From Pseudomonadota bacterium (GTDB taxonomy: Bacteria > Pseudomonadota > Gammaproteobacteria > Acidiferrobacterales > Acidiferrobacteraceae), in assembly GCA_021777335.1 (NCBI GenBank), contig JAJYDT010000005.1, positions 1 through 64,000 on the forward strand: a stretch of 64,000 nucleotides of DNA, in the 5' to 3' direction. Below, piece by piece: positions 1 to 64,000 of this stretch (the stretch's first letter is position 1; every line of letters begins with the position of its first letter). Below the pieces are notes generated by a model. That model saw only the letters and a list, made by a program, of their open reading frames with translations. It made no database searches and was not told where the DNA came from. The position numbers and the translations under genes were made by a program.

Positions 1-53
1 CCCCAGTCCAGGGTACCCTTGCTTGCGATGATGGCCAGTTTTTTATTCGACAT
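1..53 (-). CDS. DsrE family protein, N-terminal fragment (runs off left edge)
   Basis: Only the first 17 or so codons are inside the window. They read MSNKKLAIIASKGTLDWG, which matches the typical N-terminus of cytoplasmic DsrE/DsrF-like proteins of sulfur-metabolising proteobacteria (start, KLAII, then KGTLDW). The ATG is preceded by AGGAGC at good spacing. DsrE-like proteins are associated with sulfur-relay or persulfide handling, but nothing visible here identifies a substrate. A 7-bp inverted repeat and a possible 30-codon leader ORF lie directly upstream. The family call rests on a short stretch, so it is moderate. Confidence 0.6.
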   Translation of the reverse strand, partial: MSNKKLAIIASKGTLDW

Positions 54-135
54 GTGAACGCTCCTGTTGACGATCCGTCAACGCTAGGCTTTCTTGCGGA
101 TTAGGAATGTGTACTCCCCGTTGGTTTTTTAGCAT
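43..135 (-). CDS. Candidate 30-codon leader ORF overlapping the DsrE start
   Basis: An ATG preceded by AAGGAG about 10 bases upstream opens a 30-codon frame. It ends in TAA 8 bases past the first base of the DsrE gene ATG, so the two frames overlap by 11 bases. The predicted peptide is polar, rich in Q, N, E and R, with no membrane segment. I recognise no family. It could be a coupled leader peptide, a small protein, or chance. The good ribosome site and the overlap with the next start are the only support. Confidence 0.3.
   Translation of the reverse strand: MLKNQRGVHIPNPQESLALTDRQQERSHVE
66..82. promoter_or_regulatory. 7-bp inverted repeat upstream of the DsrE start
   Basis: GTTGACG-ATC-CGTCAAC is a perfect inverted repeat with a 3-base centre. 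It lies 13 to 29 bases before the DsrE ATG and inside the candidate leader ORF. It could be an operator or an RNA hairpin near the ribosome site. No T-run follows, so it is not a terminator. Confidence 0.35.
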
Positions 136-150
136 TTCTTCTGTGCTCCT

Positions 151-210
151 TCTTATCTTTCTTATCTTTACTTACCTATTTTTACTTAACTTTCTTTCTT
201 ATCTTTAACT
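151..210. repeat. Pyrimidine-rich degenerate repeat (TCTTATCTTT units)
   Basis: About 60 bases are almost only T and C with scattered A on the plus strand. The unit TCTTATCTTT or a close variant occurs three times, interleaved with TTTACTTA. The GC content is far below that of the surroundings. It lies on the path between the hypothetical gene and the DsrE gene, where the minus-strand RNA would be purine rich and end in a Shine-Dalgarno-like AAGGAG. Confidence 0.4.
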
Positions 211-365
211 CAAACTCATCATCACTCAGATTTTCTTTAGCACCGTAATAATCGTGTGTGCCGCGCGCGCTTTTCCCTAGGCACCGACTGACCACGGCTA
301 TAGACACAGATACGACACCTCGCCTCGCATGGGCGATTTCTGGTTTGAACTCGAAGGCAACCCCA

Positions 366-740
366 TCAACCGGAACCGGTTGCGGCCCATAGGTATTGGC
401 CCACCAACAGCGCCTCGGGCACACGGCACCGTATCAGGGCGGCGATATCCAGGATCACCCCCGGCCGCGGCCGCACCGACACCCACAAAAGATTCAAAGG
501 TACATTCAAGTCGATAAACACGACTTCCTGGAAGCGACTGAGGACATCCTCAATGTGCCGCAACACCGACTGGAACTGAATTCCGCGACGATCACGCAAT
601 CCCGGGATTACCATCATGAAATCGCTCAGCCGTCGCCCGTCCTGATCACGCGTAGGCGCCCGCTCGTACAGTGGCCCGCTTGGCCTCATCTGGATTGCTT
701 CACGAAGTTTGGTCGTCGGGGCTAACTTTCCCATCGGCAT
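366..740 (-). CDS. Conserved-looking hypothetical protein, 124 aa
   Basis: The predicted protein has a plausible globular composition with a hydrophobic core segment (VVFIDLNVPLNLLWVSV) followed by RPGVILDIAALIRCRVPEA, ending naturally at TGA. I chose the ATG at 740, where GGAG lies 9 bases upstream. The longer open frame starts at a TTG at 794. No signal peptide or catalytic motif is evident and I cannot assign a family. It is on the same strand as the DsrE gene and about 230 bases upstream of the candidate leader ORF, so the two could share a transcript. It looks more protein-like than the overlapping frames, but remains a hypothetical. Confidence 0.5.
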   Translation of the reverse strand: MPMGKLAPTTKLREAIQMRPSGPLYERAPTRDQDGRRLSDFMMVIPGLRDRRGIQFQSVLRHIEDVLSRFQEVVFIDLNVPLNLLWVSVRPRPGVILDIAALIRCRVPEALLVGQYLWAATGSG

Positions 741-794
741 CCCCAGGTACTCCACGGCCCCGAGAAATACAGTCCCCGCTTTGCTTGCGAACAA

Positions 795-1562
795 ATACGA
801 CTAGGACGCTCGCTCTTCCTGACAAAAACCATAGATTAGTGCCTGATAATACTCCGGTAATAATATGATTATACTAGGTTCTTAGAATAACTTAGGTTAT
901 GTGACCAACATAGTTATCAGAAGGAACATGCGATGTCAAGCGCCAATCGGATCCGCTCTTTTTACGCCCGTTACGCCACAAACGAGGGGTACAAGCCATG
1001 GGCTCATAAAAACTGCATGATGCAACCATCAGGGTGGTTGGATTTGGCGTCAAAGCCAAATTAGTGCTCGTTTGGTTCGCGCAGAAAATAGCTCCCCACC
1101 TGGTGGCTTCTGATTCTTTTATCGAATACGTGAACGTCTCATGGAAATGGGCGCGGTGCACCAGCTATCCGGCGGACGCTGTGCGGGAGCACATTTGGGA
1201 TTTGCCGACAAACCCGGGTTTCACCGTCATTCCGCGCCCACGTCCTGACTACTGACACCATGGCGATCGCACTCAAAAACCGGCAGGGTCTACGACACCT
1301 GCTATCTCGCAGCTGCCGGTTACTTACGAATCCCATGCACCACGGCAGGAAGACTGGGGAAACAGGATGTGCCGACAGAAAACATAGCAATGCGCCCGAA
1401 CGTCGCGCATCCCTAAAAATCTGTTCCAATGGAAGCAGAGGTTGGGCCAGACCTGCTCGAGAAACACATATAGCAACTTGACATTGTATCCCCCCCTCTG
1501 ATATTTATGTTAGTTGTATAACCTAGGACAGTCAGACACCCTGATCTTACTAGAATTAATCT
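795..1562. other. Gene-poor stretch with an AT-rich promoter-like segment
   Basis: No convincing gene is visible. The frames at 892-1161 (minus) and 1034-1255 (plus) have compositions typical of chance ORFs. The segment 850-905 is AT rich and carries a minus-strand TATAAT (868-873), suitable for the hypothetical gene at 740, though no good -35 box is seen. Repeated AACCTAG/AACCTAAG words flank it. The right end carries the promoter candidate for the TetR gene. Confidence 0.5.
1478..1507 (+). promoter_or_regulatory. Candidate sigma-70 promoter for the first TetR gene
   Basis: TTGACA (1478-1483) is followed after 18 bases by TATTTA (1502-1507), about 55 bases upstream of the TetR ATG at 1563. 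The -35 box is perfect, while the -10 box and spacing are only fair. The GTCAGAC word between promoter and gene could belong to an autoregulatory operator, but no clear palindrome was found. Confidence 0.45.
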
Positions 1563-2126
1563 ATGGCTTCTATCAGAAAGAACAAGCGCCAGCGCCTTGT
1601 AGAGGCAGCGGACCGGTTGGTGCAACGTCATGGTTTCAACCGCACCACGCTCGCAGATCTGGCCAAAACCTCGCGGGTGGCCCTTGGCAATATCCATTAT
1701 TACTTTCGCACCAAGGACGCACTGGGTGAGGCACTGATTGAGGACCGTGCTGAGAAATATCGCACGTTACGGGACCGCTGGGGCAAGCTACCTGAGCCCA
1801 AAGACAGGCTGATCGCGTTTATTCAAATGATAGCGGACAAGGGTGATATGTTGGCACGGAATGGTTGCCCGATCGGGAGTCTTTGTCAGGAGCTGAGCAA
1901 GGAAGGTGGCAAGTTGGCAAACAGGGCCTCCAACATGTTTACCGAACTTCTGTCGTGGCTCGAAGCACAGTTCCAGGAACTCGGGCAGGGGAAACGATCA
2001 GCAGGCCTATCCATCCACCTCATATCCGCGATCGAGGGAGCGGCATTGCTCACCCACACTTTTCAAACCCCTTCATACATCGTCAACGAAACCGATCGCA
2101 TGAAGGAATGGATCCGTTCGCTTTGA
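1563..2126 (+). CDS. TetR/AcrR family transcriptional regulator
   Basis: The 187-residue protein has the TetR architecture. An N-terminal three-helix DNA-binding unit has its helix-turn-helix at about residues 28-47 (TTLADLAKTSRV then GNIHYYFRTKD). A divergent helical ligand-binding domain follows, with a CPIGSLCQELS segment near residue 100. It should act as a cytoplasmic dimer repressing a nearby or distant target; the ligand is not predictable. The ribosome site in front of the ATG is weak. It converges on a second TetR gene with only 78 bases between them. Family call is firm; target is unknown. Confidence 0.9.
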   Translation: MASIRKNKRQRLVEAADRLVQRHGFNRTTLADLAKTSRVALGNIHYYFRTKDALGEALIEDRAEKYRTLRDRWGKLPEPKDRLIAFIQMIADKGDMLARNGCPIGSLCQELSKEGGKLANRASNMFTELLSWLEAQFQELGQGKRSAGLSIHLISAIEGAALLTHTFQTPSYIVNETDRMKEWIRSL

Positions 2127-2130
2127 GATA

Positions 2131-2161
2131 CCCCTGGAAGCATCAGGGCCGCACATCCGGT
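2131..2161. repeat. Imperfect 30-bp copy of a segment inside the second TetR gene
   Basis: CCCCTGGAAGCATCAGGGCC and the following GCA..CCGGT nearly match positions 2406-2435 (one insertion, a few mismatches), which encode LMFQGML of the minus-strand TetR protein. It sits just past the stop of the first TetR gene. It looks like a leftover of a homologous tetR 3' region or of a local duplication. Confidence 0.55.
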
Positions 2162-2204
2162 TGAGCAGATCCTTGGGCTGAAATAGACGTCGCGGAACAT
2201 GCCC

Positions 2205-2882
2205 TTAGGTTTTTTTCAAGCTGCGGTCCTGGGGCACTTGCAGTCGTGACGCGCCAATCTCCGAAAAACGCTTGCCGCCTTCTCCCGTGACGCCCACCGA
2301 TCTAAGAAATTGATCAACTACAGTGCGGACGAGATAGCTTTGGTCGATCTCGCGATAGCGCTCGGTATTAAGGATGACGCGGTTGTAGATGAGTTCGCGC
2401 AACATCCCCTGGAACATCAGGGCCGCAAGACCGGTATCTACGGCCTCAATCTCGCCAGCCTCCATCAGTTCCCTGAGTGAATACTCGATATAGTCAGAAA
2501 AGTTCTTCCAGTGATTGAGCAAAAACATCGGGCAGATTGCGGCCCCGTCGAGCGCACTCCGAAGCTCCATGCGCAAAGTATCGGGATCTTCGAGGGTATT
2601 GCGCACATACACCAAGGTCATTCGGTAGAGCACGCTCCCGAAATCAGAGGGCCCAGAGAGCACCGCTTCGACGAAATCCGCACGGCGCTCGGCGGCCTCG
2701 GTAAGCACGGCGTCGTAAAGCGCCTCCTTCGAGGCAAAGTGCTGGTACAAAACCGCCGCACTTACACTGCAAGCAGTTGCCAGTTCGTCGATGGACACAG
2801 CGTTTCCCTTCTGCGCAAACAGGCCACGCGCGACGGACAGAATCTGCGCCTTGCGATCACCCGCCTTTAATCGTTTCTTCAA
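2205..2882 (-). CDS. TetR/AcrR family transcriptional regulator
   Basis: The 225-residue TetR-type regulator has its helix-turn-helix at residues 29-49 (VSIDELATACSVSAAVLYQHFASKE), a typical HFxSKE end of the recognition unit. The C-terminal domain is helical with no recognisable ligand motif. The start is a TTG with GGAGG about 5 bases upstream; no ATG in this frame fits better. It reads away from the nitroreductase operon that starts 680 bases further on, and the operator-like half-sites there make it a candidate repressor of that operon. This link is inference. Confidence 0.85.
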   Translation of the reverse strand: MKKRLKAGDRKAQILSVARGLFAQKGNAVSIDELATACSVSAAVLYQHFASKEALYDAVLTEAAERRADFVEAVLSGPSDFGSVLYRMTLVYVRNTLEDPDTLRMELRSALDGAAICPMFLLNHWKNFSDYIEYSLRELMEAGEIEAVDTGLAALMFQGMLRELIYNRVILNTERYREIDQSYLVRTVVDQFLRSVGVTGEGGKRFSEIGASRLQVPQDRSLKKT

Positions 2883-3411
2883 CTGCTCCTCCAGGCTTAG
2901 CCAACCAGCCCACAGATCGCTTTGTACTGGGTTCCCGTTTCGCTGAGACCGGTTTCCTCTTGGGCTTGCGCCGAAAACTGGAACCTTTTGTGATAATTCA
3001 TCGCCAAGCCAGGATCAACAATGACTGCGCGCGCCCATCCCTGCCTGATGCAACAGCGTTCAAGCACCCGCTCCCGGCATTCCAGATCGGGGCACCGTGT
3101 GGGTGTGGCGCGACCTGCGGGCGCAGGCGACCACCTCGCAACGCGGCATCTGCGTCCCGGAACATCTCCGGGCGTACTTTTGCCAGCTCATTGCGTCGAT
3201 AACCAACCGCGCGAATATTCAGCGGCCCGCTTGCCGTCGGCCTCCCGGCGCCGCAACGTCGTGATGGAAGCGCAGAACACCTTCACGGTTTCAGCTACCC
3301 CTGTCTATCTGTCCATGTCGGATGACGTAAGTTTATGGTGCAAAACAGTCTGCTCAAACACCATTTTTTCCTGATTAAACGAAAAGTCTTCGCGGTGTCA
3401 CACCTCTAAAT
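2883..3411. other. Intergenic region with possible degenerate coding remnants
   Basis: No intact gene is visible. On the minus strand one frame (about 3200-3010) reads NELAKVRPEMFRDADAAL, then GRLRPQV, then LASGR-like text, faintly like the C-terminus of an NAD(P)H:quinone oxidoreductase or alcohol dehydrogenase. Another short minus-strand ORF of 34 codons ends 18 bases before the TetR start. Neither is solid. The segment is GC rich until about 3400 and then turns strongly AT rich. Confidence 0.35.
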
Positions 3412-3413
3412 AG

Positions 3414-3430
3414 ATCGATCGTTCACGATA
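3414..3430. promoter_or_regulatory. Operator-like site, distal copy (ATCGATCGTTCACGAT)
   Basis: The word ATCGTTCAC (3418-3426) sits in a partly palindromic ATCG...CGAT context. The same 9-base word occurs again at 3529-3537, just behind the -10 box of the nitroreductase promoter. Paired copies around a promoter suggest binding sites for one regulator, most simply one of the two nearby TetR proteins. Confidence 0.4.
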
Positions 3431-3495
3431 TTAAATTCCGCGTATTTTACATTTTATTATTATATATCAGTAGACTATAAAACTACACCCAGCCG

Positions 3496-3547
3496 TTGAC
3501 ACCGTACGTTTCCCGCATTATATAATATATCGTTCACTTATATAACG
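3496..3547 (+). promoter_or_regulatory. Strong promoter plus proximal operator-like site for the nitroreductase operon
   Basis: TTGACA (3496-3501) is followed after 17 bases by TATATA (3519-3524), with TATAAT at 3521-3526. Directly downstream lies ATCGTTCAC (3529-3537) inside CGTT-N9-AACG (3531-3547), an inverted repeat overlapping the expected transcription start. This placement is typical of a repressor site. The ATG at 3562 follows with AGGAGG. Confidence 0.55.
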
Positions 3548-3561
3548 TGCCAGGAGGCGCC

Positions 3562-4239
3562 ATGAAGAACAAACCACGGAACATAGAGCCGCCCGAATCC
3601 CCAATCATCATCAGTCTCGAGCAGGCTATCCGTGAGCGCCGCTCGGTCCATTATTTCAAGCGCGGCAGCCGCATCGCGCGCGCGCAGTGGCGCACCCTCT
3701 TCGAGCTCACCAGCCTCAGCCCATCAAGCTTCAATTTCCAGCCTTGGGATTTTGTCATCATCGAGGACGAGGCCCGAAAACGCGCGCTGCGTCCATTGTG
3801 CATGAACCAGCAGCAGATTCTCGATGCGGCAGCCATCATCGGCGTGATCGGCGACAAAAACCCGCACCGGCGCGACCGTGCGATACTCCAGCAGTTCGTC
3901 AACAACGGCTATTTCGATACAGGCGTGAGAGACGCCTACCTCGGCGCCGTGGACATGCTCTATCCGGACGAGGGACGGCGCATCGAACACGCGGTGGGGG
4001 GAGCCTCACTCGCGGCCATGACCCTGATGCTCGCTGCTCAGGGTATGGGATTGGCCACCGCCCCGCTCATTGGGTTCGACGTCCGGGCCGTTACCGCCTT
4101 TCTCGGCGTGCCACGTGACTATCTCGTGGTGATGCTGATCGCAATCGGCCACTCCGCCCTTCACGAACTGCCTCGGCAACAGCGTCGTCCGTTCCAGGAG
4201 ATTGTTCACCAGGAGCATTTTGGCCATGCCCCGGAGTGA
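3562..4239 (+). CDS. Nitroreductase family protein
   Basis: The 225-residue protein has nitroreductase-fold motifs: RRSVHYF at residues 26-32 (phosphate of FMN), SPSSFNFQPW at 53-62 (FMN ring and dimer contact), and a C-terminal AAQGMGLATAPLIGFD segment with a following LVVMLIAIGH strand. It should bind FMN and reduce nitro, quinone or flavin substrates with NAD(P)H; the true substrate is not predictable. The start at ATG 3562 has AGGAGG 4 bases upstream, so an upstream in-frame GTG at 3547 is rejected. The next gene overlaps its end by 14 bases, showing coupling. A repressor-controlled promoter is likely. Confidence 0.88.
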   Translation: MKNKPRNIEPPESPIIISLEQAIRERRSVHYFKRGSRIARAQWRTLFELTSLSPSSFNFQPWDFVIIEDEARKRALRPLCMNQQQILDAAAIIGVIGDKNPHRRDRAILQQFVNNGYFDTGVRDAYLGAVDMLYPDEGRRIEHAVGGASLAAMTLMLAAQGMGLATAPLIGFDVRAVTAFLGVPRDYLVVMLIAIGHSALHELPRQQRRPFQEIVHQEHFGHAPE

Positions 4240-5590
4240 AGCACCGAGGCATGTCTCGCCCCTCGGTCCGATCCTGAACGAGCGGCTGAGCGGGTACCCC
4301 GAACGGATATTTGCCGGTGATTATGAGGTGGTTGGACCGTGTCCGTGGCTTGGACAGAGGGAAGTCCGCTCGCTCGGAACTAATCTTGTATTACTCCACT
4401 ACCACCATAGGCATGAGTTTGCGGGAGGGCACCCGCAGGGGCTCTGGGGTAATGTTCAGGAAGCCCCGGGGCGTTACTCTTGGTCCGAGGTGGATCGCCT
4501 GGTTGACGAAACCGCACGCCGGTTTCCGATGGTGGGCCTCTACCCAGTGGGATGGGCTCACATGGTGCCGAAATTTCTTGGGCACACCATCCTCGAGATC
4601 CCCCCGGACGTCATCGCGGAATGGGTCGCGACCGTGGTGGAGCGCTATCAGGAGACCATCGCGGTGTTTCCGATCTTCTATGAGATGAACGTATTCGACC
4701 TCTTCTACCGCGCGACGGACGCCCGTCATTACGCCACCGCCGAGAAGATGCGGATCGTTGACATTCTGTGGCGCTGTCATGATGCCGTGTGTGCCCGCAG
4801 CGGCGAGAAGGTCGCAAGCCGCCTTACGGCCGGCACCTTTGTGGAACTGACCCACAGCAGTTTCTACTGGATGAGCGAGGGCAAGCTGCTCGAGCTTCCG
4901 CAAGGATCGGCACTCACCGAGGCAGCCCTCTCACCGCCTGATCTCCTGCGCACGGCACGAGCACTTGATGTCGCGCGGAGCGATGGTCATGTGGAGCGCG
5001 CGATCCGCCAGTTGCTGCACCAGGTGATCTTCTGGAATGCGGACGACAGTGGTGCGGACAATACCCTCGGCGACGATCTGAAACGACTCGTCTCTGATGG
5101 CTGGGTCTATGATCGGACGCTCAACCCGGAAGGCTTCGTGCATGTGCTGTTGCCGGGATGGGACGCACAGCCGCAGAACACCTATCAATACCTGTCGGCG
5201 CGGATCGCGCCTGAGCGTTACGTGGAGAGCGCCGCCGAATGTCTGCAGCGCCACTATGAAAGCCTCGAACGTTTCCTGAGCAACCCTTCCGTTCCCAAGG
5301 CCTACCGGGATCGCATCGTCGGATTCGTTCTCGACGATGTATTCAAATGCCAAAAGCAGAGCGGCATTACCTCGGCCGTGTATCCTGAGGAGACTATCGA
5401 CGCACAGACCGGCCAGCGCCACGCCGCGGAACCGGTCCACATCAGCACCCTCGGCACGGCCTATCACGAGATCATACGAAACTTCCGGGCCCGGAGCACC
5501 GCCGCCGGTCATGACCCGTTTCCGGTAGACACGTCAGCGCACACCCGGACACAGGATTTGCCCTGCCCCCGCAGGTCAGCCCCTATCTGA
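4226..5590 (+). CDS. Unrecognised 454-residue protein coupled to a nitroreductase
   Basis: I do not recognise the family. The protein is soluble, with no signal peptide or membrane segment. The N-terminal half has a repetitive strand-helix rhythm, with LWGNVQEAPGRYSWSEVDRL at about residues 73-92 and FPIFYEMNVFDLFY at 148-161. This rhythm and the acidic residue E153 faintly recall TIM-barrel glycosidases, but I would not assign an activity. The C-terminal part is helical (RYVESAAECLQRHYESLERF) with a DD pair near 380. The ATG at 4226 has AGGAG 10 bases upstream and overlaps the nitroreductase gene by 14 bases. The last 15 bases overlap the convergent paiB-like gene. Confidence 0.7.
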   Translation: MPRSEAPRHVSPLGPILNERLSGYPERIFAGDYEVVGPCPWLGQREVRSLGTNLVLLHYHHRHEFAGGHPQGLWGNVQEAPGRYSWSEVDRLVDETARRFPMVGLYPVGWAHMVPKFLGHTILEIPPDVIAEWVATVVERYQETIAVFPIFYEMNVFDLFYRATDARHYATAEKMRIVDILWRCHDAVCARSGEKVASRLTAGTFVELTHSSFYWMSEGKLLELPQGSALTEAALSPPDLLRTARALDVARSDGHVERAIRQLLHQVIFWNADDSGADNTLGDDLKRLVSDGWVYDRTLNPEGFVHVLLPGWDAQPQNTYQYLSARIAPERYVESAAECLQRHYESLERFLSNPSVPKAYRDRIVGFVLDDVFKCQKQSGITSAVYPEETIDAQTGQRHAAEPVHISTLGTAYHEIIRNFRARSTAAGHDPFPVDTSAHTRTQDLPCPRRSAPI

Positions 5591-6205
5591 TTCCTCGCGC
5601 ACGCGGTCCATGAATTCCGCAAGCTCCATCGCCGAGCCGCGACCCGACCCGCGCAGGACCGTAGCCACGCGCACGCGATCGACCCAAGGGCGATTCTGGC
5701 TCAATTTGAATCTCCCTTCCACGCAATCGGCCACAATGGCGAAACCGACAATATGAGGCAACAATCCTTCAAAATGTTCGACAAGGCTGGCCGGGGATGA
5801 GCACGCGCCCGCCTCAGCCTCAAATCGGGAGGTCAACCGCTCAAGCAATCCGCGCAGCTCGTGCGGGTCATCAATCATGCGGACACGGCCCTTAAGGTGC
5901 ACCGCGACATAGTTCCAGGTCGGTACCCCTGGACTCTCATACCAGGATGGCGAGATGTAGCCGTCCGGGCCGGGAAACACGGCAAGCACCTGCCCGCCGG
6001 ATTGAAGCGCGGCGCATTGCGGGTTTGCGCGCGCAAGATGCCCGAGGACAACGAATGACCCGCGATCCCGCTCCACCAGCATCGGCACATGGCTTACAAA
6101 TGGCTCGCCCGAAACATGCGAGATAAGCAGACCAAATGGATACCGCGCAACGACCTCCATCAGGCGGTCGGGGCGCTCTTCGCGGAAAAGTGGCAGTGTA
6201 GACAT
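5576..6205 (-). CDS. PaiB-like FMN-binding protein
   Basis: The 209-residue protein matches the PaiB / FMN-binding negative transcriptional regulator family. It starts with PLFREERPDRLMEVVARYPF, contains SHVPMLVER and HLARANPQ, then GYISPSWYESPGVPTWNYVAVH, and near the end FKLSQNRPW. This is a flavin-reductase-like split barrel. In Bacillus PaiB represses sporulation and protease genes; in proteobacteria the role is mostly unknown and FMN binding or heme-related roles are possible. It converges on the preceding operon with a 15-base overlap of the 3' ends. Family call firm, function unclear. Confidence 0.85.
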   Translation of the reverse strand: MSTLPLFREERPDRLMEVVARYPFGLLISHVSGEPFVSHVPMLVERDRGSFVVLGHLARANPQCAALQSGGQVLAVFPGPDGYISPSWYESPGVPTWNYVAVHLKGRVRMIDDPHELRGLLERLTSRFEAEAGACSSPASLVEHFEGLLPHIVGFAIVADCVEGRFKLSQNRPWVDRVRVATVLRGSGRGSAMELAEFMDRVREESDRG

Positions 6206-6334
6206 ACGCGCTCCTCAACTGTTCTTAAAAACGAGTGATCACAACGATTTTCACGACCACCGGGCGGCATACTTGCATCAATCGAGCCTGCTTTGTACGC
6301 TACATGAAGCACATAATGATAAAGAGGGGTGACG

Positions 6335-6532
6335 ATGGCCACAATGGGAACCTCGCGCAAGCAGCTGTGGTATTGGCTCTTGCTCGTTATTTATGTGTTC
6401 ATCCTGTGGGTCCCATTCTACAACCGCCTGCAACCCACCCTTGCCGGCATCCCGTTCTTTTTCTGGTATCAATTTCTTTGGGTCATCATCAGCGCCATCT
6501 TGACAGCAATCGTCTACAAGGCAACGGAATAG
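6335..6532 (+). CDS. DUF3311 small membrane protein, partner of the symporter
   Basis: This 65-residue protein has two hydrophobic segments (WYWLLLVIYVFILWV and FFFWYQFLWVIISAILTAIVY) joined by a short loop with PFYNRLQPTLAGIPFF, the hallmark of DUF3311. Such proteins are encoded directly before SSS-family monocarboxylate permeases of the MctP type and are presumed small subunits. GAGGGG lies 5 bases before the ATG at 6335. The gene is 53 bases upstream of the symporter gene on the same strand. Confidence 0.85.
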   Translation: MATMGTSRKQLWYWLLLVIYVFILWVPFYNRLQPTLAGIPFFFWYQFLWVIISAILTAIVYKATE

Positions 6533-6585
6533 TCCTGTACTGCAGGCGTGGCTCATAAAACAACGTTCAAAGCGCCGAGGGAACA

Positions 6586-8124
6586 ATGAACTGGGTCGCC
6601 CTCACGGTCTTCGTCGTGTTATTCGCCGCAGTCACGGTACTCGGGTTCATCGCGGCACGCTGGCGCAAAGGCGATCTCGGTCTATTGCAGGAATGGGGCC
6701 TCGGTGGCCGCCGGTTTGGCACCATCGTCACCTGGTTCCTCCTCGGCGGCGACCTCTATACCGCCTATACCTTCATTGCCGTGCCGGCGCTCGTTTTCGG
6801 GGCCGGTGCCATCGGTTTCTTCGGAATCCCTTATACCGTGATGGTTTATCCCTTTGTGCTGATCGTATTCCCGAGACTCTGGTCAGTCTCGCGCACACAT
6901 GGTTATGTCACCGCCGCGGACTTCGTGTCGGGCCGCTATGACAGCAACGGGCTCGCACTCGCTATTGCCTTTACGGGCCTGCTCGCCACCATGCCATATA
7001 TCGCGCTGCAACTGGCCGGTATCCAGGTGGTGATCGCGGCGATGGGTGTACGCGGGGACCTGCCTCTCGTTATCGCGTTCGCGATCCTTGCGGCGTACAC
7101 GTATACGAGCGGACTGCGCGCGCCAGCCCTGATCGCCGTGGTCAAGGACCTGATGATTTACATCACCGTGATTGCGGCCGCAATTGTCATCCCGGAACAG
7201 CTCGGAGGCTACGCCCATATCTTTGCAAGCATCCCGGCGGATAAGCTCGTGCTCGCGCGTCCAGGATCCGGAACAACCGGCGCCTACAGCGCGTATGGGA
7301 CGCTTGCATTGGGGTCGGCACTCGCGCTGTTTCTCTATCCACATGCAATCACAGGCGTCTTGAGCGCCAATAACCGCAGCGTCGTGCGGCGGAACACCGC
7401 AATATTGCCGGCCTACTCCCTGCTCCTCGGGATCATCGCGCTGCTCGGTTACATGGCCGTCGTGGCCGGGGTCTCAAAAATGCCGCAGTTCGCCTCCGAC
7501 TTCAAACACTACGGCCCGAATTTCGCCGTTCCGGCACTCTTTCTGAAGTCATTCCCCGCATGGTTCGCGGGTTTCGCGTTCGCCGCTATCGCAATCGGCG
7601 CGCTGGTACCGGCAGCGATCATGTCAATCGCAGCCGCGAGCCTCTATACGCGCAATATCCACCGGCCGTTCATTCGTCCCCGGTGCACGGATCGCGAGGA
7701 GACCGCTATCGCCAAGATCGTGTCCCTGGTCGTCAAGCTCGGCGCGCTCGCATTTATCGTCCTGCTGCCGCTCAAGTATATGATCCAGCTGCAGTTGCTC
7801 GGCGGAATCTGGATCCTTCAGACGCTCCCGGCAGTGATTCTCGGGCTGTATACCCGGCGTCTGCACCGCTGGGCATTGCTGGCCGGCTGGGCCACCGGCA
7901 TGGTAACCGGTACCCTCATGACCGCCTCGCTGCATTTCGCGACGACGATCTATCCGCTGCACGTGGGCGGGATGGTAATCCCGGCATACGCGGCGCTCTA
8001 TGCGCTGGTCCTGAATCTCGTAGTGTCCGGTGTCTTAAGCGTGGTTTTTCACACAGCAGGCATATCCGCAGGAAGCGACCAGACGGCACATAGTGATTAT
8101 CTTCAGCGCGGCGGTGTGGACTGA
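6586..8124 (+). CDS. mctP: Sodium:solute symporter, MctP-like monocarboxylate permease
   Basis: The 512-residue inner-membrane protein has about 13 hydrophobic segments and SSS-family features: LQEWGLGGRRFGTIVTWFLLGGDLYTAYTF near the N-terminus and GALVPAAIMSIAAASLYTRNI near residue 350. Together with the upstream DUF3311 gene this matches MctP-type permeases that take up lactate, pyruvate, acetate or similar acids with sodium or proton. Substrate cannot be read from sequence. GAGGG precedes the ATG. It converges on nuoN with about 110 bases between. Confidence 0.85.
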   Translation: MNWVALTVFVVLFAAVTVLGFIAARWRKGDLGLLQEWGLGGRRFGTIVTWFLLGGDLYTAYTFIAVPALVFGAGAIGFFGIPYTVMVYPFVLIVFPRLWSVSRTHGYVTAADFVSGRYDSNGLALAIAFTGLLATMPYIALQLAGIQVVIAAMGVRGDLPLVIAFAILAAYTYTSGLRAPALIAVVKDLMIYITVIAAAIVIPEQLGGYAHIFASIPADKLVLARPGSGTTGAYSAYGTLALGSALALFLYPHAITGVLSANNRSVVRRNTAILPAYSLLLGIIALLGYMAVVAGVSKMPQFASDFKHYGPNFAVPALFLKSFPAWFAGFAFAAIAIGALVPAAIMSIAAASLYTRNIHRPFIRPRCTDREETAIAKIVSLVVKLGALAFIVLLPLKYMIQLQLLGGIWILQTLPAVILGLYTRRLHRWALLAGWATGMVTGTLMTASLHFATTIYPLHVGGMVIPAYAALYALVLNLVVSGVLSVVFHTAGISAGSDQTAHSDYLQRGGVD

Positions 8125-8233
8125 GGCAACCGGCACACCGGGTTCATGACGCGACCGGGCGAGCGAAGAACGTGGCGCTACGCGGAGGATCGCACTGCGC
8201 ATCCAGGCATGCACGGATTCCGGAATGCGCGGA

Positions 8234-9664
8234 TCAGGGAAGACCCTGAATGGCACTGTGACAGAAAGCGATAATGGTCCCGATCCACGGGGTCAGCAAC
8301 AGCATACTGAGACCGTTCAGCCCGAAAAGGAACTTTCCATCGAGTGGCAGCACAAATGGCCGATCATCCTCGGGGGCATCAAAGTACATGACCTTGACCA
8401 CCCGGAGATAGTAATACGCGCCTACGACGGAAAAAAGCACAGCCGCCACGGCTAGCCAGATCAGATGGGCGTCCACCGCCGCTTGAATGACGGCGAGCTT
8501 GGCATAAAACCCGGCAGTCGGCGGGACGCCAGCCATTGCGAACATCAGCAAGAGCATGAGAAACGCAATCCACGGATTCCGCTGACTGAGCCCCTTGAGA
8601 TCATCAATGTATTCGATTTCGCGACCCGGTCCCGACAACAGCGCCACAAGCCCGAATGCACCCAGACTCATGACCGAGTAGATCAGCAGATAAAACAGCG
8701 CGTCAGCATAGCCTTCGCGGCCACCCGCAGCGAGGCCCAGGAGCGCGAACCCCATATGCGCGATCGCTGAATACGCAAGCATCCGTTTCAGGTTGGTCTG
8801 GGAGATCGCGACCACGTTGCCCACGCCCATCGACAGGAACGCTGCGATCACCAGCATCTCCCGCCAGGAAGGAGAAAGTGCCTGGAGACCCCCGACCAGA
8901 AGCCGGAGTATCAGCGCAAGCGCTGCGACCTTGGGTGCAGTGCCTATATAAAGTGTTACCACCGTTGGAGCGCCGTCGTACACATCCGGGATCCACATGT
9001 GAAATGGCACAGCGCCGATCTTGAACAAAAGCCCGACAATAACGAACACAAGCCCAAAGACCAAGACGATATTTCCGGGCGGCATAGCAGATATCGTGGA
9101 CGCCACCTTCGCGATTGACAGTGAGCCAGTGACGCCATAGAGCATCGACATCCCGTAAAGCAGCATGCCCGATGCGAGCGCCCCCAGAACGAAATATTTC
9201 ATGGCCGCCTCTGTTGCACGCGCCGAGTCCCGCTGAAACGCGACCATTGCGTAGAGGCTCAGCGCCATCAGTTCGAGTCCCAGGTACAGTGACAGGAAGT
9301 GTGCAGCCGAATTGATCACCATCATCCCGACGACACCGAACAATGCCAGCACGAAATATTCGGTCCGGTACATGTCCCGGTCGCTGAGATACCGCCGCGA
9401 GTAGACAAAAACCGCAACGACCAGCAGGCATATGGCAATATCCAGCAGGTCCGCCAGACGGTCCCTGACGAACATGCCATGCAGGGCAACGATGGGCGCA
9501 GCCTGCGCATCCCGGATAACCAAGGCAACCGTCGTGATCAGGGCGACCTGTGAGAGGACGTATACGACCGAGGTCCGGCGCTCGCCCACATACAGACCAA
9601 TCAGCAGAATTGCGCAGGTGGAGCCAAAAAGGAAAATCAGCGGGAGTGCGGGCATGAAGTTCAT
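8234..9664 (-). CDS. nuoN: NADH-quinone oxidoreductase subunit N
   Basis: The 476-residue antiporter-like membrane subunit of complex I has about 14 transmembrane helices. Family motifs seen are FFLSLYLGLELMALSLY-like text, GLLFKIGAVPFHMWIPDVYDGAPT (the conserved Lys-bearing helix) and LAYSAIAHMGFALLG. It forms one of three proton-pumping modules in the membrane arm. It is the last gene of the nuo operon, 23 bases after nuoM. Length is normal for the family. Confidence 0.97.
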   Translation of the reverse strand: MNFMPALPLIFLFGSTCAILLIGLYVGERRTSVVYVLSQVALITTVALVIRDAQAAPIVALHGMFVRDRLADLLDIAICLLVVAVFVYSRRYLSDRDMYRTEYFVLALFGVVGMMVINSAAHFLSLYLGLELMALSLYAMVAFQRDSARATEAAMKYFVLGALASGMLLYGMSMLYGVTGSLSIAKVASTISAMPPGNIVLVFGLVFVIVGLLFKIGAVPFHMWIPDVYDGAPTVVTLYIGTAPKVAALALILRLLVGGLQALSPSWREMLVIAAFLSMGVGNVVAISQTNLKRMLAYSAIAHMGFALLGLAAGGREGYADALFYLLIYSVMSLGAFGLVALLSGPGREIEYIDDLKGLSQRNPWIAFLMLLLMFAMAGVPPTAGFYAKLAVIQAAVDAHLIWLAVAAVLFSVVGAYYYLRVVKVMYFDAPEDDRPFVLPLDGKFLFGLNGLSMLLLTPWIGTIIAFCHSAIQGLP

Positions 9665-9687
9665 AAGGGGCTCGTCTCGCGTCCTAA

Positions 9688-11175
9688 TTAACCAAGTTTG
9701 CTCGCTGCGGCCTGCCTGACCAGATGTGCTACGGACTGATGCATGACATGGAGCAATGGACGCGGCCAGACACCGATCCCGAGCACCGCCACCGCCAGCA
9801 AGCCCAGCACCAGGCCTTCACGCAGCGTGATGTCCTTGAGTGCCTGAACCTTCGGGCTCGACGCGGTTCCGAAGATAACCCGCTTGTACATCCAGAGCGT
9901 ATAGGCCGCGCCCGTGATCAGGCTCGTAGCGGCGATAATCCCATACCAGGCGTTCGCCTTGAAAGCGCCCAGGATCACCAGGAATTCGCCGACAAATCCG
10001 GACGTGCCCGGCAACGCGGCGTTTGCCATCGCAAACAGCATCATGAACGCCGCGAATACCGGCATGCGACTCGCCACGCCCCCATAATCACTGATCTGCC
10101 GCGAGTGGAGACGATCGTACAGGACCCCGACACACAGAAACAGGGCACCTGAGACAAAACCGTGGGAGACCATCTGGGTAATCGCACCTTCCGCGCCGAG
10201 ACGACTGAATATGAACACACCAAGCGTCACGAATCCCATGTGGGCAATGGACGAATAGGCAATCAGCTTTTTCATGTCGTCCTGCACAAGTGCGACAAAC
10301 CCAATGTAGACAATCGCGATCAGCGACAGCGCAATCATGAGGCCTGAAAGCTCACGGCTTGCATCCGGCAGGATGGGCAACGAAAAGCGAAGAAACCCGT
10401 AGCCACCCATCTTCAGCATGATCGCCGCAAGCACGACCGAGCCACCCGTGGGCGCCTCCACATGAGCATCCGGAAGCCACGTATGTACGGGCCACATGGG
10501 GATCTTTACCGCAAATGCGAGCAGGAACGCGATAAACAGGAGAACCTGCTCTCTCATTCCTATCTTGAGCGAATACAGTGCCGAAATCTCGAACGTATGC
10601 GCCTGGAAATACAGATAGAGCAGCGCAACCAGCATCAAGACGGACCCGAGGAACGTGTACAGAAAAAACTTGATGGTTGCGTAGATCCGGTTGGGGCCAC
10701 CCCAGATGCCGATGATAAGGAACATCGGGATCAGCATCGCCTCCCAGAACACATAGAACAGGATGGCGTCCAGCGACGAGAATACACCAATCATCAGACC
10801 TTCCATGATCAGGAAGGCACCGAAGTATTGCGCGACGCGCCGCTGGATGACGCGCCATCCGGCAAGCACGACGAGCATGCCCGTGAAACTCGTCAACAGG
10901 ATCAGCGGCAGCGATATACCGTCAATCCCGAGGTGATAGTGGATGTTGAACGACGGTATCCACCGATAGCGCTCGACGAACTGCATCGCTGCAGTGCCCG
11001 CGTCGAATCCGATATAGAGCGGCAGGGTGAGCAGAAACGTGGCCACCGAGAATGCAAGGGCAAGCACGCGCGCTAACTGCGCCCGGTCATCGTTTCCGGC
11101 CATCAGGATGCCAACCCCGCCAGCGATCGGAATCCATATACACAGGCTCAGGATATGCGGAATCATCGTGCGCAC
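9688..11175 (-). CDS. nuoM: NADH-quinone oxidoreductase subunit M
   Basis: The 495-residue antiporter-like complex I subunit contains FYVFWEAMLIPMFLIIGIWGG, AVKIPMWPVHTWLPDAHVEAPT and KLIAYSSIAHMGFVTLG, all diagnostic of NuoM. It pumps protons in the membrane arm. The open frame begins with a GTG directly after the nuoL stop; an ATG three codons later (11166) is an equally good start. Translation is evidently coupled to nuoL. Confidence 0.97.
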   Translation of the reverse strand: MRTMIPHILSLCIWIPIAGGVGILMAGNDDRAQLARVLALAFSVATFLLTLPLYIGFDAGTAAMQFVERYRWIPSFNIHYHLGIDGISLPLILLTSFTGMLVVLAGWRVIQRRVAQYFGAFLIMEGLMIGVFSSLDAILFYVFWEAMLIPMFLIIGIWGGPNRIYATIKFFLYTFLGSVLMLVALLYLYFQAHTFEISALYSLKIGMREQVLLFIAFLLAFAVKIPMWPVHTWLPDAHVEAPTGGSVVLAAIMLKMGGYGFLRFSLPILPDASRELSGLMIALSLIAIVYIGFVALVQDDMKKLIAYSSIAHMGFVTLGVFIFSRLGAEGAITQMVSHGFVSGALFLCVGVLYDRLHSRQISDYGGVASRMPVFAAFMMLFAMANAALPGTSGFVGEFLVILGAFKANAWYGIIAATSLITGAAYTLWMYKRVIFGTASSPKVQALKDITLREGLVLGLLAVAVLGIGVWPRPLLHVMHQSVAHLVRQAAASKLG

Positions 11176-13137
11176 TCAGACATGCAGGAAAAATGTCATC
11201 AGGAGAAACAGTCCTGCGATGATGGCAAACGCATAATGGTAAATGAACCCGGACTGCAGGCGACGCATGCGCGCGGACACCCACCCAACGAGACGCGCAG
11301 TTCCGCCTACCATAAGGCCATCGATAATCTGGACATCACCGACCATCCATAGCGCCCGGCCAAGCGCGCGCGCGCCGCCGGCAAACACAAAATCATTGAA
11401 CTCGTCGAATCCGTACTTGTTTGTGAGGACCGTGTAAAGACCATGGAACCGGCGGCTGATGATGTCTGGCAGCCTGGGGGCGCGGATGTAAAGATACCAG
11501 GCGGAAGCGATACCCGCGGCCGCGAGATAGATGGGTGGCGACCTGAACGCGTTCAGAATGAATGGCCCCACCCCGTGGTATCGGCGTCCAATCTCCGACA
11601 GCACGTTGTCCCCCGGGCTCACAACAATCGAATTCCCGAAGAAGTGACCAAACAGCAAAGGCTTTATAAGCAGCATGCCGGCAACCGCCGCCGGGATGGC
11701 CAGCAGTACCAGCGGGACCGTGATTACCCACGGCGATTCGTGCAGATGCTCCCGGGTATGCTTGTCCATGCGCGGCTCGCCATAGAACACAAGGAAAAGC
11801 ATCCGGAACGTGTAGAGCGCGGTCACGAAAACGGCGGCCGTCAGCACCCAGTATGCGAAAGGGGCGCCGGTAATGTGCGCGGAATGCACCGCATCCAGGA
11901 TCATGTCCTTCGAGAAGAACCCGGAGAACGGGGGAATGCCCGCAAGCGCAAGCGACCCAACCCAGGTGCAGATGAATGTCACCGGCATGTAGCGCCTGAG
12001 TCCTCCCATGCGGCGCACATCCTGCTCGTGATGCATTGCGACGATCACTGATCCCGCGCTCAGAAAGAGCAGCGCCTTGAAAAATGCGTGCGTCACCAGA
12101 TGAAAGATGCTGGCCGCATAGGCTGACACACCGAGAGCCGCGGTCATATAGCCAAGCTGTGACAGGGTCGAATAGGCAATCACGCGCTTGATGTCATTCT
12201 GAACGACGGCGACAAATGCCATGAGGAGGCCGGTCAGTGCCCCGATCACCAGAACGACGCTGCGCGCCGCTGGCGACAGTTCAAAAAGCGGCGACATACG
12301 CGCCACCATAAAGATCCCCGCCGTTACCATCGTGGCGGCATGTATAAGGGCCGAAATCGGGGTCGGACCTTCCATCGAGTCCGGCAACCACACATGCAGG
12401 GGCATCTGTGCCGATTTCCCCATCGCGCCGACGAACAGCAGCAGACAAATGAGTGTCATCAGGTGCCACGATGTCCCCGGTACCATATGCACCATGCTTG
12501 CCGCCTTGGCCGGTGCCATCGTAAAGACCGTGGCATAGTCCAGGCTGCCAAAGTGCGTATAAATCGCCGCAATGCCGAGCACGAAACCGAAATCGCCGAC
12601 CCGGTTGACCAGAAACGCCTTGAGGCTCGCGTAGATCGCCGATTCCTTCGTGTGCCAGAACCCGATGAGCAGATAGGACACGAGCCCTACAGCCTCCCAC
12701 CCGAAGAACAGCTGAAGGAAGTTGTTGGCCATGACCAGCATGAGCATGGCGAACGTGAACAGAGATATATAGCTGAAGAAGCGCTGATACCCCGGATCGT
12801 CGCGCATATACCCGATGCTGTAGATGTGCACCATGAGCGACACGAAGGTCACAACCGTCATCATCAGCGCGCTCAGCGGGTCAATGAGGAACCCAACCGG
12901 CAACGACAGACGGCCTGCGGTAAGCCAGGTGTATACACTGCCATTGAAGGTATGCCCGGTGACCGTCCATGGCAGCACGACGGACACCGACAGCACGAAC
13001 GCAACGGCCACGCCGAGAATCGTCACAAGATGGGACGCCACGCGACCGATCTTCCAGCCGAACAGGCCTGAAACAACCGCGCCTGCCAGGCAGGCAAGCG
13101 GGATCGCGAGACAAACCTCCTGCATCGTTCCGTCCAC
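11176..13137 (-). CDS. nuoL: NADH-quinone oxidoreductase subunit L
   Basis: The protein of about 650 residues has the NuoL core: FFGWEAVGLVSYLLIGFW, GAMGKSAQMPLHVWLPDSMEGPTPISALIHAATMVTAG in order, and VIAYSTLSQLGYM. A long C-terminal amphipathic extension and final helix provide the lateral arm along the membrane domain. A GTG at 13137 lies 3 bases after the nuoK stop, and an ATG four codons on (13125) has GGACGGA before it; either may be used. It is the distal proton pump of complex I. Confidence 0.97.
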   Translation of the reverse strand: MDGTMQEVCLAIPLACLAGAVVSGLFGWKIGRVASHLVTILGVAVAFVLSVSVVLPWTVTGHTFNGSVYTWLTAGRLSLPVGFLIDPLSALMMTVVTFVSLMVHIYSIGYMRDDPGYQRFFSYISLFTFAMLMLVMANNFLQLFFGWEAVGLVSYLLIGFWHTKESAIYASLKAFLVNRVGDFGFVLGIAAIYTHFGSLDYATVFTMAPAKAASMVHMVPGTSWHLMTLICLLLFVGAMGKSAQMPLHVWLPDSMEGPTPISALIHAATMVTAGIFMVARMSPLFELSPAARSVVLVIGALTGLLMAFVAVVQNDIKRVIAYSTLSQLGYMTAALGVSAYAASIFHLVTHAFFKALLFLSAGSVIVAMHHEQDVRRMGGLRRYMPVTFICTWVGSLALAGIPPFSGFFSKDMILDAVHSAHITGAPFAYWVLTAAVFVTALYTFRMLFLVFYGEPRMDKHTREHLHESPWVITVPLVLLAIPAAVAGMLLIKPLLFGHFFGNSIVVSPGDNVLSEIGRRYHGVGPFILNAFRSPPIYLAAAGIASAWYLYIRAPRLPDIISRRFHGLYTVLTNKYGFDEFNDFVFAGGARALGRALWMVGDVQIIDGLMVGGTARLVGWVSARMRRLQSGFIYHYAFAIIAGLFLLMTFFLHV

Positions 13138-13140
13138 GGA

Positions 13141-13446
13141 TCAGCCTTTCAGGGTGTCGAGGTCTTCGACGTTGATCGTCGACCGGTTGCGGAACAGGAC
13201 GATCAGGATCGCCAGTCCTATGGCGGATTCAGCCGCGGCTACGGTCAATATGAAAAACACGAAGATCTGACCGGCGGGGTCATTGAGGTAACTCGAAAAC
13301 GCAACGAAATTCATATTCACCGCCAGAAGCATGAGCTCAATGGCCATCAGCAGGATCACGACGTTCTTCCGGTTCAGAAAAATCCCGACAACGCCGAGCG
13401 CGAACAGGATGGCACCGAGTATCAGATACTGCGACAGCGATATCAT
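13141..13446 (-). CDS. nuoK: NADH-quinone oxidoreductase subunit K
   Basis: This 101-residue protein with three transmembrane helices shows the NuoK pattern [21 protein letters not shown], then [21 protein letters not shown] with the conserved membrane Glu, and [20 protein letters not shown] with the second Glu. These acidic residues form part of the E-channel for proton translocation. It lies between nuoJ and nuoL with spacings of 31 and 3 bases. Confidence 0.97.
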
Positions 13447-13477
13447 TTTTCCCCCTGTCTATCGCCCACGGACACTC

Positions 13478-14098
13478 TCAACCCTTTTTTTCCGAAGGCA
13501 TTCTGATAATGCGCAAACGATCACTCCGCTGTACGCGAACCTGTTCCGCTGGATTCTGGTACTTTGTCTCCGGACGCCGCCGCATGGTGAGCGCAATAGC
13601 TGCAATGATCGCGACGAGCAGGATGGCAGCTGCGATCTCGAACGGATAGACATACGTCGTATACAGCAGATCACCCAGCATCCGCGTATTGCTGAACGTT
13701 GCCCCATGCGCTTGCGGCACCGGGACCTTGGCCAGGCCAAAGCGGCGGGGGCCCAGGATGATCGCCATCTCCACGACCATGAGCGCGGCGACGATACCGC
13801 CTATCGGGAGATAGTCTCCAAATCCCTCGCGCAGCTCGGCGATGTTGATGTCCAGCATCATCACGACGAACAGAAACAGGACCATGACAGCACCGACGTA
13901 AACCAGCACCAGAACAATCGCAAGAAACTCCGCCTCAAGCAGGATCCAGAGACCAGCGGCACTGAAAAACGCGAGCACCAGCGCAAGCGCCGCCTTGACC
14001 GGATTGCGCACCGTGACGACCACCACAGCCGCGAGCACCAGTACTCCGGAAAAAAAATAAAATACAATCTGTTCAAATGTCACGGAGAACTCTATCAC
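13478..14098 (-). CDS. nuoJ: NADH-quinone oxidoreductase subunit J
   Basis: The 206-residue membrane protein has five hydrophobic segments. NPVKAALALVLAFFSAAGLWILLEAEFLAI and VYVGAVMVLFLFVVMML (third helix with the conserved Tyr-Val-Gly-Ala) are characteristic of NuoJ. The C-terminal tail after the last helix is long and basic. It contributes to the proton path next to NuoK and NuoH. The start ATG is at 14098, 63 bases after the nuoI stop. Confidence 0.96.
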   Translation of the reverse strand: MIEFSVTFEQIVFYFFSGVLVLAAVVVVTVRNPVKAALALVLAFFSAAGLWILLEAEFLAIVLVLVYVGAVMVLFLFVVMMLDINIAELREGFGDYLPIGGIVAALMVVEMAIILGPRRFGLAKVPVPQAHGATFSNTRMLGDLLYTTYVYPFEIAAAILLVAIIAAIALTMRRRPETKYQNPAEQVRVQRSDRLRIIRMPSEKKG

Positions 14099-14161
14099 CC
14101 ATTATTCATTCCACGGACGTACCGCAGGATTTTGGCAAAATGCCTCGCGATCACGGCACGG

Positions 14162-14650
14162 TCAGCGGTAGTGCGCATCTACCGCGCGATCGGCGGCAAT
14201 CTGCTTCTCGTACTTGTCACCCACGGCAAGCAGCATCTCTTTGGTATAAAGCAGATCCCCTCTGCGCTCCCCGTGGTAGTCAAATACCCGGGTCTCGACG
14301 ATCGCATCAACCGGGCATGACTCCTCGCAGAACCCACAGAAAATGCATTTGCTGAGGTCGATGTCGTAGCGCGTTGTGCGCCTGCTTCCATCGGCCCGTT
14401 CCGCCGATTCGATCGTGATCGCGACCGCCGGGCAAACAGCCTCGCATAATTTGCACGCGATGCAGCGCTCCTCCCCATTCGGATAGCGGCGCAATGCGTG
14501 CAACCCGCGGAACCGGGGGCTCTGGGGTGTGCGTTCATCCGGATACTGAATGGTGACCTTCGCGCCGAACAGGTGGCGTCCCGTCAGGAACATCCCCTTA
14601 ATAAGCTCGACCAGGAAAAAGCTATTCAGGTACCTCTTGAACGTCTTCAT
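14162..14650 (-). CDS. nuoI: NADH-quinone oxidoreductase subunit I
   Basis: The 162-residue peripheral-arm subunit carries two [4Fe-4S] ferredoxin motifs: [12 protein letters not shown] and [12 protein letters not shown]. These hold clusters N6a and N6b, which hand electrons toward N2 in NuoB. The N-terminal amphipathic helix ([19 protein letters not shown]) docks on the membrane. It sits between nuoH and nuoJ, 20 bases after nuoH. Confidence 0.97.
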
Positions 14651-14670
14651 GGGTCGAATTTATCCCCGGC

Positions 14671-15720
14671 TCAATGGAAAAGATAGCCCCAAGGGGTAAA
14701 AAACCGGACGGTACCGATGACCCCGATCCACACAAGGGTGATCGGGATCAGTACCTTCCAGCCAAGACGCATGATCTGATCGTACCGGTAACGCGGGAAA
14801 GTGGCGCGAAACCAGATGAAGAAAAACAGCATGGTGCTCACCTTGATCAGGAACCATGCGAGCGGCGGTACCCAGGTAAACGGGATCACCGCGACCGGTG
14901 GCAACCAGCCGCCCAGGAAAAGCACCGTGGTAAGCGCTGAAACCAGAATCATATTGGCGTACTCGGCAAGAAAAAACACCGCGAACGCCATCCCTGAATA
15001 TTCGACATGAAAACCGGCAACGATCTCCGACTCGCCCTCGGCAACGTCGAAGGGCAACCGGTTGGTTTCCGCCACACCGGAGATAAAGTACACGAGAAAC
15101 AGCGGGAAAAGTGGCAGAAAATACCAGTCCCAGAAACCGGTCCCCTGCTGGTGTAGCACAATATGGCGCAGATTCAGGGTGCCGGACGCCATCACCACAC
15201 CGACCAGCGCGAATCCCATGGCAATCTCATATGCGACAATCTGCGCCGCTGACCTGAGCGAGCCCAGGAATGCGTATTTCGAATTGGACGCCCAGCCGGC
15301 GATCACCACGCCGTAGACGCCCATTGACGTAATCGCCATGGCGAAAAGCAGCCCCGCGTTGACATTGGCGAGTACAAGATGGTTCGTAAACGGAATCACG
15401 GCCCAGGCGACGAGAGCGGGAGCAATGGACAGCACTGGGGCAATCACGAACAGCGCCTTGTTCGCGCCTGTTGGAATGATAATCTCTTTCATCAGCAGCT
15501 TGAGTGCGTCCGCGATTGGCTGTAGCCAGCCCGCAGGACCTACCCGGTTCGGGCCGATACGGGCCTGCATGTAGCCGATGATCTTGCGCTCGGCGAACGT
15601 CAGATAAGCCACCGACAACATGAGCGGGATCGTGATGGCGACAATCTTTGATAGGTTCAGTAGCAAAATCCGGCTCCACCCGGGCAGCGATCCCCAGAGC
15701 GAGAACCAGGCGGCGATCAT
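14671..15720 (-). CDS. nuoH: NADH-quinone oxidoreductase subunit H
   Basis: The 349-residue membrane subunit has about eight helices. Diagnostic text: [20 protein letters not shown] near residue 45, [13 protein letters not shown], and [26 protein letters not shown] with the conserved acidic loop lining the quinone cavity. It couples quinone reduction to the membrane pumps. Its ATG overlaps the end of nuoG by four bases (15717-15720). Confidence 0.97.
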
Positions 15721-18074
15721 GGTGTCCGGTCCAGACGTACTGTCTCAAACGGCGGCAGCGTCGATGTCTCGCGATAACCCGACGGTATCAGCACACAGCC
15801 TGCGGGCACCCGTTCATCGATTGCAAGCGGCAGCGCGACACTGCTGGCGCTTCCGGATACCGTGACAGAATCGTCGCCGCAGAAACCGAATCCTGCCGCA
15901 TCCGTGGCATTCATGCGCACCGCCGGGCGGGGGTTGTCTGAGGTTACCTGTAGGGGAGGTGCACGCCGGACCAGCATGTCCGATGCGTAGATCGGGGTCT
16001 CAGCAATATGCAGCGGCACTCCGCTCTCGCGGCCACGCTCCGGAACGGTAAGCGGATCGAATGTGGTGGGAGGGAGGTCCATGATACGTCCAATGTCCTC
16101 GCGCACCTCGCTGATGGACGTGAAGGTAAAGCCCGGAATATCCATCAAGCCACCCAGTGCGCGCAGGATCTTCCACCCCGGACGTGTTTCCCCAAGTGGA
16201 GTTACCGCGGCGGCGAACGGCTGCCAGAGCCCCATGCAATTGACGAACGTGCCATCGGTCTCCGTAAATGGCGCGAGCGGGAGCTGCACATGTGCGTAGC
16301 GCTCTCCGGCGCTGGCGAACGGCGTGAGTGACACCACAAAATCGGCCTGTTCGAGCGCGCGCAGGGCCAGAGCGCCGTCCCACGCATCAAGCTCAGGCTC
16401 GGTCCCGAGCAGGAGATAGCCATGGCGGGGTTGCCGCCACATCTCGTATGCATCGAGGCCATGCAAAGCCTCGGCCCCTAGCGCCCCTCTGTGCGGTAGG
16501 CAACCGGCAATCCAGCCCCCGGCACTATTACTTTCCGGAAGGTAGCCAATCGTGGCATTGGCCGAACGCGCTACCCATTCGGCGAGCGAGCGCAGGGCCG
16601 CAAACCGCGGATGGGCGAATGCGCCATTGCCAAGCAGTACCATTTTGCGACCACGCGCTTGCGCGAGCGTTTCGGCGATATGCATCTCTTCGACAGACGG
16701 TTCTACCGCGATCGCCCACGCGCGGAGCGCCTCCGGTACGGGCGCTCCGGTCTGGCGGTTCAGTTCCTTCAGCACCGCCACAAGGCTATCCAGCATATGC
16801 TCGGGCGAACCGATCGACTTCCCATGTAGATCAAACGTGAAGGCATAGTCGACCATATTGACAGCACCGATGCGGGCGCCGTTCAGGAACGCCTTGCGCA
16901 GGCGATGCGCAACGAGCGGCTGATCCTTGCGCACGTTCGATCCCACGAGCAGCACGGCCTCCGCCTGCTCGAGATCACCCAGCGAACAGCCAAGCCACGG
17001 GTACAGCGGCGCCCTAGCGTCCTCACTGAAATCCCGCTGTCGCAGGCGGTGGTCGACGTTTCCGCTCCCCAAACCACGTGTCAGACGCTGCAGCAGATAG
17101 AACTCCTCGACGGTTGATTGCGGGGCAGCCGCAGAGGCGATCGTCTGCGGACCGTGCGCCTTGATCACCTCCGTCAGCCGCCGCGCAGTGAACTCGATGG
17201 CCGTCGGCCAGTCTGTCTCGCGCCATACGCCACCCGTCCTGATGCGTGGCACTCTCAGCCGATCCGGGATGTTGAGCGCCGTATAGCTGAATCGATCGCG
17301 GTCCGACAGCCAGACCTCATTGACCTCTTCATTCCCGCGAGGGAGGACGCGACGCACCTCGTTGCGAAGCACCTGTACCGTAAGATTCGATCCCACACAG
17401 TCGTGCGGGCTCACGGACGCATGATCCTGTAATTCCCAGGAGCGTGCAGCGTACCGGAACGGCTTCGACGTAAGCGCTCCGACCGGACAAAGATCGATCA
17501 TATTTCCAGAAAGTTCGGATGATACGCCGGCACTGACGTACGTACCGATGCGCATATGCTCGCCACGTCCGGTCGCACCAAGCTCCATGATTCCGGCGAT
17601 CTCCTGACCGAAGCGGACGCATCTTGTGCAATGGATGCAGCGGGTCATGTCGGTCGCGATAAGCGGCCCCAGATCCTCATCCTTCACGATCCGTTTGTTC
17701 TCGCTATACCGCGAAATGTCGTGCCCATAACCGACTGCAAGGTCCTGCAGCTCACATTCCCCTCCCTGATCACAGATCGGGCAATCCAAGGGGTGATTGA
17801 TGAGCAGAAACTCCATAACACCGCGCTGAGCCGTTACCGTCTTATCTGAGCGCGTGGAGACCCGCATCCCTTCGGTGACGGGCGTCGCACATGCCGGGAC
17901 CGGCTTCGAAATACGTTCGATGTCGACGAGACACATGCGGCAGTTCGCAGCGACCGAGAGCTTGCTGTGATAACAGAAACGAGGGATATAGATGCCGGCT
18001 GCGTCGGCAGCCTCGATCACCATCGAGCCTTCATCAACCTCAAGCTTGTGTCCGTCGATCTCGATATTGAGCAT
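15717..18074 (-). CDS. nuoG: NADH-quinone oxidoreductase subunit G
   Basis: The 785-residue peripheral subunit has an N-terminal [2Fe-2S] ferredoxin domain ([21 protein letters not shown]), a His-Cys [4Fe-4S] segment ([18 protein letters not shown]), a further cluster motif ([14 protein letters not shown]), and a molybdopterin-oxidoreductase-like body without a cofactor. I start at the ATG at 18074 (MLNIEIDG), not at the longer open frame, whose first 66 codons only overlap nuoF. It follows the nuoF stop by 16 bases. It relays electrons from NuoE/F to NuoI. Confidence 0.96.
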
Positions 18075-18090
18075 GTCCGCGCCTGCTCCG

Positions 18091-19359
18091 CTACGCCGCC
18101 CAGCAGCTGCGGTGCTGGATATGGTGTTCGAATTCCTCCCTGAAGTTCTTGATGAAACTGATGACCGGCATGGCTGCCGCGTCGCCAAGTGCGCAGATTG
18201 TGCGGCCCTCGATCTTCTCCGACATATCCACCAGGAGATCCAGGTCTTCCATGCGGCCCTCTCCGTCCTCAATCCGGCCTATGACGCGTGCGAGCCAACC
18301 CGTCCCCTCCCGGCACGGAGTACACTGGCCGCACGATTCCTCATAATAGAAATGCGCGATGCGCCGGAGCACCCTCACCATGCAGACGGTCTCGTCCATG
18401 ATGATGACCGAACCGGCCCCCAGCATCGAACCGGCCTTGGACAGCGAGTCATAGTCCATGTTGAGGCCCATCATGACCTCGCCCCGGACGACCGGAACCG
18501 ACGAGCCCCCGGGAATCACCGCTTTCAGGCGACGGCCCTCGCGCATGCCGCCGGCAAGCTTCAGGAGTTCCACAAACGGCGTGCCAAGTGGAACCTCGTA
18601 GTTCCCCGGCTTGTTGACATGTCCTGACACGGAAAAAATCTTGGGGCCACCATTGTTCGGACGGCCAATGTTAAGGAACCACTGGCCCCCGTTTCTCAGA
18701 ATCGACGGTATCGACGCCAGAGTCTCGGCATTGTTGATAGTTGTCGGCCGGCCGTAAAGACCATAGCTTGCCGGAAACGGTGGTTTGAACCGGGGCATAC
18801 CCTTCTTGCCCTCAAGCGATTCGAGCAGAGCGGTCTCCTCGCCACAGATGTAGGCGCCCGCACCACGATGTGAGTGAATCTCGAAGTCGATGCCGGACTG
18901 CAGGACATCGCGACCGATCAGGCCAGCAGCCCTCGCCTCAGCGAGCGCCGCCTCGAACCGTTCATATGGCTCCCGGAACTCGCCCCGGATGTAGTTGTAG
19001 CCAACCGTGGCACCCATGGCATAACCGGCTATCGCCATGCCCTCGATGAGGGCGTGCGGATTGAGGCGGAGAATGTCCCGGTCCTTGAACGTGCCTGGCT
19101 CACCTTCGTCTGAGTTACAGACGATATATTTCTGGCCAGGGGCCATGCGTGGCATGAAACTCCACTTGAGTCCGGTCGGAAAGCCGGCGCCGCCACGCCC
19201 GCGCAGGGCGGACTTCTTGACCTCGGCGATGATATCGTCGGATGCCGTGCGTTCCGTGATAATCTTGCGCCATGCCTTGTAGCCACCGATACTTTCGTAG
19301 ACCGCGAGGGACCATGGTCGTTCCAGACCGAGTGTGCTGAAACAGACCTCATTGGCCAT
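18091..19359 (-). CDS. nuoF: NADH-quinone oxidoreductase subunit F
   Basis: The 422-residue NADH-binding subunit contains [13 protein letters not shown] (NADH/FMN binding), [32 protein letters not shown], and near the end [15 protein letters not shown] with three Cys of cluster N3. It oxidises NADH via FMN at the tip of the peripheral arm. Its ATG overlaps the nuoE stop by one base (TAATG), a tight translational coupling. Confidence 0.97.
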
Positions 19360-19853
19360 TATTTGAGCCCCGCCAGGATCACGTCGATCTTCTCCGGTGT
19401 CAGATTCTCCTGGTAGGTATCACCGACCATGCATGCTGGCGCTCCGCCGCACGCGGCGAGACACTCGACCTCCTTCAGGGTGATCCGGCCGTCGGCCGTG
19501 GTCTCGCCAAGCTTTATCCCAAGCTTCCCTTGAAGGTAGCGCACAATCTCGTCAGAACCGCAAAGCATGCAGGAGATATTGGTACAGACAGAGATCTTGT
19601 GTCGTCCGACCGGGCGGACATCGTACATCGAGTAGAACGTCGCTATCTCATACACCTGTATCGGCCGCATCCCGAGAATTTCCGCCACATAGTCCATCAC
19701 CGGGGTACTAAGCCAGCCGTGTTCCTCCTGCGCGATCCGCAACGCGGCCATCACGGCCGATGCGCGGCGGTCCACTGGATATTTCTTTGCCTCACTCTCG
19801 ATTTTTTCGAGAGACGGGGCTGACAGGAGGGGCGTATTCGCGGCATTCGTCAT
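19359..19853 (-). CDS. nuoE: NADH-quinone oxidoreductase subunit E
   Basis: The 164-residue thioredoxin-like [2Fe-2S] subunit has [12 protein letters not shown] and [13 protein letters not shown], supplying the four cluster Cys of N1a. The N-terminal helical part ([25 protein letters not shown]) is standard for the family. It partners NuoF. The start overlaps the nuoD stop by four bases. Confidence 0.97.
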
Positions 19854-21103
19854 CGGTCAATCTCGCCAAATACGATGTCCTGGCTACCGATGACCGCGAC
19901 CACATCCGCGATCATGTGACCGCGGACCATCTCGTCCAGCGCGGAGAGGTGCGCGAATCCCGGGGCACGGATCTTCAGCCGGTACGGCTTGTTGGCACCG
20001 TCCGATATCAGATAAATGCCGAACTCGCCCTTCGGATGCTCGACCGCTGCGTATACCTCCCCGGCCGGTATACAGTACCCCTCCGTGAACAGCTTGAAGT
20101 GATGGATCAGCGACTCCATGCCCTGTTTCATCACGATCCGCTTCGGCGGCACAATCTTGTGATCATCGACAATTACGGGTCCCGGGTTGCGCCGCAACCA
20201 CTCGACACACTGCCGGACAATATGGTTCGACTGGCGCATCTCCTCGATGCGTACCAGATAGCGGTCGTAGCAATCCCCAGTGGCGCCGACAGGCACATCA
20301 AAATCGATATCACGGTATACCTCGTAGGGCTGCATCTTGCGCAGATCCCAGGCAATCCCGGATCCGCGGAGCATCGGTCCTGTGAATCCGAGCTGCAGGG
20401 CCCGCTCCGGAGACACCACACCAATTCCCACAGTGCGCTGCTTCCAGATCCGGTTATCCGTCAGAAGCGTCTCGTACCCGTCGACGCACGCCGGAAACCT
20501 CTCGGTAAAATCCCATATGAAATCGAGCAGCGAGCCACGCCGATTTTCATTCAGGCGGTCGATCTTCTGCGGATCGTGCCATTTCGATGGCTGATACTGC
20601 GGCATCGACTCAGGAAGGTCCCGATACACGCCGCCCGGACGATAGTACGCTGCATGCAGACGTGCGCCGGATACCGCCTCGTAGGTATCCATGAGGTCTT
20701 CGCGTTCCCGGAACGCGTACAGGAACACGGTCATCGCACCGATGTCCAGGGCATGGGCGCCAAGCCACAGCAAGTGATTGAGGATCCGGGTAATCTCGTC
20801 GAACATCACCCGGATATACTGGGCGCGCAGGGGCACATCGAGGCCCAGCAGCTTCTCGATCGCGAGAACATACCCATGCTCGTTCGACATCATCGACACA
20901 TAATCGAGACGGTCCATGTAGGGGATCGATTGATTATATGGCTTGCTCTCGGCGAGCTTTTCGGTCGCCCGGTGCAGCAGACCGATATGCGGGTCGGCGC
21001 GCTCGATAACCTCGCCGTCGAGCTCAAGCACGAGACGCAGCACTCCGTGCGCAGCAGGGTGCTGCGGGCCGAAGTTCATCGTGTAGTTACGTATCTCTGC
21101 CAC
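19850..21103 (-). CDS. nuoD: NADH-quinone oxidoreductase subunit D
   Basis: The 417-residue 49-kDa-type subunit has [23 protein letters not shown] at the N-terminus (quinone-site His), [16 protein letters not shown], and a C-terminal end [17 protein letters not shown], all family hallmarks. With NuoB it forms the quinone-reduction site. It is not fused to nuoC, unlike in Escherichia coli. It overlaps nuoC by 17 bases. Confidence 0.97.
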
Positions 21104-21686
21104 CGTAACCTTCCTCGCGTATGACGCGCGGCACGAGCACGCGCGGCTCGATGCTGACGGGTTGATAGACGACCCGCCGTTTTTCGGGATCGTAACGCAT
21201 CTCCACCTGCCCTATCAGCGGGAAATCCTTGCGGAATGGATGCCCTATGAATCCATAGTCTGTCAGGATACGCCGAAGATCCGGGTGCCCTTCAAAAACG
21301 ATTCCAAACAGATCGAACGCCTCGCGCTCATACCAGTTTGCCACGGACCAGATATCCGTGACGGAAGCCAAACGGGGTGGTTCATCGTTGAGAAACACGC
21401 GCAACCTGAGACGGGAATTGTGCGTGACCGACAAGAGGTGGTAGACCACGGAAAACCGCGGACCCTGATAGGCTCCCTGCCTGTACTCCAGGTAATCCAC
21501 TCCGCAGAGATCGATCAGCTGTTCGAACCGGGTGTGGGCATCGTCTCGAAGTGCCCGACAGCTGGCTGCTATCCGATCCGCATGGATCACGAGCGTCAGT
21601 TCACCGAGGTTCTCGGCAGTCTCTGCCACGGCATCCCCGAGAAGTTCACGGGCATAGTCGGCTAATGAGTGCAGCGGCTCGGGCAT
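21087..21686 (-). CDS. nuoC: NADH-quinone oxidoreductase subunit C
   Basis: The 199-residue 30-kDa-type subunit contains [46 protein letters not shown] (in two pieces of the conserved signature) and [18 protein letters not shown]. It is a peripheral-arm scaffold next to NuoD. The gene lies 20 bases after nuoB. Confidence 0.96.
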
Positions 21687-21706
21687 AGAGAGGTTATCTT
21701 GAGTGG

Positions 21707-22183
21707 CTAGCGAGCGATGATATTCGTTCGCCGGATCTTACTCTGCAACTGCATGATCCCGTACAGCAGCGCCTCGGCGGTTGGCGGGCAGCCTGGCACA
21801 TAGACATCGACCGGCACGATGCGGTCGCATCCCCGGACAACTGAATAGGAGTAGTGATAATAGCCACCACCATTCGCGCATGATCCCATGGAGATCACCC
21901 AGCGTGGCTCCGCCATCTGGTCGTACACCCGTCGCAGCGCTGGGGCCATCTTGTTGACGAGTGTGCCCGCAACGATCATGACATCGGACTGCCGTGGACT
22001 CGGGCGGAACACGACCCCGAAGCGGTCCAGATCATAACGCGACGCACCTGCATGCATCATCTCCACGGCGCAGCAGGCGAGACCGAAGGTCATGGGCCAC
22101 AGAGACCCCGTGCGCGACCAGTTCACGAGCTGATCGAGCGAGGTCGTCATCCAGCCCTTATCCTGAAGTGCCTCTACTCCCAC
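21707..22183 (-). CDS. nuoB: NADH-quinone oxidoreductase subunit B
   Basis: The 158-residue subunit holds cluster N2. Tandem Cys in [10 protein letters not shown], then GSCANGGG and [11 protein letters not shown] supply the ligands. I start at a GTG at 22183 (peptide [11 protein letters not shown]), which gives the normal family length. This GTG overlaps the final ten bases of nuoA; the frame open further upstream only covers nuoA in another frame. It passes electrons to quinone with NuoD. Confidence 0.93.
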
Positions 22184-22530
22184 TCGAGAGCCCCCTTCAC
22201 CCACTCGTAGATAAAACCGATCACGAGAATTCCGAGGAACACCATCATGGCCAGGAAACCTGCGCGACCAATGCGGCTCAGTGCCACCGCCCAAGGAAAC
22301 AGAAACGCGATCTCCAGATCGAAGATGATGAACAGGATTGCGACTAGGTAATAGCGGACATCGAATTTCATCCGCGAATTTTCGAATGCCGAGAACCCGC
22401 ATTCGTAGGCGGACAGCTTGTCACTGTCGGGATGGTGCGGCGCGAACAGTCGGCCCGCAACCATGGGCAGCACGCCCACGAGGACGCCGACTATCATGAA
22501 AATCAGGATCGGCAAGTAGTTTTGCAGCAT
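22174..22530 (-). CDS. nuoA: NADH-quinone oxidoreductase subunit A
   Basis: The 118-residue membrane subunit has three helices. [44 protein letters not shown] contains, in parts, the conserved Cys loop and Asp/Glu of the third-helix region diagnostic of NuoA. It is the first gene of the nuo operon, about 65 bases downstream of a promoter candidate. Confidence 0.97.
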
Positions 22531-22595
22531 CGCAACCCCGGTGCACGGCCGTTAACGTAACGTAGTGATGTTCAGGCCTTGCCGAACAGCGGTCT

Positions 22596-22625
22596 AGTCT
22601 AGGCGGCCCCGATCTTTCAAGTCAA
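22596..22625 (-). promoter_or_regulatory. Candidate promoter of the nuo operon
   Basis: Reading the minus strand, TTGACT (22625-22620) is followed after 18 bases by TAGACT (22601-22596). It lies between tRNA-Leu and nuoA, about 65 bases before the nuoA ATG. The boxes are fair matches only. Read-through from tpiA-secG-tRNA is also possible. Confidence 0.4.
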
Positions 22626-22700
22626 GTCGGGGCGCCGGCACAATTCTCTTCTGATTCCTTGCCTTATCTCAATATTTGTTGGGGTCATAAAAAATTCATG

Positions 22701-22785
22701 TGGTGCCGAAGGCGGGACTCGAACCCGCACAGCTTGCGCTACCGCCCCCTCAAGACGGCGTGTCTACCAATTCCACCACTTCGGC
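22701..22785 (-). tRNA. tRNA-Leu (anticodon GAG)
   Basis: The minus strand folds as a class II tRNA. The acceptor GCCGAAG pairs with CTTCGGC, followed by encoded ACCA. The D-arm is TGGTGGAATTGGTAGACAC, the anticodon stem CCGTC/GGCGG closes loop TTGAGGG (anticodon GAG), a variable arm AGCGCAAGCT follows, and the T-arm is GCGGGTTCGAACCCGC. It sits between secG and nuoA, an arrangement common in gammaproteobacteria. Confidence 0.96.
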
Positions 22786-22788
22786 TTG

Positions 22789-23175
22789 CTACTGGTGTGA
22801 CGGCTGGGGTTGTGGCGCTGCCGGCACACTGTTTTGCGCATTGCCTGTCGGCGGTGCACCCACTCCGCGCGAAGGCGAACTCGTCGGCGGGACGGGCACA
22901 TGGGCCGATGCCGCTCCTGTTAGGCTCGTCACACTCACCGGTCGCGCGGGCGCAGACAGGTAGGCGAGCGATAGACTGGTAAGAAAAAAAATCGTTGCGA
23001 GGATCGCCGTCAGGCGGCTCAGGAAAGTTGCGGAGCCCCGGCTGCCGAACAACGTCTGCGACGCCCCGCTGCCAAACGCAGCGCCCATATCCGCGCCCTT
23101 ACCCTGCTGCAACAACACGAGCGCCACGAGTGTGAAGGAAACGAGGATATGGATAATCAGCAATAGTTCTTTCAT
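22789..23175 (-). CDS. secG: Preprotein translocase subunit SecG
   Basis: The 128-residue inner-membrane protein has two hydrophobic helices. The loop between them, [33 protein letters not shown] in pieces, is the SecG signature. A Ser/Pro/Ala-rich C-terminal tail follows. It belongs to SecYEG and stimulates protein export. The start overlaps the tpiA stop by four bases. Confidence 0.95.
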
Positions 23176-23930
23176 GATGTCCAGGCCCTGACCGCACCAC
23201 AGATCGCGAGGAACTCATCCGCCTTCAGCGATGCGCCGCCGATGAGGCCGCCATCGATGTCTGGCTCCGCGAACAGCTCACCCGCATTTGCCGCCTTCAC
23301 GCTACCGCCGTAGAGGATACGAAGCCGATCCGCAATTCCGGCGTCACGTCTGGCAAGTCGACCCCGAATGAACCCATGCACCAGCTGCGCCTGCCTCGCG
23401 CTTGCGTTGCGTCCCGTGCCAATCGCCCATACGGGTTCATAGGCCACGATTGCATCGGCGAATGCGCCTATTCCGCTACAATCCACCACCGCGTCAAGCT
23501 GTCGCGCGATCACCCCTTCGGTGCTGCCAGCCTCGCGTTCAGACAGCGTCTCCCCGACACACAGGATTGGCGTGAGACCGCATGCTTGAGCCCGCCGGAA
23601 TTTCTCGGCGACACGGGTATCGGTATCTCCGTACAGCGTGCGACGTTCCGAATGACCGACGATAACGCACCGGCAACCGAGATCCTTCAGCAGAACTCCC
23701 GATGTCTCGCCCGTGAACGCACCAGCCTCCTGCTCATGCAGGTCTTGTCCACCAACCCACACTCGCGGACCCACAAGATCGGCTACGACCGGAATCAGTG
23801 CGAACGGCGGGCACATGCCGACATCGGCGCTGACTCCGCTAATCCCTGCAAGGACCGCGTTCACGAGCGCCCTCGCGCTCGCCTGCGTGCCATGCATCTT
23901 CCAGTTTCCCACTACCAACGGTCGCCGCAC
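23172..23930 (-). CDS. tpiA: Triosephosphate isomerase
   Basis: The 252-residue TIM enzyme interconverts glyceraldehyde 3-phosphate and dihydroxyacetone phosphate. Active-site motifs are present: VGNWKMHG (Asn, Lys), VGHSERR (catalytic His), [12 protein letters not shown] (catalytic Glu) and [11 protein letters not shown] (phosphate). It lies downstream of glmM with a 78-base gap and is coupled to secG. Confidence 0.97.
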
Positions 23931-24008
23931 CTGCCCCCCAGGAAACCGTGAATCCTATGAAACGGCGGGCGATGGTAACCGATTCCGCGCGCGGAACGCA
24001 ATTTCTGC

Positions 24009-25358
24009 TCAGGCGGTGCGCCCTGCTGCGGCAAGCCGGACCGTTTCAGCAAGCTGTTCGCACAGACGCGAAACCTCGGCCTGATCACGACCCTCCACTG
24101 TCACACGGACCACCGGCTCGGTGCCGGAGGCACGGAGCACAACACGCCCGTCTGCGTGCAGCTGGGACTCTGCAACCCGTCGTGCGTCGGCAACCTGGGG
24201 GTTTGCGCCTACATCAAAGCGGTCCCCGGCAAGCGGAACGTTGATGGTCCGCTGTGGATAGACCGTCATCGCCGAACAAAGATCCGTGAGGGTGCGATTC
24301 GATTCGGCGATGACAGCAAGCACCTGGAGCGCGGCGATGATTCCATCTCCTGTCGTGCTTTTGTCAAGGCAGATGACATGCCCAGACGACTCTCCGCCAA
24401 GTTCCCATCCCTCGCGCTGCATCATTGCAAGCACATATCGATCACCAACGGCGGAACGTTTGAAGGGAATTGAAAGCCGCTTCAGCGCCTGCTCGAGCCC
24501 GAAGTTGCTCATCTGCGTCCCGACGACGCCCCCATTCAGCGTGCGCCCCGCGCTGCGCGCGGCCCCAATGATGTACAGAATCTGGTCACCGTCGACACAT
24601 TGCCCTTGGTGGTCCACCATGATGACACGATCTCCGTCACCATCCAGAGCAAGCCCGAGGTCCGCCTCATGCTCACGTACGGCGGCCTGCAGCGTCTGCG
24701 GATGAATCGAGCCGCAGTCGAGATTGATGTTGAATCCATCAGGCTCATTCGCGATCGCAATGACATGCGCGCCGAGTTCGGAAAACACGTGTGGCGCAAT
24801 CTGGTACGCCGCGCCATGGGCACAATCGACCACTATCCTCAGTCCATCGAGATTCAGGCGGTTTGGAAACGTGCTCTTGCAGAATTCGATGTACCGGCCT
24901 GCCGCATCCGTGTGACGCCTTACCTTGCCAAGACGCTGTGAAGGCTGAATCACAAGCCGCCGCGACATCTGTTCCTCGATAGCTGCCTCAACCTCGTCTG
25001 GCAATTTCGTGCCCTGATCGGAAAAAAACTTTATTCCGTTATCATGGTAGGGGTTGTGGGACGCACTGATGACGACACCCGCGTGTGCGCGGAACGTGCG
25101 GGTGAGGTACGCGATCCCGGGGGTCGGCATCGGTCCGAGCAAACGGATGTCGGCGCCCGCGGCCGACAGGCCTGCCTCCATTGCCGACTCAAGCAGATAT
25201 CCCGATACGCGAGTATCCTTGCCGATCACGACCCGCAGATCAGCGCCACCCAGTACCTGGCCTGCGGCCCACCCGAGCTTGAGCACGGTCTCGGGCGTAA
25301 TCGGCTCTTCACCTACACGCCCACGTATGCCATCCGTTCCAAAAAAGCGCTTCTTCAT
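24009..25358 (-). CDS. glmM: Phosphoglucosamine mutase
   Basis: The 449-residue enzyme converts glucosamine 6-phosphate to glucosamine 1-phosphate for peptidoglycan and LPS precursors. The phosphoserine loop VVISASHNPYHDNGIKFF, the metal loop ALDGDGDR and the sugar-binding GGESSGH are in the usual order. Its ATG overlaps the folP stop (TAATG). Length is normal. Confidence 0.97.
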   Translation of the reverse strand: MKKRFFGTDGIRGRVGEEPITPETVLKLGWAAGQVLGGADLRVVIGKDTRVSGYLLESAMEAGLSAAGADIRLLGPMPTPGIAYLTRTFRAHAGVVISASHNPYHDNGIKFFSDQGTKLPDEVEAAIEEQMSRRLVIQPSQRLGKVRRHTDAAGRYIEFCKSTFPNRLNLDGLRIVVDCAHGAAYQIAPHVFSELGAHVIAIANEPDGFNINLDCGSIHPQTLQAAVREHEADLGLALDGDGDRVIMVDHQGQCVDGDQILYIIGAARSAGRTLNGGVVGTQMSNFGLEQALKRLSIPFKRSAVGDRYVLAMMQREGWELGGESSGHVICLDKSTTGDGIIAALQVLAVIAESNRTLTDLCSAMTVYPQRTINVPLAGDRFDVGANPQVADARRVAESQLHADGRVVLRASGTEPVVRVTVEGRDQAEVSRLCEQLAETVRLAAAGRTA

Positions 25359-26209
25359 TACCGCATCGTGCCCTCATACACAGCTTCAAAAAGACGCAGG
25401 GCGTCGCACGTCGGGCGGATGTCATGCACCCGGACCATGCTCGCCCCTTCGCGCAGCGCCATGAGCGCGAGCGCCACACTGTCCGCAAGCCGGTCCGCCG
25501 GTGGAGTACCGAGGAGCGCACCGATCATTGATTTCCGTGACAGGCCGACGAGAATAGGCAGCCCGAGTGATCTTAGATCGGACAGCCGGCGCAGCAGGAC
25601 CAGATTATGCTCGACGGTTTTTCCGAATCCGAATCCTGGGTCAATCAAAAGACGCGACCGGGGAATACCCGCGGCCACCGCCTCATCAACCCGCCGTCTG
25701 AGAAACTCCACCACTTCGGAGACCACATCCTTGTAGCTCGGCCGGGCCTGCATAGTCTGGGGCTGCCCCTGCATATGCATCAGACAGACAGGAACCCCCA
25801 TCTCTGCGGCCGCATCGAGCGCCCCGGGCACACGCAGGGCACGAACATCGTTGATAAGACCCGCCCCGGCCGCCACAGCTGCCTTCATGACCTCAGGCTT
25901 CGACGTATCGATGCTGACAGGCACCGGGATGTCCGCATCCGCGAGCGCCCTGATGACCGGCACCACACGCCGGATCTCCTCGTCCGCATCAACAGGTGTT
26001 GCTCCCGGCCGCGTCGATTCGCCACCCACGTCGATAAGGTGCGCCCCTTCGTCCACCATCCGGCGGGCATGACGGACCGCCTGCTCGACCGACGAAAACA
26101 ATCCGCCGTCGTAGAACGAATCGGGGGTGACATTCAGGATGCCCATGATTGCCGGGCGTAGCAGATCAACAGTTCGTGTGCCGCACTGAAGGCTCGCGGC
26201 CGCCCCCAC
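25358..26209 (-). CDS. folP: Dihydropteroate synthase
   Basis: The protein of about 283 residues condenses p-aminobenzoate with dihydropterin pyrophosphate in folate synthesis. Motifs IMGILNVTPDSFYDGG, IDVGGESTRPGA and LIDPGFGFGKT are intact. The chosen GTG start at 26209 follows the ftsH stop almost directly; the open frame continues upstream only as an ftsH shadow. The exact start is uncertain because no strong ribosome site is visible. The ftsH-folP-glmM order is common in gammaproteobacteria. Confidence 0.94.
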   Translation of the reverse strand: MGAAASLQCGTRTVDLLRPAIMGILNVTPDSFYDGGLFSSVEQAVRHARRMVDEGAHLIDVGGESTRPGATPVDADEEIRRVVPVIRALADADIPVPVSIDTSKPEVMKAAVAAGAGLINDVRALRVPGALDAAAEMGVPVCLMHMQGQPQTMQARPSYKDVVSEVVEFLRRRVDEAVAAGIPRSRLLIDPGFGFGKTVEHNLVLLRRLSDLRSLGLPILVGLSRKSMIGALLGTPPADRLADSVALALMALREGASMVRVHDIRPTCDALRLFEAVYEGTMR

Positions 26210-26210
26210 C

Positions 26211-28142
26211 TTACTGTGGCTCGCCGGCGGGCGTATCCATACGTGGCTTAACCAGCGGTTTGCGCCCCGGCTTGCTGGATTGCGCATCCGAGTCGTCGAG
26301 ATTTGGCGCCACATACCCGGTGGGTGGCCTCGGTGTGCGGTCCTCCATGATGTCGTTGATCTGGTCATCCTCGAGCGTCTCCCAGTCCAGAAGCGCCTTG
26401 GCCATGCGCTCAACCTTGCTGCGGTTCTCCTCGATGATGCGCCGAGCACGCATATACTCCTCATCTACAATACGCCGTATCTCAGCATCAACCAGCTGTG
26501 CTGTCGCGTCACTCAGATTCTTGTGCGTGGTCACATCGCGCCCCAGGAATACCTCGCTCTGATTCTCCCCGTATACGCGCGTGCCAAGGACATCGCTCAT
26601 GCCCCACCGGCTCACCATATTGCGCGCGATATCCGTCGCCCGCTCGAAGTCATTGGCAGCGCCAGTGGTCATCTGGTGCATAAAGACCTCTTCCGCAATG
26701 CGTCCACCCATGAGTACCGAGATGGTCGAAAGCAGATACTCGCGGTCGTGGCTGTAACGGTCCTCTGTCGGCAGCTGCATCGTCACCCCGAGCGCACGAC
26801 CGCGCGGGATAATAGTCACCTTGTGCACCGGATCGGTGTTCGGCAGGAGTTTCGCGACCACCGTGTGGCCGGATTCGTGGTAGGCAGTATTGATCCGCTC
26901 CCGCTCCGGCATCACGATCGAGCGGCGTTCTGCCCCCATGATGATCTTGTCCTTGGCGAGCTCGAAATCCTCCATCTCCACCAGGCGCTTGTTCTTGCGC
27001 GCGGCGAACAATGCGGCTTCGTTGACAAGATTCGCGAGGTCGGCCCCGGAAAAACCTGGCGTACCCCGGGCGATGATATTGGGCACTACGTTCTCCGCGA
27101 CTGGCACCTTGCGCATATGGATCTTGAGGATCTGCTCACGGCCTCGGATATCTGGCAACGGCACGAATACCTGGCGATCGAACCGTCCCGGACGAAGCAA
27201 CGCCGGATCGAGCACGTCAGGACGATTGGTCGCGGCGATCACGATCACTCCTTCGCTTCCCTCGAAACCATCCATTTCGACCAGGAGCTGATTGAGTGTC
27301 TGCTCGCGCTCGTCATGGCCACCACCGAGGCCTGCGCCACGCTGCCGACCCACGGCATCGATCTCGTCGATGAAGATGATACACGGGGCGTGTTTCTTGG
27401 CCTGCTCAAACATATCGCGCACCCGTGACGCGCCAACACCAACAAACATCTCCACGAAATCAGAGCCAGAGATGGAGAAGAACGGCACCTTGGCCTCGCC
27501 TGCGATTGCCTTCGCAAGCAGGGTCTTCCCGGTCCCGGGGCTACCTGTCATGAGTACTCCACGGGGGATACGGCCACCGAGCTTCTGGAATTTCGACGGA
27601 TCTCTCAGGAACTCGACAAGCTCGTGTACTTCCTCCTTCGCCTCCTCGACACCCGCAACATCCTCGAAGGTGATTTTGTTGTTTTCCTCACTCAGCATCC
27701 GGGCCTTGCTTTTGCCAAAACTCATGGCGCCCCGCCCGGCGCCACCGCCCTGCATCTGGCGCATGAAGAAGATCCATACCCCGACCAGCAGCAACAACGG
27801 GAACCAGTTGATGAAGATCTGCAGCAGCAGCGACTGCTCCTCGCGCGGCTTTGCGGCAATGGCTACACCATTGTTGAGCAGATCGTCGATGAGACCAGGG
27901 TCATGCGGTGCATAAGTCGTGAACTTGTGGCCACCCTTGGTGACGCCCGCGATGTCCTGGCCTTTGATCAGTACGCGGTTCACCCGCCCCTGCTTGATGG
28001 CAGTGATGAACTGCGAGTACTGCATCGTGTTCACGGTGGTATGCCGATGGCCATAATTGTTGAAAATAGCCATCAGAACGATCGCGATGATCAGCCATAC
28101 CAGAAGATTCTTTGCTAGATTATTCAACGTCTTATGCCTCAA
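26211..28142 (-). CDS. ftsH: ATP-dependent zinc metalloprotease FtsH
   Basis: The 643-residue membrane-anchored AAA+ protease has two N-terminal transmembrane helices (about 11-26 and 105-127), Walker A GSPGTGKT at 200-207, Walker B IIFIDE to 260, and zinc site HESGH at 422-426. It degrades membrane proteins and regulators such as sigma-32 and LpxC in relatives. The frame begins with TTG at 28142 after AGGGA; another TTG five codons later is possible. The neighbour upstream is rlmE, the classic pair. Confidence 0.97.
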
Positions 28143-28191
28143 GTGCCGATCCCTGCACGTTCATTTTGCAACGTTCCTGGATCCCGCACAA

Positions 28192-28812
28192 CTAAACCTT
28201 CAGACCCCGGCCCAGCAGATACGATTCAGCGCTACGGGCCCGGGAAGCCTCGGGCTTGCGGACCGCCGTGGTCTTAAAGCGGGTCTTCAGATCCTTGAGC
28301 AGCCCGGGGAAGCCTTCCCCTTGAAAGGTTTTGATCAGACAGGCGCCGTCGGCCACGAGATGGCCAAGCGCAAAATCCAGCGCGAGTTCCGCCAGATAGA
28401 CCGCCCGCGCCTGGTCTGAAGGGCCGATACCGCTAATATTGGGGGCCATATCGGAAATTACAAGATTCGGGCGGCGGTGACCAAGCCGCTCCTTGAGCCG
28501 CCCCAACACCTCGTCCTCGGTGAAATCACCCTCTATGAATTCTACCCCCGGCAGCGGCACCATCGGCAGGAGGTCGACCGCAATCACGCATCCGCTGGGG
28601 CCAATCTTCTCGTACGCATATTGTGTCCAGCCCCCGGGGGCGGCCCCAAGGTCGACCACGGTCATACCCGGGCTCAGCAATCGGTCATGCTGGTCAATCT
28701 CTTTCAGTTTGTACACCGCCCGCGACCGGTAACCCTCTTTCCATGCACGCTGCACATACGGGTCGTCGAAATGCTCGCGCAACCACGTCCTGCTGCTTCG
28801 AGTCCTTGCCAT
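28192..28812 (-). CDS. rlmE: 23S rRNA (uridine-2'-O-)-methyltransferase RlmE
   Basis: The 206-residue SAM-dependent enzyme methylates U2552 of 23S rRNA. Family motifs: N-terminal basic WKEGYRSRAVYKLKEID, SAM loop VVDLGAAPGGWTQYA, DMAPNISG and KTFQGEGF. Together they hold the K-D-K-E catalytic set. The ATG at 28812 has AGGG 8 bases upstream and ends the overlap with the preceding gene. It lies 49 bases before ftsH. Confidence 0.96.
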   Translation of the reverse strand: MARTRSSRTWLREHFDDPYVQRAWKEGYRSRAVYKLKEIDQHDRLLSPGMTVVDLGAAPGGWTQYAYEKIGPSGCVIAVDLLPMVPLPGVEFIEGDFTEDEVLGRLKERLGHRRPNLVISDMAPNISGIGPSDQARAVYLAELALDFALGHLVADGACLIKTFQGEGFPGLLKDLKTRFKTTAVRKPEASRARSAESYLLGRGLKV

Positions 28813-28816
28813 CACA

Positions 28817-29275
28817 CTAGCCCTGACGTCCAAGGCCAGTGGCGACCAGCAGTAACCCGAGCATACTGTTCAGCACAAAAAGCGCAGTCGATCCGACATG
28901 CAGCGCACCGAAACGGGCAGCGATCTCGCCGGCTGGGGGGATGTGACCACCGCCGAGACGCTTAAGCGCGTCCATCCGTGGCAGAATCCAGAACTGCCCG
29001 GCTGCGGTCACACCGAGCATGGTCACAAGCACCCACGCACGCCACGACCACACTGCAGAAATCCCATGCTGCCAGATGAAAACCACGAGCAAAAAACCGC
29101 CACACACGAGCCCCGCAATCCCGAGATAACTGAAAAGTCGACCGGCGATATTGCCAGCCACAGTTTTGCTATCGAGCATCGAGAACAGCACAGGGGCAAC
29201 AAGATAACCCACAGACCACATACCCCCGACCCAAAGGGTGAGGACAATGCGTTCTAGCGGATCCACGAATCGCAT
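28817..29275 (-). CDS. DUF4149-like membrane protein
   Basis: The 152-residue protein has four hydrophobic segments: LTLWVGGMWSVGYLVAPVLF, LFSYLGIAGLVCGGFLLVVFIW, VLVTMLGVTAAGQFWILP and a last helix TALFVLNSMLGLLLVATGL. The size, topology and the WVGGMW...APVLF start fit the DUF4149 family, often found beside rlmE/greA. Function is unknown. The ATG at 29275 lies 10 bases after the greA stop; the longer open frame is a greA shadow. Confidence 0.8.
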   Translation of the reverse strand: MRFVDPLERIVLTLWVGGMWSVGYLVAPVLFSMLDSKTVAGNIAGRLFSYLGIAGLVCGGFLLVVFIWQHGISAVWSWRAWVLVTMLGVTAAGQFWILPRMDALKRLGGGHIPPAGEIAARFGALHVGSTALFVLNSMLGLLLVATGLGRQG

Positions 29276-29285
29276 CAGCGCCGGG

Positions 29286-29762
29286 TCACACGTACCGGAT
29301 ACCGAGAATCTCATACTGCCGGACCCCGTCCGGCACCCGCACCTCCACAAGCTCCCCGGTTTCCTTACCAATGAGGGCACGTGCAATGGGCGAGCTGATG
29401 GAGATCTTGCCTTCGCTAATATCGGCCTCTTCGTCGCCAACAATCTGGTAGGTGACCTCCTGCTGGGAGTCTTCGTCCAGCAGATCCAGAGTGGCACCAA
29501 ATACCACCTTGCCGTTCGCGTTGACGGTAAGAGGGTCAATAATCTGGGCGTTGGAAAGCTTGGCCTCGAGATCAGCAATACGTCCCTCGGTAAAACTCTG
29601 CTGTTCCTTAGCCGCGTGATACTCGGCGTTTTCCGACAGGTCTCCGTGAGCACGCGCTTCCGCGATCGCCTGAATGATACGAGGCCTTTCCACCGTCTTC
29701 AGCCGGTGCAGCTCCTTTCGGAGCTTCTCGACCCCCGCAACCGTGAGCGGAACCTTGTTCAT
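29286..29762 (-). CDS. greA: Transcription elongation factor GreA
   Basis: The 158-residue factor rescues backtracked RNA polymerase by stimulating transcript cleavage. The N-terminal coiled coil ([41 protein letters not shown] in pieces) carries the catalytic acidic tip GDLSENAEY, and the C-terminal FKBP-like domain ends [14 protein letters not shown]. It lies downstream of carAB. Confidence 0.97.
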
Positions 29763-29983
29763 CAGTACCTCCGTGAAACCGGGCGCGTACGCCCATGGTT
29801 ACGATTTCGAAAATGAGTATCCGCGAAGCCGTCGGCGCCAGCCTCGCACGCCAGACAAAAAACCGGTGCGCCTTGCGGAACCCGTTGAATCTGTACAGCG
29901 CGCTGCAACTCATCCCTCATGCGCGCATCAGACGAGTCCTTGTACAGTGAGATACCACCGGCGAGAGAAAGGATGTGCCGCCC

Positions 29984-32900
29984 CTAGACTCCCGTGATCT
30001 CCTTATGCAGATCCTGCAGCCGGTTGACCTCGAAGACACTGCCATGCCGGTGCGCCGCGCACGCCGCCCGGGCAGCTGCAAGCGTCGTATAGTTAGTCAC
30101 CTTGTGTTGCAACGCCTCGCGGCGGATCTGGTATGAATCGGCGAAACTTTGCTTGTCCGCAATGGTGTTAACGATTATATCCATCTCGTCGTTCTTGATC
30201 ATATCGACGATATGCGGCCGCCCCTCCGACACCTTGTTCACAGCCTGCACCACAATCCCCGCCGCCTCCAGTGCCGCGGCCGTACCACGGGTGGCGAGAA
30301 TCTCGAAACCATTGCCAGCAAAATATCTTGCCACCTCGATCGCTCCCTCGCGGTCTGAATCCCGCACACTGATAAACATGCGGCCGCTCCGTGGTATTTC
30401 TGAGCCAGCCGCGACCTGGGACTTGGCGAACGCCTCGCCGAAAGTTCTGCCTACGCCCATCACCTCCCCCGTCGACTTCATCTCGGGGCCAAGAACGGTA
30501 TCCACACCGGGAAACTTGATGAACGGAAACACGGCTTCCTTAACGCAATAGTAGGCCGGAACAATCTCCTTCTCCACCCCCTGCGCCGCGAGCGTCTGGC
30601 CCACCATACAGCGCGCAGCAATCTTCGCGAGCGGCCGCGCGGTTGCCTTGGAGACGTACGGCACCGTACGCGAAGCCCGGGGGTTCACTTCAAGGATATA
30701 AAGATCCGTCCCCTTGACCGCGAACTGCACATTCATGAGGCCCACCACCTTTAACGCCTTCGCGAGCCGCGCTGTCTGCGCACGCAGCCGGTTCAGCATC
30801 TCCCCGGACAGGCTGAAGGGTGGTAGCGAACATGCCGAATCCCCGGAATGCACTCCAGCCTCTTCGATATGCTCCATGATGCCACCAATCACCACTGCCC
30901 GTCCGTCCGATACCGCGTCCACATCGATCTCCCGGGCATCAGTCAGGAAACGGTCAAGAAGCACCGGGCTGTCCTCCGACACGCGCACAGCGCGACGCAT
31001 GTAGATCTCGAGATCTTCGCGACCATGTACAATCTCCATGGCGCGGCCACCGAGCACATACGAGGGACGCACCACGAGCGGATAACCGATCTCCTCGGCG
31101 AGCTTCACCGCCTGGGCTGTGGTTTTGGCAACGCAGTTAGGGGGCTGTAACAGCCTGAGCCGCCGGATAAGCTTCTGGAACCGCTCGCGATCCTCGGCAA
31201 GGTCGATCGAATCCGGACTCGTACCGATGATCGGAGCACCATTTTTAGCGAGTCCGGCCGCAAGCTTGAGAGGAGTCTGCCCGCCGTACTGGACAATGAC
31301 CCCCGTCGGTCTCTCGACGTGAACGATCTCAAGAACGTCCTCCAGGGTCAGAGGCTCGAAGTAGAGACGGTCCGAAACGTCGTAATCGGTAGACACCGTC
31401 TCCGGATTACAGTTCACCATGATGGTCTGGAAACCGTCGGCGCGCAAAGCCATGGACGCATGCACGCAACAGTAATCAAACTCAATGCCCTGCCCAATAC
31501 GGTTGGGCCCGCCACCCAGGACCATGATTTTTTTGCGCTTCTCGGGTTTCGCCTCACACTCCTCCTCATAGGTGGAGTACAGGTAGGCGGTCGTTGCGGC
31601 GAATTCAGCGGCACATGAATCTACCCGCTTGTACACCGGGCGTACCTTCAACCGTTGCCTGAGCCGGCGAAAACGGTTCTCCGACACACCGATGAGTTCG
31701 CCAAGCCTGTGGTCGGAAAACCCCTGGCGCTTCCATCTGCGGATCAGTGCTGCCGTGGGTAAACCCCGGCTCTTGTCCCGGTAGGCCGCGATGTTGTGTT
31801 CGGCTCGGATGAGATCCTCAATCTGGGCAAGGAACCAGGGGTCGATATGGCTGAGCGCGTAAACCTCGTCAATCGTGAAATTGTGACGGAACGCATCGGC
31901 CACGTACCATATGCGCTCCGCACCTGGAACCTTCAATTCCTGGATGATGCGGTCCCGCGCCACCTTCGGGTCGGTCCCCGTGTCGAAACGGCTCTCGAGA
32001 CCAAATGAGCCAATCTCAAGACTGCGCAACACCTTTTGCAGTGATTCCTGGAATGTCCGGCCAATTGCCATCGCCTCGCCGACCGACTTCATCTGCGTGG
32101 TCAACGACGCGTCGGCCTTGGGGAACTTCTCGAATGTAAAACGCGGGTATTTGGTGACCACGTAGTCGATCGCGGGCTCGAACGATGCTGGCGTAACCCC
32201 TCCGGTGATCTCATTACGCAGTTCATCGAGGCTGTACCCCACAGCAAGTTTCGCGGCGATTCTTGCGATCGGGAAACCCGTTGCCTTTGACGCAAGCGCG
32301 GAAGATCGCGACACACGCGGATTCATCTCCACGACCACCATGTGACCGTCCCGGGGATTCACGGCAAACTGCACGTTGGATCCGCCAGTCTCGACGCCAA
32401 TCTCGCGTAATACCGCGGCACTCGCGTCCCGCATCACCTGGTACTCCTTGTCGGTAAGCGTCTGCGCGGGTGCCACGGTAATCGAATCCCCCGTATGGAT
32501 CCCCATGGCATCGACATTTTCGATTGAACACACGATGATACAGTTGTCCTTGCAGTCCCGGACCACCTCCATCTCGAATTCCTTCCAGCCGATGATGGAT
32601 TCCTCGATCAGCAATTCCCGCGTGGGCGAGGCATCCAGCCCGCGGTCGCAGATGGCAACAAATTCCTCCCGGTTGTATGCGACACCCCCTCCGCTGCCAC
32701 CAAGCGTAAACGAGGGCCGGATGATGGCGGGAAAACCAACCAGCGCCTGTACCTGAAGCGCCTCTTCGAGGCTGTGGGCAATTGCACCACGAACCACATT
32801 GAGGCCGATCGATTCCATGGCCTTCTTGAAGAGCTCCCGATCCTCTGCCTTGTCGATCGCCTGCCGTGAGGCACCAATCATCTGCACGCCGTAACGCGCG

Positions 32901-33223
32901 AGCACACCTTCCCGATCAAGATCAAGCGCACAGTTGAGTGCGGTCTGCCCCCCCATAGTCGGCAACAAGGCATCAGGACGCTCACGCGCAATAATGCGCT
33001 CTATGGTCTGCCAGTTGACGGGCTCAATATAGGTAGCGTCGGCAAGTTCCGGATCGGTCATGATCGTCGCGGGATTGGAGTTCACCAGGACAACTCGATA
33101 CCCCTCCTCACGCAACGCAGTGCATGCCTGTGCTCCTGAATAATCAAATTCGCATCCCTGGCCGATGATGATCGGCCCGGCACCGATGATCAGGATGCTC
33201 TGGATGTCCGTACGTTTCGGCAT
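29984..33223 (-). CDS. carB: Carbamoyl-phosphate synthase large subunit
   Basis: The 1079-residue enzyme makes carbamoyl phosphate for arginine and pyrimidines. Two homologous ATP-grasp halves are visible: the first with [18 protein letters not shown] and [16 protein letters not shown], the second with [17 protein letters not shown] and [16 protein letters not shown]. The C-terminal allosteric domain ([19 protein letters not shown]) follows. It lies 19 bases downstream of carA. Confidence 0.98.
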
Positions 33224-33242
33224 GACGTGGTCCGGTCGCCGC

Positions 33243-34388
33243 TCACGCGCGGCGCTGTGCGTGCTCGCGCATTATGCGGGCGAAGCGCTCAAAGAGAGGT
33301 GATACGTCGTGCGGACCCGGGCTCGCCTCAGGGTGCCCCTGGAAACAGAACACGGGCCGGTCTCTGAGCTCGAAACCCTGCAGTGAACCATCAAAGAGCG
33401 AGCGATGGGTCACGCGCAGGTGCATGCCGAGACTTGCTTCATCAACCGCGAAGCCGTGGTTCTGGCTCGTGATCATCACGCGCCCGGTGTCCAGATCCAC
33501 GACCGGGTGGTTCGCGCCGTGATGCCCGAACTTCATTTTGACCGTACGCGCACCGGCAGCAAGACCGATCAGCTGGTGTCCGAGACAGATCCCGAACATC
33601 GGGGTACCCTCATCCATGATCCTGCGCACAGCATCAATAGCGTAGGAACAGGCCTGTGGATCACCCGGCCCATTGGATAGAAAAACCCCGTCCGGCCTGA
33701 GCTTAAGCACGTCCTCTGCCGACGTCTTTGCTGGCACGACAGTGACCTTACAACCGCAGTCCACCAACCGCCGCAGGATGTTGCGTTTGATCCCGTAGTC
33801 ATAGGCCACCACGCTCGGGCCGGCGCCTTCCGGCGCATGGTAGCCCCCGCCATGCACCCAGCTACCCTGCGTCCACTGATAGGGCCTTCGGGTTGTCACT
33901 CCCTTGGCAAGATCAAGCCCCACGAGCCCTCCAAAGGAGCGCGCTGCCGCGATCGCCTTCTTGGCATCGAGGCGTTCTCCCGGCGCCGCCGCCCACAGGC
34001 AACCGTTCTGCGTCCCCTGCTCGCGTAGGATCCGGGTGAGCCGGCGGGTATCGATACCCGCGACCCCGATCATCTTGCTCTGCTCAAGGAACTCGGGCAA
34101 CGTGCGTTGCGCACGATAACTACTCACCCGCAGAGGCAGATCCCGGATCACGAGACCCGAGGCAACGGTGCGTGCCGACTCCATGTCCTCGTCATTGACA
34201 CCGGTGCTGCCGATATGGGGATAGGTCAAGGTGACAATCTGGCGGGCATACGACGGGTCAGTCAGGATCTCCTGATAACCACTCATCGCGGTATTGAACA
34301 CGACCTCGCCTACGATCTGCCCGGGAAAACCGACTGACTCCCCGCGGAAGAGGGATCCGTCAGCCAGGGCAAGCAGCGCAGGTTGCAT
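33243..34388 (-). CDS. carA: Carbamoyl-phosphate synthase small subunit
   Basis: The 381-residue glutaminase subunit supplies ammonia to CarB. The class I amidotransferase triad is intact: Cys in [11 protein letters not shown], His and Glu in [13 protein letters not shown]. The ATG at 34388 has GAGG 5 bases upstream. An in-frame ATG ten codons earlier (34418) lies against a hairpin and is unlikely. Regulation may involve that hairpin. Confidence 0.97.
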
Positions 34389-34421
34389 CGAGCCTCGGAG
34401 AAACGGTGAGCCGGACATGCA

Positions 34422-34457
34422 AAAGCGGGAGCGACTCCCGCCGCTCCCGCTTTCCGA
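34422..34457 (-). terminator. Hairpin between dapB and carA, terminator or attenuator
   Basis: AAAGCGGGAGCG and CGCTCCCGCTTT form a perfect 12-bp stem around an 8-base loop. On the minus strand the stem is followed by TTTTGC, giving a short U-run. It lies 75 bases past the dapB stop and about 35 bases before the carA ATG, so it ends dapB transcription or gates entry into carAB. Confidence 0.75.
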
Positions 34458-34528
34458 AAAACAAGGGTTTTCTTTAAACCAACTGTATCAGTACATTTCA
34501 CGCATTCTACGTGCGCGCGATCACAAAA

Positions 34529-35323
34529 TCAACGTAGGCCCAGCACATCCTGCATATCAAAAAAACCCGTGGAACGGCCCATGACCCAGCCAGCGGCCAA
34601 GAGCGCCCCGCGCGCAAAATTATCACGACTTGAAGCCCTGTGCGTAATTTCGATGCGCTCGCCGGGCAGCGCGAACAGGACCGTATGGTCGCCAACGATA
34701 TCTCCCGCGCGGATCGCAGAGAAGCCAATCTCGCCTGCAGGGCGCGGACCTGCCGCGGGCCCCTGACGCCCATGCCGTGCATGCTCCCCAAGCGACTGGC
34801 CACGGGCCGAGGCAGCAACCTCCCCGAGCCTGAGCGCAGTACCCGAGGGGGCGTCTTTCTTTTGCCGGTGGTGCGCCTCAATCACTTCGATATCCGCATC
34901 AGTTCCGAGCGCACGCGCAGCGAGCCCGACCAGCTGAAAACATAGGTTGACCCCGGGACTCATATTGGGCGCATGGACGATGGCCACATGCCTGGACGCC
35001 GCCCGCAACGCGTCAAGACCGGATTCATCGAAACCTGTCGTTCCGATCACGAGTCGCTTGCCCATGACCACGCAGCCCGCGACATGCGCAAGCGTCGCCT
35101 CGGGATGGGTAAAATCGACCAGCACGTCGACCTCACCAAGCACGTCTTGCGAGAACGGACGCACGACTACGGCCGCACCACCACCCGTCACGGTCCGGCC
35201 AATCTCATGGCTCCCGGCACGCTCAAAGGCCGCGGTCAAACGAAGGCCTGGATGGTCGGGAAGCGCCGCAATCAGGGCACCACCCATACGTCCGGCCGCG
35301 CCGGCGATGGCAATACGGATCAT
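34529..35323 (-). CDS. dapB: 4-hydroxy-tetrahydrodipicolinate reductase
   Basis: The 264-residue enzyme reduces the dihydrodipicolinate precursor in lysine and diaminopimelate synthesis. It has the NAD(P)H loop AGAAGRMG at residues 7-14, VDFTHPEATLAH, GTTGF, and the substrate site EAHHRQKKDAPSGTALRLGE. The ATG at 35323 has AAGGCGAG upstream; the longer open frame adds 43 unsupported residues. Confidence 0.96.
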   Translation of the reverse strand: MIRIAIAGAAGRMGGALIAALPDHPGLRLTAAFERAGSHEIGRTVTGGGAAVVVRPFSQDVLGEVDVLVDFTHPEATLAHVAGCVVMGKRLVIGTTGFDESGLDALRAASRHVAIVHAPNMSPGVNLCFQLVGLAARALGTDADIEVIEAHHRQKKDAPSGTALRLGEVAASARGQSLGEHARHGRQGPAAGPRPAGEIGFSAIRAGDIVGDHTVLFALPGERIEITHRASSRDNFARGALLAAGWVMGRSTGFFDMQDVLGLR

Positions 35324-35633
35324 GGCTCGCCTTGTCGTTAGGTTCAGGCCAGCATAAGGATTTAGCTGACGGGCGGCAACTGAGGAGACGATGAACCGCT
35401 GGGCCACCAATTGCCAAAGCTGGATGGGGACCCTTACACCGCAGCACGACACATGATGACTGGGTCATTCTCTTGCGTCTGCCGCGCGCAGTTCGTATAC
35501 AAAGGAACGAGCGTATCCGGGAGCGGGAAAGCAACGGGTATGTAGCCGATGCGCCCGCGAAACAGGCCGATATCCGGGAATCCAGCATCACGCCCGCCGG
35601 CGGCGACAGACCGGTGGGGAATCGGGGACCCGC
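35324..35633. other. Intergenic region between dnaJ and dapB
   Basis: No gene was recognised in these 310 bases. A minus-strand open frame (35434-35670) overlaps the dnaJ end and has no family features. The segment presumably holds the dnaJ terminator and the dapB promoter, but I could not mark either with confidence. Confidence 0.4.
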
Positions 35634-36755
35634 TCATTCGTTGAAAAACGATTTGATCTTGTCGAGCCACGATTGCTCGCGCGGATTGTGGCGCTCGCCG
35701 CCTTCCCGCACCAGCATATCGAATTCGTGGAGCAACTCCTTCTGCCGCTTCGTGAGCTTGACCGGAGTCTCAATTGTCAGCCGACAGTACAGATCGCCCA
35801 CCTGGCCACCCCGGACATTGCGTACCCCCTTGCCACGGAGACGGAATACTTTGTCCGATTGGGTCTCGGGTGGAATCTTGAGATTTGCCCGCCCATCCAG
35901 CGTCGGTATCCCGACCTCACCGCCGAGAGCGGCGATCACAAAGCTAACCGGCATCTCGCAATGGAGGTCGTCGCCCTCACGCCGGAACAGCGGATGCGGT
36001 TTGATCTTGACCTGGACGTAGAGATCCCCCGGCGGCCCGCCGTGCTCTCCCGCCTCACCCTCGCTGGCAAGCCGGATCTGATCGCCTTCGTCGATACCTG
36101 CTGGGACTTTCACAGACAGGGTCTTGTCGCTGCGGACCCGCCCCTGTCCATGACAACCTGGACAGGGTTGATTGACGACCCGACCGCTGCCCCGGCAACC
36201 CGGGCAGGTCTGCTGGATCGAGAAGAAACCCTGCTGCATGCGGACTTGGCCATGCCCTCCACAGGTCGGGCAAAGTATTGGGGCCGTGCCAGCACGTGCA
36301 CCCGAACCGCTGCAGGCGGCGCAGGCAACGGCTGTCGGCACACGGATGCGCACCTCAGTCCCGCGTACTGCGTCCTCGAGTGAGAGTTCGAGCGTGTAGC
36401 GAAGATCGGAACCGCGGTACACCTGTTGTGAGGATCGCCCGCGGCCAGCACCGAAGATATCGCCGAACACATCGCCGAAGATATCCGCAAAACCACCGTG
36501 GAAACCACTGGCGCCAGAGGCAAAACCACCCTCGGCACCCGCGTGGCCAAACTGGTCGTAGTGCGCGCGCCGCTGCGCGTCAGACAGAACCTCGTACGCC
36601 TCTTTCGCCTCTTTGAACTTGGCTTCCGCAGTCTTGTCGTCGGGGTTGCGGTCCGGGTGGAGTTTCATGGCAAGCCTGCGGTAGGCCTGCTTCAGCTCCG
36701 ACTCGTCGGCGGTCCGGCTTACGCCGAGTACTTCGTAGTAGTCCTGCTTGGGCAT
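35634..36755 (-). CDS. dnaJ: Chaperone DnaJ
   Basis: The 373-residue Hsp40 co-chaperone has a J domain with HPD at 33-35, a Gly/Phe-rich linker ([19 protein letters not shown]), four CxxCxGxG zinc repeats ([32 protein letters not shown]) and the C-terminal substrate domains. It stimulates the DnaK ATPase. It is 96 bases downstream of dnaK in the hrcA-grpE-dnaK-dnaJ cluster. Confidence 0.98.
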
Positions 36756-36851
36756 CGTGTCACTGTGAAATACGGGGACATTACAAACAGAGGGGCACAG
36801 CAGTCAACCACGCTGCCATGCCCCCCATCTGGCCCGGCATACCGTCCGGCC

Positions 36852-38789
36852 TCACTTCTTCCGCTTTTCCTTCACTTCTTCGAATTCAGCATCCACGACG
36901 TTATCCTGCGCGCCTGCGGCGGCCTGCTCGGTGTTCTGGCCTTGGCCAGCTGCGGCTTCGCCCTCGGTGCCCTTGCCCGCATACATCTGCTCCGCCATGC
37001 GGTGGCTTGCCTCCGCGAGCACCTGGGTCTTTGCGACGATCTCGTCCTTGTTGTCGGCCTTCATCGCAGCCTCGAGATCGGAAATCGCCCCCTCGATACG
37101 CTGCTTGTCGTCGGCGGCAAGTTTATCGCCCAGATCCTTCATCGATTTGCGCACGCTGTGCACCATCGAATCCGCCTGATTGCGGGCATCGACCAGTTCG
37201 CGGAGACGCCGATCTTCTTCCGCATGCGCCTCGGCATCCTTGACCATGCGCTCGATCTCGGCCTCGCCAAGACCCGAGGTGGACTTGATGACAATGCGGT
37301 TCTCCTTGCCAGTCGCCTTATCCCGCGCTGACACATGCATGATTCCGTTTGCATCGATATCAAACGTCACCTCGATCTGCGGCACCCCGCGCGGCGCCGG
37401 CGGGATGTCCGTCAGATCGAACTTCCCGAGCGATTTATTGCCCGACGCCATTTCGCGCTCGCCCTGAAGGACGTGCACAGTCACCGCCGTCTGGTTGTCT
37501 TCGGCGGTCGAAAATACCTGCGAAGCCTTGGTCGGGATGGTTGTATTCTTCTGTATCAGCTTGGTCATAACACCGCCCATGGTCTCGATACCGAGCGACA
37601 ACGGGGTGACATCGAGCAGCAGCACATCCTTGACGTCACCGGCGAGCACCCCACCCTGGATCGCGGCGCCAAGCGCCACCGCCTCGTCTGGGTTGACGTC
37701 CTTGCGCGGCTCCTTGCCGAAGAACTCCCGGACCACCTCCTGAACCTTCGGCATCCGGATCTGGCCACCGACCAGGATCACGTCTCCGATGTCGCCAGGG
37801 GACAAACCAGCATCCTTGAGTGCGGTCTTGACCGGCCCGATGGTTCGCTGGATCAGATCCTCGACCAAGCTTTCGAGCTTGGCACGGGTGATCTTTACAT
37901 TCAAATGCTTGGGCCCGCTCGCGTCAGCCGTGATGTACGGCAGGTTCACGTCTGTCTGGGTCCGCGACGAAAGCTCGATCTTGGCCTTCTCGGCGACATC
38001 CTTTAGCCGCTGCAGCGCCAACGGATCCTTGCGCACGTCGATCCCGGTATCCTTGCGGAACTCCTCCACCAGGTAGTCGATGACCCTGAGATCAAAATCC
38101 TCACCACCGAGGAACGTATCGCCGTTCGTGGACAGCACTTCGAACTGGTGCTCGCCATCCACTTCGGCGATTTCGATGATGGAGATGTCGAACGTACCGC
38201 CTCCGAGGTCATAAACGGCAATCTTGCGGTCACCCTCCTGCTTATCCAAGCCAAACGCGAGCGCGGCCGCAGTCGGCTCGTTGATGATGCGCCGCACATT
38301 GAGTCCGGCGATGCGCCCGGCGTCCTTGGTCGCCTGGCGCTGGGAATCGTTGAAATAAGCGGGTACGGTGATGACAGCTTCCGTGACCTCTTCTCCGAGG
38401 TAATCCTCGGCCGTCTTTTTCATCTTCTGGAGCACGCGCGCCGAAATCTCGGGAGCCGCCATCTGCTTGCCTTGCACGTCGACCCAAGCATCGCCATTCT
38501 TCGCCTTGACGATCTTGTATGGCACCATCTTGATGTCGCGCTGCACGACCTCGTCCTCAAACTTACGGCCGATCAGGCGCTTCACGGCATACAGGGTGTT
38601 GCTTGGATTGGTCACTGCCTGACGCTTCGCGGCTTGACCAACAATGATCTCTCCATCATTGGTATAAGCGACAATGGACGGCGTGACGCGATCGCCCTCA
38701 CTGTTCTCGATCACCCGGGGTTTGCCCGCTTCCATTACCGCCACGCAGGAATTCGTGGTGCCCAGGTCGATGCCGATAATCTTTGCCAT
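36852..38789 (-). CDS. dnaK: Chaperone DnaK (Hsp70)
   Basis: The 645-residue Hsp70 begins [20 protein letters not shown]. Nucleotide motifs [14 protein letters not shown] and [10 protein letters not shown] and the linker [15 protein letters not shown] are intact. The lid ends in a Gly/Gln/Ala-rich tail finishing EEVKEKRKK, slightly different from the common EEVKDKK. The ATG at 38789 is set by homology; the open frame extends 36 codons further without support. Confidence 0.98.
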
Positions 38790-38868
38790 TGCGCTATCCT
38801 CGCCTCCCGCACCGGCGGGGGTTAAAGTTTGTGTCTTTACGCCATTAATGGGGCCGAACCATCCACTT

Positions 38869-39471
38869 TCAAGTCTTAGCCGCTTCCTTGGCGACAATGA
38901 CCATCGCGGGACGTAACAGCCGTCCGTTCAGCAGGTAACCCTTCTGTGCCACCTGCAGCACGTGTCCCGGAGGTATCTCTTGCGTCTCCGTGATGCTCAT
39001 CGCCTGATGCAGCTCAGGGTCGAACCGTTCACCCACGGGGTTTATCGCGGTCAAGCCAAAACGTTCAAGCACCGCGTCCACCTGTCTCAGGGTCAACGCA
39101 AGACCCTCAATCACCTTGCCAACGACCCCCTCATCGGAGATGTCAATCGCCTGGGCACGCTCAAGGTTGTCGCGCACCGTCAGAACCTCTGCGGCAAAGG
39201 CATCGATGGCGAATTTGCGGATATTGGCGATATCGGTCTCGGCCCGACGCCGGATGTTCTCGGTCTCCGCCTTGGCACGCAGAAAACGCTCGTAATGCTC
39301 CGCCGCCTCCGTCTTCGCGGCCTTCAGCTGCCGCTCGAGTTCCTCGACGCGCGGGGATTCAGAGGCATGGTCTGCCTCTGGCTCAGTCGTGGCTTCTTCC
39401 TGCGTTTCAGCCATGGGATCCATGCCGGACTCCTGCTCCGGCGCATGATCCGGGCTCTTCTTTCGACTCAT
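38869..39471 (-). CDS. grpE: Nucleotide exchange factor GrpE
   Basis: The 200-residue protein has an acidic, disordered N-terminus, a long coiled coil ([38 protein letters not shown] in parts) and a C-terminal beta domain with [13 protein letters not shown] and [17 protein letters not shown]. It releases ADP from DnaK. The ATG at 39471 follows GGAGG with 4 bases, so the seven codons upstream are excluded. Confidence 0.96.
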
Positions 39472-39539
39472 TGTGCCTCCAGGCGGTCGCATTCAGGGGT
39501 GCCAAGGTCACGGAGTTATGGGGCTGCCCTGCACCCCTT

Positions 39540-40601
39540 TCAAGAGGAGGCTGGGGGCTGCGGAAAATCGATATACCCGTCGCTGCTCAGGGCACCGCTC
39601 AGAAGACGTGCTGTCACATCAACGATCGAAATCACCTGCTCATAAGGCATGCGTGTGGGACCGATCACGCCCAGGGTGCCGACAACGCGGCCATCCAGGC
39701 TATAGGAGGCAGTTACAAAACTGCAGTCCTCGAGCGGCTCATAGCCCGACTCGCTGCCAATGAAAATCTGGATACCGCCGGCCTGCATGCTCTGATCGAG
39801 CAAGTGCAGAAGATCCTGTTTGGTATTGAATGCCTCGAACAACTGACGCAGCCGGGCCGAATCGATCTCGGGGATACCGAACAGATTCGACTCCCCCGAT
39901 ACCACCACCTCATCCTCCCCGCGCACCTCCGAGACCACCGCATTCGCCATCTCCACGACCGCGCGGATCACGGACTGCATGTCCTCGCTGTCCTGTTTCA
40001 ACGAATCGACCAGCGCCTTGCGGACATCGGTAAGCTGCATCCCCGAGTAGGTCGCGTTAAAATAGTTCGCGGCCTCGGTCAGCTGGGCCGGGGAATAGGT
40101 CCGGGTCGGTTGCAGGACACGATTGTGCACACGGCCGTCCTGCGTGACGAGAATCGCGAGCAGGCGCTTTGGCGACAGGGTGAGGAACTCCAGGTGCCGA
40201 AACGCCGCCTGGTCCCGCCTCGGGACGCGCACGACCCCTGTGAGTTGAGTGATCTGTGACAGAAGCGCCGAAGCTGCCTCAAGCAGCTGTTGCGGCTCAT
40301 GGTCCGCCCCAAGGTCACCCTCAATACGACGCACATGCTCTGACTGCAGCGGCCTGATCGTCAGAAGACTGTCCACGAACAGTCGGTAGCCAAGCTGGGT
40401 CGGCACCCGACCCGCCGAGGTATGCGGGGAACGAACCAGTCCAAGCTCCTCCAGATCGGCCATAATATTGCGTATGGTGGCCGAGCTCAGCTCAAGACCG
40501 GCATGTTTTGCCAAGGTACGCGAGCCGACCGGCTGACCTTCCGCGATATAGCGCTCGATCAGCAGCTTGAGCAGGATTTCGGCACGCGGATTAATCATCA
40601 T
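39540..40601 (-). CDS. hrcA: Heat-inducible transcription repressor HrcA
   Basis: The 353-residue repressor has an N-terminal winged helix (EGQPVGSRTLAKHAGLELSSATIRNIMADLEELG in parts) followed by SPHTSAGRVPTQLGYRLFVD, the HrcA signature. It binds CIRCE and is folded with GroEL help in other bacteria. The ATG at 40601 has AGGA upstream; a GTG seven codons earlier lies inside the CIRCE element. It is the first gene of the heat-shock operon it should control. Confidence 0.96.
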   Translation of the reverse strand: MMINPRAEILLKLLIERYIAEGQPVGSRTLAKHAGLELSSATIRNIMADLEELGLVRSPHTSAGRVPTQLGYRLFVDSLLTIRPLQSEHVRRIEGDLGADHEPQQLLEAASALLSQITQLTGVVRVPRRDQAAFRHLEFLTLSPKRLLAILVTQDGRVHNRVLQPTRTYSPAQLTEAANYFNATYSGMQLTDVRKALVDSLKQDSEDMQSVIRAVVEMANAVVSEVRGEDEVVVSGESNLFGIPEIDSARLRQLFEAFNTKQDLLHLLDQSMQAGGIQIFIGSESGYEPLEDCSFVTASYSLDGRVVGTLGVIGPTRMPYEQVISIVDVTARLLSGALSSDGYIDFPQPPASS

Positions 40602-40615
40602 TAAGGAATATCCTG

Positions 40616-40642
40616 TTAGCACTCAATTAAATAGAGTGCTAA
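40616..40642. promoter_or_regulatory. CIRCE operator (HrcA binding site)
   Basis: TTAGCACTC-AATTAAATA-GAGTGCTAA is a perfect match to the CIRCE consensus TTAGCACTC-N9-GAGTGCTAA. It lies 15 bases before the hrcA ATG, so HrcA should repress its own operon hrcA-grpE-dnaK-dnaJ. The divergent nadK gene starts about 110 bases away. Confidence 0.97.
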
Positions 40643-40753
40643 TACAAAAAGCTAGCAATGCCGGGGCAAACCGTCAACCCGGGTCCTGGAAACACGCATT
40701 CTCGAGGTCGGGGCGCTCATGTTAGCTTATCGGCATCAGCCCTAGGGGAAATC

Positions 40754-41644
40754 ATGTCCGCAGTCATCCATACCTCCATCCGTACCATCGGTCTGTTCGG
40801 CAAGTACGGCGACGAACGTTTCGCTCCAACCATGCGCAATCTCTGCACCTTCCTGCGGAAACGGGATCTCGAAATCATCCTTGAATCCGCGACCGCCGAG
40901 GTGGTTGACCTGCCTGCCTCCGACCTTAGAATCCTGCCGCTCAGCAAGATCGGTGCGGAGATCGACCTCGCCATCGTCATCGGTGGCGATGGGACCCTGC
41001 TGAACGTCGCGCGGGCGCTGGCGGCCCACCACGTGCCGCTGGTAGGGGTCAACGTGGGGCGGCTGGGCTTTCTCGCGGATATCTCCAGGGATGACATGAT
41101 CAAAGTCATCGGCCGGATCCTCGATGGGGAATTCCAGATTGAAGAGCGCTTCATGCTGTACGCCGAAATTATTCGTGACGAGCGCGTAGTCCACGCTTCG
41201 CATGCCTTCAACGATGTCGTCGTGAACAAGCTGGGACTCGCCCGTCTGATCGAGATCGAAACGCACATCGACGGCCAGCTCGTCAACCGTACCCGCGCTG
41301 ACGGGATCATCGTTGCCACCCCGACCGGATCCACCGCCTACGCGATGTCCGCGGGAGGACCCATCCTTCATCCCACCTTGCCGGCGATCGTGGTCGTACC
41401 GATCTGCCCGCACACACTGAGCCATCGGCCAATTGCGATCAACAGCAGCTCTCGGGTCGAGCTCGTCATGAGTGGCGATCAGAGTGCCCATGTTACCTTC
41501 GACGGTCAGGCCAATTACGCGCTCCAGGACGACGACCGTATCGTGGTACGACGCGCCGACAACATGGTAACCCTCATCCACCCTTCCAGCCGGAACCACT
41601 ACTACGAAATGCTGCGTGTGAAACTCCACTGGGGTCGCCCCTGA
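40754..41644 (+). CDS. nadK: NAD kinase
   Basis: The 296-residue enzyme phosphorylates NAD to NADP. GGDGTLL at 77-83 is the diphosphate-binding motif, followed by GVNVGRLGFLAD, FNDVVVNK, and TPTGSTAYAMSAGGPI. The ATG at 40754 has AGGGG upstream; the preceding 32 open codons are ignored. Its stop overlaps the recN ATG by one base, the usual nadK-recN pair. Confidence 0.96.
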   Translation: MSAVIHTSIRTIGLFGKYGDERFAPTMRNLCTFLRKRDLEIILESATAEVVDLPASDLRILPLSKIGAEIDLAIVIGGDGTLLNVARALAAHHVPLVGVNVGRLGFLADISRDDMIKVIGRILDGEFQIEERFMLYAEIIRDERVVHASHAFNDVVVNKLGLARLIEIETHIDGQLVNRTRADGIIVATPTGSTAYAMSAGGPILHPTLPAIVVVPICPHTLSHRPIAINSSSRVELVMSGDQSAHVTFDGQANYALQDDDRIVVRRADNMVTLIHPSSRNHYYEMLRVKLHWGRP

Positions 41645-43305
41645 TGCTCTCGGAGCTTTCAATCCGGGACGTCGCGATCATCGACCGTGCCGAGCTGAAT
41701 CTTGAAGATGGGCTGACGGTAATCACCGGAGAGACCGGGGCCGGAAAATCGATAGCGGTTGATGCGCTCGCGCTCGCACTTGGCGGCCGTGCTGGCAATG
41801 ACCTTATCCGGACCGGGGCCACTCGCGCCGAAGTGGTTGCGCGCTTCCGGATCCACGATCAGAGCGCGGCCGCCAACTGGCTGCGTCATCAGGAGTTGCT
41901 CGAAGACGCGGACTGCATCATCCGCCGGACCCTGGACACCAAAGGGTCGCGCGCATTTGTGAATGGCCGGCCCGTGCCCATACAATCCTTAAAAGAGCTC
42001 GGACAGCTTCTGGTGGAACTCCATGGGCAGCACGAACATCAGTCGCTGCTGCGCGCCTCCGTGCAACGCGCGGTGCTCGACGGGTACGCCGGACAATCGG
42101 CTGCGGCCGCGACACTTATGGATGAATTTCAGGCACTTTCCAGGGCGCGTGAGCGGCTCGCGGCGCTTGCCGAAGAGCGCGCCGCGCGTGAGGCGCGCCG
42201 GAACCTCGTCGAGCACGAACTCAAAGAACTGCGGGAGCTCAATCTCGGGAGGGAGGAAATCCTGCATCTTGGGGACACACACCGCCGCGCCGCTCATGCC
42301 CTCGAGATGGGCGAAGGCCTCAGTGCCGCGCACTCGGCGCTTGAAGACGATACCGAAGGTGCTCGTGCGCGCATCAGCGCGGCAACAGCGCACCTGAAGA
42401 CGCTGACGGCGTTCGACAGAGGCCTTGCGCCGCTTTCTGATCGTCTAGATGCGATATTGATTGAAATCGATGATATCGGCCACGAGTTGCGGGTCGCGCA
42501 GCAGGATGTTGAGCTCGATCCGGCCGGATTTGCACGCATCGAGGCGGAGCTTGCCCAGGTAGAGCGACTCGCCCGCAAACACCGTATAGGCGCCGGAGAC
42601 CTGCCGGCCCTGCGAGGCCAGCTGGAACAGGAACTACAGAAATGGGGCAACCTTGACGAAGCCGCGGAGGAACTCGCCACGCGCATCGGTACGCTTGAGA
42701 TCTCCTGCCGGGAGGCCGCGGTGCGTTTAAGCAAGGCCCGCGAGGTGGCAGCAAACCGCCTGGGCACCAAGATCACCCGCCGCCTGCCCTCGCTTGGCCT
42801 GCCCGGAGCCCGCTTCGAGGTCCACCTTGAACCGCTTCCGTCACTCACTGCGCACGGGGCCGAACAGATCGAATTTACGTTGAGCACAAACCTGGGACAG
42901 GAACCCCGGCCGCTCGCACGGGTGGCCTCTGGCGGCGAGTTGTCGCGCGTCAGTCTCGCCCTGCAGGTCGAGCTCGCGGGCGTAGCGGCCATACCAACGT
43001 TGATCTTCGATGAGGTGGACGTCGGCATTGGTGGCGCTGTGGCCGAGATTGTCGGACGCGAACTCAAAGCGCTGGCTCGGGATCGGCAGGTGCTGTGCAT
43101 CACACACCTCGCACAAGTGGCCGTTCATGGCATGCACCACTATCGGGTCCGGAAGCAGGCGTGGCGTGCTGGCGTGAAGACATTGATTGAGCCATTGACG
43201 GGAAACCACAGGGTGCAGGAGATCGCGCGCATGCTGGGCGGCGTCGAAGAGACACCGCAGACCGTCGCCCTGGCCTCGGAGATGCTCAGTCGTGTCGGGT
43301 CCTGA
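41644..43305 (+). CDS. recN: DNA repair protein RecN
   Basis: The 553-residue SMC-like protein acts in double-strand-break repair. Walker A GETGAGKS is at 29-36, a long central coiled coil carries Arg/Glu/Leu-rich helices, and the C-terminal ABC signature RVASGGELSRVSLAL plus Walker B LIFDEVDVGIGG are intact. LexA control is common for this gene elsewhere, but I saw no clear SOS box here. Confidence 0.96.
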   Translation: MLSELSIRDVAIIDRAELNLEDGLTVITGETGAGKSIAVDALALALGGRAGNDLIRTGATRAEVVARFRIHDQSAAANWLRHQELLEDADCIIRRTLDTKGSRAFVNGRPVPIQSLKELGQLLVELHGQHEHQSLLRASVQRAVLDGYAGQSAAAATLMDEFQALSRARERLAALAEERAAREARRNLVEHELKELRELNLGREEILHLGDTHRRAAHALEMGEGLSAAHSALEDDTEGARARISAATAHLKTLTAFDRGLAPLSDRLDAILIEIDDIGHELRVAQQDVELDPAGFARIEAELAQVERLARKHRIGAGDLPALRGQLEQELQKWGNLDEAAEELATRIGTLEISCREAAVRLSKAREVAANRLGTKITRRLPSLGLPGARFEVHLEPLPSLTAHGAEQIEFTLSTNLGQEPRPLARVASGGELSRVSLALQVELAGVAAIPTLIFDEVDVGIGGAVAEIVGRELKALARDRQVLCITHLAQVAVHGMHHYRVRKQAWRAGVKTLIEPLTGNHRVQEIARMLGGVEETPQTVALASEMLSRVGS

Positions 43306-43843
43306 TTCGGTAAGAACACAGTCAGCGTCGGTCCCCACCATCCGCCCGGCAGCGATCGGTGACGTGCCCTACATGCACGAGCTCATCGAGTCTCACTCAC
43401 GGGTCGGCAACCTCCTGCCGCGCCCCATGAGTGAACTGTACCGGCACCTGCGCGACTTCTTCGTGATCGAGATCGATGGCAAGGTGGCAGCCATCGGCGC
43501 ACTTGAGATCTTCACCGAAGACCTTGGCGAGGTCCGCAGTCTCGTGGTCGCGGAACGTTACGGACGCAAGGGTCTTGGGAGTCTGCTTGTGCGGCGGATT
43601 ATCGGGGAGGCAGGTCGCATCGGTCTACGCCGGCTAATGGCCCTCACCTATGCACCGGCATTCTTCCACCGGCTTGGTTTCCGCACGGTGCCGATTGATA
43701 CCTTGCCGGAGAAGGTATGGAACGTCTGCCTCAAGTGTTACAAGTACCAGAACTGCGACGAAACCGCAGTCGTGCTGCAACTCGAGCACCACAACATGCC
43801 TTCGCGCGGCGCGCAGGACGAGCCGGATAACCTTGCCACTTGA
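43292..43843 (+). CDS. GNAT acetyltransferase, short N-acetylglutamate-synthase-like
   Basis: The 183-residue GNAT protein has the acetyl-CoA motif VAERYGRKGLGSLLVRRI near residue 95 and a C-terminal block FFHRLGFRTVPIDTLPEKVWNVCLKCYKYQNCDETAVVLQL (in pieces). The LPEKVW..C..C....CDE pattern is typical of stand-alone ArgA-type acetyltransferase domains lacking the amino acid kinase half. A role in arginine synthesis is plausible but not shown. It overlaps the recN end by 14 bases. Confidence 0.8.
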   Translation: MSGPDSVRTQSASVPTIRPAAIGDVPYMHELIESHSRVGNLLPRPMSELYRHLRDFFVIEIDGKVAAIGALEIFTEDLGEVRSLVVAERYGRKGLGSLLVRRIIGEAGRIGLRRLMALTYAPAFFHRLGFRTVPIDTLPEKVWNVCLKCYKYQNCDETAVVLQLEHHNMPSRGAQDEPDNLAT

Positions 43844-43870
43844 CACGGAAACCGCCGCAGCAGGCGCGAC

Positions 43871-44311
43871 TCATGGCCCCTTCTTCGAGCATTTCCCGTG
43901 CTTCTTCATACCGATGCAGGTACCGTACATGTACAGTGAGTGGCTGTCGACCGCGAACCCGATCTTCTCGGCGACACGCCGCTGCCGTTCCTCGATCGCG
44001 GGGTCATAGAACTCGAGTACTCTCCCGCACTCGACGCACACGATGTGGTCGTGATGTCCACCGTGGTTTATCTCGAACACCGACCTTCCGCCCTCGAAGT
44101 TGTGGCGGATCACGAGGCCGGCAGCCTCGAATTGGGTCAGGACACGATAGACGGTGGCAAGTCCGACCTCCTCCCCCATCTCAAGCAATGCCTTATACAC
44201 ATCTTCGGCACTCATGTGACGAACCTTGGCATCTTCAAGGATGTTGAGGATCTTCAGGCGCGGCAGGGTGGCTTTGAGGCCGGCCTTTTTGAGGTCAGCG
44301 GTATCCGTCAT
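43871..44311 (-). CDS. fur: Ferric uptake regulator Fur
   Basis: The 146-residue metal-dependent repressor starts MTDTADLKKAGLKATLPRLK. The winged helix includes EEVGLATVYRVLTQFEAAGLV, and the metal region GGHHDHIVCVECGRVLEFYD holds the His cluster and CxxC. A second Cys pair is at the C-terminus (GTCIGM, HGKC). It is divergent from bamE, the common fur-bamE pair. Iron-dependent repression is expected. Confidence 0.96.
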   Translation of the reverse strand: MTDTADLKKAGLKATLPRLKILNILEDAKVRHMSAEDVYKALLEMGEEVGLATVYRVLTQFEAAGLVIRHNFEGGRSVFEINHGGHHDHIVCVECGRVLEFYDPAIEERQRRVAEKIGFAVDSHSLYMYGTCIGMKKHGKCSKKGP

Positions 44312-44411
44312 CGGGGCAGAATAGCCTAATCGCCCGGCCGCATCAAAAGAAACACACCAGACCAAGCCCACCCCTATGGGTTTTTGCACCGGCGGCCGGT
44401 ATTATGTCAGC

Positions 44412-44756
44412 ATGCGTCTTACGCTCCGCGCCCGCCAGTTGTGTCTGATTGCGCTGGCAACCCTCGCCAGCGGCGGTTGCTCATTGCTCTATCAGCCCAA
44501 TATCCAGCAGGGCAATATCATTACCGCGCACGCACTGCATGAACTCCGCGTCGGAATGACCAAAGATCAGGTGCGCTACCTCCTGGGGACGCCACCGATC
44601 CGCGATGCATTCTTTCACGACCGCTGGGATTATTACTATTCATTCCAGAAAGACGGTGGCAAACGCGTCCAGCAAACGCTAACTCTTCATTTCGCGAATG
44701 GGCGACTTGCGTCCATGAGCGGCATGATCGCGCCGACACCTAACCCCCCGAGCTGA
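44412..44756 (+). CDS. bamE: Outer membrane assembly lipoprotein BamE
   Basis: The 114-residue lipoprotein has a short signal with lipobox ending GGC at residue 23. The BamE (SmpA/OmlA) domain follows: QGNIITAHALHELRVGMTKDQVRYLLGTPPIRDAFFHDRWDYYY in parts. It belongs to the BAM complex inserting outer-membrane proteins. The start at 44412 (MRLTLRARQ) gives a normal signal. Its last 17 bases overlap the convergent rnfH. Confidence 0.94.
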   Translation: MRLTLRARQLCLIALATLASGGCSLLYQPNIQQGNIITAHALHELRVGMTKDQVRYLLGTPPIRDAFFHDRWDYYYSFQKDGGKRVQQTLTLHFANGRLASMSGMIAPTPNPPS

Positions 44757-45045
44757 GACGGCGCTGTCGGCCTGCCCGTATGCGCCGCCTCTCCTTCGCT
44801 CCAACGGCGAGCGCACGGTAAATTTCAACCCGGTCTCCGGGCCTGACGAGGGCATCAAGCGCCACCGCGCGGCCGAAAATGCCGACCGGCTGTTGCTCAA
44901 GATCAATCTCTGGTGCCAGATCGAGGATACCGGATCGGTCGATCACCTGCGCAACCGTGGCTCCTTCCAAAGCGGACACCGACAACCGCCACTGATGTGC
45001 ACTCCCGCAATAGACGACCTCGACCTCAAACTCCCCGTCCGCCAT
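44740..45045 (-). CDS. rnfH: RnfH family ubiquitin-fold protein
   Basis: The 101-residue protein has a beta-grasp fold pattern: FEVEVVYCGSAHQWRLSVSAL, ATVAQVIDRSGIL, VGIFGRAVALDALVRPGDRVEIYRAL. RnfH is encoded next to ratA across gammaproteobacteria; its role is unclear. A basic Arg-rich tail follows. The ATG at 45045 overlaps the ratA end by 20 bases. Confidence 0.92.
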   Translation of the reverse strand: MADGEFEVEVVYCGSAHQWRLSVSALEGATVAQVIDRSGILDLAPEIDLEQQPVGIFGRAVALDALVRPGDRVEIYRALAVGAKERRRIRAGRQRRLSSGG

Positions 45046-45475
45046 TCCCGTATACCTGTTTCGCGCGGTTCCGGAAGCCATCGACCATACTGTTGGCGAT
45101 GGCTCCGAATACCGGGCCCATAGCCATCCCAAGGAGACGGCTCGAGAACTCAAATTCGAGGTCGAGCGAGATCTTGCTCGAGGCGTCATCAAGCGCGAGA
45201 AACACCCAGTTTCCGTCGAGCTTGCTGAACGGTCCTTCCACGAGATGCATCTCCATACGCTCATTTGCGTAGAGCCGGTTGCTCGTAGTAAAGCAGTGCG
45301 TCAGACCCTTGTACGCGATGTCGATCGACGCAATAACCGTATCCTCCGTCCGTGAAAGCACACGCGCGCCTCCGCACCACGGCAGAAACTCGGGATAACG
45401 TTCAATATCGGATACAAGCAGGAACATCTCATGTGCCGAATAAGGTACAAGTGCCGACCGTCTGATCACCGTCAC
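45026..45475 (-). CDS. ratA: RatA-like START-domain protein (ribosome association toxin / coenzyme Q binding)
   Basis: The 149-residue protein has the polyketide cyclase/START fold seen in RatA and Coq10: LVPYSAHEMFLLVSDIERYPEFLPWCGGARVLSR, then FTTSNRL and VEGPFSKLDGNWVF. RatA blocks 70S formation in Escherichia coli, while Coq10 homologues bind ubiquinone. I start at the GTG at 45475, which forms a GTGA overlap with the upstream transporter stop and has AGGA 6 bases before it. Confidence 0.9.
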   Translation of the reverse strand: MTVIRRSALVPYSAHEMFLLVSDIERYPEFLPWCGGARVLSRTEDTVIASIDIAYKGLTHCFTTSNRLYANERMEMHLVEGPFSKLDGNWVFLALDDASSKISLDLEFEFSSRLLGMAMGPVFGAIANSMVDGFRNRAKQVYGNGGRGV

Positions 45476-46860
45476 ATCGACATCCTTTTGAGGTTCAACA
45501 GGACAAGTACGAGTAGCGCCGGCGTGATAATCCTCAGACACCAGAGCCAAGATTCGTAGATGCACGGCGAGCGTGCGGCGAGCGCCTTTTCAACAATATC
45601 GCGCTTCGCGCGCCAACCCACAAAAAGCGCGAGTGCCAGGCTCGCGGCGGGTAGCACGACATCAAACGCCACCGTCGAGAGAAGATCAAACAGGCCAAGC
45701 GTCTTCCTCTGCCCAAAAAAATGGAAAGAAAATGCCCAGAAGTTGAGCGACAGAACACCGACAATACCGGAACACCAGAGTGCTAGTCCGACGACGACTG
45801 CCGAGCGGCTGCGGCTGATGCGAAAACGCCGCATGACCCATAACACTACCGGCTCGACGAAAGCGATGGCTGCCATCCACGCAACCGCAACCAAAAGTCC
45901 AAAGAAGAACCCGCCCATGATGTTGCCATAGGGAAGATGGTCGAATGCGATCGGTAGCGTCTCGAACAGCAGTGTTGGGCCGGGGCCAGGCTTGAGACCC
46001 TGAGCAAAGCAGACTGCATAGATCACAATACCCGCGAGCACGCCAATCACAAGATCGGCCAAAGCGATCATAAAGGACCATTTCACGACCGGCATCTCGT
46101 CGGGCAAATACGCGCCATAGGCAAACAGCGCACCTGTCCCGAGGCTTAACCCGAAGAATGCGTGGCCGAAGGCCACGATGACACCGAGCCGAGTCATGCG
46201 CGCAAAGTCAGGCGCAAGCAGACGCAGCGCCGCGGTACCTGCCGGGTCGAGCAGACCGCCGTAGGCGCAAAGCGCCATGAAAGCAACTCCCGCAGCGAGC
46301 GCCACCCAGGGAAGGACACGCTCGACGCCGCGCTTGAGACCGACATGTACGGTCGTCATGGTCAGCACGAGAAACACGGTGAGCCAGAAGAGCTGGCCTT
46401 CGGGTGCCCTTACATAGGCGGAAAACAGACGCCCGGCACCGTCCGTGGTGAGCGGGCTAAACACGTTGGCAGCCGTTCGCACAAGGTAACCAGACATCCA
46501 GGCGGCCACGATGCTGAAATAGGTAGTGACCATGAAACCACCCGCGATGAACAACCATCCGATCGCGCCCCATGCCACGCTCTGACCGCTGGTCTGTGCA
46601 AGCTTCCTGATTGCCGCCGCGGGATCACCACGACCATAACGTCCAACGAGCAGTTCGACCGCCATGAGCGGGGTACTGATCACGACGATGGCAAACAGAT
46701 AAACTATGAGGAACGCGCTGCCACCGTAATGCGCTATGAGGTAAGGGAACTGGGTGAAGTCATTGAATCCGATGACGGCGCCGACAGCAGCGAGGACAAA
46801 ATACGTCCGCGAAGACCAAAATACCGATTCGGGTCCCCCTGTTTTAGAGCTTCTGGCCAT
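45472..46860 (-). CDS. Divergent neurotransmitter:sodium symporter (SLC6/NSS) family transporter
   Basis: The 462-residue membrane protein has about 11-12 helices. The first helix aligns without gaps to the LeuT family: FVLAAVGAVIGFNDFTQFPYLIAHYGG, followed by TPLMAVELLVGRYGRG. The usual GLGNxxRFP text is changed: in LeuT numbering Ala22 is Val, Asn27 is Asp and Arg30 is Gln. Those positions serve sodium site 1 and the outer gate. It likely moves an amino acid or related compound, but ion coupling may differ. It sits between ratA and smpB and is coupled to ratA. Confidence 0.85.
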   Translation of the reverse strand: MARSSKTGGPESVFWSSRTYFVLAAVGAVIGFNDFTQFPYLIAHYGGSAFLIVYLFAIVVISTPLMAVELLVGRYGRGDPAAAIRKLAQTSGQSVAWGAIGWLFIAGGFMVTTYFSIVAAWMSGYLVRTAANVFSPLTTDGAGRLFSAYVRAPEGQLFWLTVFLVLTMTTVHVGLKRGVERVLPWVALAAGVAFMALCAYGGLLDPAGTAALRLLAPDFARMTRLGVIVAFGHAFFGLSLGTGALFAYGAYLPDEMPVVKWSFMIALADLVIGVLAGIVIYAVCFAQGLKPGPGPTLLFETLPIAFDHLPYGNIMGGFFFGLLVAVAWMAAIAFVEPVVLWVMRRFRISRSRSAVVVGLALWCSGIVGVLSLNFWAFSFHFFGQRKTLGLFDLLSTVAFDVVLPAASLALALFVGWRAKRDIVEKALAARSPCIYESWLWCLRIITPALLVLVLLNLKRMSM

Positions 46861-46964
46861 TTTCCCGGGTCCGTTTTCGTAAATCTAACATGAACTCGGC
46901 TTTGCCCAACAATTCCCGGGAGGACTCGAATGTGTTTGAATATTGCGCCCCAGCTGAGTAAACC

Positions 46965-47441
46965 ATGAAACCGAAAAAAACAGAGGAGGAGACGGGCCGT
47001 CTGATCGCCCAGAACCGCCGCGCATGGCATGACTACTTCATCGAGCAGAAGATGGAGGCAGGTCTGGCCCTTGAAGGTTGGGAGGTCAAGAGCCTGCGCG
47101 GCGGGCGCGCACAGCTGAAGGAAAGCTACGTTATCGTCAACCGTGGCGAGATCTTCCTTTTCGGAGCGCACTTCTCCCCACTAAGCTCAGCATCCACCCA
47201 TGTACACCCCGATCCCACCCGCACGCGCAAGCTCCTCCTGCATCGGCTTGAGATCAGCCGACTCATCGGAGCCGTCGAGCGCAAGGGCTACACGCTGATC
47301 CCGCTGTCTCTGTACTGGAAACACGGGCGCGCGAAAATCGAGATCGCGCTTGCGCGCGGCAAGCAGCAGCACGACAAGCGCGCTGCATTGCGTGAGCGTG
47401 AGGCGAACCGGGAACAGGAACGGGCCATTAAAGCGCGCTAG
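46965..47441 (+). CDS. smpB: SsrA-binding protein SmpB
   Basis: The 158-residue tmRNA partner begins with [32 protein letters not shown], the SmpB signature, and continues with [27 protein letters not shown]. The C-terminal Lys/Arg-rich tail ([19 protein letters not shown]) reaches the ribosomal A site. The tmRNA gene follows 57 bases downstream. Confidence 0.97.
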
Positions 47442-47458
47442 CGGCACCCTGAAAACGA

Positions 47459-47487
47459 TTGAATAGATCGTCGGCGCAGTTTATAAT
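47459..47487 (+). promoter_or_regulatory. ssrA promoter
   Basis: TTGAAT (47459-47464) and TATAAT (47482-47487) are 17 bases apart. The -10 box ends 11 bases before the mature tmRNA 5' end at 47499. The site lies just past the smpB stop. Confidence 0.75.
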
Positions 47488-47498
47488 TAGCGGTTCTT

Positions 47499-47848
47499 GG
47501 GGGCGATCGGATTCGACGTGGGTCGCGAAACCTTCAGGGCATGCCGAGGTGCAGATCTCCTCGTAAATCCAACTGCAAACCAATAGTTGCCAACGACGAC
47601 AACTACGCCTTAGCGGCTTAACCCCGCTAACCTCTTTCCCGGTTGTTCTCATGGGCTGGAAAAAGGGGTCGACAAACATGAGATCGTATCCCAGGGTGTC
47701 CGTGACTGGGACGCTAAATCAAGCGGACTCAGCGTGACGCGGTCCTGTCTGTCGGAATGCGCCACGTGAACACAAGGACAGACTAAGCATGTAGAACTGA
47801 ACGGCGGAGGGCTTGCGGACGCGGGTTCAATTCCCGCCGCCTCCACCA
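47499..47848 (+). ncRNA. ssrA: Transfer-messenger RNA (tmRNA)
   Basis: The 350-base tmRNA starts GGGGGCGATCGGATTCGACG. Its 5' GGGGGCG pairs with CGCCTCC before the 3' CCA, and the T-arm GCGGGTTCAATTCCCGC is intact. The tag ORF (47589-47621) encodes ANDDNYALAA then TAA, one change from the Escherichia coli tag. It rescues stalled ribosomes with SmpB. Confidence 0.97.
47589..47621 (+). other. tmRNA proteolysis-tag reading frame
   Basis: Resume codon GCC at 47589 starts the ten-codon tag Ala-Asn-Asp-Asp-Asn-Tyr-Ala-Leu-Ala-Ala, followed by TAA. The upstream AATAGTT context resembles the resume signal of other proteobacterial tmRNAs. The C-terminal LAA is the ClpXP recognition end. Confidence 0.9.
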
Positions 47849-47872
47849 TTGCACTGTTTCAAGACGTCCGAT

Positions 47873-47914
47873 AAAGGCCAGAACGCCGATAAAATCAAGG
47901 CGTCTGGCCTTTTT
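47873..47914 (+). terminator. Rho-independent terminator after ssrA
   Basis: AAAGGCCAGAACGCC and GGCGTCTGGCCTTT form a stem of about 13 pairs with one bulged A and an 11-base loop, followed by a T-run. It begins 25 bases after the tmRNA CCA and should end ssrA transcription. Confidence 0.8.
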
Positions 47915-47974
47915 CTTGTCCCCAGACGTCCAAACCAACCATTGCAAACTGACGGTAACCTTGACGGTAGTTGA

Positions 47975-48313
47975 GTTACTGCCGCCGATGCCGTCAAGGC
48001 GCTGGTACATGCGATGGAAGAAAAGGGTTTGGACGTCAATCTGGCAAACCACCTTATCAAGGACGGCTGGGCGGGTCGTTACGAAGCGGCCGTCGTGATC
48101 CCGAACGACACAGATCTGGTGGAACCAATCCGCATCGTAGTTCAAGAACTCAAGAAGCCGGTCACCATCCTCAGCCCTTCCAGCTTCGGGGCGGCCAAAC
48201 CGTTAGTTTCCGTCTCCACCCATGTGCGACACATCCATGCGGCGCACCTCAAGACTTCCCTCTTTCCCGATACGCTGTCCGCAACAACCATCACGAAACC
48301 TGCTGGTTGGTAA
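47975..48313 (+). pseudogene. NYN-domain (DUF88-like) protein, N-terminally truncated
   Basis: From about residue 1 of the remaining frame the protein reads VNLANHLIKDGWAGRYEAAVVIPNDTDLVEPIRIV and ends SLFPDTLSATTITKPAGW in the way of NYN proteins. NYN/LabA-like domains are PIN-type nucleases; the NDTD acidic motif is present. The N-terminal third with the first Asp is missing: a TGA closes the frame upstream at about 47970. It begins shortly after the tmRNA terminator, so it was likely cut when an element inserted or left at ssrA. An internal ATG at 48014 could still express a fragment. Confidence 0.65.
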
Positions 48314-48825
48314 CGCGCTCTGTATCGCGAACATGCGCCCATGGCGGTGCTTTTACACCGTAGAGGTGACCTGCTCGTTGCCCCGATAGTGGGAAAGCGG
48401 TGGTGGTTCAAATACCAGCGCAACGGGAAAGAAGGCTTCTGGCGTGCACCGAGCCGCATGCCGAGAACGAGTCGTCAGGAACCAACGAGGAGACTGGCCA
48501 TGAAGAATGAGGGTATCAAGTTTTTCGTCGGAATGATTGTCTAGTGTCTTTGCGCAACCGTAAAGGGTAACCGTGCAGCGTATGTCTTCCCTGCAGTTTT
48601 TGGTCGGACCCGGCGGTATGCGGAGCCTGCGGGGCTCCCGAGGATCCGCGTCATCACACCCGGTCGACGGGCACAAAGGTGCCGATCCCTTGCATCACGG
48701 TGGACAGTCTGATAAATAAAACCCTGAGTTACGTCGATGCGCTCCGATGGTGTCCGTCATCTGCGGAAGCCGTGCTCGTTACCACCAGAATGCGCGATCA
48801 CCCCACGATGACGCGATAAGCCCTA
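48314..48825. other. Gene-poor stretch after the NYN remnant
   Basis: I see no recognisable gene. A plus-strand frame (48341-48544, 67 codons) reads MAVLLHRRGDLLVAPIVGKRW and continues without a match; other frames are shorter or shadow-like. The stretch fits a decayed end of an integrated element. Confidence 0.4.
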
Positions 48826-49665
48826 ATGGATAATCACATAACCTCCATTTGTCTCGCGCTCTTCATCGCCGCGGCATCGCTCCTTGCCATGCCGGCATAC
48901 GCCGCATCGCCCCAGAACCCCTGCACCGGTCCTTCCGCATTGCTCGCTTTGCTCGACCGGCCGACCATAGGAGACAGCAGCTGTGTCGTCCCGGACGGGA
49001 AGACCGTGCTCGAAGCGGGTATCGCCAGCGGACGTCTCTCGGGCCCGACCGGAGGGCCATTCGATAACGGCCCGAATGCGGAGTTCCGGTGGGGCCTGCC
49101 GGCACAGACGGAACTGGTCTGGCTGCCCCCGGATTTCCAGTACCAGCAGAATGACGCGGCCCCGGGGAGACCCGCTGCGACCGAGCAAGGGTTCGGGGCG
49201 ACGACCCTGGGGATCAAACATGAACTGGGCTATAACGCGCACTGGCAGTGGACGGTCGAGGGCCTTGCCACACTGCCTTCGGGAAATCCTGTCTACGGCA
49301 GCCATGGCCTGGGTGGCGCGTTCAACGGCATTGTCAGCTATGGCCATGGCCCCTTCGGTGCCTCCCTCATGCTGGGCGTGACGTCGCAGACGGAACCGAC
49401 CACGGCGGGCGGTGAACGGTACCAGAGCCTCAATCCCGATTTCGTGGTCACCTGGCTGTCGACCCCCCGGCTTCAGTTCTACGCCGAGGCCTACGGACAG
49501 ACACACACGGGTTATGGGCGGGGCTGGGGCTCCGATGCCGACGGCGGCGTGCAATACCTCGTGAACCGGAACCTTGAAGTCGACCTCGAAGAAGGTGTGC
49601 GGCTCCAGGGGAATCTTGGGGGGTTTGCGAGCTACACAGGGGCGGGGTTGGGGGTGCTTTTCTAG
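48826..49665 (+). CDS. Outer-membrane beta-barrel protein, phenol-degradation MetA-like transporter family
   Basis: The 279-residue protein has a signal peptide (SICLALFIAAASLLAMPAYA) and a body of alternating amphipathic strands with Gly and aromatic residues. EAGIASG, RWGLPAQTELVWLPPDFQ, GIKHELGY, WQWTVEGLATLPSGNPVYG and the C-terminal GAGLGVLF (terminal Phe) suit the family of putative outer-membrane transporters linked to aromatic degradation. Substrate unknown. The ATG at 48826 has no strong ribosome site. Confidence 0.65.
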   Translation: MDNHITSICLALFIAAASLLAMPAYAASPQNPCTGPSALLALLDRPTIGDSSCVVPDGKTVLEAGIASGRLSGPTGGPFDNGPNAEFRWGLPAQTELVWLPPDFQYQQNDAAPGRPAATEQGFGATTLGIKHELGYNAHWQWTVEGLATLPSGNPVYGSHGLGGAFNGIVSYGHGPFGASLMLGVTSQTEPTTAGGERYQSLNPDFVVTWLSTPRLQFYAEAYGQTHTGYGRGWGSDADGGVQYLVNRNLEVDLEEGVRLQGNLGGFASYTGAGLGVLF

Positions 49666-49710
49666 AGCACCTGAAAAACCCGCGTGTATTCCGCCTGACC
49701 GCGCACCTCG

Positions 49711-50169
49711 CTATTTCAAGGGACTTACCTGAGTCCAGGTCTCAGTCCGGCCAAATACACTCCAGCCGATATATCCCCGTACGCCTAGCGTGCCGTCCGA
49801 TTCGAGCGTCATTTCGCTGTGGTAGGTCTTACCCGAGGCGGGATCATAAATGGAGCCATCGATCCAGCGGTTCTTGGCGTTCCGCGCCGGCCTGAAGCCC
49901 TTCAGTATCTCAAGACCAATGATCGGACGGGAGCGAAGCCGGCGGTCAGGATTATGACGATCAGTCTTCAATCGCCCATCGCGTAGCGGATTTTTTAACC
50001 AGACGATCGTGCCACATAACTGGTTCCCGCAAGGCGCGATACGTATATGCGCCTTGTCATTCCTGGTCGCCCATACGCCAACCGGAGATGCTGCGAAAAC
50101 CGGCCCAATCGAGGACAGTACCAGCAGAACACACACGATGGCGTTCGGCCGCACCCTGGGTACACTCAT
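49711..50169 (-). CDS. DUF2147 exported protein
   Basis: The 152-residue protein has a signal peptide (IVCVLLVLSSIGPVFA) followed by ASPVGVWATRNDKAHIRIAPC, LCGTIVWLKNPL, RPIIGLEILKGF and YDPASGKTYHSEMTLESDGTLGVRGYIG. This is the DUF2147 pattern, a lipocalin-like periplasmic domain of unknown role. I start at the ATG at 50169 (MSVPRV), which gives a proper signal; the longer frame adds unsupported residues. Confidence 0.85.
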   Translation of the reverse strand: MSVPRVRPNAIVCVLLVLSSIGPVFAASPVGVWATRNDKAHIRIAPCGNQLCGTIVWLKNPLRDGRLKTDRHNPDRRLRSRPIIGLEILKGFRPARNAKNRWIDGSIYDPASGKTYHSEMTLESDGTLGVRGYIGWSVFGRTETWTQVSPLK

Positions 50170-50182
50170 GTACTGCGTGCTG

Positions 50183-50815
50183 TCAATGTTCCCGACCTTT
50201 CTCTGGCAAGGTTTTCGACGATCGTTTCTCGCGAAACGGCCACTCGCTCCAGCGGTCAACAAAGTGCGCAAGCTGTATGTAGCCTCCGGCGGAGGGATGG
50301 TCTCCGTCGTGCGCGATCACCTCTTTTCTCCAGACCTGGTCAATCGTAAGCGCTGCGAATACCGGAAGATACGGCGTACCGGTGCGCTGCGCGACCGCAG
50401 CAAATTCGACCGACAGGCGGCCGACACGATCATTGTGCACCTCATCCGAAACCGGCGGGGGCCCAATCAGGAAAATGCGATACGATTTACCCGCTGTCTC
50501 GAGCAACTTCTGGCAGTTCTCTATCGTCTCGTGATCATCAATACCGTTTGCGACATCCGCATCATTCACGCCAAACGAGAAGATGATCAGACAATCACTG
50601 TCCGGCGGCAGACGTGCTGCACATTCGCGCTGCCACCGGCCCAGGATGTCACGGCTCGTGTTACGGCGCACGCCGAGATTGTAGCCCGTGATCGGGAACC
50701 CACGCTGAATCCCCAGAGCAAGTACGCGGCCAACCCAGCCACGGCACTCCGGGTCTCCCACACCGTGCACAAAGGAATCGCCAACGAAGCATGCCCGTAT
50801 ATCCGACTTTCGCAT
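50183..50815 (-). CDS. SGNH/GDSL hydrolase family protein
   Basis: The 210-residue protein has the GDS block ACFVGDSFVHGVGDPE (nucleophile Ser), the Gly block YNLGVRRNTSRDIL, the GVND block FSFGVNDADV, and DGDHPSAGGY with the catalytic Asp-x-x-His. All four SGNH blocks are intact, so it should be an active esterase, lipase or deacetylase. No signal peptide is obvious. AGGGGAG lies upstream of the ATG at 50815. It ends 13 bases before the DUF2147 start, suggesting an operon. Confidence 0.88.
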   Translation of the reverse strand: MRKSDIRACFVGDSFVHGVGDPECRGWVGRVLALGIQRGFPITGYNLGVRRNTSRDILGRWQRECAARLPPDSDCLIIFSFGVNDADVANGIDDHETIENCQKLLETAGKSYRIFLIGPPPVSDEVHNDRVGRLSVEFAAVAQRTGTPYLPVFAALTIDQVWRKEVIAHDGDHPSAGGYIQLAHFVDRWSEWPFREKRSSKTLPEKGREH

Positions 50816-50938
50816 TGAAAACTCCCCTGCTGTCAACACGGGCGTGCTGCCGCCGGCATTCTTATTCGGCACCAGTCATGTCTTTGGCGGTTGTCACCAC
50901 GCCCGTCATCGGGCGACATCTTGCAGCCAGGCAATATG

Positions 50939-51451
50939 TCACTGGTTCAGGATCACCGTGTAACCCCGCATCTGCTTCTTCACGAGCTGCAGGATGCCAG
51001 CAGGAACAATCTTCACGAACGAGTACAGATCCTCGGGCTTTACATGTAACGTGTACATTGAGTTATAACAAGCTCTGAACTGGACCCCCGCCCTGTTTAG
51101 GTGGGTGACCAGATCCTGGTAGACACTGTAGCGTTGCTTCCATGAATCAACCGCCAGGACCGCCTTCCCGTATAGCACAATCTCGATATGGTAGGGATAG
51201 CCCCGACGGCGAAGATACTGGATAACGAGGGCGGCATTGGTTAGCGATTCCTTCATCTGCGCGCCTGGGTCACTGATGCCGAACACGAGCTTGACCGGCT
51301 GATGACGTTTGAAGAAACCACCAAAATTAAGGCCTTTAACGTGGGGTACGGGTGGCACACCCGGAAATGTAACCATCGGGGCGCTTGCCATGCACGCGGA
51401 GCTGACCAACAGCAAGCAGGCGACAATTGTTCGCTGCAACATCCGCCCCAT
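50939..51451 (-). CDS. Exported DsrE-like protein, possible lipoprotein
   Basis: The 170-residue protein has a short hydrophobic export signal with LLLVSSAC, a possible lipobox. The mature part, PVKLVFGISDPGAQMKESLTNAALVIQYLRRRGYPYHIEIVLYGKAVLAV in parts, follows the DsrE/DsrF-like fold, then FRACYNSMYTLHVKPEDLY and VPAGILQLVKKQMRGYTVI. A Cys in FRACYNSM lies where these proteins often carry one. Periplasmic DsrE-like proteins occur in sulfur oxidisers; function here is open. The second of two ATGs at 51451 has GGAG at 5 bases. Confidence 0.75.
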   Translation of the reverse strand: MGRMLQRTIVACLLLVSSACMASAPMVTFPGVPPVPHVKGLNFGGFFKRHQPVKLVFGISDPGAQMKESLTNAALVIQYLRRRGYPYHIEIVLYGKAVLAVDSWKQRYSVYQDLVTHLNRAGVQFRACYNSMYTLHVKPEDLYSFVKIVPAGILQLVKKQMRGYTVILNQ

Positions 51452-51553
51452 CATATCTCCAATAGAGAACTGGCCTTCTAGCAGGTCGCCCCTTGAACCC
51501 GTGCCCAGAACACTGGCATACCATATTTTAATCACGGAGTATGCCTTGGGCAC

Positions 51554-52116
51554 AAGATGTCAAGGTATTTTTTTGATTTCCGTGCCTGCGGGGCAACAGA
51601 ACGATGACATCCTCGGTCGACTCAGGGATGAAAACCGACACATCGTCGCACTGAGGACGGATGGGGTGGAATTCGACGAGGCACGCAAGACTACGGGGCG
51701 TCTGGACGATCCATGGGCCTTGCATGGCATGGCGCCGCCGACACGATCCAATAACGTGGCGCGGCAGTCGTTGTGGGCCACCGCCCGCTTCGTGTCAGAA
51801 TGCGCGTCATTACCCCTGCTGATGATCTGAGCACGCCATGGTCGTGGTCACAGAATACACGCTGAACAACGGGGCTTGGGCGTGGGTCATGAATACTTGC
51901 TGTGCTTCGTTGCCACAGCAGAATCGCAGCAGCACCCCAGAGACACTTCCGCCCGGCACAGGGATCGGGATCGCCCATGCGACTTGCGGGAACTTTGAAA
52001 CACGGCTGCGGGCACCGGGACCTGCCACCTGTACACATGGCCTGATCGATGCCGGCGAGATATTCCTCCCGAGCGACCAAAAATACCGTGCCAACCGTGT
52101 CGTTCGCGTGTTCCCG
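51554..52116. other. Intergenic stretch with a possible degenerate GAF-like remnant
   Basis: No intact gene is convincing. On the minus strand one frame (about 52010-51900) reads VAWAIPIPVPGGSVSGVLLRF, faintly GAF-domain-like, but the flanks are in other frames and no complete domain remains. Plus-strand frames at 51309-51830 and 51838-52350 appear to be shadows. Confidence 0.3.
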
Positions 52117-53223
52117 CTAGACTGGTTTTGCCGTCTGACTAAACTGCCCCAGGATCTCGCGGAAAAAATTGTCTTTGCGCGACGCCATAGTGCGATTGAG
52201 CACCGATGCGTGCACCTCAACGCTCATCGTCATGGGACTGAGATCCACCAGCAACACCTCGGGCGGGTGCCAATAAAGCGGTCTGCGGCGTACCACATCT
52301 TTATCCGCTGGCCACGCGTCCACTGTCTTGCCGATCGGCCGCGCGGCTGACGCCGACGTCTCCACTATCGGCGTGGACATACCTGCGCGTGCCGGCACGG
52401 CAGAACCTGCCGGAATACCATCGGCAGGAATATCCTCGGTGTCGAAATGACGCAGGGCGGCAGCTTTGATCCCTTCGAGCACCTTCGCGACTTCTGCAGT
52501 CATTGGCATGTCAAACCGGAACGAGGTCCTCAGCCATTCGTAGGACCGCATCTGGATGATGCCTGCGTTGATCACGACCCCATTGGGGACCCTCAGCTGC
52601 CGGCCATCATCGAGCCTGAGATCCGAGTAGAACAGGTTGATGTCCCGGATAAAGCCGGCGTACCCCTGGGAGCGCGTCTCGTGGGGATAGCTCTGGACCA
52701 TCACCGGCAGCTGCCAAGCCACGATCTGCACATGGTCACCGAGCTCAAATGGCTTGAAGATGGCAATTGCCAGGCCACCAAAGAAGTTCGCAAAGAACGA
52801 CTGCCCGGCGACACCAAGCATCACCGAGAGCAAGGTACCGCTTACGAGAAACCCGCTCAACGTGCCGCCGACTGCGAAGATCACGAGCAGAATTAATCCA
52901 GCGTACAGCAGGATATGGATCAGGTAGACACCTGTGACGGAATCCTTCCAAGACAATGCCGGTATTGGCTCATCATCTCCCATAGCAAGACGGGACAGGA
53001 GTTCGGCCCGCCCCTTCGCAAGCGCCTTGCGGATGTCGGCGATGATGCGCAACCCGATCAGGAGCACGATGAGGGTACGCAGGGTGGTGATAAGATCGCC
53101 CGGCCAGGCGTATCGCTGGCCAGCGATAACCAAGCCAATAAGCAGCAGCACTGCAAACACCGCCCAGAGCAGCACTGAAAACGGGAGCACCGGAATTCTC
53201 TTGAAGAGATTTTTCTTGTTCAC
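52117..53223 (-). CDS. MscS family mechanosensitive ion channel
   Basis: The 368-residue membrane protein has about four helices before the pore helix GTLLSVMLGVAGQSFFANFFGGLAIAIFKPFELGDHVQIV (in pieces), the MscS signature with Gly/Ala packing. A beta domain follows (LRLDDGRQLRVPNGVVINAGIIQM). The C-terminal part contains an Ala/Pro/Ser-rich insertion near residues 270-310. The GTG start at 53223 has AAGGAG at 6 bases. It should gate on membrane tension. Confidence 0.88.
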   Translation of the reverse strand: MNKKNLFKRIPVLPFSVLLWAVFAVLLLIGLVIAGQRYAWPGDLITTLRTLIVLLIGLRIIADIRKALAKGRAELLSRLAMGDDEPIPALSWKDSVTGVYLIHILLYAGLILLVIFAVGGTLSGFLVSGTLLSVMLGVAGQSFFANFFGGLAIAIFKPFELGDHVQIVAWQLPVMVQSYPHETRSQGYAGFIRDINLFYSDLRLDDGRQLRVPNGVVINAGIIQMRSYEWLRTSFRFDMPMTAEVAKVLEGIKAAALRHFDTEDIPADGIPAGSAVPARAGMSTPIVETSASAARPIGKTVDAWPADKDVVRRRPLYWHPPEVLLVDLSPMTMSVEVHASVLNRTMASRKDNFFREILGQFSQTAKPV

Positions 53224-53369
53224 GGACAACTCCTTTTTTTCCGTCAGGGCGTTGGAATAGCCTGTATCCGGGTGGCTATTTTAACGTTCGCTCCGAGCGA
53301 ATCAAACACAGGCGAATTGACGATACGGGATGGCTTGAGTTACGGTGTCAGGATCCGCTAGAGCACATC

Positions 53370-53615
53370 ATGCCAGAAAAAACCGCTGTTCCCGATTTTG
53401 AAGCTGCATTGGCCGAGCTTGAGCGCATCGTCGACCGGCTTGAGGGCGGTCAGCAGACGCTCGAAGAGGCACTTGCGTCGTTCCAGCGCGGGATCGAGCT
53501 GACGCGCGTGTGCCAACAAGGGCTCAAGGAGGCGGAACAAAAGGTGGAACAACTCATCCAGGAGCAGGGCGGGGAAGCCCGTATTGAGCCCTTTGTCGCC
53601 AAAGACAGCGAATAA
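53370..53615 (+). CDS. xseB: Exodeoxyribonuclease VII small subunit
   Basis: The 81-residue helical protein reads FEAALAELERIVDRLEGGQQTLEEALASFQRGIELTRVCQQGL, in pieces, the XseB signature. It joins XseA in single-strand DNA degradation. It heads the common xseB-ispA-dxs operon and overlaps the open frame of ispA. Confidence 0.95.
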   Translation: MPEKTAVPDFEAALAELERIVDRLEGGQQTLEEALASFQRGIELTRVCQQGLKEAEQKVEQLIQEQGGEARIEPFVAKDSE

Positions 53616-54471
53616 CCCTTTGAAGGTGCACGACGCCGAACTGGCCCGTTACCGGGCCCGCGTGGAACACGTACTTACACTTCGCCTTGATCACCTGAAA
53701 GCGCCTCGGGATCTCCACGATGCAATGCGCTACGCAGTGCTCGGCGGAGGCAAGCGGCTCCGGGCAAGTCTCGTGTACGCCACTGGCGAGGCATTGCAGG
53801 CCCCCGAATCCGACCTCGACGCAGGAGCTGCGGCGGTGGAGATGATCCATGCCTATTCACTTGTGCACGACGATCTTCCATGCATGGATGATGATGACGA
53901 GCGCCGCGGAAAACCGAGTTGCCACAAAGCCTTTGGTGAAGCAGTCGCATTGCTCGCCGGGGATGCGCTGCAGACTGCGGCGTTCGAGACCTTGGCTGAC
54001 GGCGCATCGGCGCGACGGCTGCCGATGATTGCGCTTCTCGCGAGGGCCGCAGGCGCCGACGGCATGGTCGGTGGACAGACGACGGATCTTCATGCCGCGA
54101 CTGACGCAAGCACAGTAGCCACACTCGAGGACATGCACAGTCGCAAGACCGGCGCGCTAATCCAGGCATCCGTCTTGCTGGGAGGTCTTGCTGCGGGCGG
54201 CGATCCCGGGGTTCTCGCTGCACTTTCGGAATACGGCCGCTGCGTCGGGCTTGCATTCCAGATCATGGACGACGTGCTCGACATTGCGACCGACGCGCCA
54301 AAAGCCGGTGGACCCGCACGCGCAACGTACCCGGGCCTGCTTGGCGTCGATGCGGCACGTGCCCGCGCCATCTCGCTGCGGGACCGGGCCCTCGTCAACG
54401 TGGCGATTTTGGGGGATAATGGGACAGTATTAGGCGCACTCGCCGATTTCGCCGTCAACAGAAACCACTAG
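53584..54471 (+). CDS. ispA: Farnesyl diphosphate synthase
   Basis: The enzyme of up to 295 residues makes C15 diphosphate from IPP and DMAPP. The first Asp-rich motif [10 protein letters not shown] is at about 96-105 and the second in [11 protein letters not shown] near 230; [18 protein letters not shown] and GGQTTDL are present. The start is uncertain: a TTG at 53584 opens the frame, but a GTG at 53626 would avoid overlap with xseB and gives a normal length. It feeds ubiquinone and undecaprenyl synthesis. Confidence 0.94.
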
Positions 54472-54485
54472 TCGCGGCCAGAGGC

Positions 54486-56372
54486 ATGCCAGAGCATACG
54501 CCGTATCCCTTGCTGTCCCGCATCAATTCGCCCTACGACTTGCGTGCGAGACCCGAAGACGAGCTACCGCAGCTCGCGGCCGAGCTACGGCAGTTCACGA
54601 TCGAGACCGTGAGCCGCACCGGCGGCCATCTCGCGGCGGGGCTCGGAACTGTAGAACTTACAATCGCCCTGCATTATGTGTTCGATACACCCGAGGATCG
54701 CCTCGTATGGGACGTGGGTCATCAGACCTATCCTCATAAGATCCTTACGGGGCGTCGGAACCGGATGCATACGCTGCGACAAAAGGGAGGTCTATCGGGT
54801 TTCCCGCGCCGTGCTGAAAGCGAATACGACGTATTCGGCGTCGGACACTCCAGTACCTCGATCAGCGCCGCACTCGGTATGGCCGTTGCCGCCGCGTGCC
54901 GGGGCTCTACACGGCACGTGATTGCCGTCATCGGCGACGGGGCGCTCTCCGCCGGCATTGCCTTTGAAGCCCTTAACAATGCAGGCAACATGGATGCCAA
55001 CCTGCTCGTAATCCTGAACGACAATGACATGTCCATCTCGCCCAACGTGGGCGCGGTGTCTAATTACCTCGCGCGCGTCCTTTCCGGGAAGGTCTACACG
55101 AGCGTGCGTTCGGGCAGCAAGACGGTACTAGGCACGATGAGGCCCGTGCGCGACCTCGCCAAGCGCGTTGAGGAGCACGTGAAGGGCATGGTCATGCCGG
55201 GAACGCTCTTCGAGGAGCTTGGGTTCAACTACATTGGTCCGATCGACGGACATGATCTCGGCACACTCGTGAAGACTCTGAGAAACATGCGCGATCTCAA
55301 AGGGCCGCGGTTCCTGCATGTGGTGACCCGTAAAGGCAAGGGTTATGAACCCGCTGAAGGCGATCCGTGCGTATATCATGGCGTCACACCCTTTGACCCG
55401 GCAACCGGCAAGATGGAGCAGAAAACCGGCGCGCGCACCTATACCCAGGTCTTCGGCGACTGGCTGTGCCACACCGCCGCAGCCGACCGGCGCCTGATCG
55501 CCATCACACCTGCCATGCGGGAAGGCTCCGGACTCGTGGCCTTTTCTGAACGTTTTCCAGACCGGTATTTTGACGTCGGCATTGCGGAACAGCACGCCGT
55601 GACATTCGCGGCCGGACTGGCGTGCGAAGGCCTGAGGCCGGTAGTCGCGATCTATTCCACGTTTCTCCAGCGTGCCTACGACCAGCTCGTACACGACGTC
55701 TCCCTCCAGAACCTGCCGGTCCTGTTTGCCATCGACAGGGGCGGCCTAGTTGGTCCGGATGGTCCCACGCATGCCGGCAGTTACGATCTCACCTATCTCC
55801 GTTGCCTGCCTAATTTCACGATCATGGCCCCCTCTGACGAGAATGAAACCGCGCAGATGTTGTCGACGGGATTTGCCCTCGACGGCCCTGCCGCCGTGCG
55901 GTATCCGAGGGGCAGCGGCCCAAGGACGCGCGTGGAGCGGCCATATCAGCGGCTTCCCGTGGGCAAGGCGGAACTGCGCCGGCGCGGCCATGAGGTCGCG
56001 ATCCTAGCCTTCGGCAGCATGCTTACACCGGCCTTAGTAGCCGCCGACACGCTCGACGCAACGGTGGTCAACATGCGTTTCGTCAAACCGCTGGATGAAG
56101 AGATGATTCTCGATATCGTGCGCGATCACAAACTGATCGTGACTGTTGAAGAAAACGTGGTGGCAGGCGGTGCCGGGAGTGGCGTAAACGAGGTGCTTGC
56201 CGCGCGAGGGGTCGCCATACATGTGCTCAACCTCGGCCTGCCGGATCGACCGCTTGAGCAGGGATCTGTTGCAGAATTGCTGGCGGAATGCGGGCTTGAT
56301 GCCGCAGGACTAGATCAGCAGATCCGGCGCGCGCTTACCAATGGACTTGTCGCCTCGCGCGAATCCGCTTAA
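54486..56372 (+). CDS. dxs: 1-deoxy-D-xylulose-5-phosphate synthase
   Basis: The 628-residue TPP enzyme is the first step of the MEP isoprenoid pathway. N-terminal [26 protein letters not shown] motif [18 protein letters not shown], and the catalytic region [16 protein letters not shown] are intact, as is the transketolase C-terminal domain. It follows ispA by 14 bases. Length is normal. Confidence 0.97.
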
Positions 56373-56409
56373 ACTTGACAAAACCAGTCAGCTTTTATCC
56401 GAGGATGTC

Positions 56410-57234
56410 ATGAAACCGGCCCCTACCGAAGCGCGTATCGCGGATATACAAAGTTCCATTGATACACGTCACATCGCCATCGATAAGGTGGGAATAAAGA
56501 ACATCCGTCATCCGATCCGGGTCAAAGACCGGTCCCAGGGCGAACAGCACACCATCGCCCATTTCAACATGTATGTGGAGTTGCCGGATAACTTCAAAGG
56601 CACGCACATGTCCCGGTTCGTGGAGATCCTGAATAACCACGAGCCGGAGATCTCCGTCGAATCCTTCGAGGACATGCTGGTCGAGATGAGCGAGCGGCTT
56701 GAGGCGAGTGTCGGCCATATCGAAATGACCTTCCCCTATTTCGTCAACAAAACTGCGCCGGTCTCGGGCGTGCGCAGCCTGATGGATTATCAGGTGACAT
56801 TCAGCGGAGAAATCCGCGAAGGCCGCCGCAACACCGTAATCAAGGTGGTGGTGCCCGTGACAAGCCTTTGTCCATGCTCAAAGAAAATATCGGACCGCGG
56901 CGCGCATAATCAGCGGTCACATGTCACGGTATCGATCCGGCCCAACAAGTTCGTGTGGATCGAAGACATTATCGACCTGGTCGAACGGCAGGCAAGCTGC
57001 GAACTCTATGGCCTTTTGAAGCGGCCGGACGAAAAACGCGTGACCGAACGCGCTTACGACAACCCGAAATTCGTGGAAGACATGGTCCGCGACGTCGCCA
57101 CTGAACTCAACAGTGAACCACGCGTGGACGCCTATATTGTCGAGTCCGAAAACTTCGAGTCAATTCACAATCACTCCGCATATGCACTCGTGCAGTGTGA
57201 CAAACGCGTGCCAGGACAGCCGGTCATACTCTAG
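56410..57234 (+). CDS. folE2: GTP cyclohydrolase FolE2 (type IB)
   Basis: The 274-residue enzyme converts GTP to dihydroneopterin triphosphate. [21 protein letters not shown]-like [10 protein letters not shown], and the active-site Cys in [23 protein letters not shown] are diagnostic of GCYH-IB, which can use metals other than zinc. It follows dxs by 37 bases. It starts the folate pathway to which FolP here also belongs. Confidence 0.95.
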
Positions 57235-57309
57235 CGTCCTGCTTGCTGCGCCTGGCCATCCGGACCTGCTCCACGTGGCCGAGGCCCGGCGACCGGGCTA
57301 CAATGGATT

Positions 57310-58008
57310 ATGACCATTCTGATCTCTCGTCACGTGTCCGGTGAAGGCCCGGGATACCTGACAGAGTTCCTCGAACGGCACGGCATCCCTTACCGCATCA
57401 TCAAAATCGACAGCGGCGAGCAGTTACCGGACCGCGTGGACGGGCTCTTAGGCCTGGTATTCATGGGAGGACCCATGAGTGTCAATGACCCGCTCCCTTG
57501 GATCGCCCCAGCCCTCGATCTGATCCGCACGGCCGTCGATCGCGACCTGCCGGTGCTCGGTCATTGTCTTGGCGGCCAGTTGATCAGCAAGGCACTGGGA
57601 GGCATGGTTCGGCCGCATCTTACCCGCGAGATCGGCTGGTTCCCAGTCACCCGTTGCGAGAACCCCATTGCAAGCGACTGGGCTGGTGCCCTTGGCAAGC
57701 ACTTCGAAGTATTCCACTGGCACGGCGAGACCTTTACCCTGCCTACTGGGTCCACCCATATTCTTGCGAGCGAGGCATGCACCAACCAGGCATTTGTCAT
57801 TGGCAAGACACTTGCGCTGCAATGCCACGTCGAAATGACCATCGGGATGGTGCAACGGTGGGCCAGCGAAGGCGCACGCGAGATCGCCGAGCCAGGCCCG
57901 ACCATACAAACAGAGAAAGAGCTACTCAACGGGCTTCCGGTCCGCATCGAGCAATTGCACAACGTGGCCGACCTGCTCTATGGCCGCTGGATCGAGGGCC
58001 TCGCCTGA
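57310..58008 (+). CDS. Class I glutamine amidotransferase-like protein
   Basis: The 232-residue protein resembles stand-alone GMP-synthase-type glutaminases. Catalytic Cys86 lies in VLGHCLGGQLISKALGG; His173 and Glu175 lie in LALQCHVEMT. The oxyanion region FMGGPMSVND is present. The acceptor is unknown; candidates include a gamma-glutamyl hydrolase-type role. It starts with ATG 75 bases after folE2 and is followed by the ROK gene after one base. Confidence 0.85.
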   Translation: MTILISRHVSGEGPGYLTEFLERHGIPYRIIKIDSGEQLPDRVDGLLGLVFMGGPMSVNDPLPWIAPALDLIRTAVDRDLPVLGHCLGGQLISKALGGMVRPHLTREIGWFPVTRCENPIASDWAGALGKHFEVFHWHGETFTLPTGSTHILASEACTNQAFVIGKTLALQCHVEMTIGMVQRWASEGAREIAEPGPTIQTEKELLNGLPVRIEQLHNVADLLYGRWIEGLA

Positions 58009-58009
58009 G

Positions 58010-58900
58010 GTGCGGATCGGTATTGATCTTGGTGGTACCAAAACCGAAGGCGTGGTGCTGAACGAGGCAGGTGACGTTCTGCAGCGGCAACGGCGCCCGA
58101 CACCAACGCCGCAAGGTTATGAGGCCATCATCAGAAACGTCGTGGATCTCGTTCTCGCGCTCGAAGCCGAGGCGGGCCGAGCCTGCCGCGTCGGTATCGG
58201 CGCACCAGGGTCGATCTCCAGGCAAAGCGGCCTACTTCGCAACTCAAACACCACCTGCCTCAACGGCCGGCCCCTGAGGGCAGACCTTGAACGGCTACTC
58301 GGCCGCCCGGTCCGGATCGAGAACGACGCAAACTGCTTCATCCTGAGCGAGGCCGTGGACGGGGCAGCACGGGACGTACCTACCGCGTTTGGTGTGATCA
58401 TGGGCACCGGGGTTGGCGGCGGGATTGTCCTCAATGGACGTCTGCATGAAGGCCTTCAGTGCCTCGGCGGGGAGTGGGGGCATAATGTCCTGGAACCAGA
58501 TGGCCCCCCCTGCTACTGCGGTCAGCGGGGCTGTGTCGAGTTGTTCTTGTCCGGGCCGGGGCTGGTCCGCGACTACGAGATACATGGCGGCGAACCAGGT
58601 CACGACGCTGCATGGATTGCGGCACGCGCCGACCTCGGAGAACCTGCGGCCGACGCCACGATCAGGCGATTCCTGGTTCGCTTCGGGCGGGCGCTCGCGA
58701 CGGTCATCAACATCCTTGATCCACATGTCATCGTACTCGGGGGCGGCCTATCCCACATGTCGCGACTCTATGACGACGGACCTGCCGAGGTTGCGCGCCA
58801 CGTCTTCATCGACGAATTCGTGACACCGATACGGCGTAACGCGCATGGTGACAGCTCCGGGGTACGCGGCGCCGCGCAGCTTTGGGCGCCATTCGAGTAG
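58010..58900 (+). CDS. ROK family sugar kinase
   Basis: The 296-residue kinase has the N-terminal phosphate loop IGIDLGGTKTEG, the IENDANCFILSEA catalytic region, VIMGTGVGGGIVL, and zinc-binding GHNVLEPDGPPCYCGQRGCVELFLSG. These match NagK, Mak or fructokinase-type ROK enzymes; substrate not assigned. The GTG at 58010 lies one base after the amidotransferase stop, so the two are coupled. No helix-turn-helix is present, so it is not a ROK repressor. Confidence 0.88.
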   Translation: MRIGIDLGGTKTEGVVLNEAGDVLQRQRRPTPTPQGYEAIIRNVVDLVLALEAEAGRACRVGIGAPGSISRQSGLLRNSNTTCLNGRPLRADLERLLGRPVRIENDANCFILSEAVDGAARDVPTAFGVIMGTGVGGGIVLNGRLHEGLQCLGGEWGHNVLEPDGPPCYCGQRGCVELFLSGPGLVRDYEIHGGEPGHDAAWIAARADLGEPAADATIRRFLVRFGRALATVINILDPHVIVLGGGLSHMSRLYDDGPAEVARHVFIDEFVTPIRRNAHGDSSGVRGAAQLWAPFE

Positions 58901-59318
58901 CGTAGTATCCCAAAGTATCCGGGTATCCTGGGTATCATCCCGCGTCGCGCCTTCTTCGTCGTCCGTTTCTCCGCCGCGGATTTTTTTGAATCCCTTTTTG
59001 TTCCGTTTCCAGGATTCATTCACCGTGCATCCCATCTGTTCCTGGAGTAGCCTGCCCTCACAGTTTTCCGTGCACCATCTTGGCCTTCATAATTCCTGCT
59101 GACCGTTTCTCATCAGTCCTTTGAGCGGCATAGGGTCTCCTTGCAAACAATACCTGTATATTGCGTGAAAGGCCTTAATCCGCATGTGGCACATAAAGCA
59201 ATCTTGCTCATGCATGACGAAACATTGCTCTGCCTATCGCGGACCACGTCGGTGGCAAACACATGTTGTCACCGGCGCGCTAGTGGCGTGATCACGAGAA
59301 AGGTCCTATAAAGGGAGT
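58901..59318. other. Intergenic region with short GTATCC repeats
   Basis: No gene recognised. At 58904-58940 the word GTATCC (or GTATCA) occurs four times at 8 to 10-base spacing. Further on is a GC-rich stretch ending in a run of seven T (about 58981-58987), possibly a terminator for the ROK gene. Confidence 0.45.
58904..58940. repeat. Four GTATCC-type words in tandem
   Basis: GTATCC at about 58905, 58915 and 58923 and GTATCA at 58932 form a degenerate array immediately after the ROK stop codon. It may be a protein binding site or slippage product. Confidence 0.4.
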
Positions 59319-59978
59319 ATGGTGTCGGACGTTGATACATCTCACGATTGGTGTCGCGACTACGACACCTGCGGGTCAGACCAATTGGGACGCGCACGGG
59401 TAAGGCTGCGGTGGGTCGCAGCGCTCGTCGTCGCCTGCTGTCTTTCATTGAGTAGCCCCGCATTTGCAAAGACGGTCCAGCCACCCGACCCTGCGCTGGT
59501 CGCCCTGCTCCGTAAAGCAGCGTCACAGCCATACGGATTCCGGGACCGGTTTTCGGCCGAGGTCTGGCTTGCCGACATGTCCAACCGGCTGAAATCGATC
59601 CTGCCCTATCCGAGATTCCGCATCCGCCTGCTAAAGGACGTGCATTATGAAGCGGTACGCGCGGGATTGAACCCGGACGTCGTGCTCGCCGTGATCCAGG
59701 TGGAGAGCGACTTCAACCCCTATGCCATATCGTCAGCGGGTGCGCGGGGGCTCATGCAGGTGATGCCATTCTGGCTCAAACGCATCGGGAAACCTTCTGA
59801 TAACCTATTTCACGTACAGACCAACCTACGCTATGGATGCACCATCCTCAAGTATTATCTAAACAAAACCCACGGGAACCTGCCACGCGCGCTCGCACTT
59901 TACAACGGAAGCAACGGCCGTGATTTCTATCCCGCAAGGGTCTACCACGCACTCAATACGCGATGGTTCAATCAATAA
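59319..59978 (+). CDS. Lytic transglycosylase, SLT family
   Basis: The protein of about 219 residues has a hydrophobic export segment (WVAALVVACCLSLSSPAFA) preceded by an unusually long 30-residue N-terminus. The SLT domain has VLAVIQVESDFNPYAISSAGARGLMQVMPFWLKRIG with the catalytic Glu in VESDFNP, and ALALYNGSNG. It cleaves peptidoglycan in the periplasm. The ATG overlaps its own AGGGAG closely, so the true start may be downstream, near the signal peptide. Confidence 0.88.
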   Translation: MVSDVDTSHDWCRDYDTCGSDQLGRARVRLRWVAALVVACCLSLSSPAFAKTVQPPDPALVALLRKAASQPYGFRDRFSAEVWLADMSNRLKSILPYPRFRIRLLKDVHYEAVRAGLNPDVVLAVIQVESDFNPYAISSAGARGLMQVMPFWLKRIGKPSDNLFHVQTNLRYGCTILKYYLNKTHGNLPRALALYNGSNGRDFYPARVYHALNTRWFNQ

Positions 59979-59996
59979 GGATGTGGCACTACAGGA

Positions 59997-60269
59997 TCAG
60001 AGGATCACGAAGGTCTGGCTGTTCCCGGTCTCACTGACCCATGCCTCGGTAAGAACCCCGGTAACGCGCGCGCGCGGCGGACCATGCGCGAGCCGCACCT
60101 CAAACTGCCTAAGGGTCTCCTGTGGTCCACACGCTACCGCTTCGACGCGGCCATCTTCCAGATTGCGTACAAACCCGGTGAGCGCGAGCGCGCGGGCCTC
60201 TGACTGCGCGAAAGCGCGGAAAGCCACACCCTGCACAAAGCCGCTCACGAGAAACCGGCGACAAATCAC
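59997..60269 (-). CDS. acyP: Acylphosphatase
   Basis: The 90-residue protein has VSGFVQGVAFRAFAQSEA with catalytic Arg18 and LTGFVRNLEDGRVEAVACG with Asn36. These are the conserved acylphosphatase motifs. The last residues FVIL end the final strand. The start overlaps the stop of the upstream GGDEF gene by four bases. Confidence 0.93.
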   Translation of the reverse strand: MICRRFLVSGFVQGVAFRAFAQSEARALALTGFVRNLEDGRVEAVACGPQETLRQFEVRLAHGPPRARVTGVLTEAWVSETGNSQTFVIL

Positions 60270-61426
60270 ACGCTATCCTCCGCAGACTCCCCGTCCGGAA
60301 GTTCCCGCCGATGTGCGCCGGGCGGTTCATACCGAGCATACTGGTTTCGACCCATCTGCTTCGCCTGATACATTGCCATGTCCGCATGCTTCACGAGAGT
60401 ATCCGGATCCTTGCCATCTAATGGAAAGATCGCGATGCCAATGCTCGCGGTCATAACCAGTACCGTATCACCGAGCGTGAACGGAGATCCTGAGATGGCC
60501 GTGAGCAGCTTTTTGGCAATCCCTTCGGCATTTGCCATATGGCAAAGTTCGGTCAGCACGACCACAAACTCGTCTCCTCCGACGCGGGCGACAATATCGC
60601 TGCGGCGTACGCATGTGGCCATCCGTGCGGCTGCCGCCTTCAGCAATACGTCCCCCGCCGCATGTCCAAAGCTGTCATTAATGCGCTTGAATCCGTCAAG
60701 ATCAAGAAATAGCACCGCGAGCACACGACCATGCCGCTCGACAAGGGTGAGCGAGTGCGTCAGAAAATCTCCAAGGAGCTTGATATTCGGCAAACCTGTA
60801 AGCACATCCTGGCGCGTCAACTGCTCGGTCTCCCCATAGAGCCGGGCGAGCTCGTGGCGAGAGCGGTGGAGTCTCGCCAGAAGCGCCGAGAATATAGGCG
60901 GTATACCTACAATACTTCCGAGCAGACCGACCTCGAGGACGCGATTATGGGCCCAGAACGGGTTATGGGCGCAAGCGGTGACAAACCCGGCAACACCGGC
61001 CCCAAGGGCAAGATATAAAGCGCCGAGCCCATAGCGCAGACCATTGCCCGCCGCAATGGATATATAGATCGGCACAAACACGATACCGAGCGTATGGAGT
61101 TTGGCCACCGCATAAGACACGGCCAGCACATCCATAACAATGGCGACGGGCTGCCGCCAGCCGTGGCCGTCGGGAAACAGCAGGACAAACAGAAACCAGA
61201 CAGTAGAGTAGCCAAGAAACCAGAAAAGCCAGATCAGGACCCGATGAGCGTCAGGATCCCAGTGATGCGTTGACGCCAGATTGAGAAAGGCGGCGGTTAT
61301 AAGGACGTACAGAATCCGTACCATCGCCTGCTCCTGTTCGGAACCCGACCAGGTGTACACGCGATGTGTTGCTCGTTCGATCCACGTTCTCGAACGCGCC
61401 GCCAGCGCGTCCGCGCCCCCATCCAC
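60266..61426 (-). CDS. Membrane-bound diguanylate cyclase (GGDEF domain)
   Basis: The 386-residue protein has about five N-terminal transmembrane helices (residues 36-185) with ISIAAGNGLRYGLGALYLALGAGVAGF, similar to the input domain of RpfC/RpfH-type sensors. A short helix (RLHRSRHELARLYGETEQLTRQD) joins it to a GGDEF domain. The catalytic GGDEF is intact at 283-287 and the inhibitory RxxD I-site at 274-277 is present, so c-di-GMP synthesis with product inhibition is expected. The start could be the ATG 34 codons downstream. It overlaps acyP. Confidence 0.9.
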   Translation of the reverse strand: MDGGADALAARSRTWIERATHRVYTWSGSEQEQAMVRILYVLITAAFLNLASTHHWDPDAHRVLIWLFWFLGYSTVWFLFVLLFPDGHGWRQPVAIVMDVLAVSYAVAKLHTLGIVFVPIYISIAAGNGLRYGLGALYLALGAGVAGFVTACAHNPFWAHNRVLEVGLLGSIVGIPPIFSALLARLHRSRHELARLYGETEQLTRQDVLTGLPNIKLLGDFLTHSLTLVERHGRVLAVLFLDLDGFKRINDSFGHAAGDVLLKAAAARMATCVRRSDIVARVGGDEFVVVLTELCHMANAEGIAKKLLTAISGSPFTLGDTVLVMTASIGIAIFPLDGKDPDTLVKHADMAMYQAKQMGRNQYARYEPPGAHRRELPDGESAEDSV

Positions 61427-61666
61427 GGATGTCTGCCCCTCCAGATAACCTTCCGTTTACTGCCGCTGTTCCCGATCGTTCCCGATCCACACTCGTACTC
61501 CACCTTGCGGTCTTGCTGCGCATGACGCTACTTGAAACCGGCCGGACGCGTCAACAGCACCCCGCTTTCGTTGCATAATGCAATGAAAAGCGGCCTGCCG
61601 ACCGGGAATGGGACACCTTCACGAAAAACCCGCAACGTGGGGCACCCGTTTCTTCCGACAGACCCA
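61427..61666. other. Intergenic region between the diguanylate cyclase and epmB genes
   Basis: No gene is recognised in this 240-base gap between two minus-strand genes. It presumably holds the cyclase promoter and the end of the epmB transcript. I could not mark a good hairpin. Confidence 0.35.
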
Positions 61667-62704
61667 TTACGCAAAATCAGACAGGCCTACGGAACTGCCC
61701 CGGCTCGGGGGCGGAACGATCAGGGTCTTTGACGCTGCCCCGGCATGTTCGCGCACAAGGCGTGGCACAAGGTAGCCCGGCAACCGCGCTGTCAGTTCGG
61801 AATAGATCCGGCGCGCCTTGGATCCAGCCAGATCGAAGTGGGCCGCACCCGAAACCTTATCCAACAGGTGCAGATAGTACGGAAGGACCCCGGCCGCGAA
61901 TAACACCTCGCTCAGACGCTCAAGTACCGATGCCGAATCGTTCACGCCACGCAGGAGCACAGACTGGTTCAGTAATACCGCACCGGCGTCGGCCAAGGCA
62001 TGGCATGCCCGCGATATCTCACTGTCTATCTCCTGAGGATGATTGACGTGCAGCACCACAGTCACCTTGAGGCGCGTGTCGGCGATCCATGCGCAAAGCG
62101 CCGGATCGACACGGGCCGGCAGCACAACCGGCAAGCGCGTATGAATCCGCAACCGCTTTAAGCCCGGTAGCTGTTCAAGATCCCGCACGATCGCAGCCAG
62201 GCGATCATCAGGCAGCATCAGAGGATCGCCTCCACTCAAGATAACCTCTCGCAGATCATCCGCGTCTCTAAGATATTGGAGCGTCTTCCCCCAATGGCGA
62301 CCCAGCGGATTCTCCTCTCCATAGGGAAAATGACGGCGAAAACAATAGCGGCAATGCACCGCGCAGGCGCCAGTAATGGTCAGCAGCGCACGGCCGGCGT
62401 ATTTCTGCAACACGCCGGGGGCGGATGACGCGATCCTGTCTCCGACCGGGTCAGCGGTATATCCTGCAACCTTCGCGCACTCGCGTGTATCGGGCCATAC
62501 CTGGAGGAACAGGGGGTCTCTTGGGTTGCCCGGCCGCATGCGCTTCGCATAACTGCGCGGCACCCGCAGCGGGAAACGATCATCCAGTATCGCCTCAATC
62601 GGCGGCAGGTGCAGTAACGAGAGCAGCTCGACAGGATCGTGGATCGAGTCCGCGAGTTCAAGCGCCCAAGCCGGTGTCTTTAGATCACCAATTCCAGCTA
62701 TCAT
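61667..62704 (-). CDS. epmB: EF-P beta-lysylation protein EpmB (lysine 2,3-aminomutase)
   Basis: The 345-residue radical-SAM enzyme converts alpha-lysine to beta-lysine for EF-P modification. The cluster motif is in GACAVHCRYCFRRHFPYGEE (CxxxCxxC), with LREVILSGGDPLML, HTRLPVVLPARV and LLNQSVLLRGVND. The ATG at 62704 is chosen; the frame opens seven codons earlier at a TTG. It diverges from efp. Confidence 0.94.
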   Translation of the reverse strand: MIAGIGDLKTPAWALELADSIHDPVELLSLLHLPPIEAILDDRFPLRVPRSYAKRMRPGNPRDPLFLQVWPDTRECAKVAGYTADPVGDRIASSAPGVLQKYAGRALLTITGACAVHCRYCFRRHFPYGEENPLGRHWGKTLQYLRDADDLREVILSGGDPLMLPDDRLAAIVRDLEQLPGLKRLRIHTRLPVVLPARVDPALCAWIADTRLKVTVVLHVNHPQEIDSEISRACHALADAGAVLLNQSVLLRGVNDSASVLERLSEVLFAAGVLPYYLHLLDKVSGAAHFDLAGSKARRIYSELTARLPGYLVPRLVREHAGAASKTLIVPPPSRGSSVGLSDFA

Positions 62705-62793
62705 AGGCCAAATCCAGTCTGGCAACGGCGCAGTGTATCATGGTCGCCCCGCGGCTGAGACGGTGCACAGGAACACTGACAAGAGCGAGAACC

Positions 62794-63363
62794 ATGCCCA
62801 CGTACAGCACCAATGAGTTTAAAAGCGGACTCAAGATCATCCTTGACAACGATCCGTACGCGATCGTGGAAAACGAGTTTGTAAAACCTGGTAAGGGGCA
62901 GGCATTCAACCGCGTCCGGATACGCAACCTAAAAAACGGTCGCGTGGTAGAGCGGACATTCAAGTCTGGAGACACTGTCGAGGGCGCTGACGTCGTCGAT
63001 GCCGAGATGCAGTATCTTTATGCCGATGGCCAGTTCTGGCACTTCATGTCACCCGAGACCTATGAGCAGATTAGCGCCGACCAGACTGCCGTTTCCGAGG
63101 CAGCTAAATGGCTGAAGGAGCAGACGCTTTGCATGGTCACGTTATGGAACGGAGTACCACTATCCGTCCAGCCGCCGAACCATGTGATCCTCAAGGTCGT
63201 GGACACGGACCCGGGCGTGCGCGGCGACACGAGTGGCGGCGGCGGGAAGCCTGCCAAGCTCGAGACAGGCGCGGTCGTGCGTGTCCCACTCTTTATCAAC
63301 ATTGGTGAACTCGTGCGCGTGAATACGGTTACCGGTGAATATATCGCCCGCGCCAAGGAATAG
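62794..63363 (+). CDS. efp: Elongation factor P
   Basis: The 189-residue factor helps ribosomes through polyproline. It starts [19 protein letters not shown]. The modified lysine is Lys34 in [10 protein letters not shown], the target of EpmA/EpmB, whose genes flank it. The C-terminal domain ends [17 protein letters not shown]. The start is by homology; the 18 upstream codons are excluded. Confidence 0.97.
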
Positions 63364-63364
63364 C

Positions 63365-64000
63365 ATGCCTCCCGAGTGGCGCCCGTCAGCCTGCCTTGAC
63401 GTGCTGCGTCTGCGGGCGCAGTTATTGCGCCGGGCACGGGAATATTTTGAAGCTGCAGGTGTGCTCGAGGTTGACACACCGATGCTCTCGTCGGCGGGGA
63501 CCACGGATCCGCATCTGCGCAGTTTCACCACTACGGGCACAGGAGGCATACGCTACCTTCATACCTCACCCGAGTTTCCGATGAAGCGACTGCTTGCCGC
63601 TGGCTCAGGCTCTATCTATCAGATCTGCCGCGTATTTCGGGATGGGGAGTCCGGCCGGTTGCACAACCCGGAGTTTACGCTCATTGAGTGGTACCGCGTC
63701 GGCTATGATCACTGGGCACTAATCCGTGACGTGGAGACGTTACTGCGCACGCTCCTCGGGACCCGCTGCCCAACAGCAGTGGCTGAATGCCTCTCCTACG
63801 GTGAGGCCTTCCAGCGTTACGCCGGCATCGATCCTCATGTGGCCACAACCACCGAGCTCGCTCGCTGCGCGCAGAACCATGGCATCGGCTATCACGATGA
63901 TGGCGCGGGTATTGACACGTGGCGCGACCTACTCATGACACACGTTGTGGAGCCCTGTCTCGGGCACACAGCACTGACTTTCGTGTACGCCTATCCGGCA
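63365..64000 (+). CDS. epmA: EF-P lysine--lysine ligase EpmA (runs off right edge)
   Basis: The first 212 residues are visible. The class II lysyl-tRNA-synthetase-like fold shows FEAAGVLEVDTPMLSSAG, YLHTSPEFPMKRLLAAGSG, and motif 2 IYQICRVFRDGESGRLHNPEFTLIEWYR. The anticodon-binding domain is absent, as expected for EpmA (GenX/PoxA). It attaches beta-lysine to Lys34 of EF-P. ATG at 63365 follows the efp stop by one base. Confidence 0.95.
   Translation, partial: MPPEWRPSACLDVLRLRAQLLRRAREYFEAAGVLEVDTPMLSSAGTTDPHLRSFTTTGTGGIRYLHTSPEFPMKRLLAAGSGSIYQICRVFRDGESGRLHNPEFTLIEWYRVGYDHWALIRDVETLLRTLLGTRCPTAVAECLSYGEAFQRYAGIDPHVATTTELARCAQNHGIGYHDDGAGIDTWRDLLMTHVVEPCLGHTALTFVYAYPA

Follow-up and report, generated by a model that had tools for sequence, protein, structure and literature searches.

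What does a protein without a curated family do when it is encoded directly behind a flavin enzyme? The question is raised by the 64,000-nucleotide stretch of an Acidiferrobacteraceae genome analysed here (the window), in which a nitroreductase gene is followed by a gene for a protein termed GHL, for glycosidase-like barrel protein. The barrel gene (4226..5590, + strand) runs from an ATG through 454 codons plus a stop. An AGGAG ribosome-binding site, read from the sequence, lies at 4211..4215 (+), 10 bases before the ATG, and alternative in-frame TTG starts are present at 4202 and 4220. As the first-pass annotation had described, the gene overlaps the nitroreductase by 14 bases (start at 4226, nitroreductase stop ending at 4239) and has a ribosome site of its own; the two motifs quoted there, LWGNVQEAPGRYSW and FYEMNVFDLFY, are both found in the protein. 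Judged from its conservation, the ORF is a real gene and not a chance reading frame, because there are ten related loci and 146 invariant positions in an eight-sequence alignment. The protein contains no hydrophobic segment, with a maximal 19-residue Kyte-Doolittle mean of 0.98 and a value of 0.29 near the N-terminus. A PF04299 (FMN_bind_2) gene at 5576-6205 (- strand) is convergent to the barrel gene, whose last 15 bases it shares.

Family searches bore out the earlier statement that the protein has no recognised domain. In the Pfam scan every score fell under its cut-off, and the NCBIfam scan gave no match; nor did the PADLOC anti-phage defence models match any of five proteins scored, the barrel protein among them. 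The top Pfam score came from the Apiosidase-like family PF13204 (14.8 bits over residues 76-147, cut-off 26.5), which was rejected as the family of the barrel, with a match in only one of eight family members. GH10 (PF00331) was likewise rejected, at 12.0 bits against a cut-off of 22.1 and with a probability of 7.6% in a local-mode hhalign comparison with 20 GH10 proteins; the sequences thus do not establish homology to any named GH family. A sequence search of solved structures returned nothing significant, so that across Pfam, NCBIfam and this search there is no high-scoring match to a characterised family. Its best hit was a GH10 xylanase (5mrj, 4xv0) with an E-value of 0.29, or 0.57 with the family profile. 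This weak match covers residues 73-153 of the barrel protein and ends on the Glu of a V-V-N-E motif, presumably the acid/base of the xylanase, whereas the second half of the barrel protein does not align.

Structure prediction gave a clearer picture. The AlphaFold models of the window's protein (pLDDT 81.1, pTM 0.85) and of its orthologue at locus L007 (pLDDT 83.4, pTM 0.87), which are not independent since their underlying alignments are largely shared, both display an eight-stranded barrel, and the nearest folds found by Foldseek and VIA-align are GH1 beta-glycosidases. Against GH1 enzymes, VIA-align gave a Z-score of up to 23.2 for the window's model (rmsd 3.4 Å, 313 aligned residues) and up to 23.7 for L007 (rmsd 3.8 Å, 321 aligned residues), values at which both predicted models have the (beta/alpha)8 barrel of clan GH-A. 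The barrel fold proposed for the protein is hence borne out in two predicted models; as the structures returned by the fold search are mainly GH1 and GH10 enzymes, the absence of other families among them excludes nothing. In the top-ranking superpositions on the GH1 enzymes 6z1m, 2cet and 1e4i, model residues 24-423 form the same predicted barrel (Z about 23, rmsd about 3.1-3.8 Å), and strand 4 ends in an acidic residue in these enzymes and in the barrel protein alike. However, the sequence identity is 6%-14%, the barrel protein has no GH1 Pfam match, and it possesses neither the Asn-Glu pair on strand 4 nor a Glu on strand 7.

The active site of clan GH-A is a two-glutamate site. In the barrel protein, Glu153 comes after strand 147-151 and is matched to the Glu of V-V-N-E in the alignment with the GH10 enzyme, but the preceding residue is Tyr and not Asn. 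Strand 307-313 and its surroundings (FVHVLLPGWDAQPQN), which becomes strand 7 when DSSP strands are counted without coordinates, contain no Glu in any of the eight sequences, and the strand ends in a Gly-Trp-Asp that is invariant in all eight. By the same strand count, invariant residues are found at the C-terminal ends of strands 1 (Asp32, Tyr33, Glu34), 2 (HYHHRHEF), 3 (Trp110, His112), 4 (Glu153, Asn155), 5 (Glu207), 6 (Asn271, Asp273, Asp274), 7 (Trp312, Asp313) and 8 (Asp370, Asp371). In the models, this constellation resembles an active site, though a different one from the two-glutamate site of clan GH-A.

Relatives of the barrel protein are few. A single scan of roughly 85,000 species genomes identified 10 loci in 9 further genomes, all proteobacterial, at 50%-56% identity over the best segment, of which 7 cover most of the length; the scan requires exact short peptides, and distant relatives would be missed. 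The loci come mostly from metagenome-assembled genomes, and the named records include Candidatus Gallionella acididurans, Thiohalomonas denitrificans, Magnetovibrio, Hydrogenophilales and unclassified beta- and gammaproteobacteria. In one of these genomes the barrel gene is divided between two contigs, with its 3' part at L008 and its 5' part at L010. Besides the window's own gene, no family member was counted among 398 sampled genomes of the phylum, one was found with the family profile among 96 relatives, and among 158 genomes of the window's family the barrel occurs in the query genome only. Neither viral contigs (358 pattern matches, none a barrel relative) nor plasmids (tblastn) yielded a relative. 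A further candidate from the phylum sample, in genome G114, shares 30% identity over 100 residues (E 2.4e-4). It was rejected because, by eye, the ORF resembles a usual glycoside hydrolase and because the family profile missed it. The family is therefore rare by these sequence counts, and its scattered presence in distant groups suggests horizontal transfer. At L009, in the Thiohalomonas denitrificans assembly (5977-7740), the similarity to the barrel ends after about residue 256, and the DNA that follows resembles by eye the tail of an IS66-type transposase.

The neighbour that prompted the first-pass annotation is a nitroreductase-family FMN enzyme (3562..4239, + strand; PF00881, 88.7 bits, cut-off 23.5), with an alternative GTG start at 3547 and YdfN (3bem, E 1.5e-25) as its best solved relative. 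It lies directly upstream of the barrel gene in 6 of 10 genomes (the window, L001, L003, L005, L007 and L009), at spacings from the 14-base overlap to a 35-base gap. At L010 it is nearby, about 1.5 kb off across the tetR gene, and in the three genomes of L002, L004 and L006 it is detached and located elsewhere, with 53% identity. The expectation that homologues would sit beside nitroreductases was accordingly confirmed. Detachment in three genomes means that a physical complex of the two proteins is not implied. The proposal of a new enzyme pair holds in part: the pairing is conserved and the family uncatalogued, but both genes belong to a larger set rather than to a two-enzyme unit.

This set, counted by tblastn with seven L007 proteins over the window and the 9 other genomes, comprises in full a TetR regulator, the nitroreductase, the barrel protein, a ThDP enzyme, an aminotransferase, a truncated haemoglobin and, often, an F420-oxidoreductase-like protein. 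The ThDP enzyme, aminotransferase and globin genes follow directly downstream of the barrel gene in 8 of 10 genomes (L001-L008), with a gap of about 9-19 bases between the first two. The F420-oxidoreductase-like gene terminates the set at 6 of these 8 loci and was not found by tblastn at L003 and L005. The window's genome carries the trio, in the same order, on another contig (C131, 36676-39765), and at L009 the truncated barrel gene has none of the remaining set genes behind it. Around the trio on C131 (genome G000, locus L020), an F420-oxidoreductase-like gene at 9823-10307 is split over two frames and looks decayed, and genes resembling panB, panC and panD by eye lie just upstream, at 2949-5027 of the locus.

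ThDP enzymes and branched-chain-type aminotransferases are kinds of enzymes that act on keto acids. The L007 aminotransferase exceeds the NCBIfam cut-off for branched-chain aminotransferases (343.6 against 279). The ThDP enzyme retains in the alignment the glutamate of HEGGA and the GDG motif, which have a role in enzymes of this class. Its closest solved relatives are BbmA (8x3x, 8xod; E 2e-105), for which no relevant description was found in the open-access literature, and acetolactate synthases, yet it falls under every cut-off among the 25 families listed. Of the 398 phylum genomes, the window's own is the sole one with this ThDP partner at E <= 1e-120. The closest solved relative of the globin is the truncated haemoglobin N, subgroup 2 (TrHbN), of Shewanella benthica (E 6.8e-37); the available text of PMC11904497 gives no gene context for it. 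A globin search yielded 26 matches outside the window's genome, and 18 neighbourhoods were analysed (L090-L107, two of them short, at 3.4 and 9.6 kb). Their truncated haemoglobins are 43%-56% identical to that of the set, and all 18 neighbourhoods are without the rest of it, the sole set-like gene being one ThDP gene of 28% identity; the globin was therefore discarded as a marker of function. None of 10 flanking proteins of 6 loci, 2 of them without any Pfam match, is a carbohydrate enzyme. They include an ABC ATPase at L005, beside genes that resemble cytochrome c maturation genes by eye. No description of the gene set was found in a search of the open-access literature, a scope too narrow to prove novelty.

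The set appears to have a common regulator. The window's TetR-family gene (2205..2882, - strand; TetR_N 48.8 bits, cut-off 24; TetR_C_7 24.7 bits, cut-off 22) is the orthologue of the tetR that accompanies the set in other genomes (45% identical to the L007 copy by tblastn), and such a gene adjoins the set in 9 of 10 genomes, L005 being the one where it was not found. A second, different TetR-family gene lies near it at 1563-2126 (+ strand; TetR_N 42.0 bits). Upstream of the set at L001, L003, L007 and L010 is an 18-bp palindrome close to AGTGAAYGTTYRTTCACT. A weight matrix built from five of these sites placed the palindrome as the top-scoring site of the whole locus at all seven held-out loci. 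As these loci belong to only 4 genomes, two of which closely resemble each other here, they are not seven independent cases. Only 0-12 of 500 dinucleotide shuffles matched the best site (L002, 0; L004, 8; L006, 12; L009, 5; L027, L028 and L029, 0 each). Three of these seven loci are promoters of detached nitroreductase genes, which makes the palindrome there the clearest sign of a shared regulon. L005, without the adjoining tetR, has no such site, as 433 of 500 shuffles reach its best score.

In the window itself the candidate operators, both unstranded, are weak. One lies at 3410..3427 in the divergent tetR-nitroreductase spacer (matrix score 9.8, second best in the 64-kb window; reached by 21 of 500 spacer shuffles), and the other at 3521..3538 just upstream of the nitroreductase (score 8.0), where TCGTTCACTTATA is identical by eye to the right half of the L003 site. 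With 21 of 500 shuffles reaching the best site on contig C87 and 16 of 500 on C131, common control of the two separated parts of the set in this genome is only suggested. The exact operator core TGAACGTTCA was abandoned in favour of the 18-bp matrix: its one single-mismatch match in the window lies away from the set and is expected by chance, and L020 contains three two-mismatch matches, fewer than expected. From the sites as a whole we infer that the palindrome is bound by TetR and that the set genes are induced together.

These observations enable us to propose a putative model, to which we assign a probability of about 0.6: the barrel protein is a cytosolic enzyme with the fold of GH clan A, from an uncatalogued family, and performs one step of a TetR-controlled small-molecule pathway together with its set partners. 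The set as a whole probably makes or handles a small molecule, a reading favoured over sugar breakdown because the flanking genes examined include no carbohydrate enzyme. TetR would bind the palindrome, and the genes would be switched on together. In chemistry that we draw from knowledge of the families, a ThDP-dependent carboligase or decarboxylase and the transaminase would build or remodel a keto-acid-derived compound, and the nitroreductase would carry out a flavin redox step. The barrel enzyme may use Glu153 as acid/base together with the invariant acids Glu207, Asp273/Asp274, Asp313 and Asp370/Asp371 to cleave, transfer or rearrange a bond, a step that is not necessarily classical two-glutamate retaining hydrolysis. 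The globin may deal with O2 or NO.

Parts of the evidence could be read otherwise. An ordinary cytosolic retaining beta-glycosidase of divergent GH1/GH10 type, which would deglycosylate an intermediate or storage form made by the set and use Asp313 or another acid instead of the usual nucleophile, is a less likely candidate: GH1 enzymes are the closest folds, and the first half of the protein aligns with GH10 over the W..G..W..D stretch, placing Glu153 on the xylanase Glu. Against this count the Glu-free strand taken as beta-7, with its Gly-Trp-Asp end in all eight sequences, the Tyr in place of the Asn of the Asn-Glu pair, and the genes scanned, among which there is no glycosyltransferase, sugar kinase or carbohydrate enzyme. 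It is highly improbable that the barrel is instead a pseudoenzyme, serving as a scaffold for the flavin enzyme or as a ligand-binding protein. Klotho domains, which are non-catalytic, share the fold (Z about 22), and one canonical catalytic Glu is absent here; however, most of the barrel strands bear clustered invariant polar residues at their C-terminal ends, as in active enzymes, and a scaffold for the nitroreductase fits poorly with its detachment in 3 of 10 genomes.

The combination of a nitroreductase and a truncated haemoglobin under a TetR regulator would also suit a module for detoxification or stress, acting for example on nitrogen oxides, cyanide or electrophiles, rather than biosynthesis. 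Its globin is nearest to the S. benthica protein, which, according to the available text of PMC11904497, binds cyanide and reacts with peroxide. Nevertheless, we judge such a module unlikely: a ThDP enzyme and a branched-chain-type aminotransferase would be unusual detoxification parts, and the 18 globin neighbourhoods without the set argue that its role is not defined by the globin. A cyanide pathway in particular was set aside; it started from a supposed connection of cyanide metabolism with the S. benthica globin, for which no paper was found in the open-access literature, and in the available text of PMC11904497 cyanide figures as a haem ligand.

The small-molecule pathway that we prefer can be cast in a bolder and more tentative form. 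It would be a TetR-controlled pathway of five or six enzymes that makes a metabolite and is rare and patchy in its distribution among proteobacteria, several of which belong by name to iron- or sulphur-oxidising groups; in this pathway a glycosidase-fold barrel would have turned to a non-hydrolytic reaction, with a new active site made of the HYHHRHE loop after strand 2, Glu153, Glu207, Asp273/Asp274, Asp313 and Asp370/Asp371. The set also provides one context for a truncated haemoglobin whose subgroup, according to the available text of PMC11904497, has been little studied. Its other members have recognisable chemistry, so that the product could be tested directly through expression of about six genes. 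If the proposed model holds, a very well studied enzyme fold would gain an uncatalogued branch, one linked to a compact and regulated set of genes.
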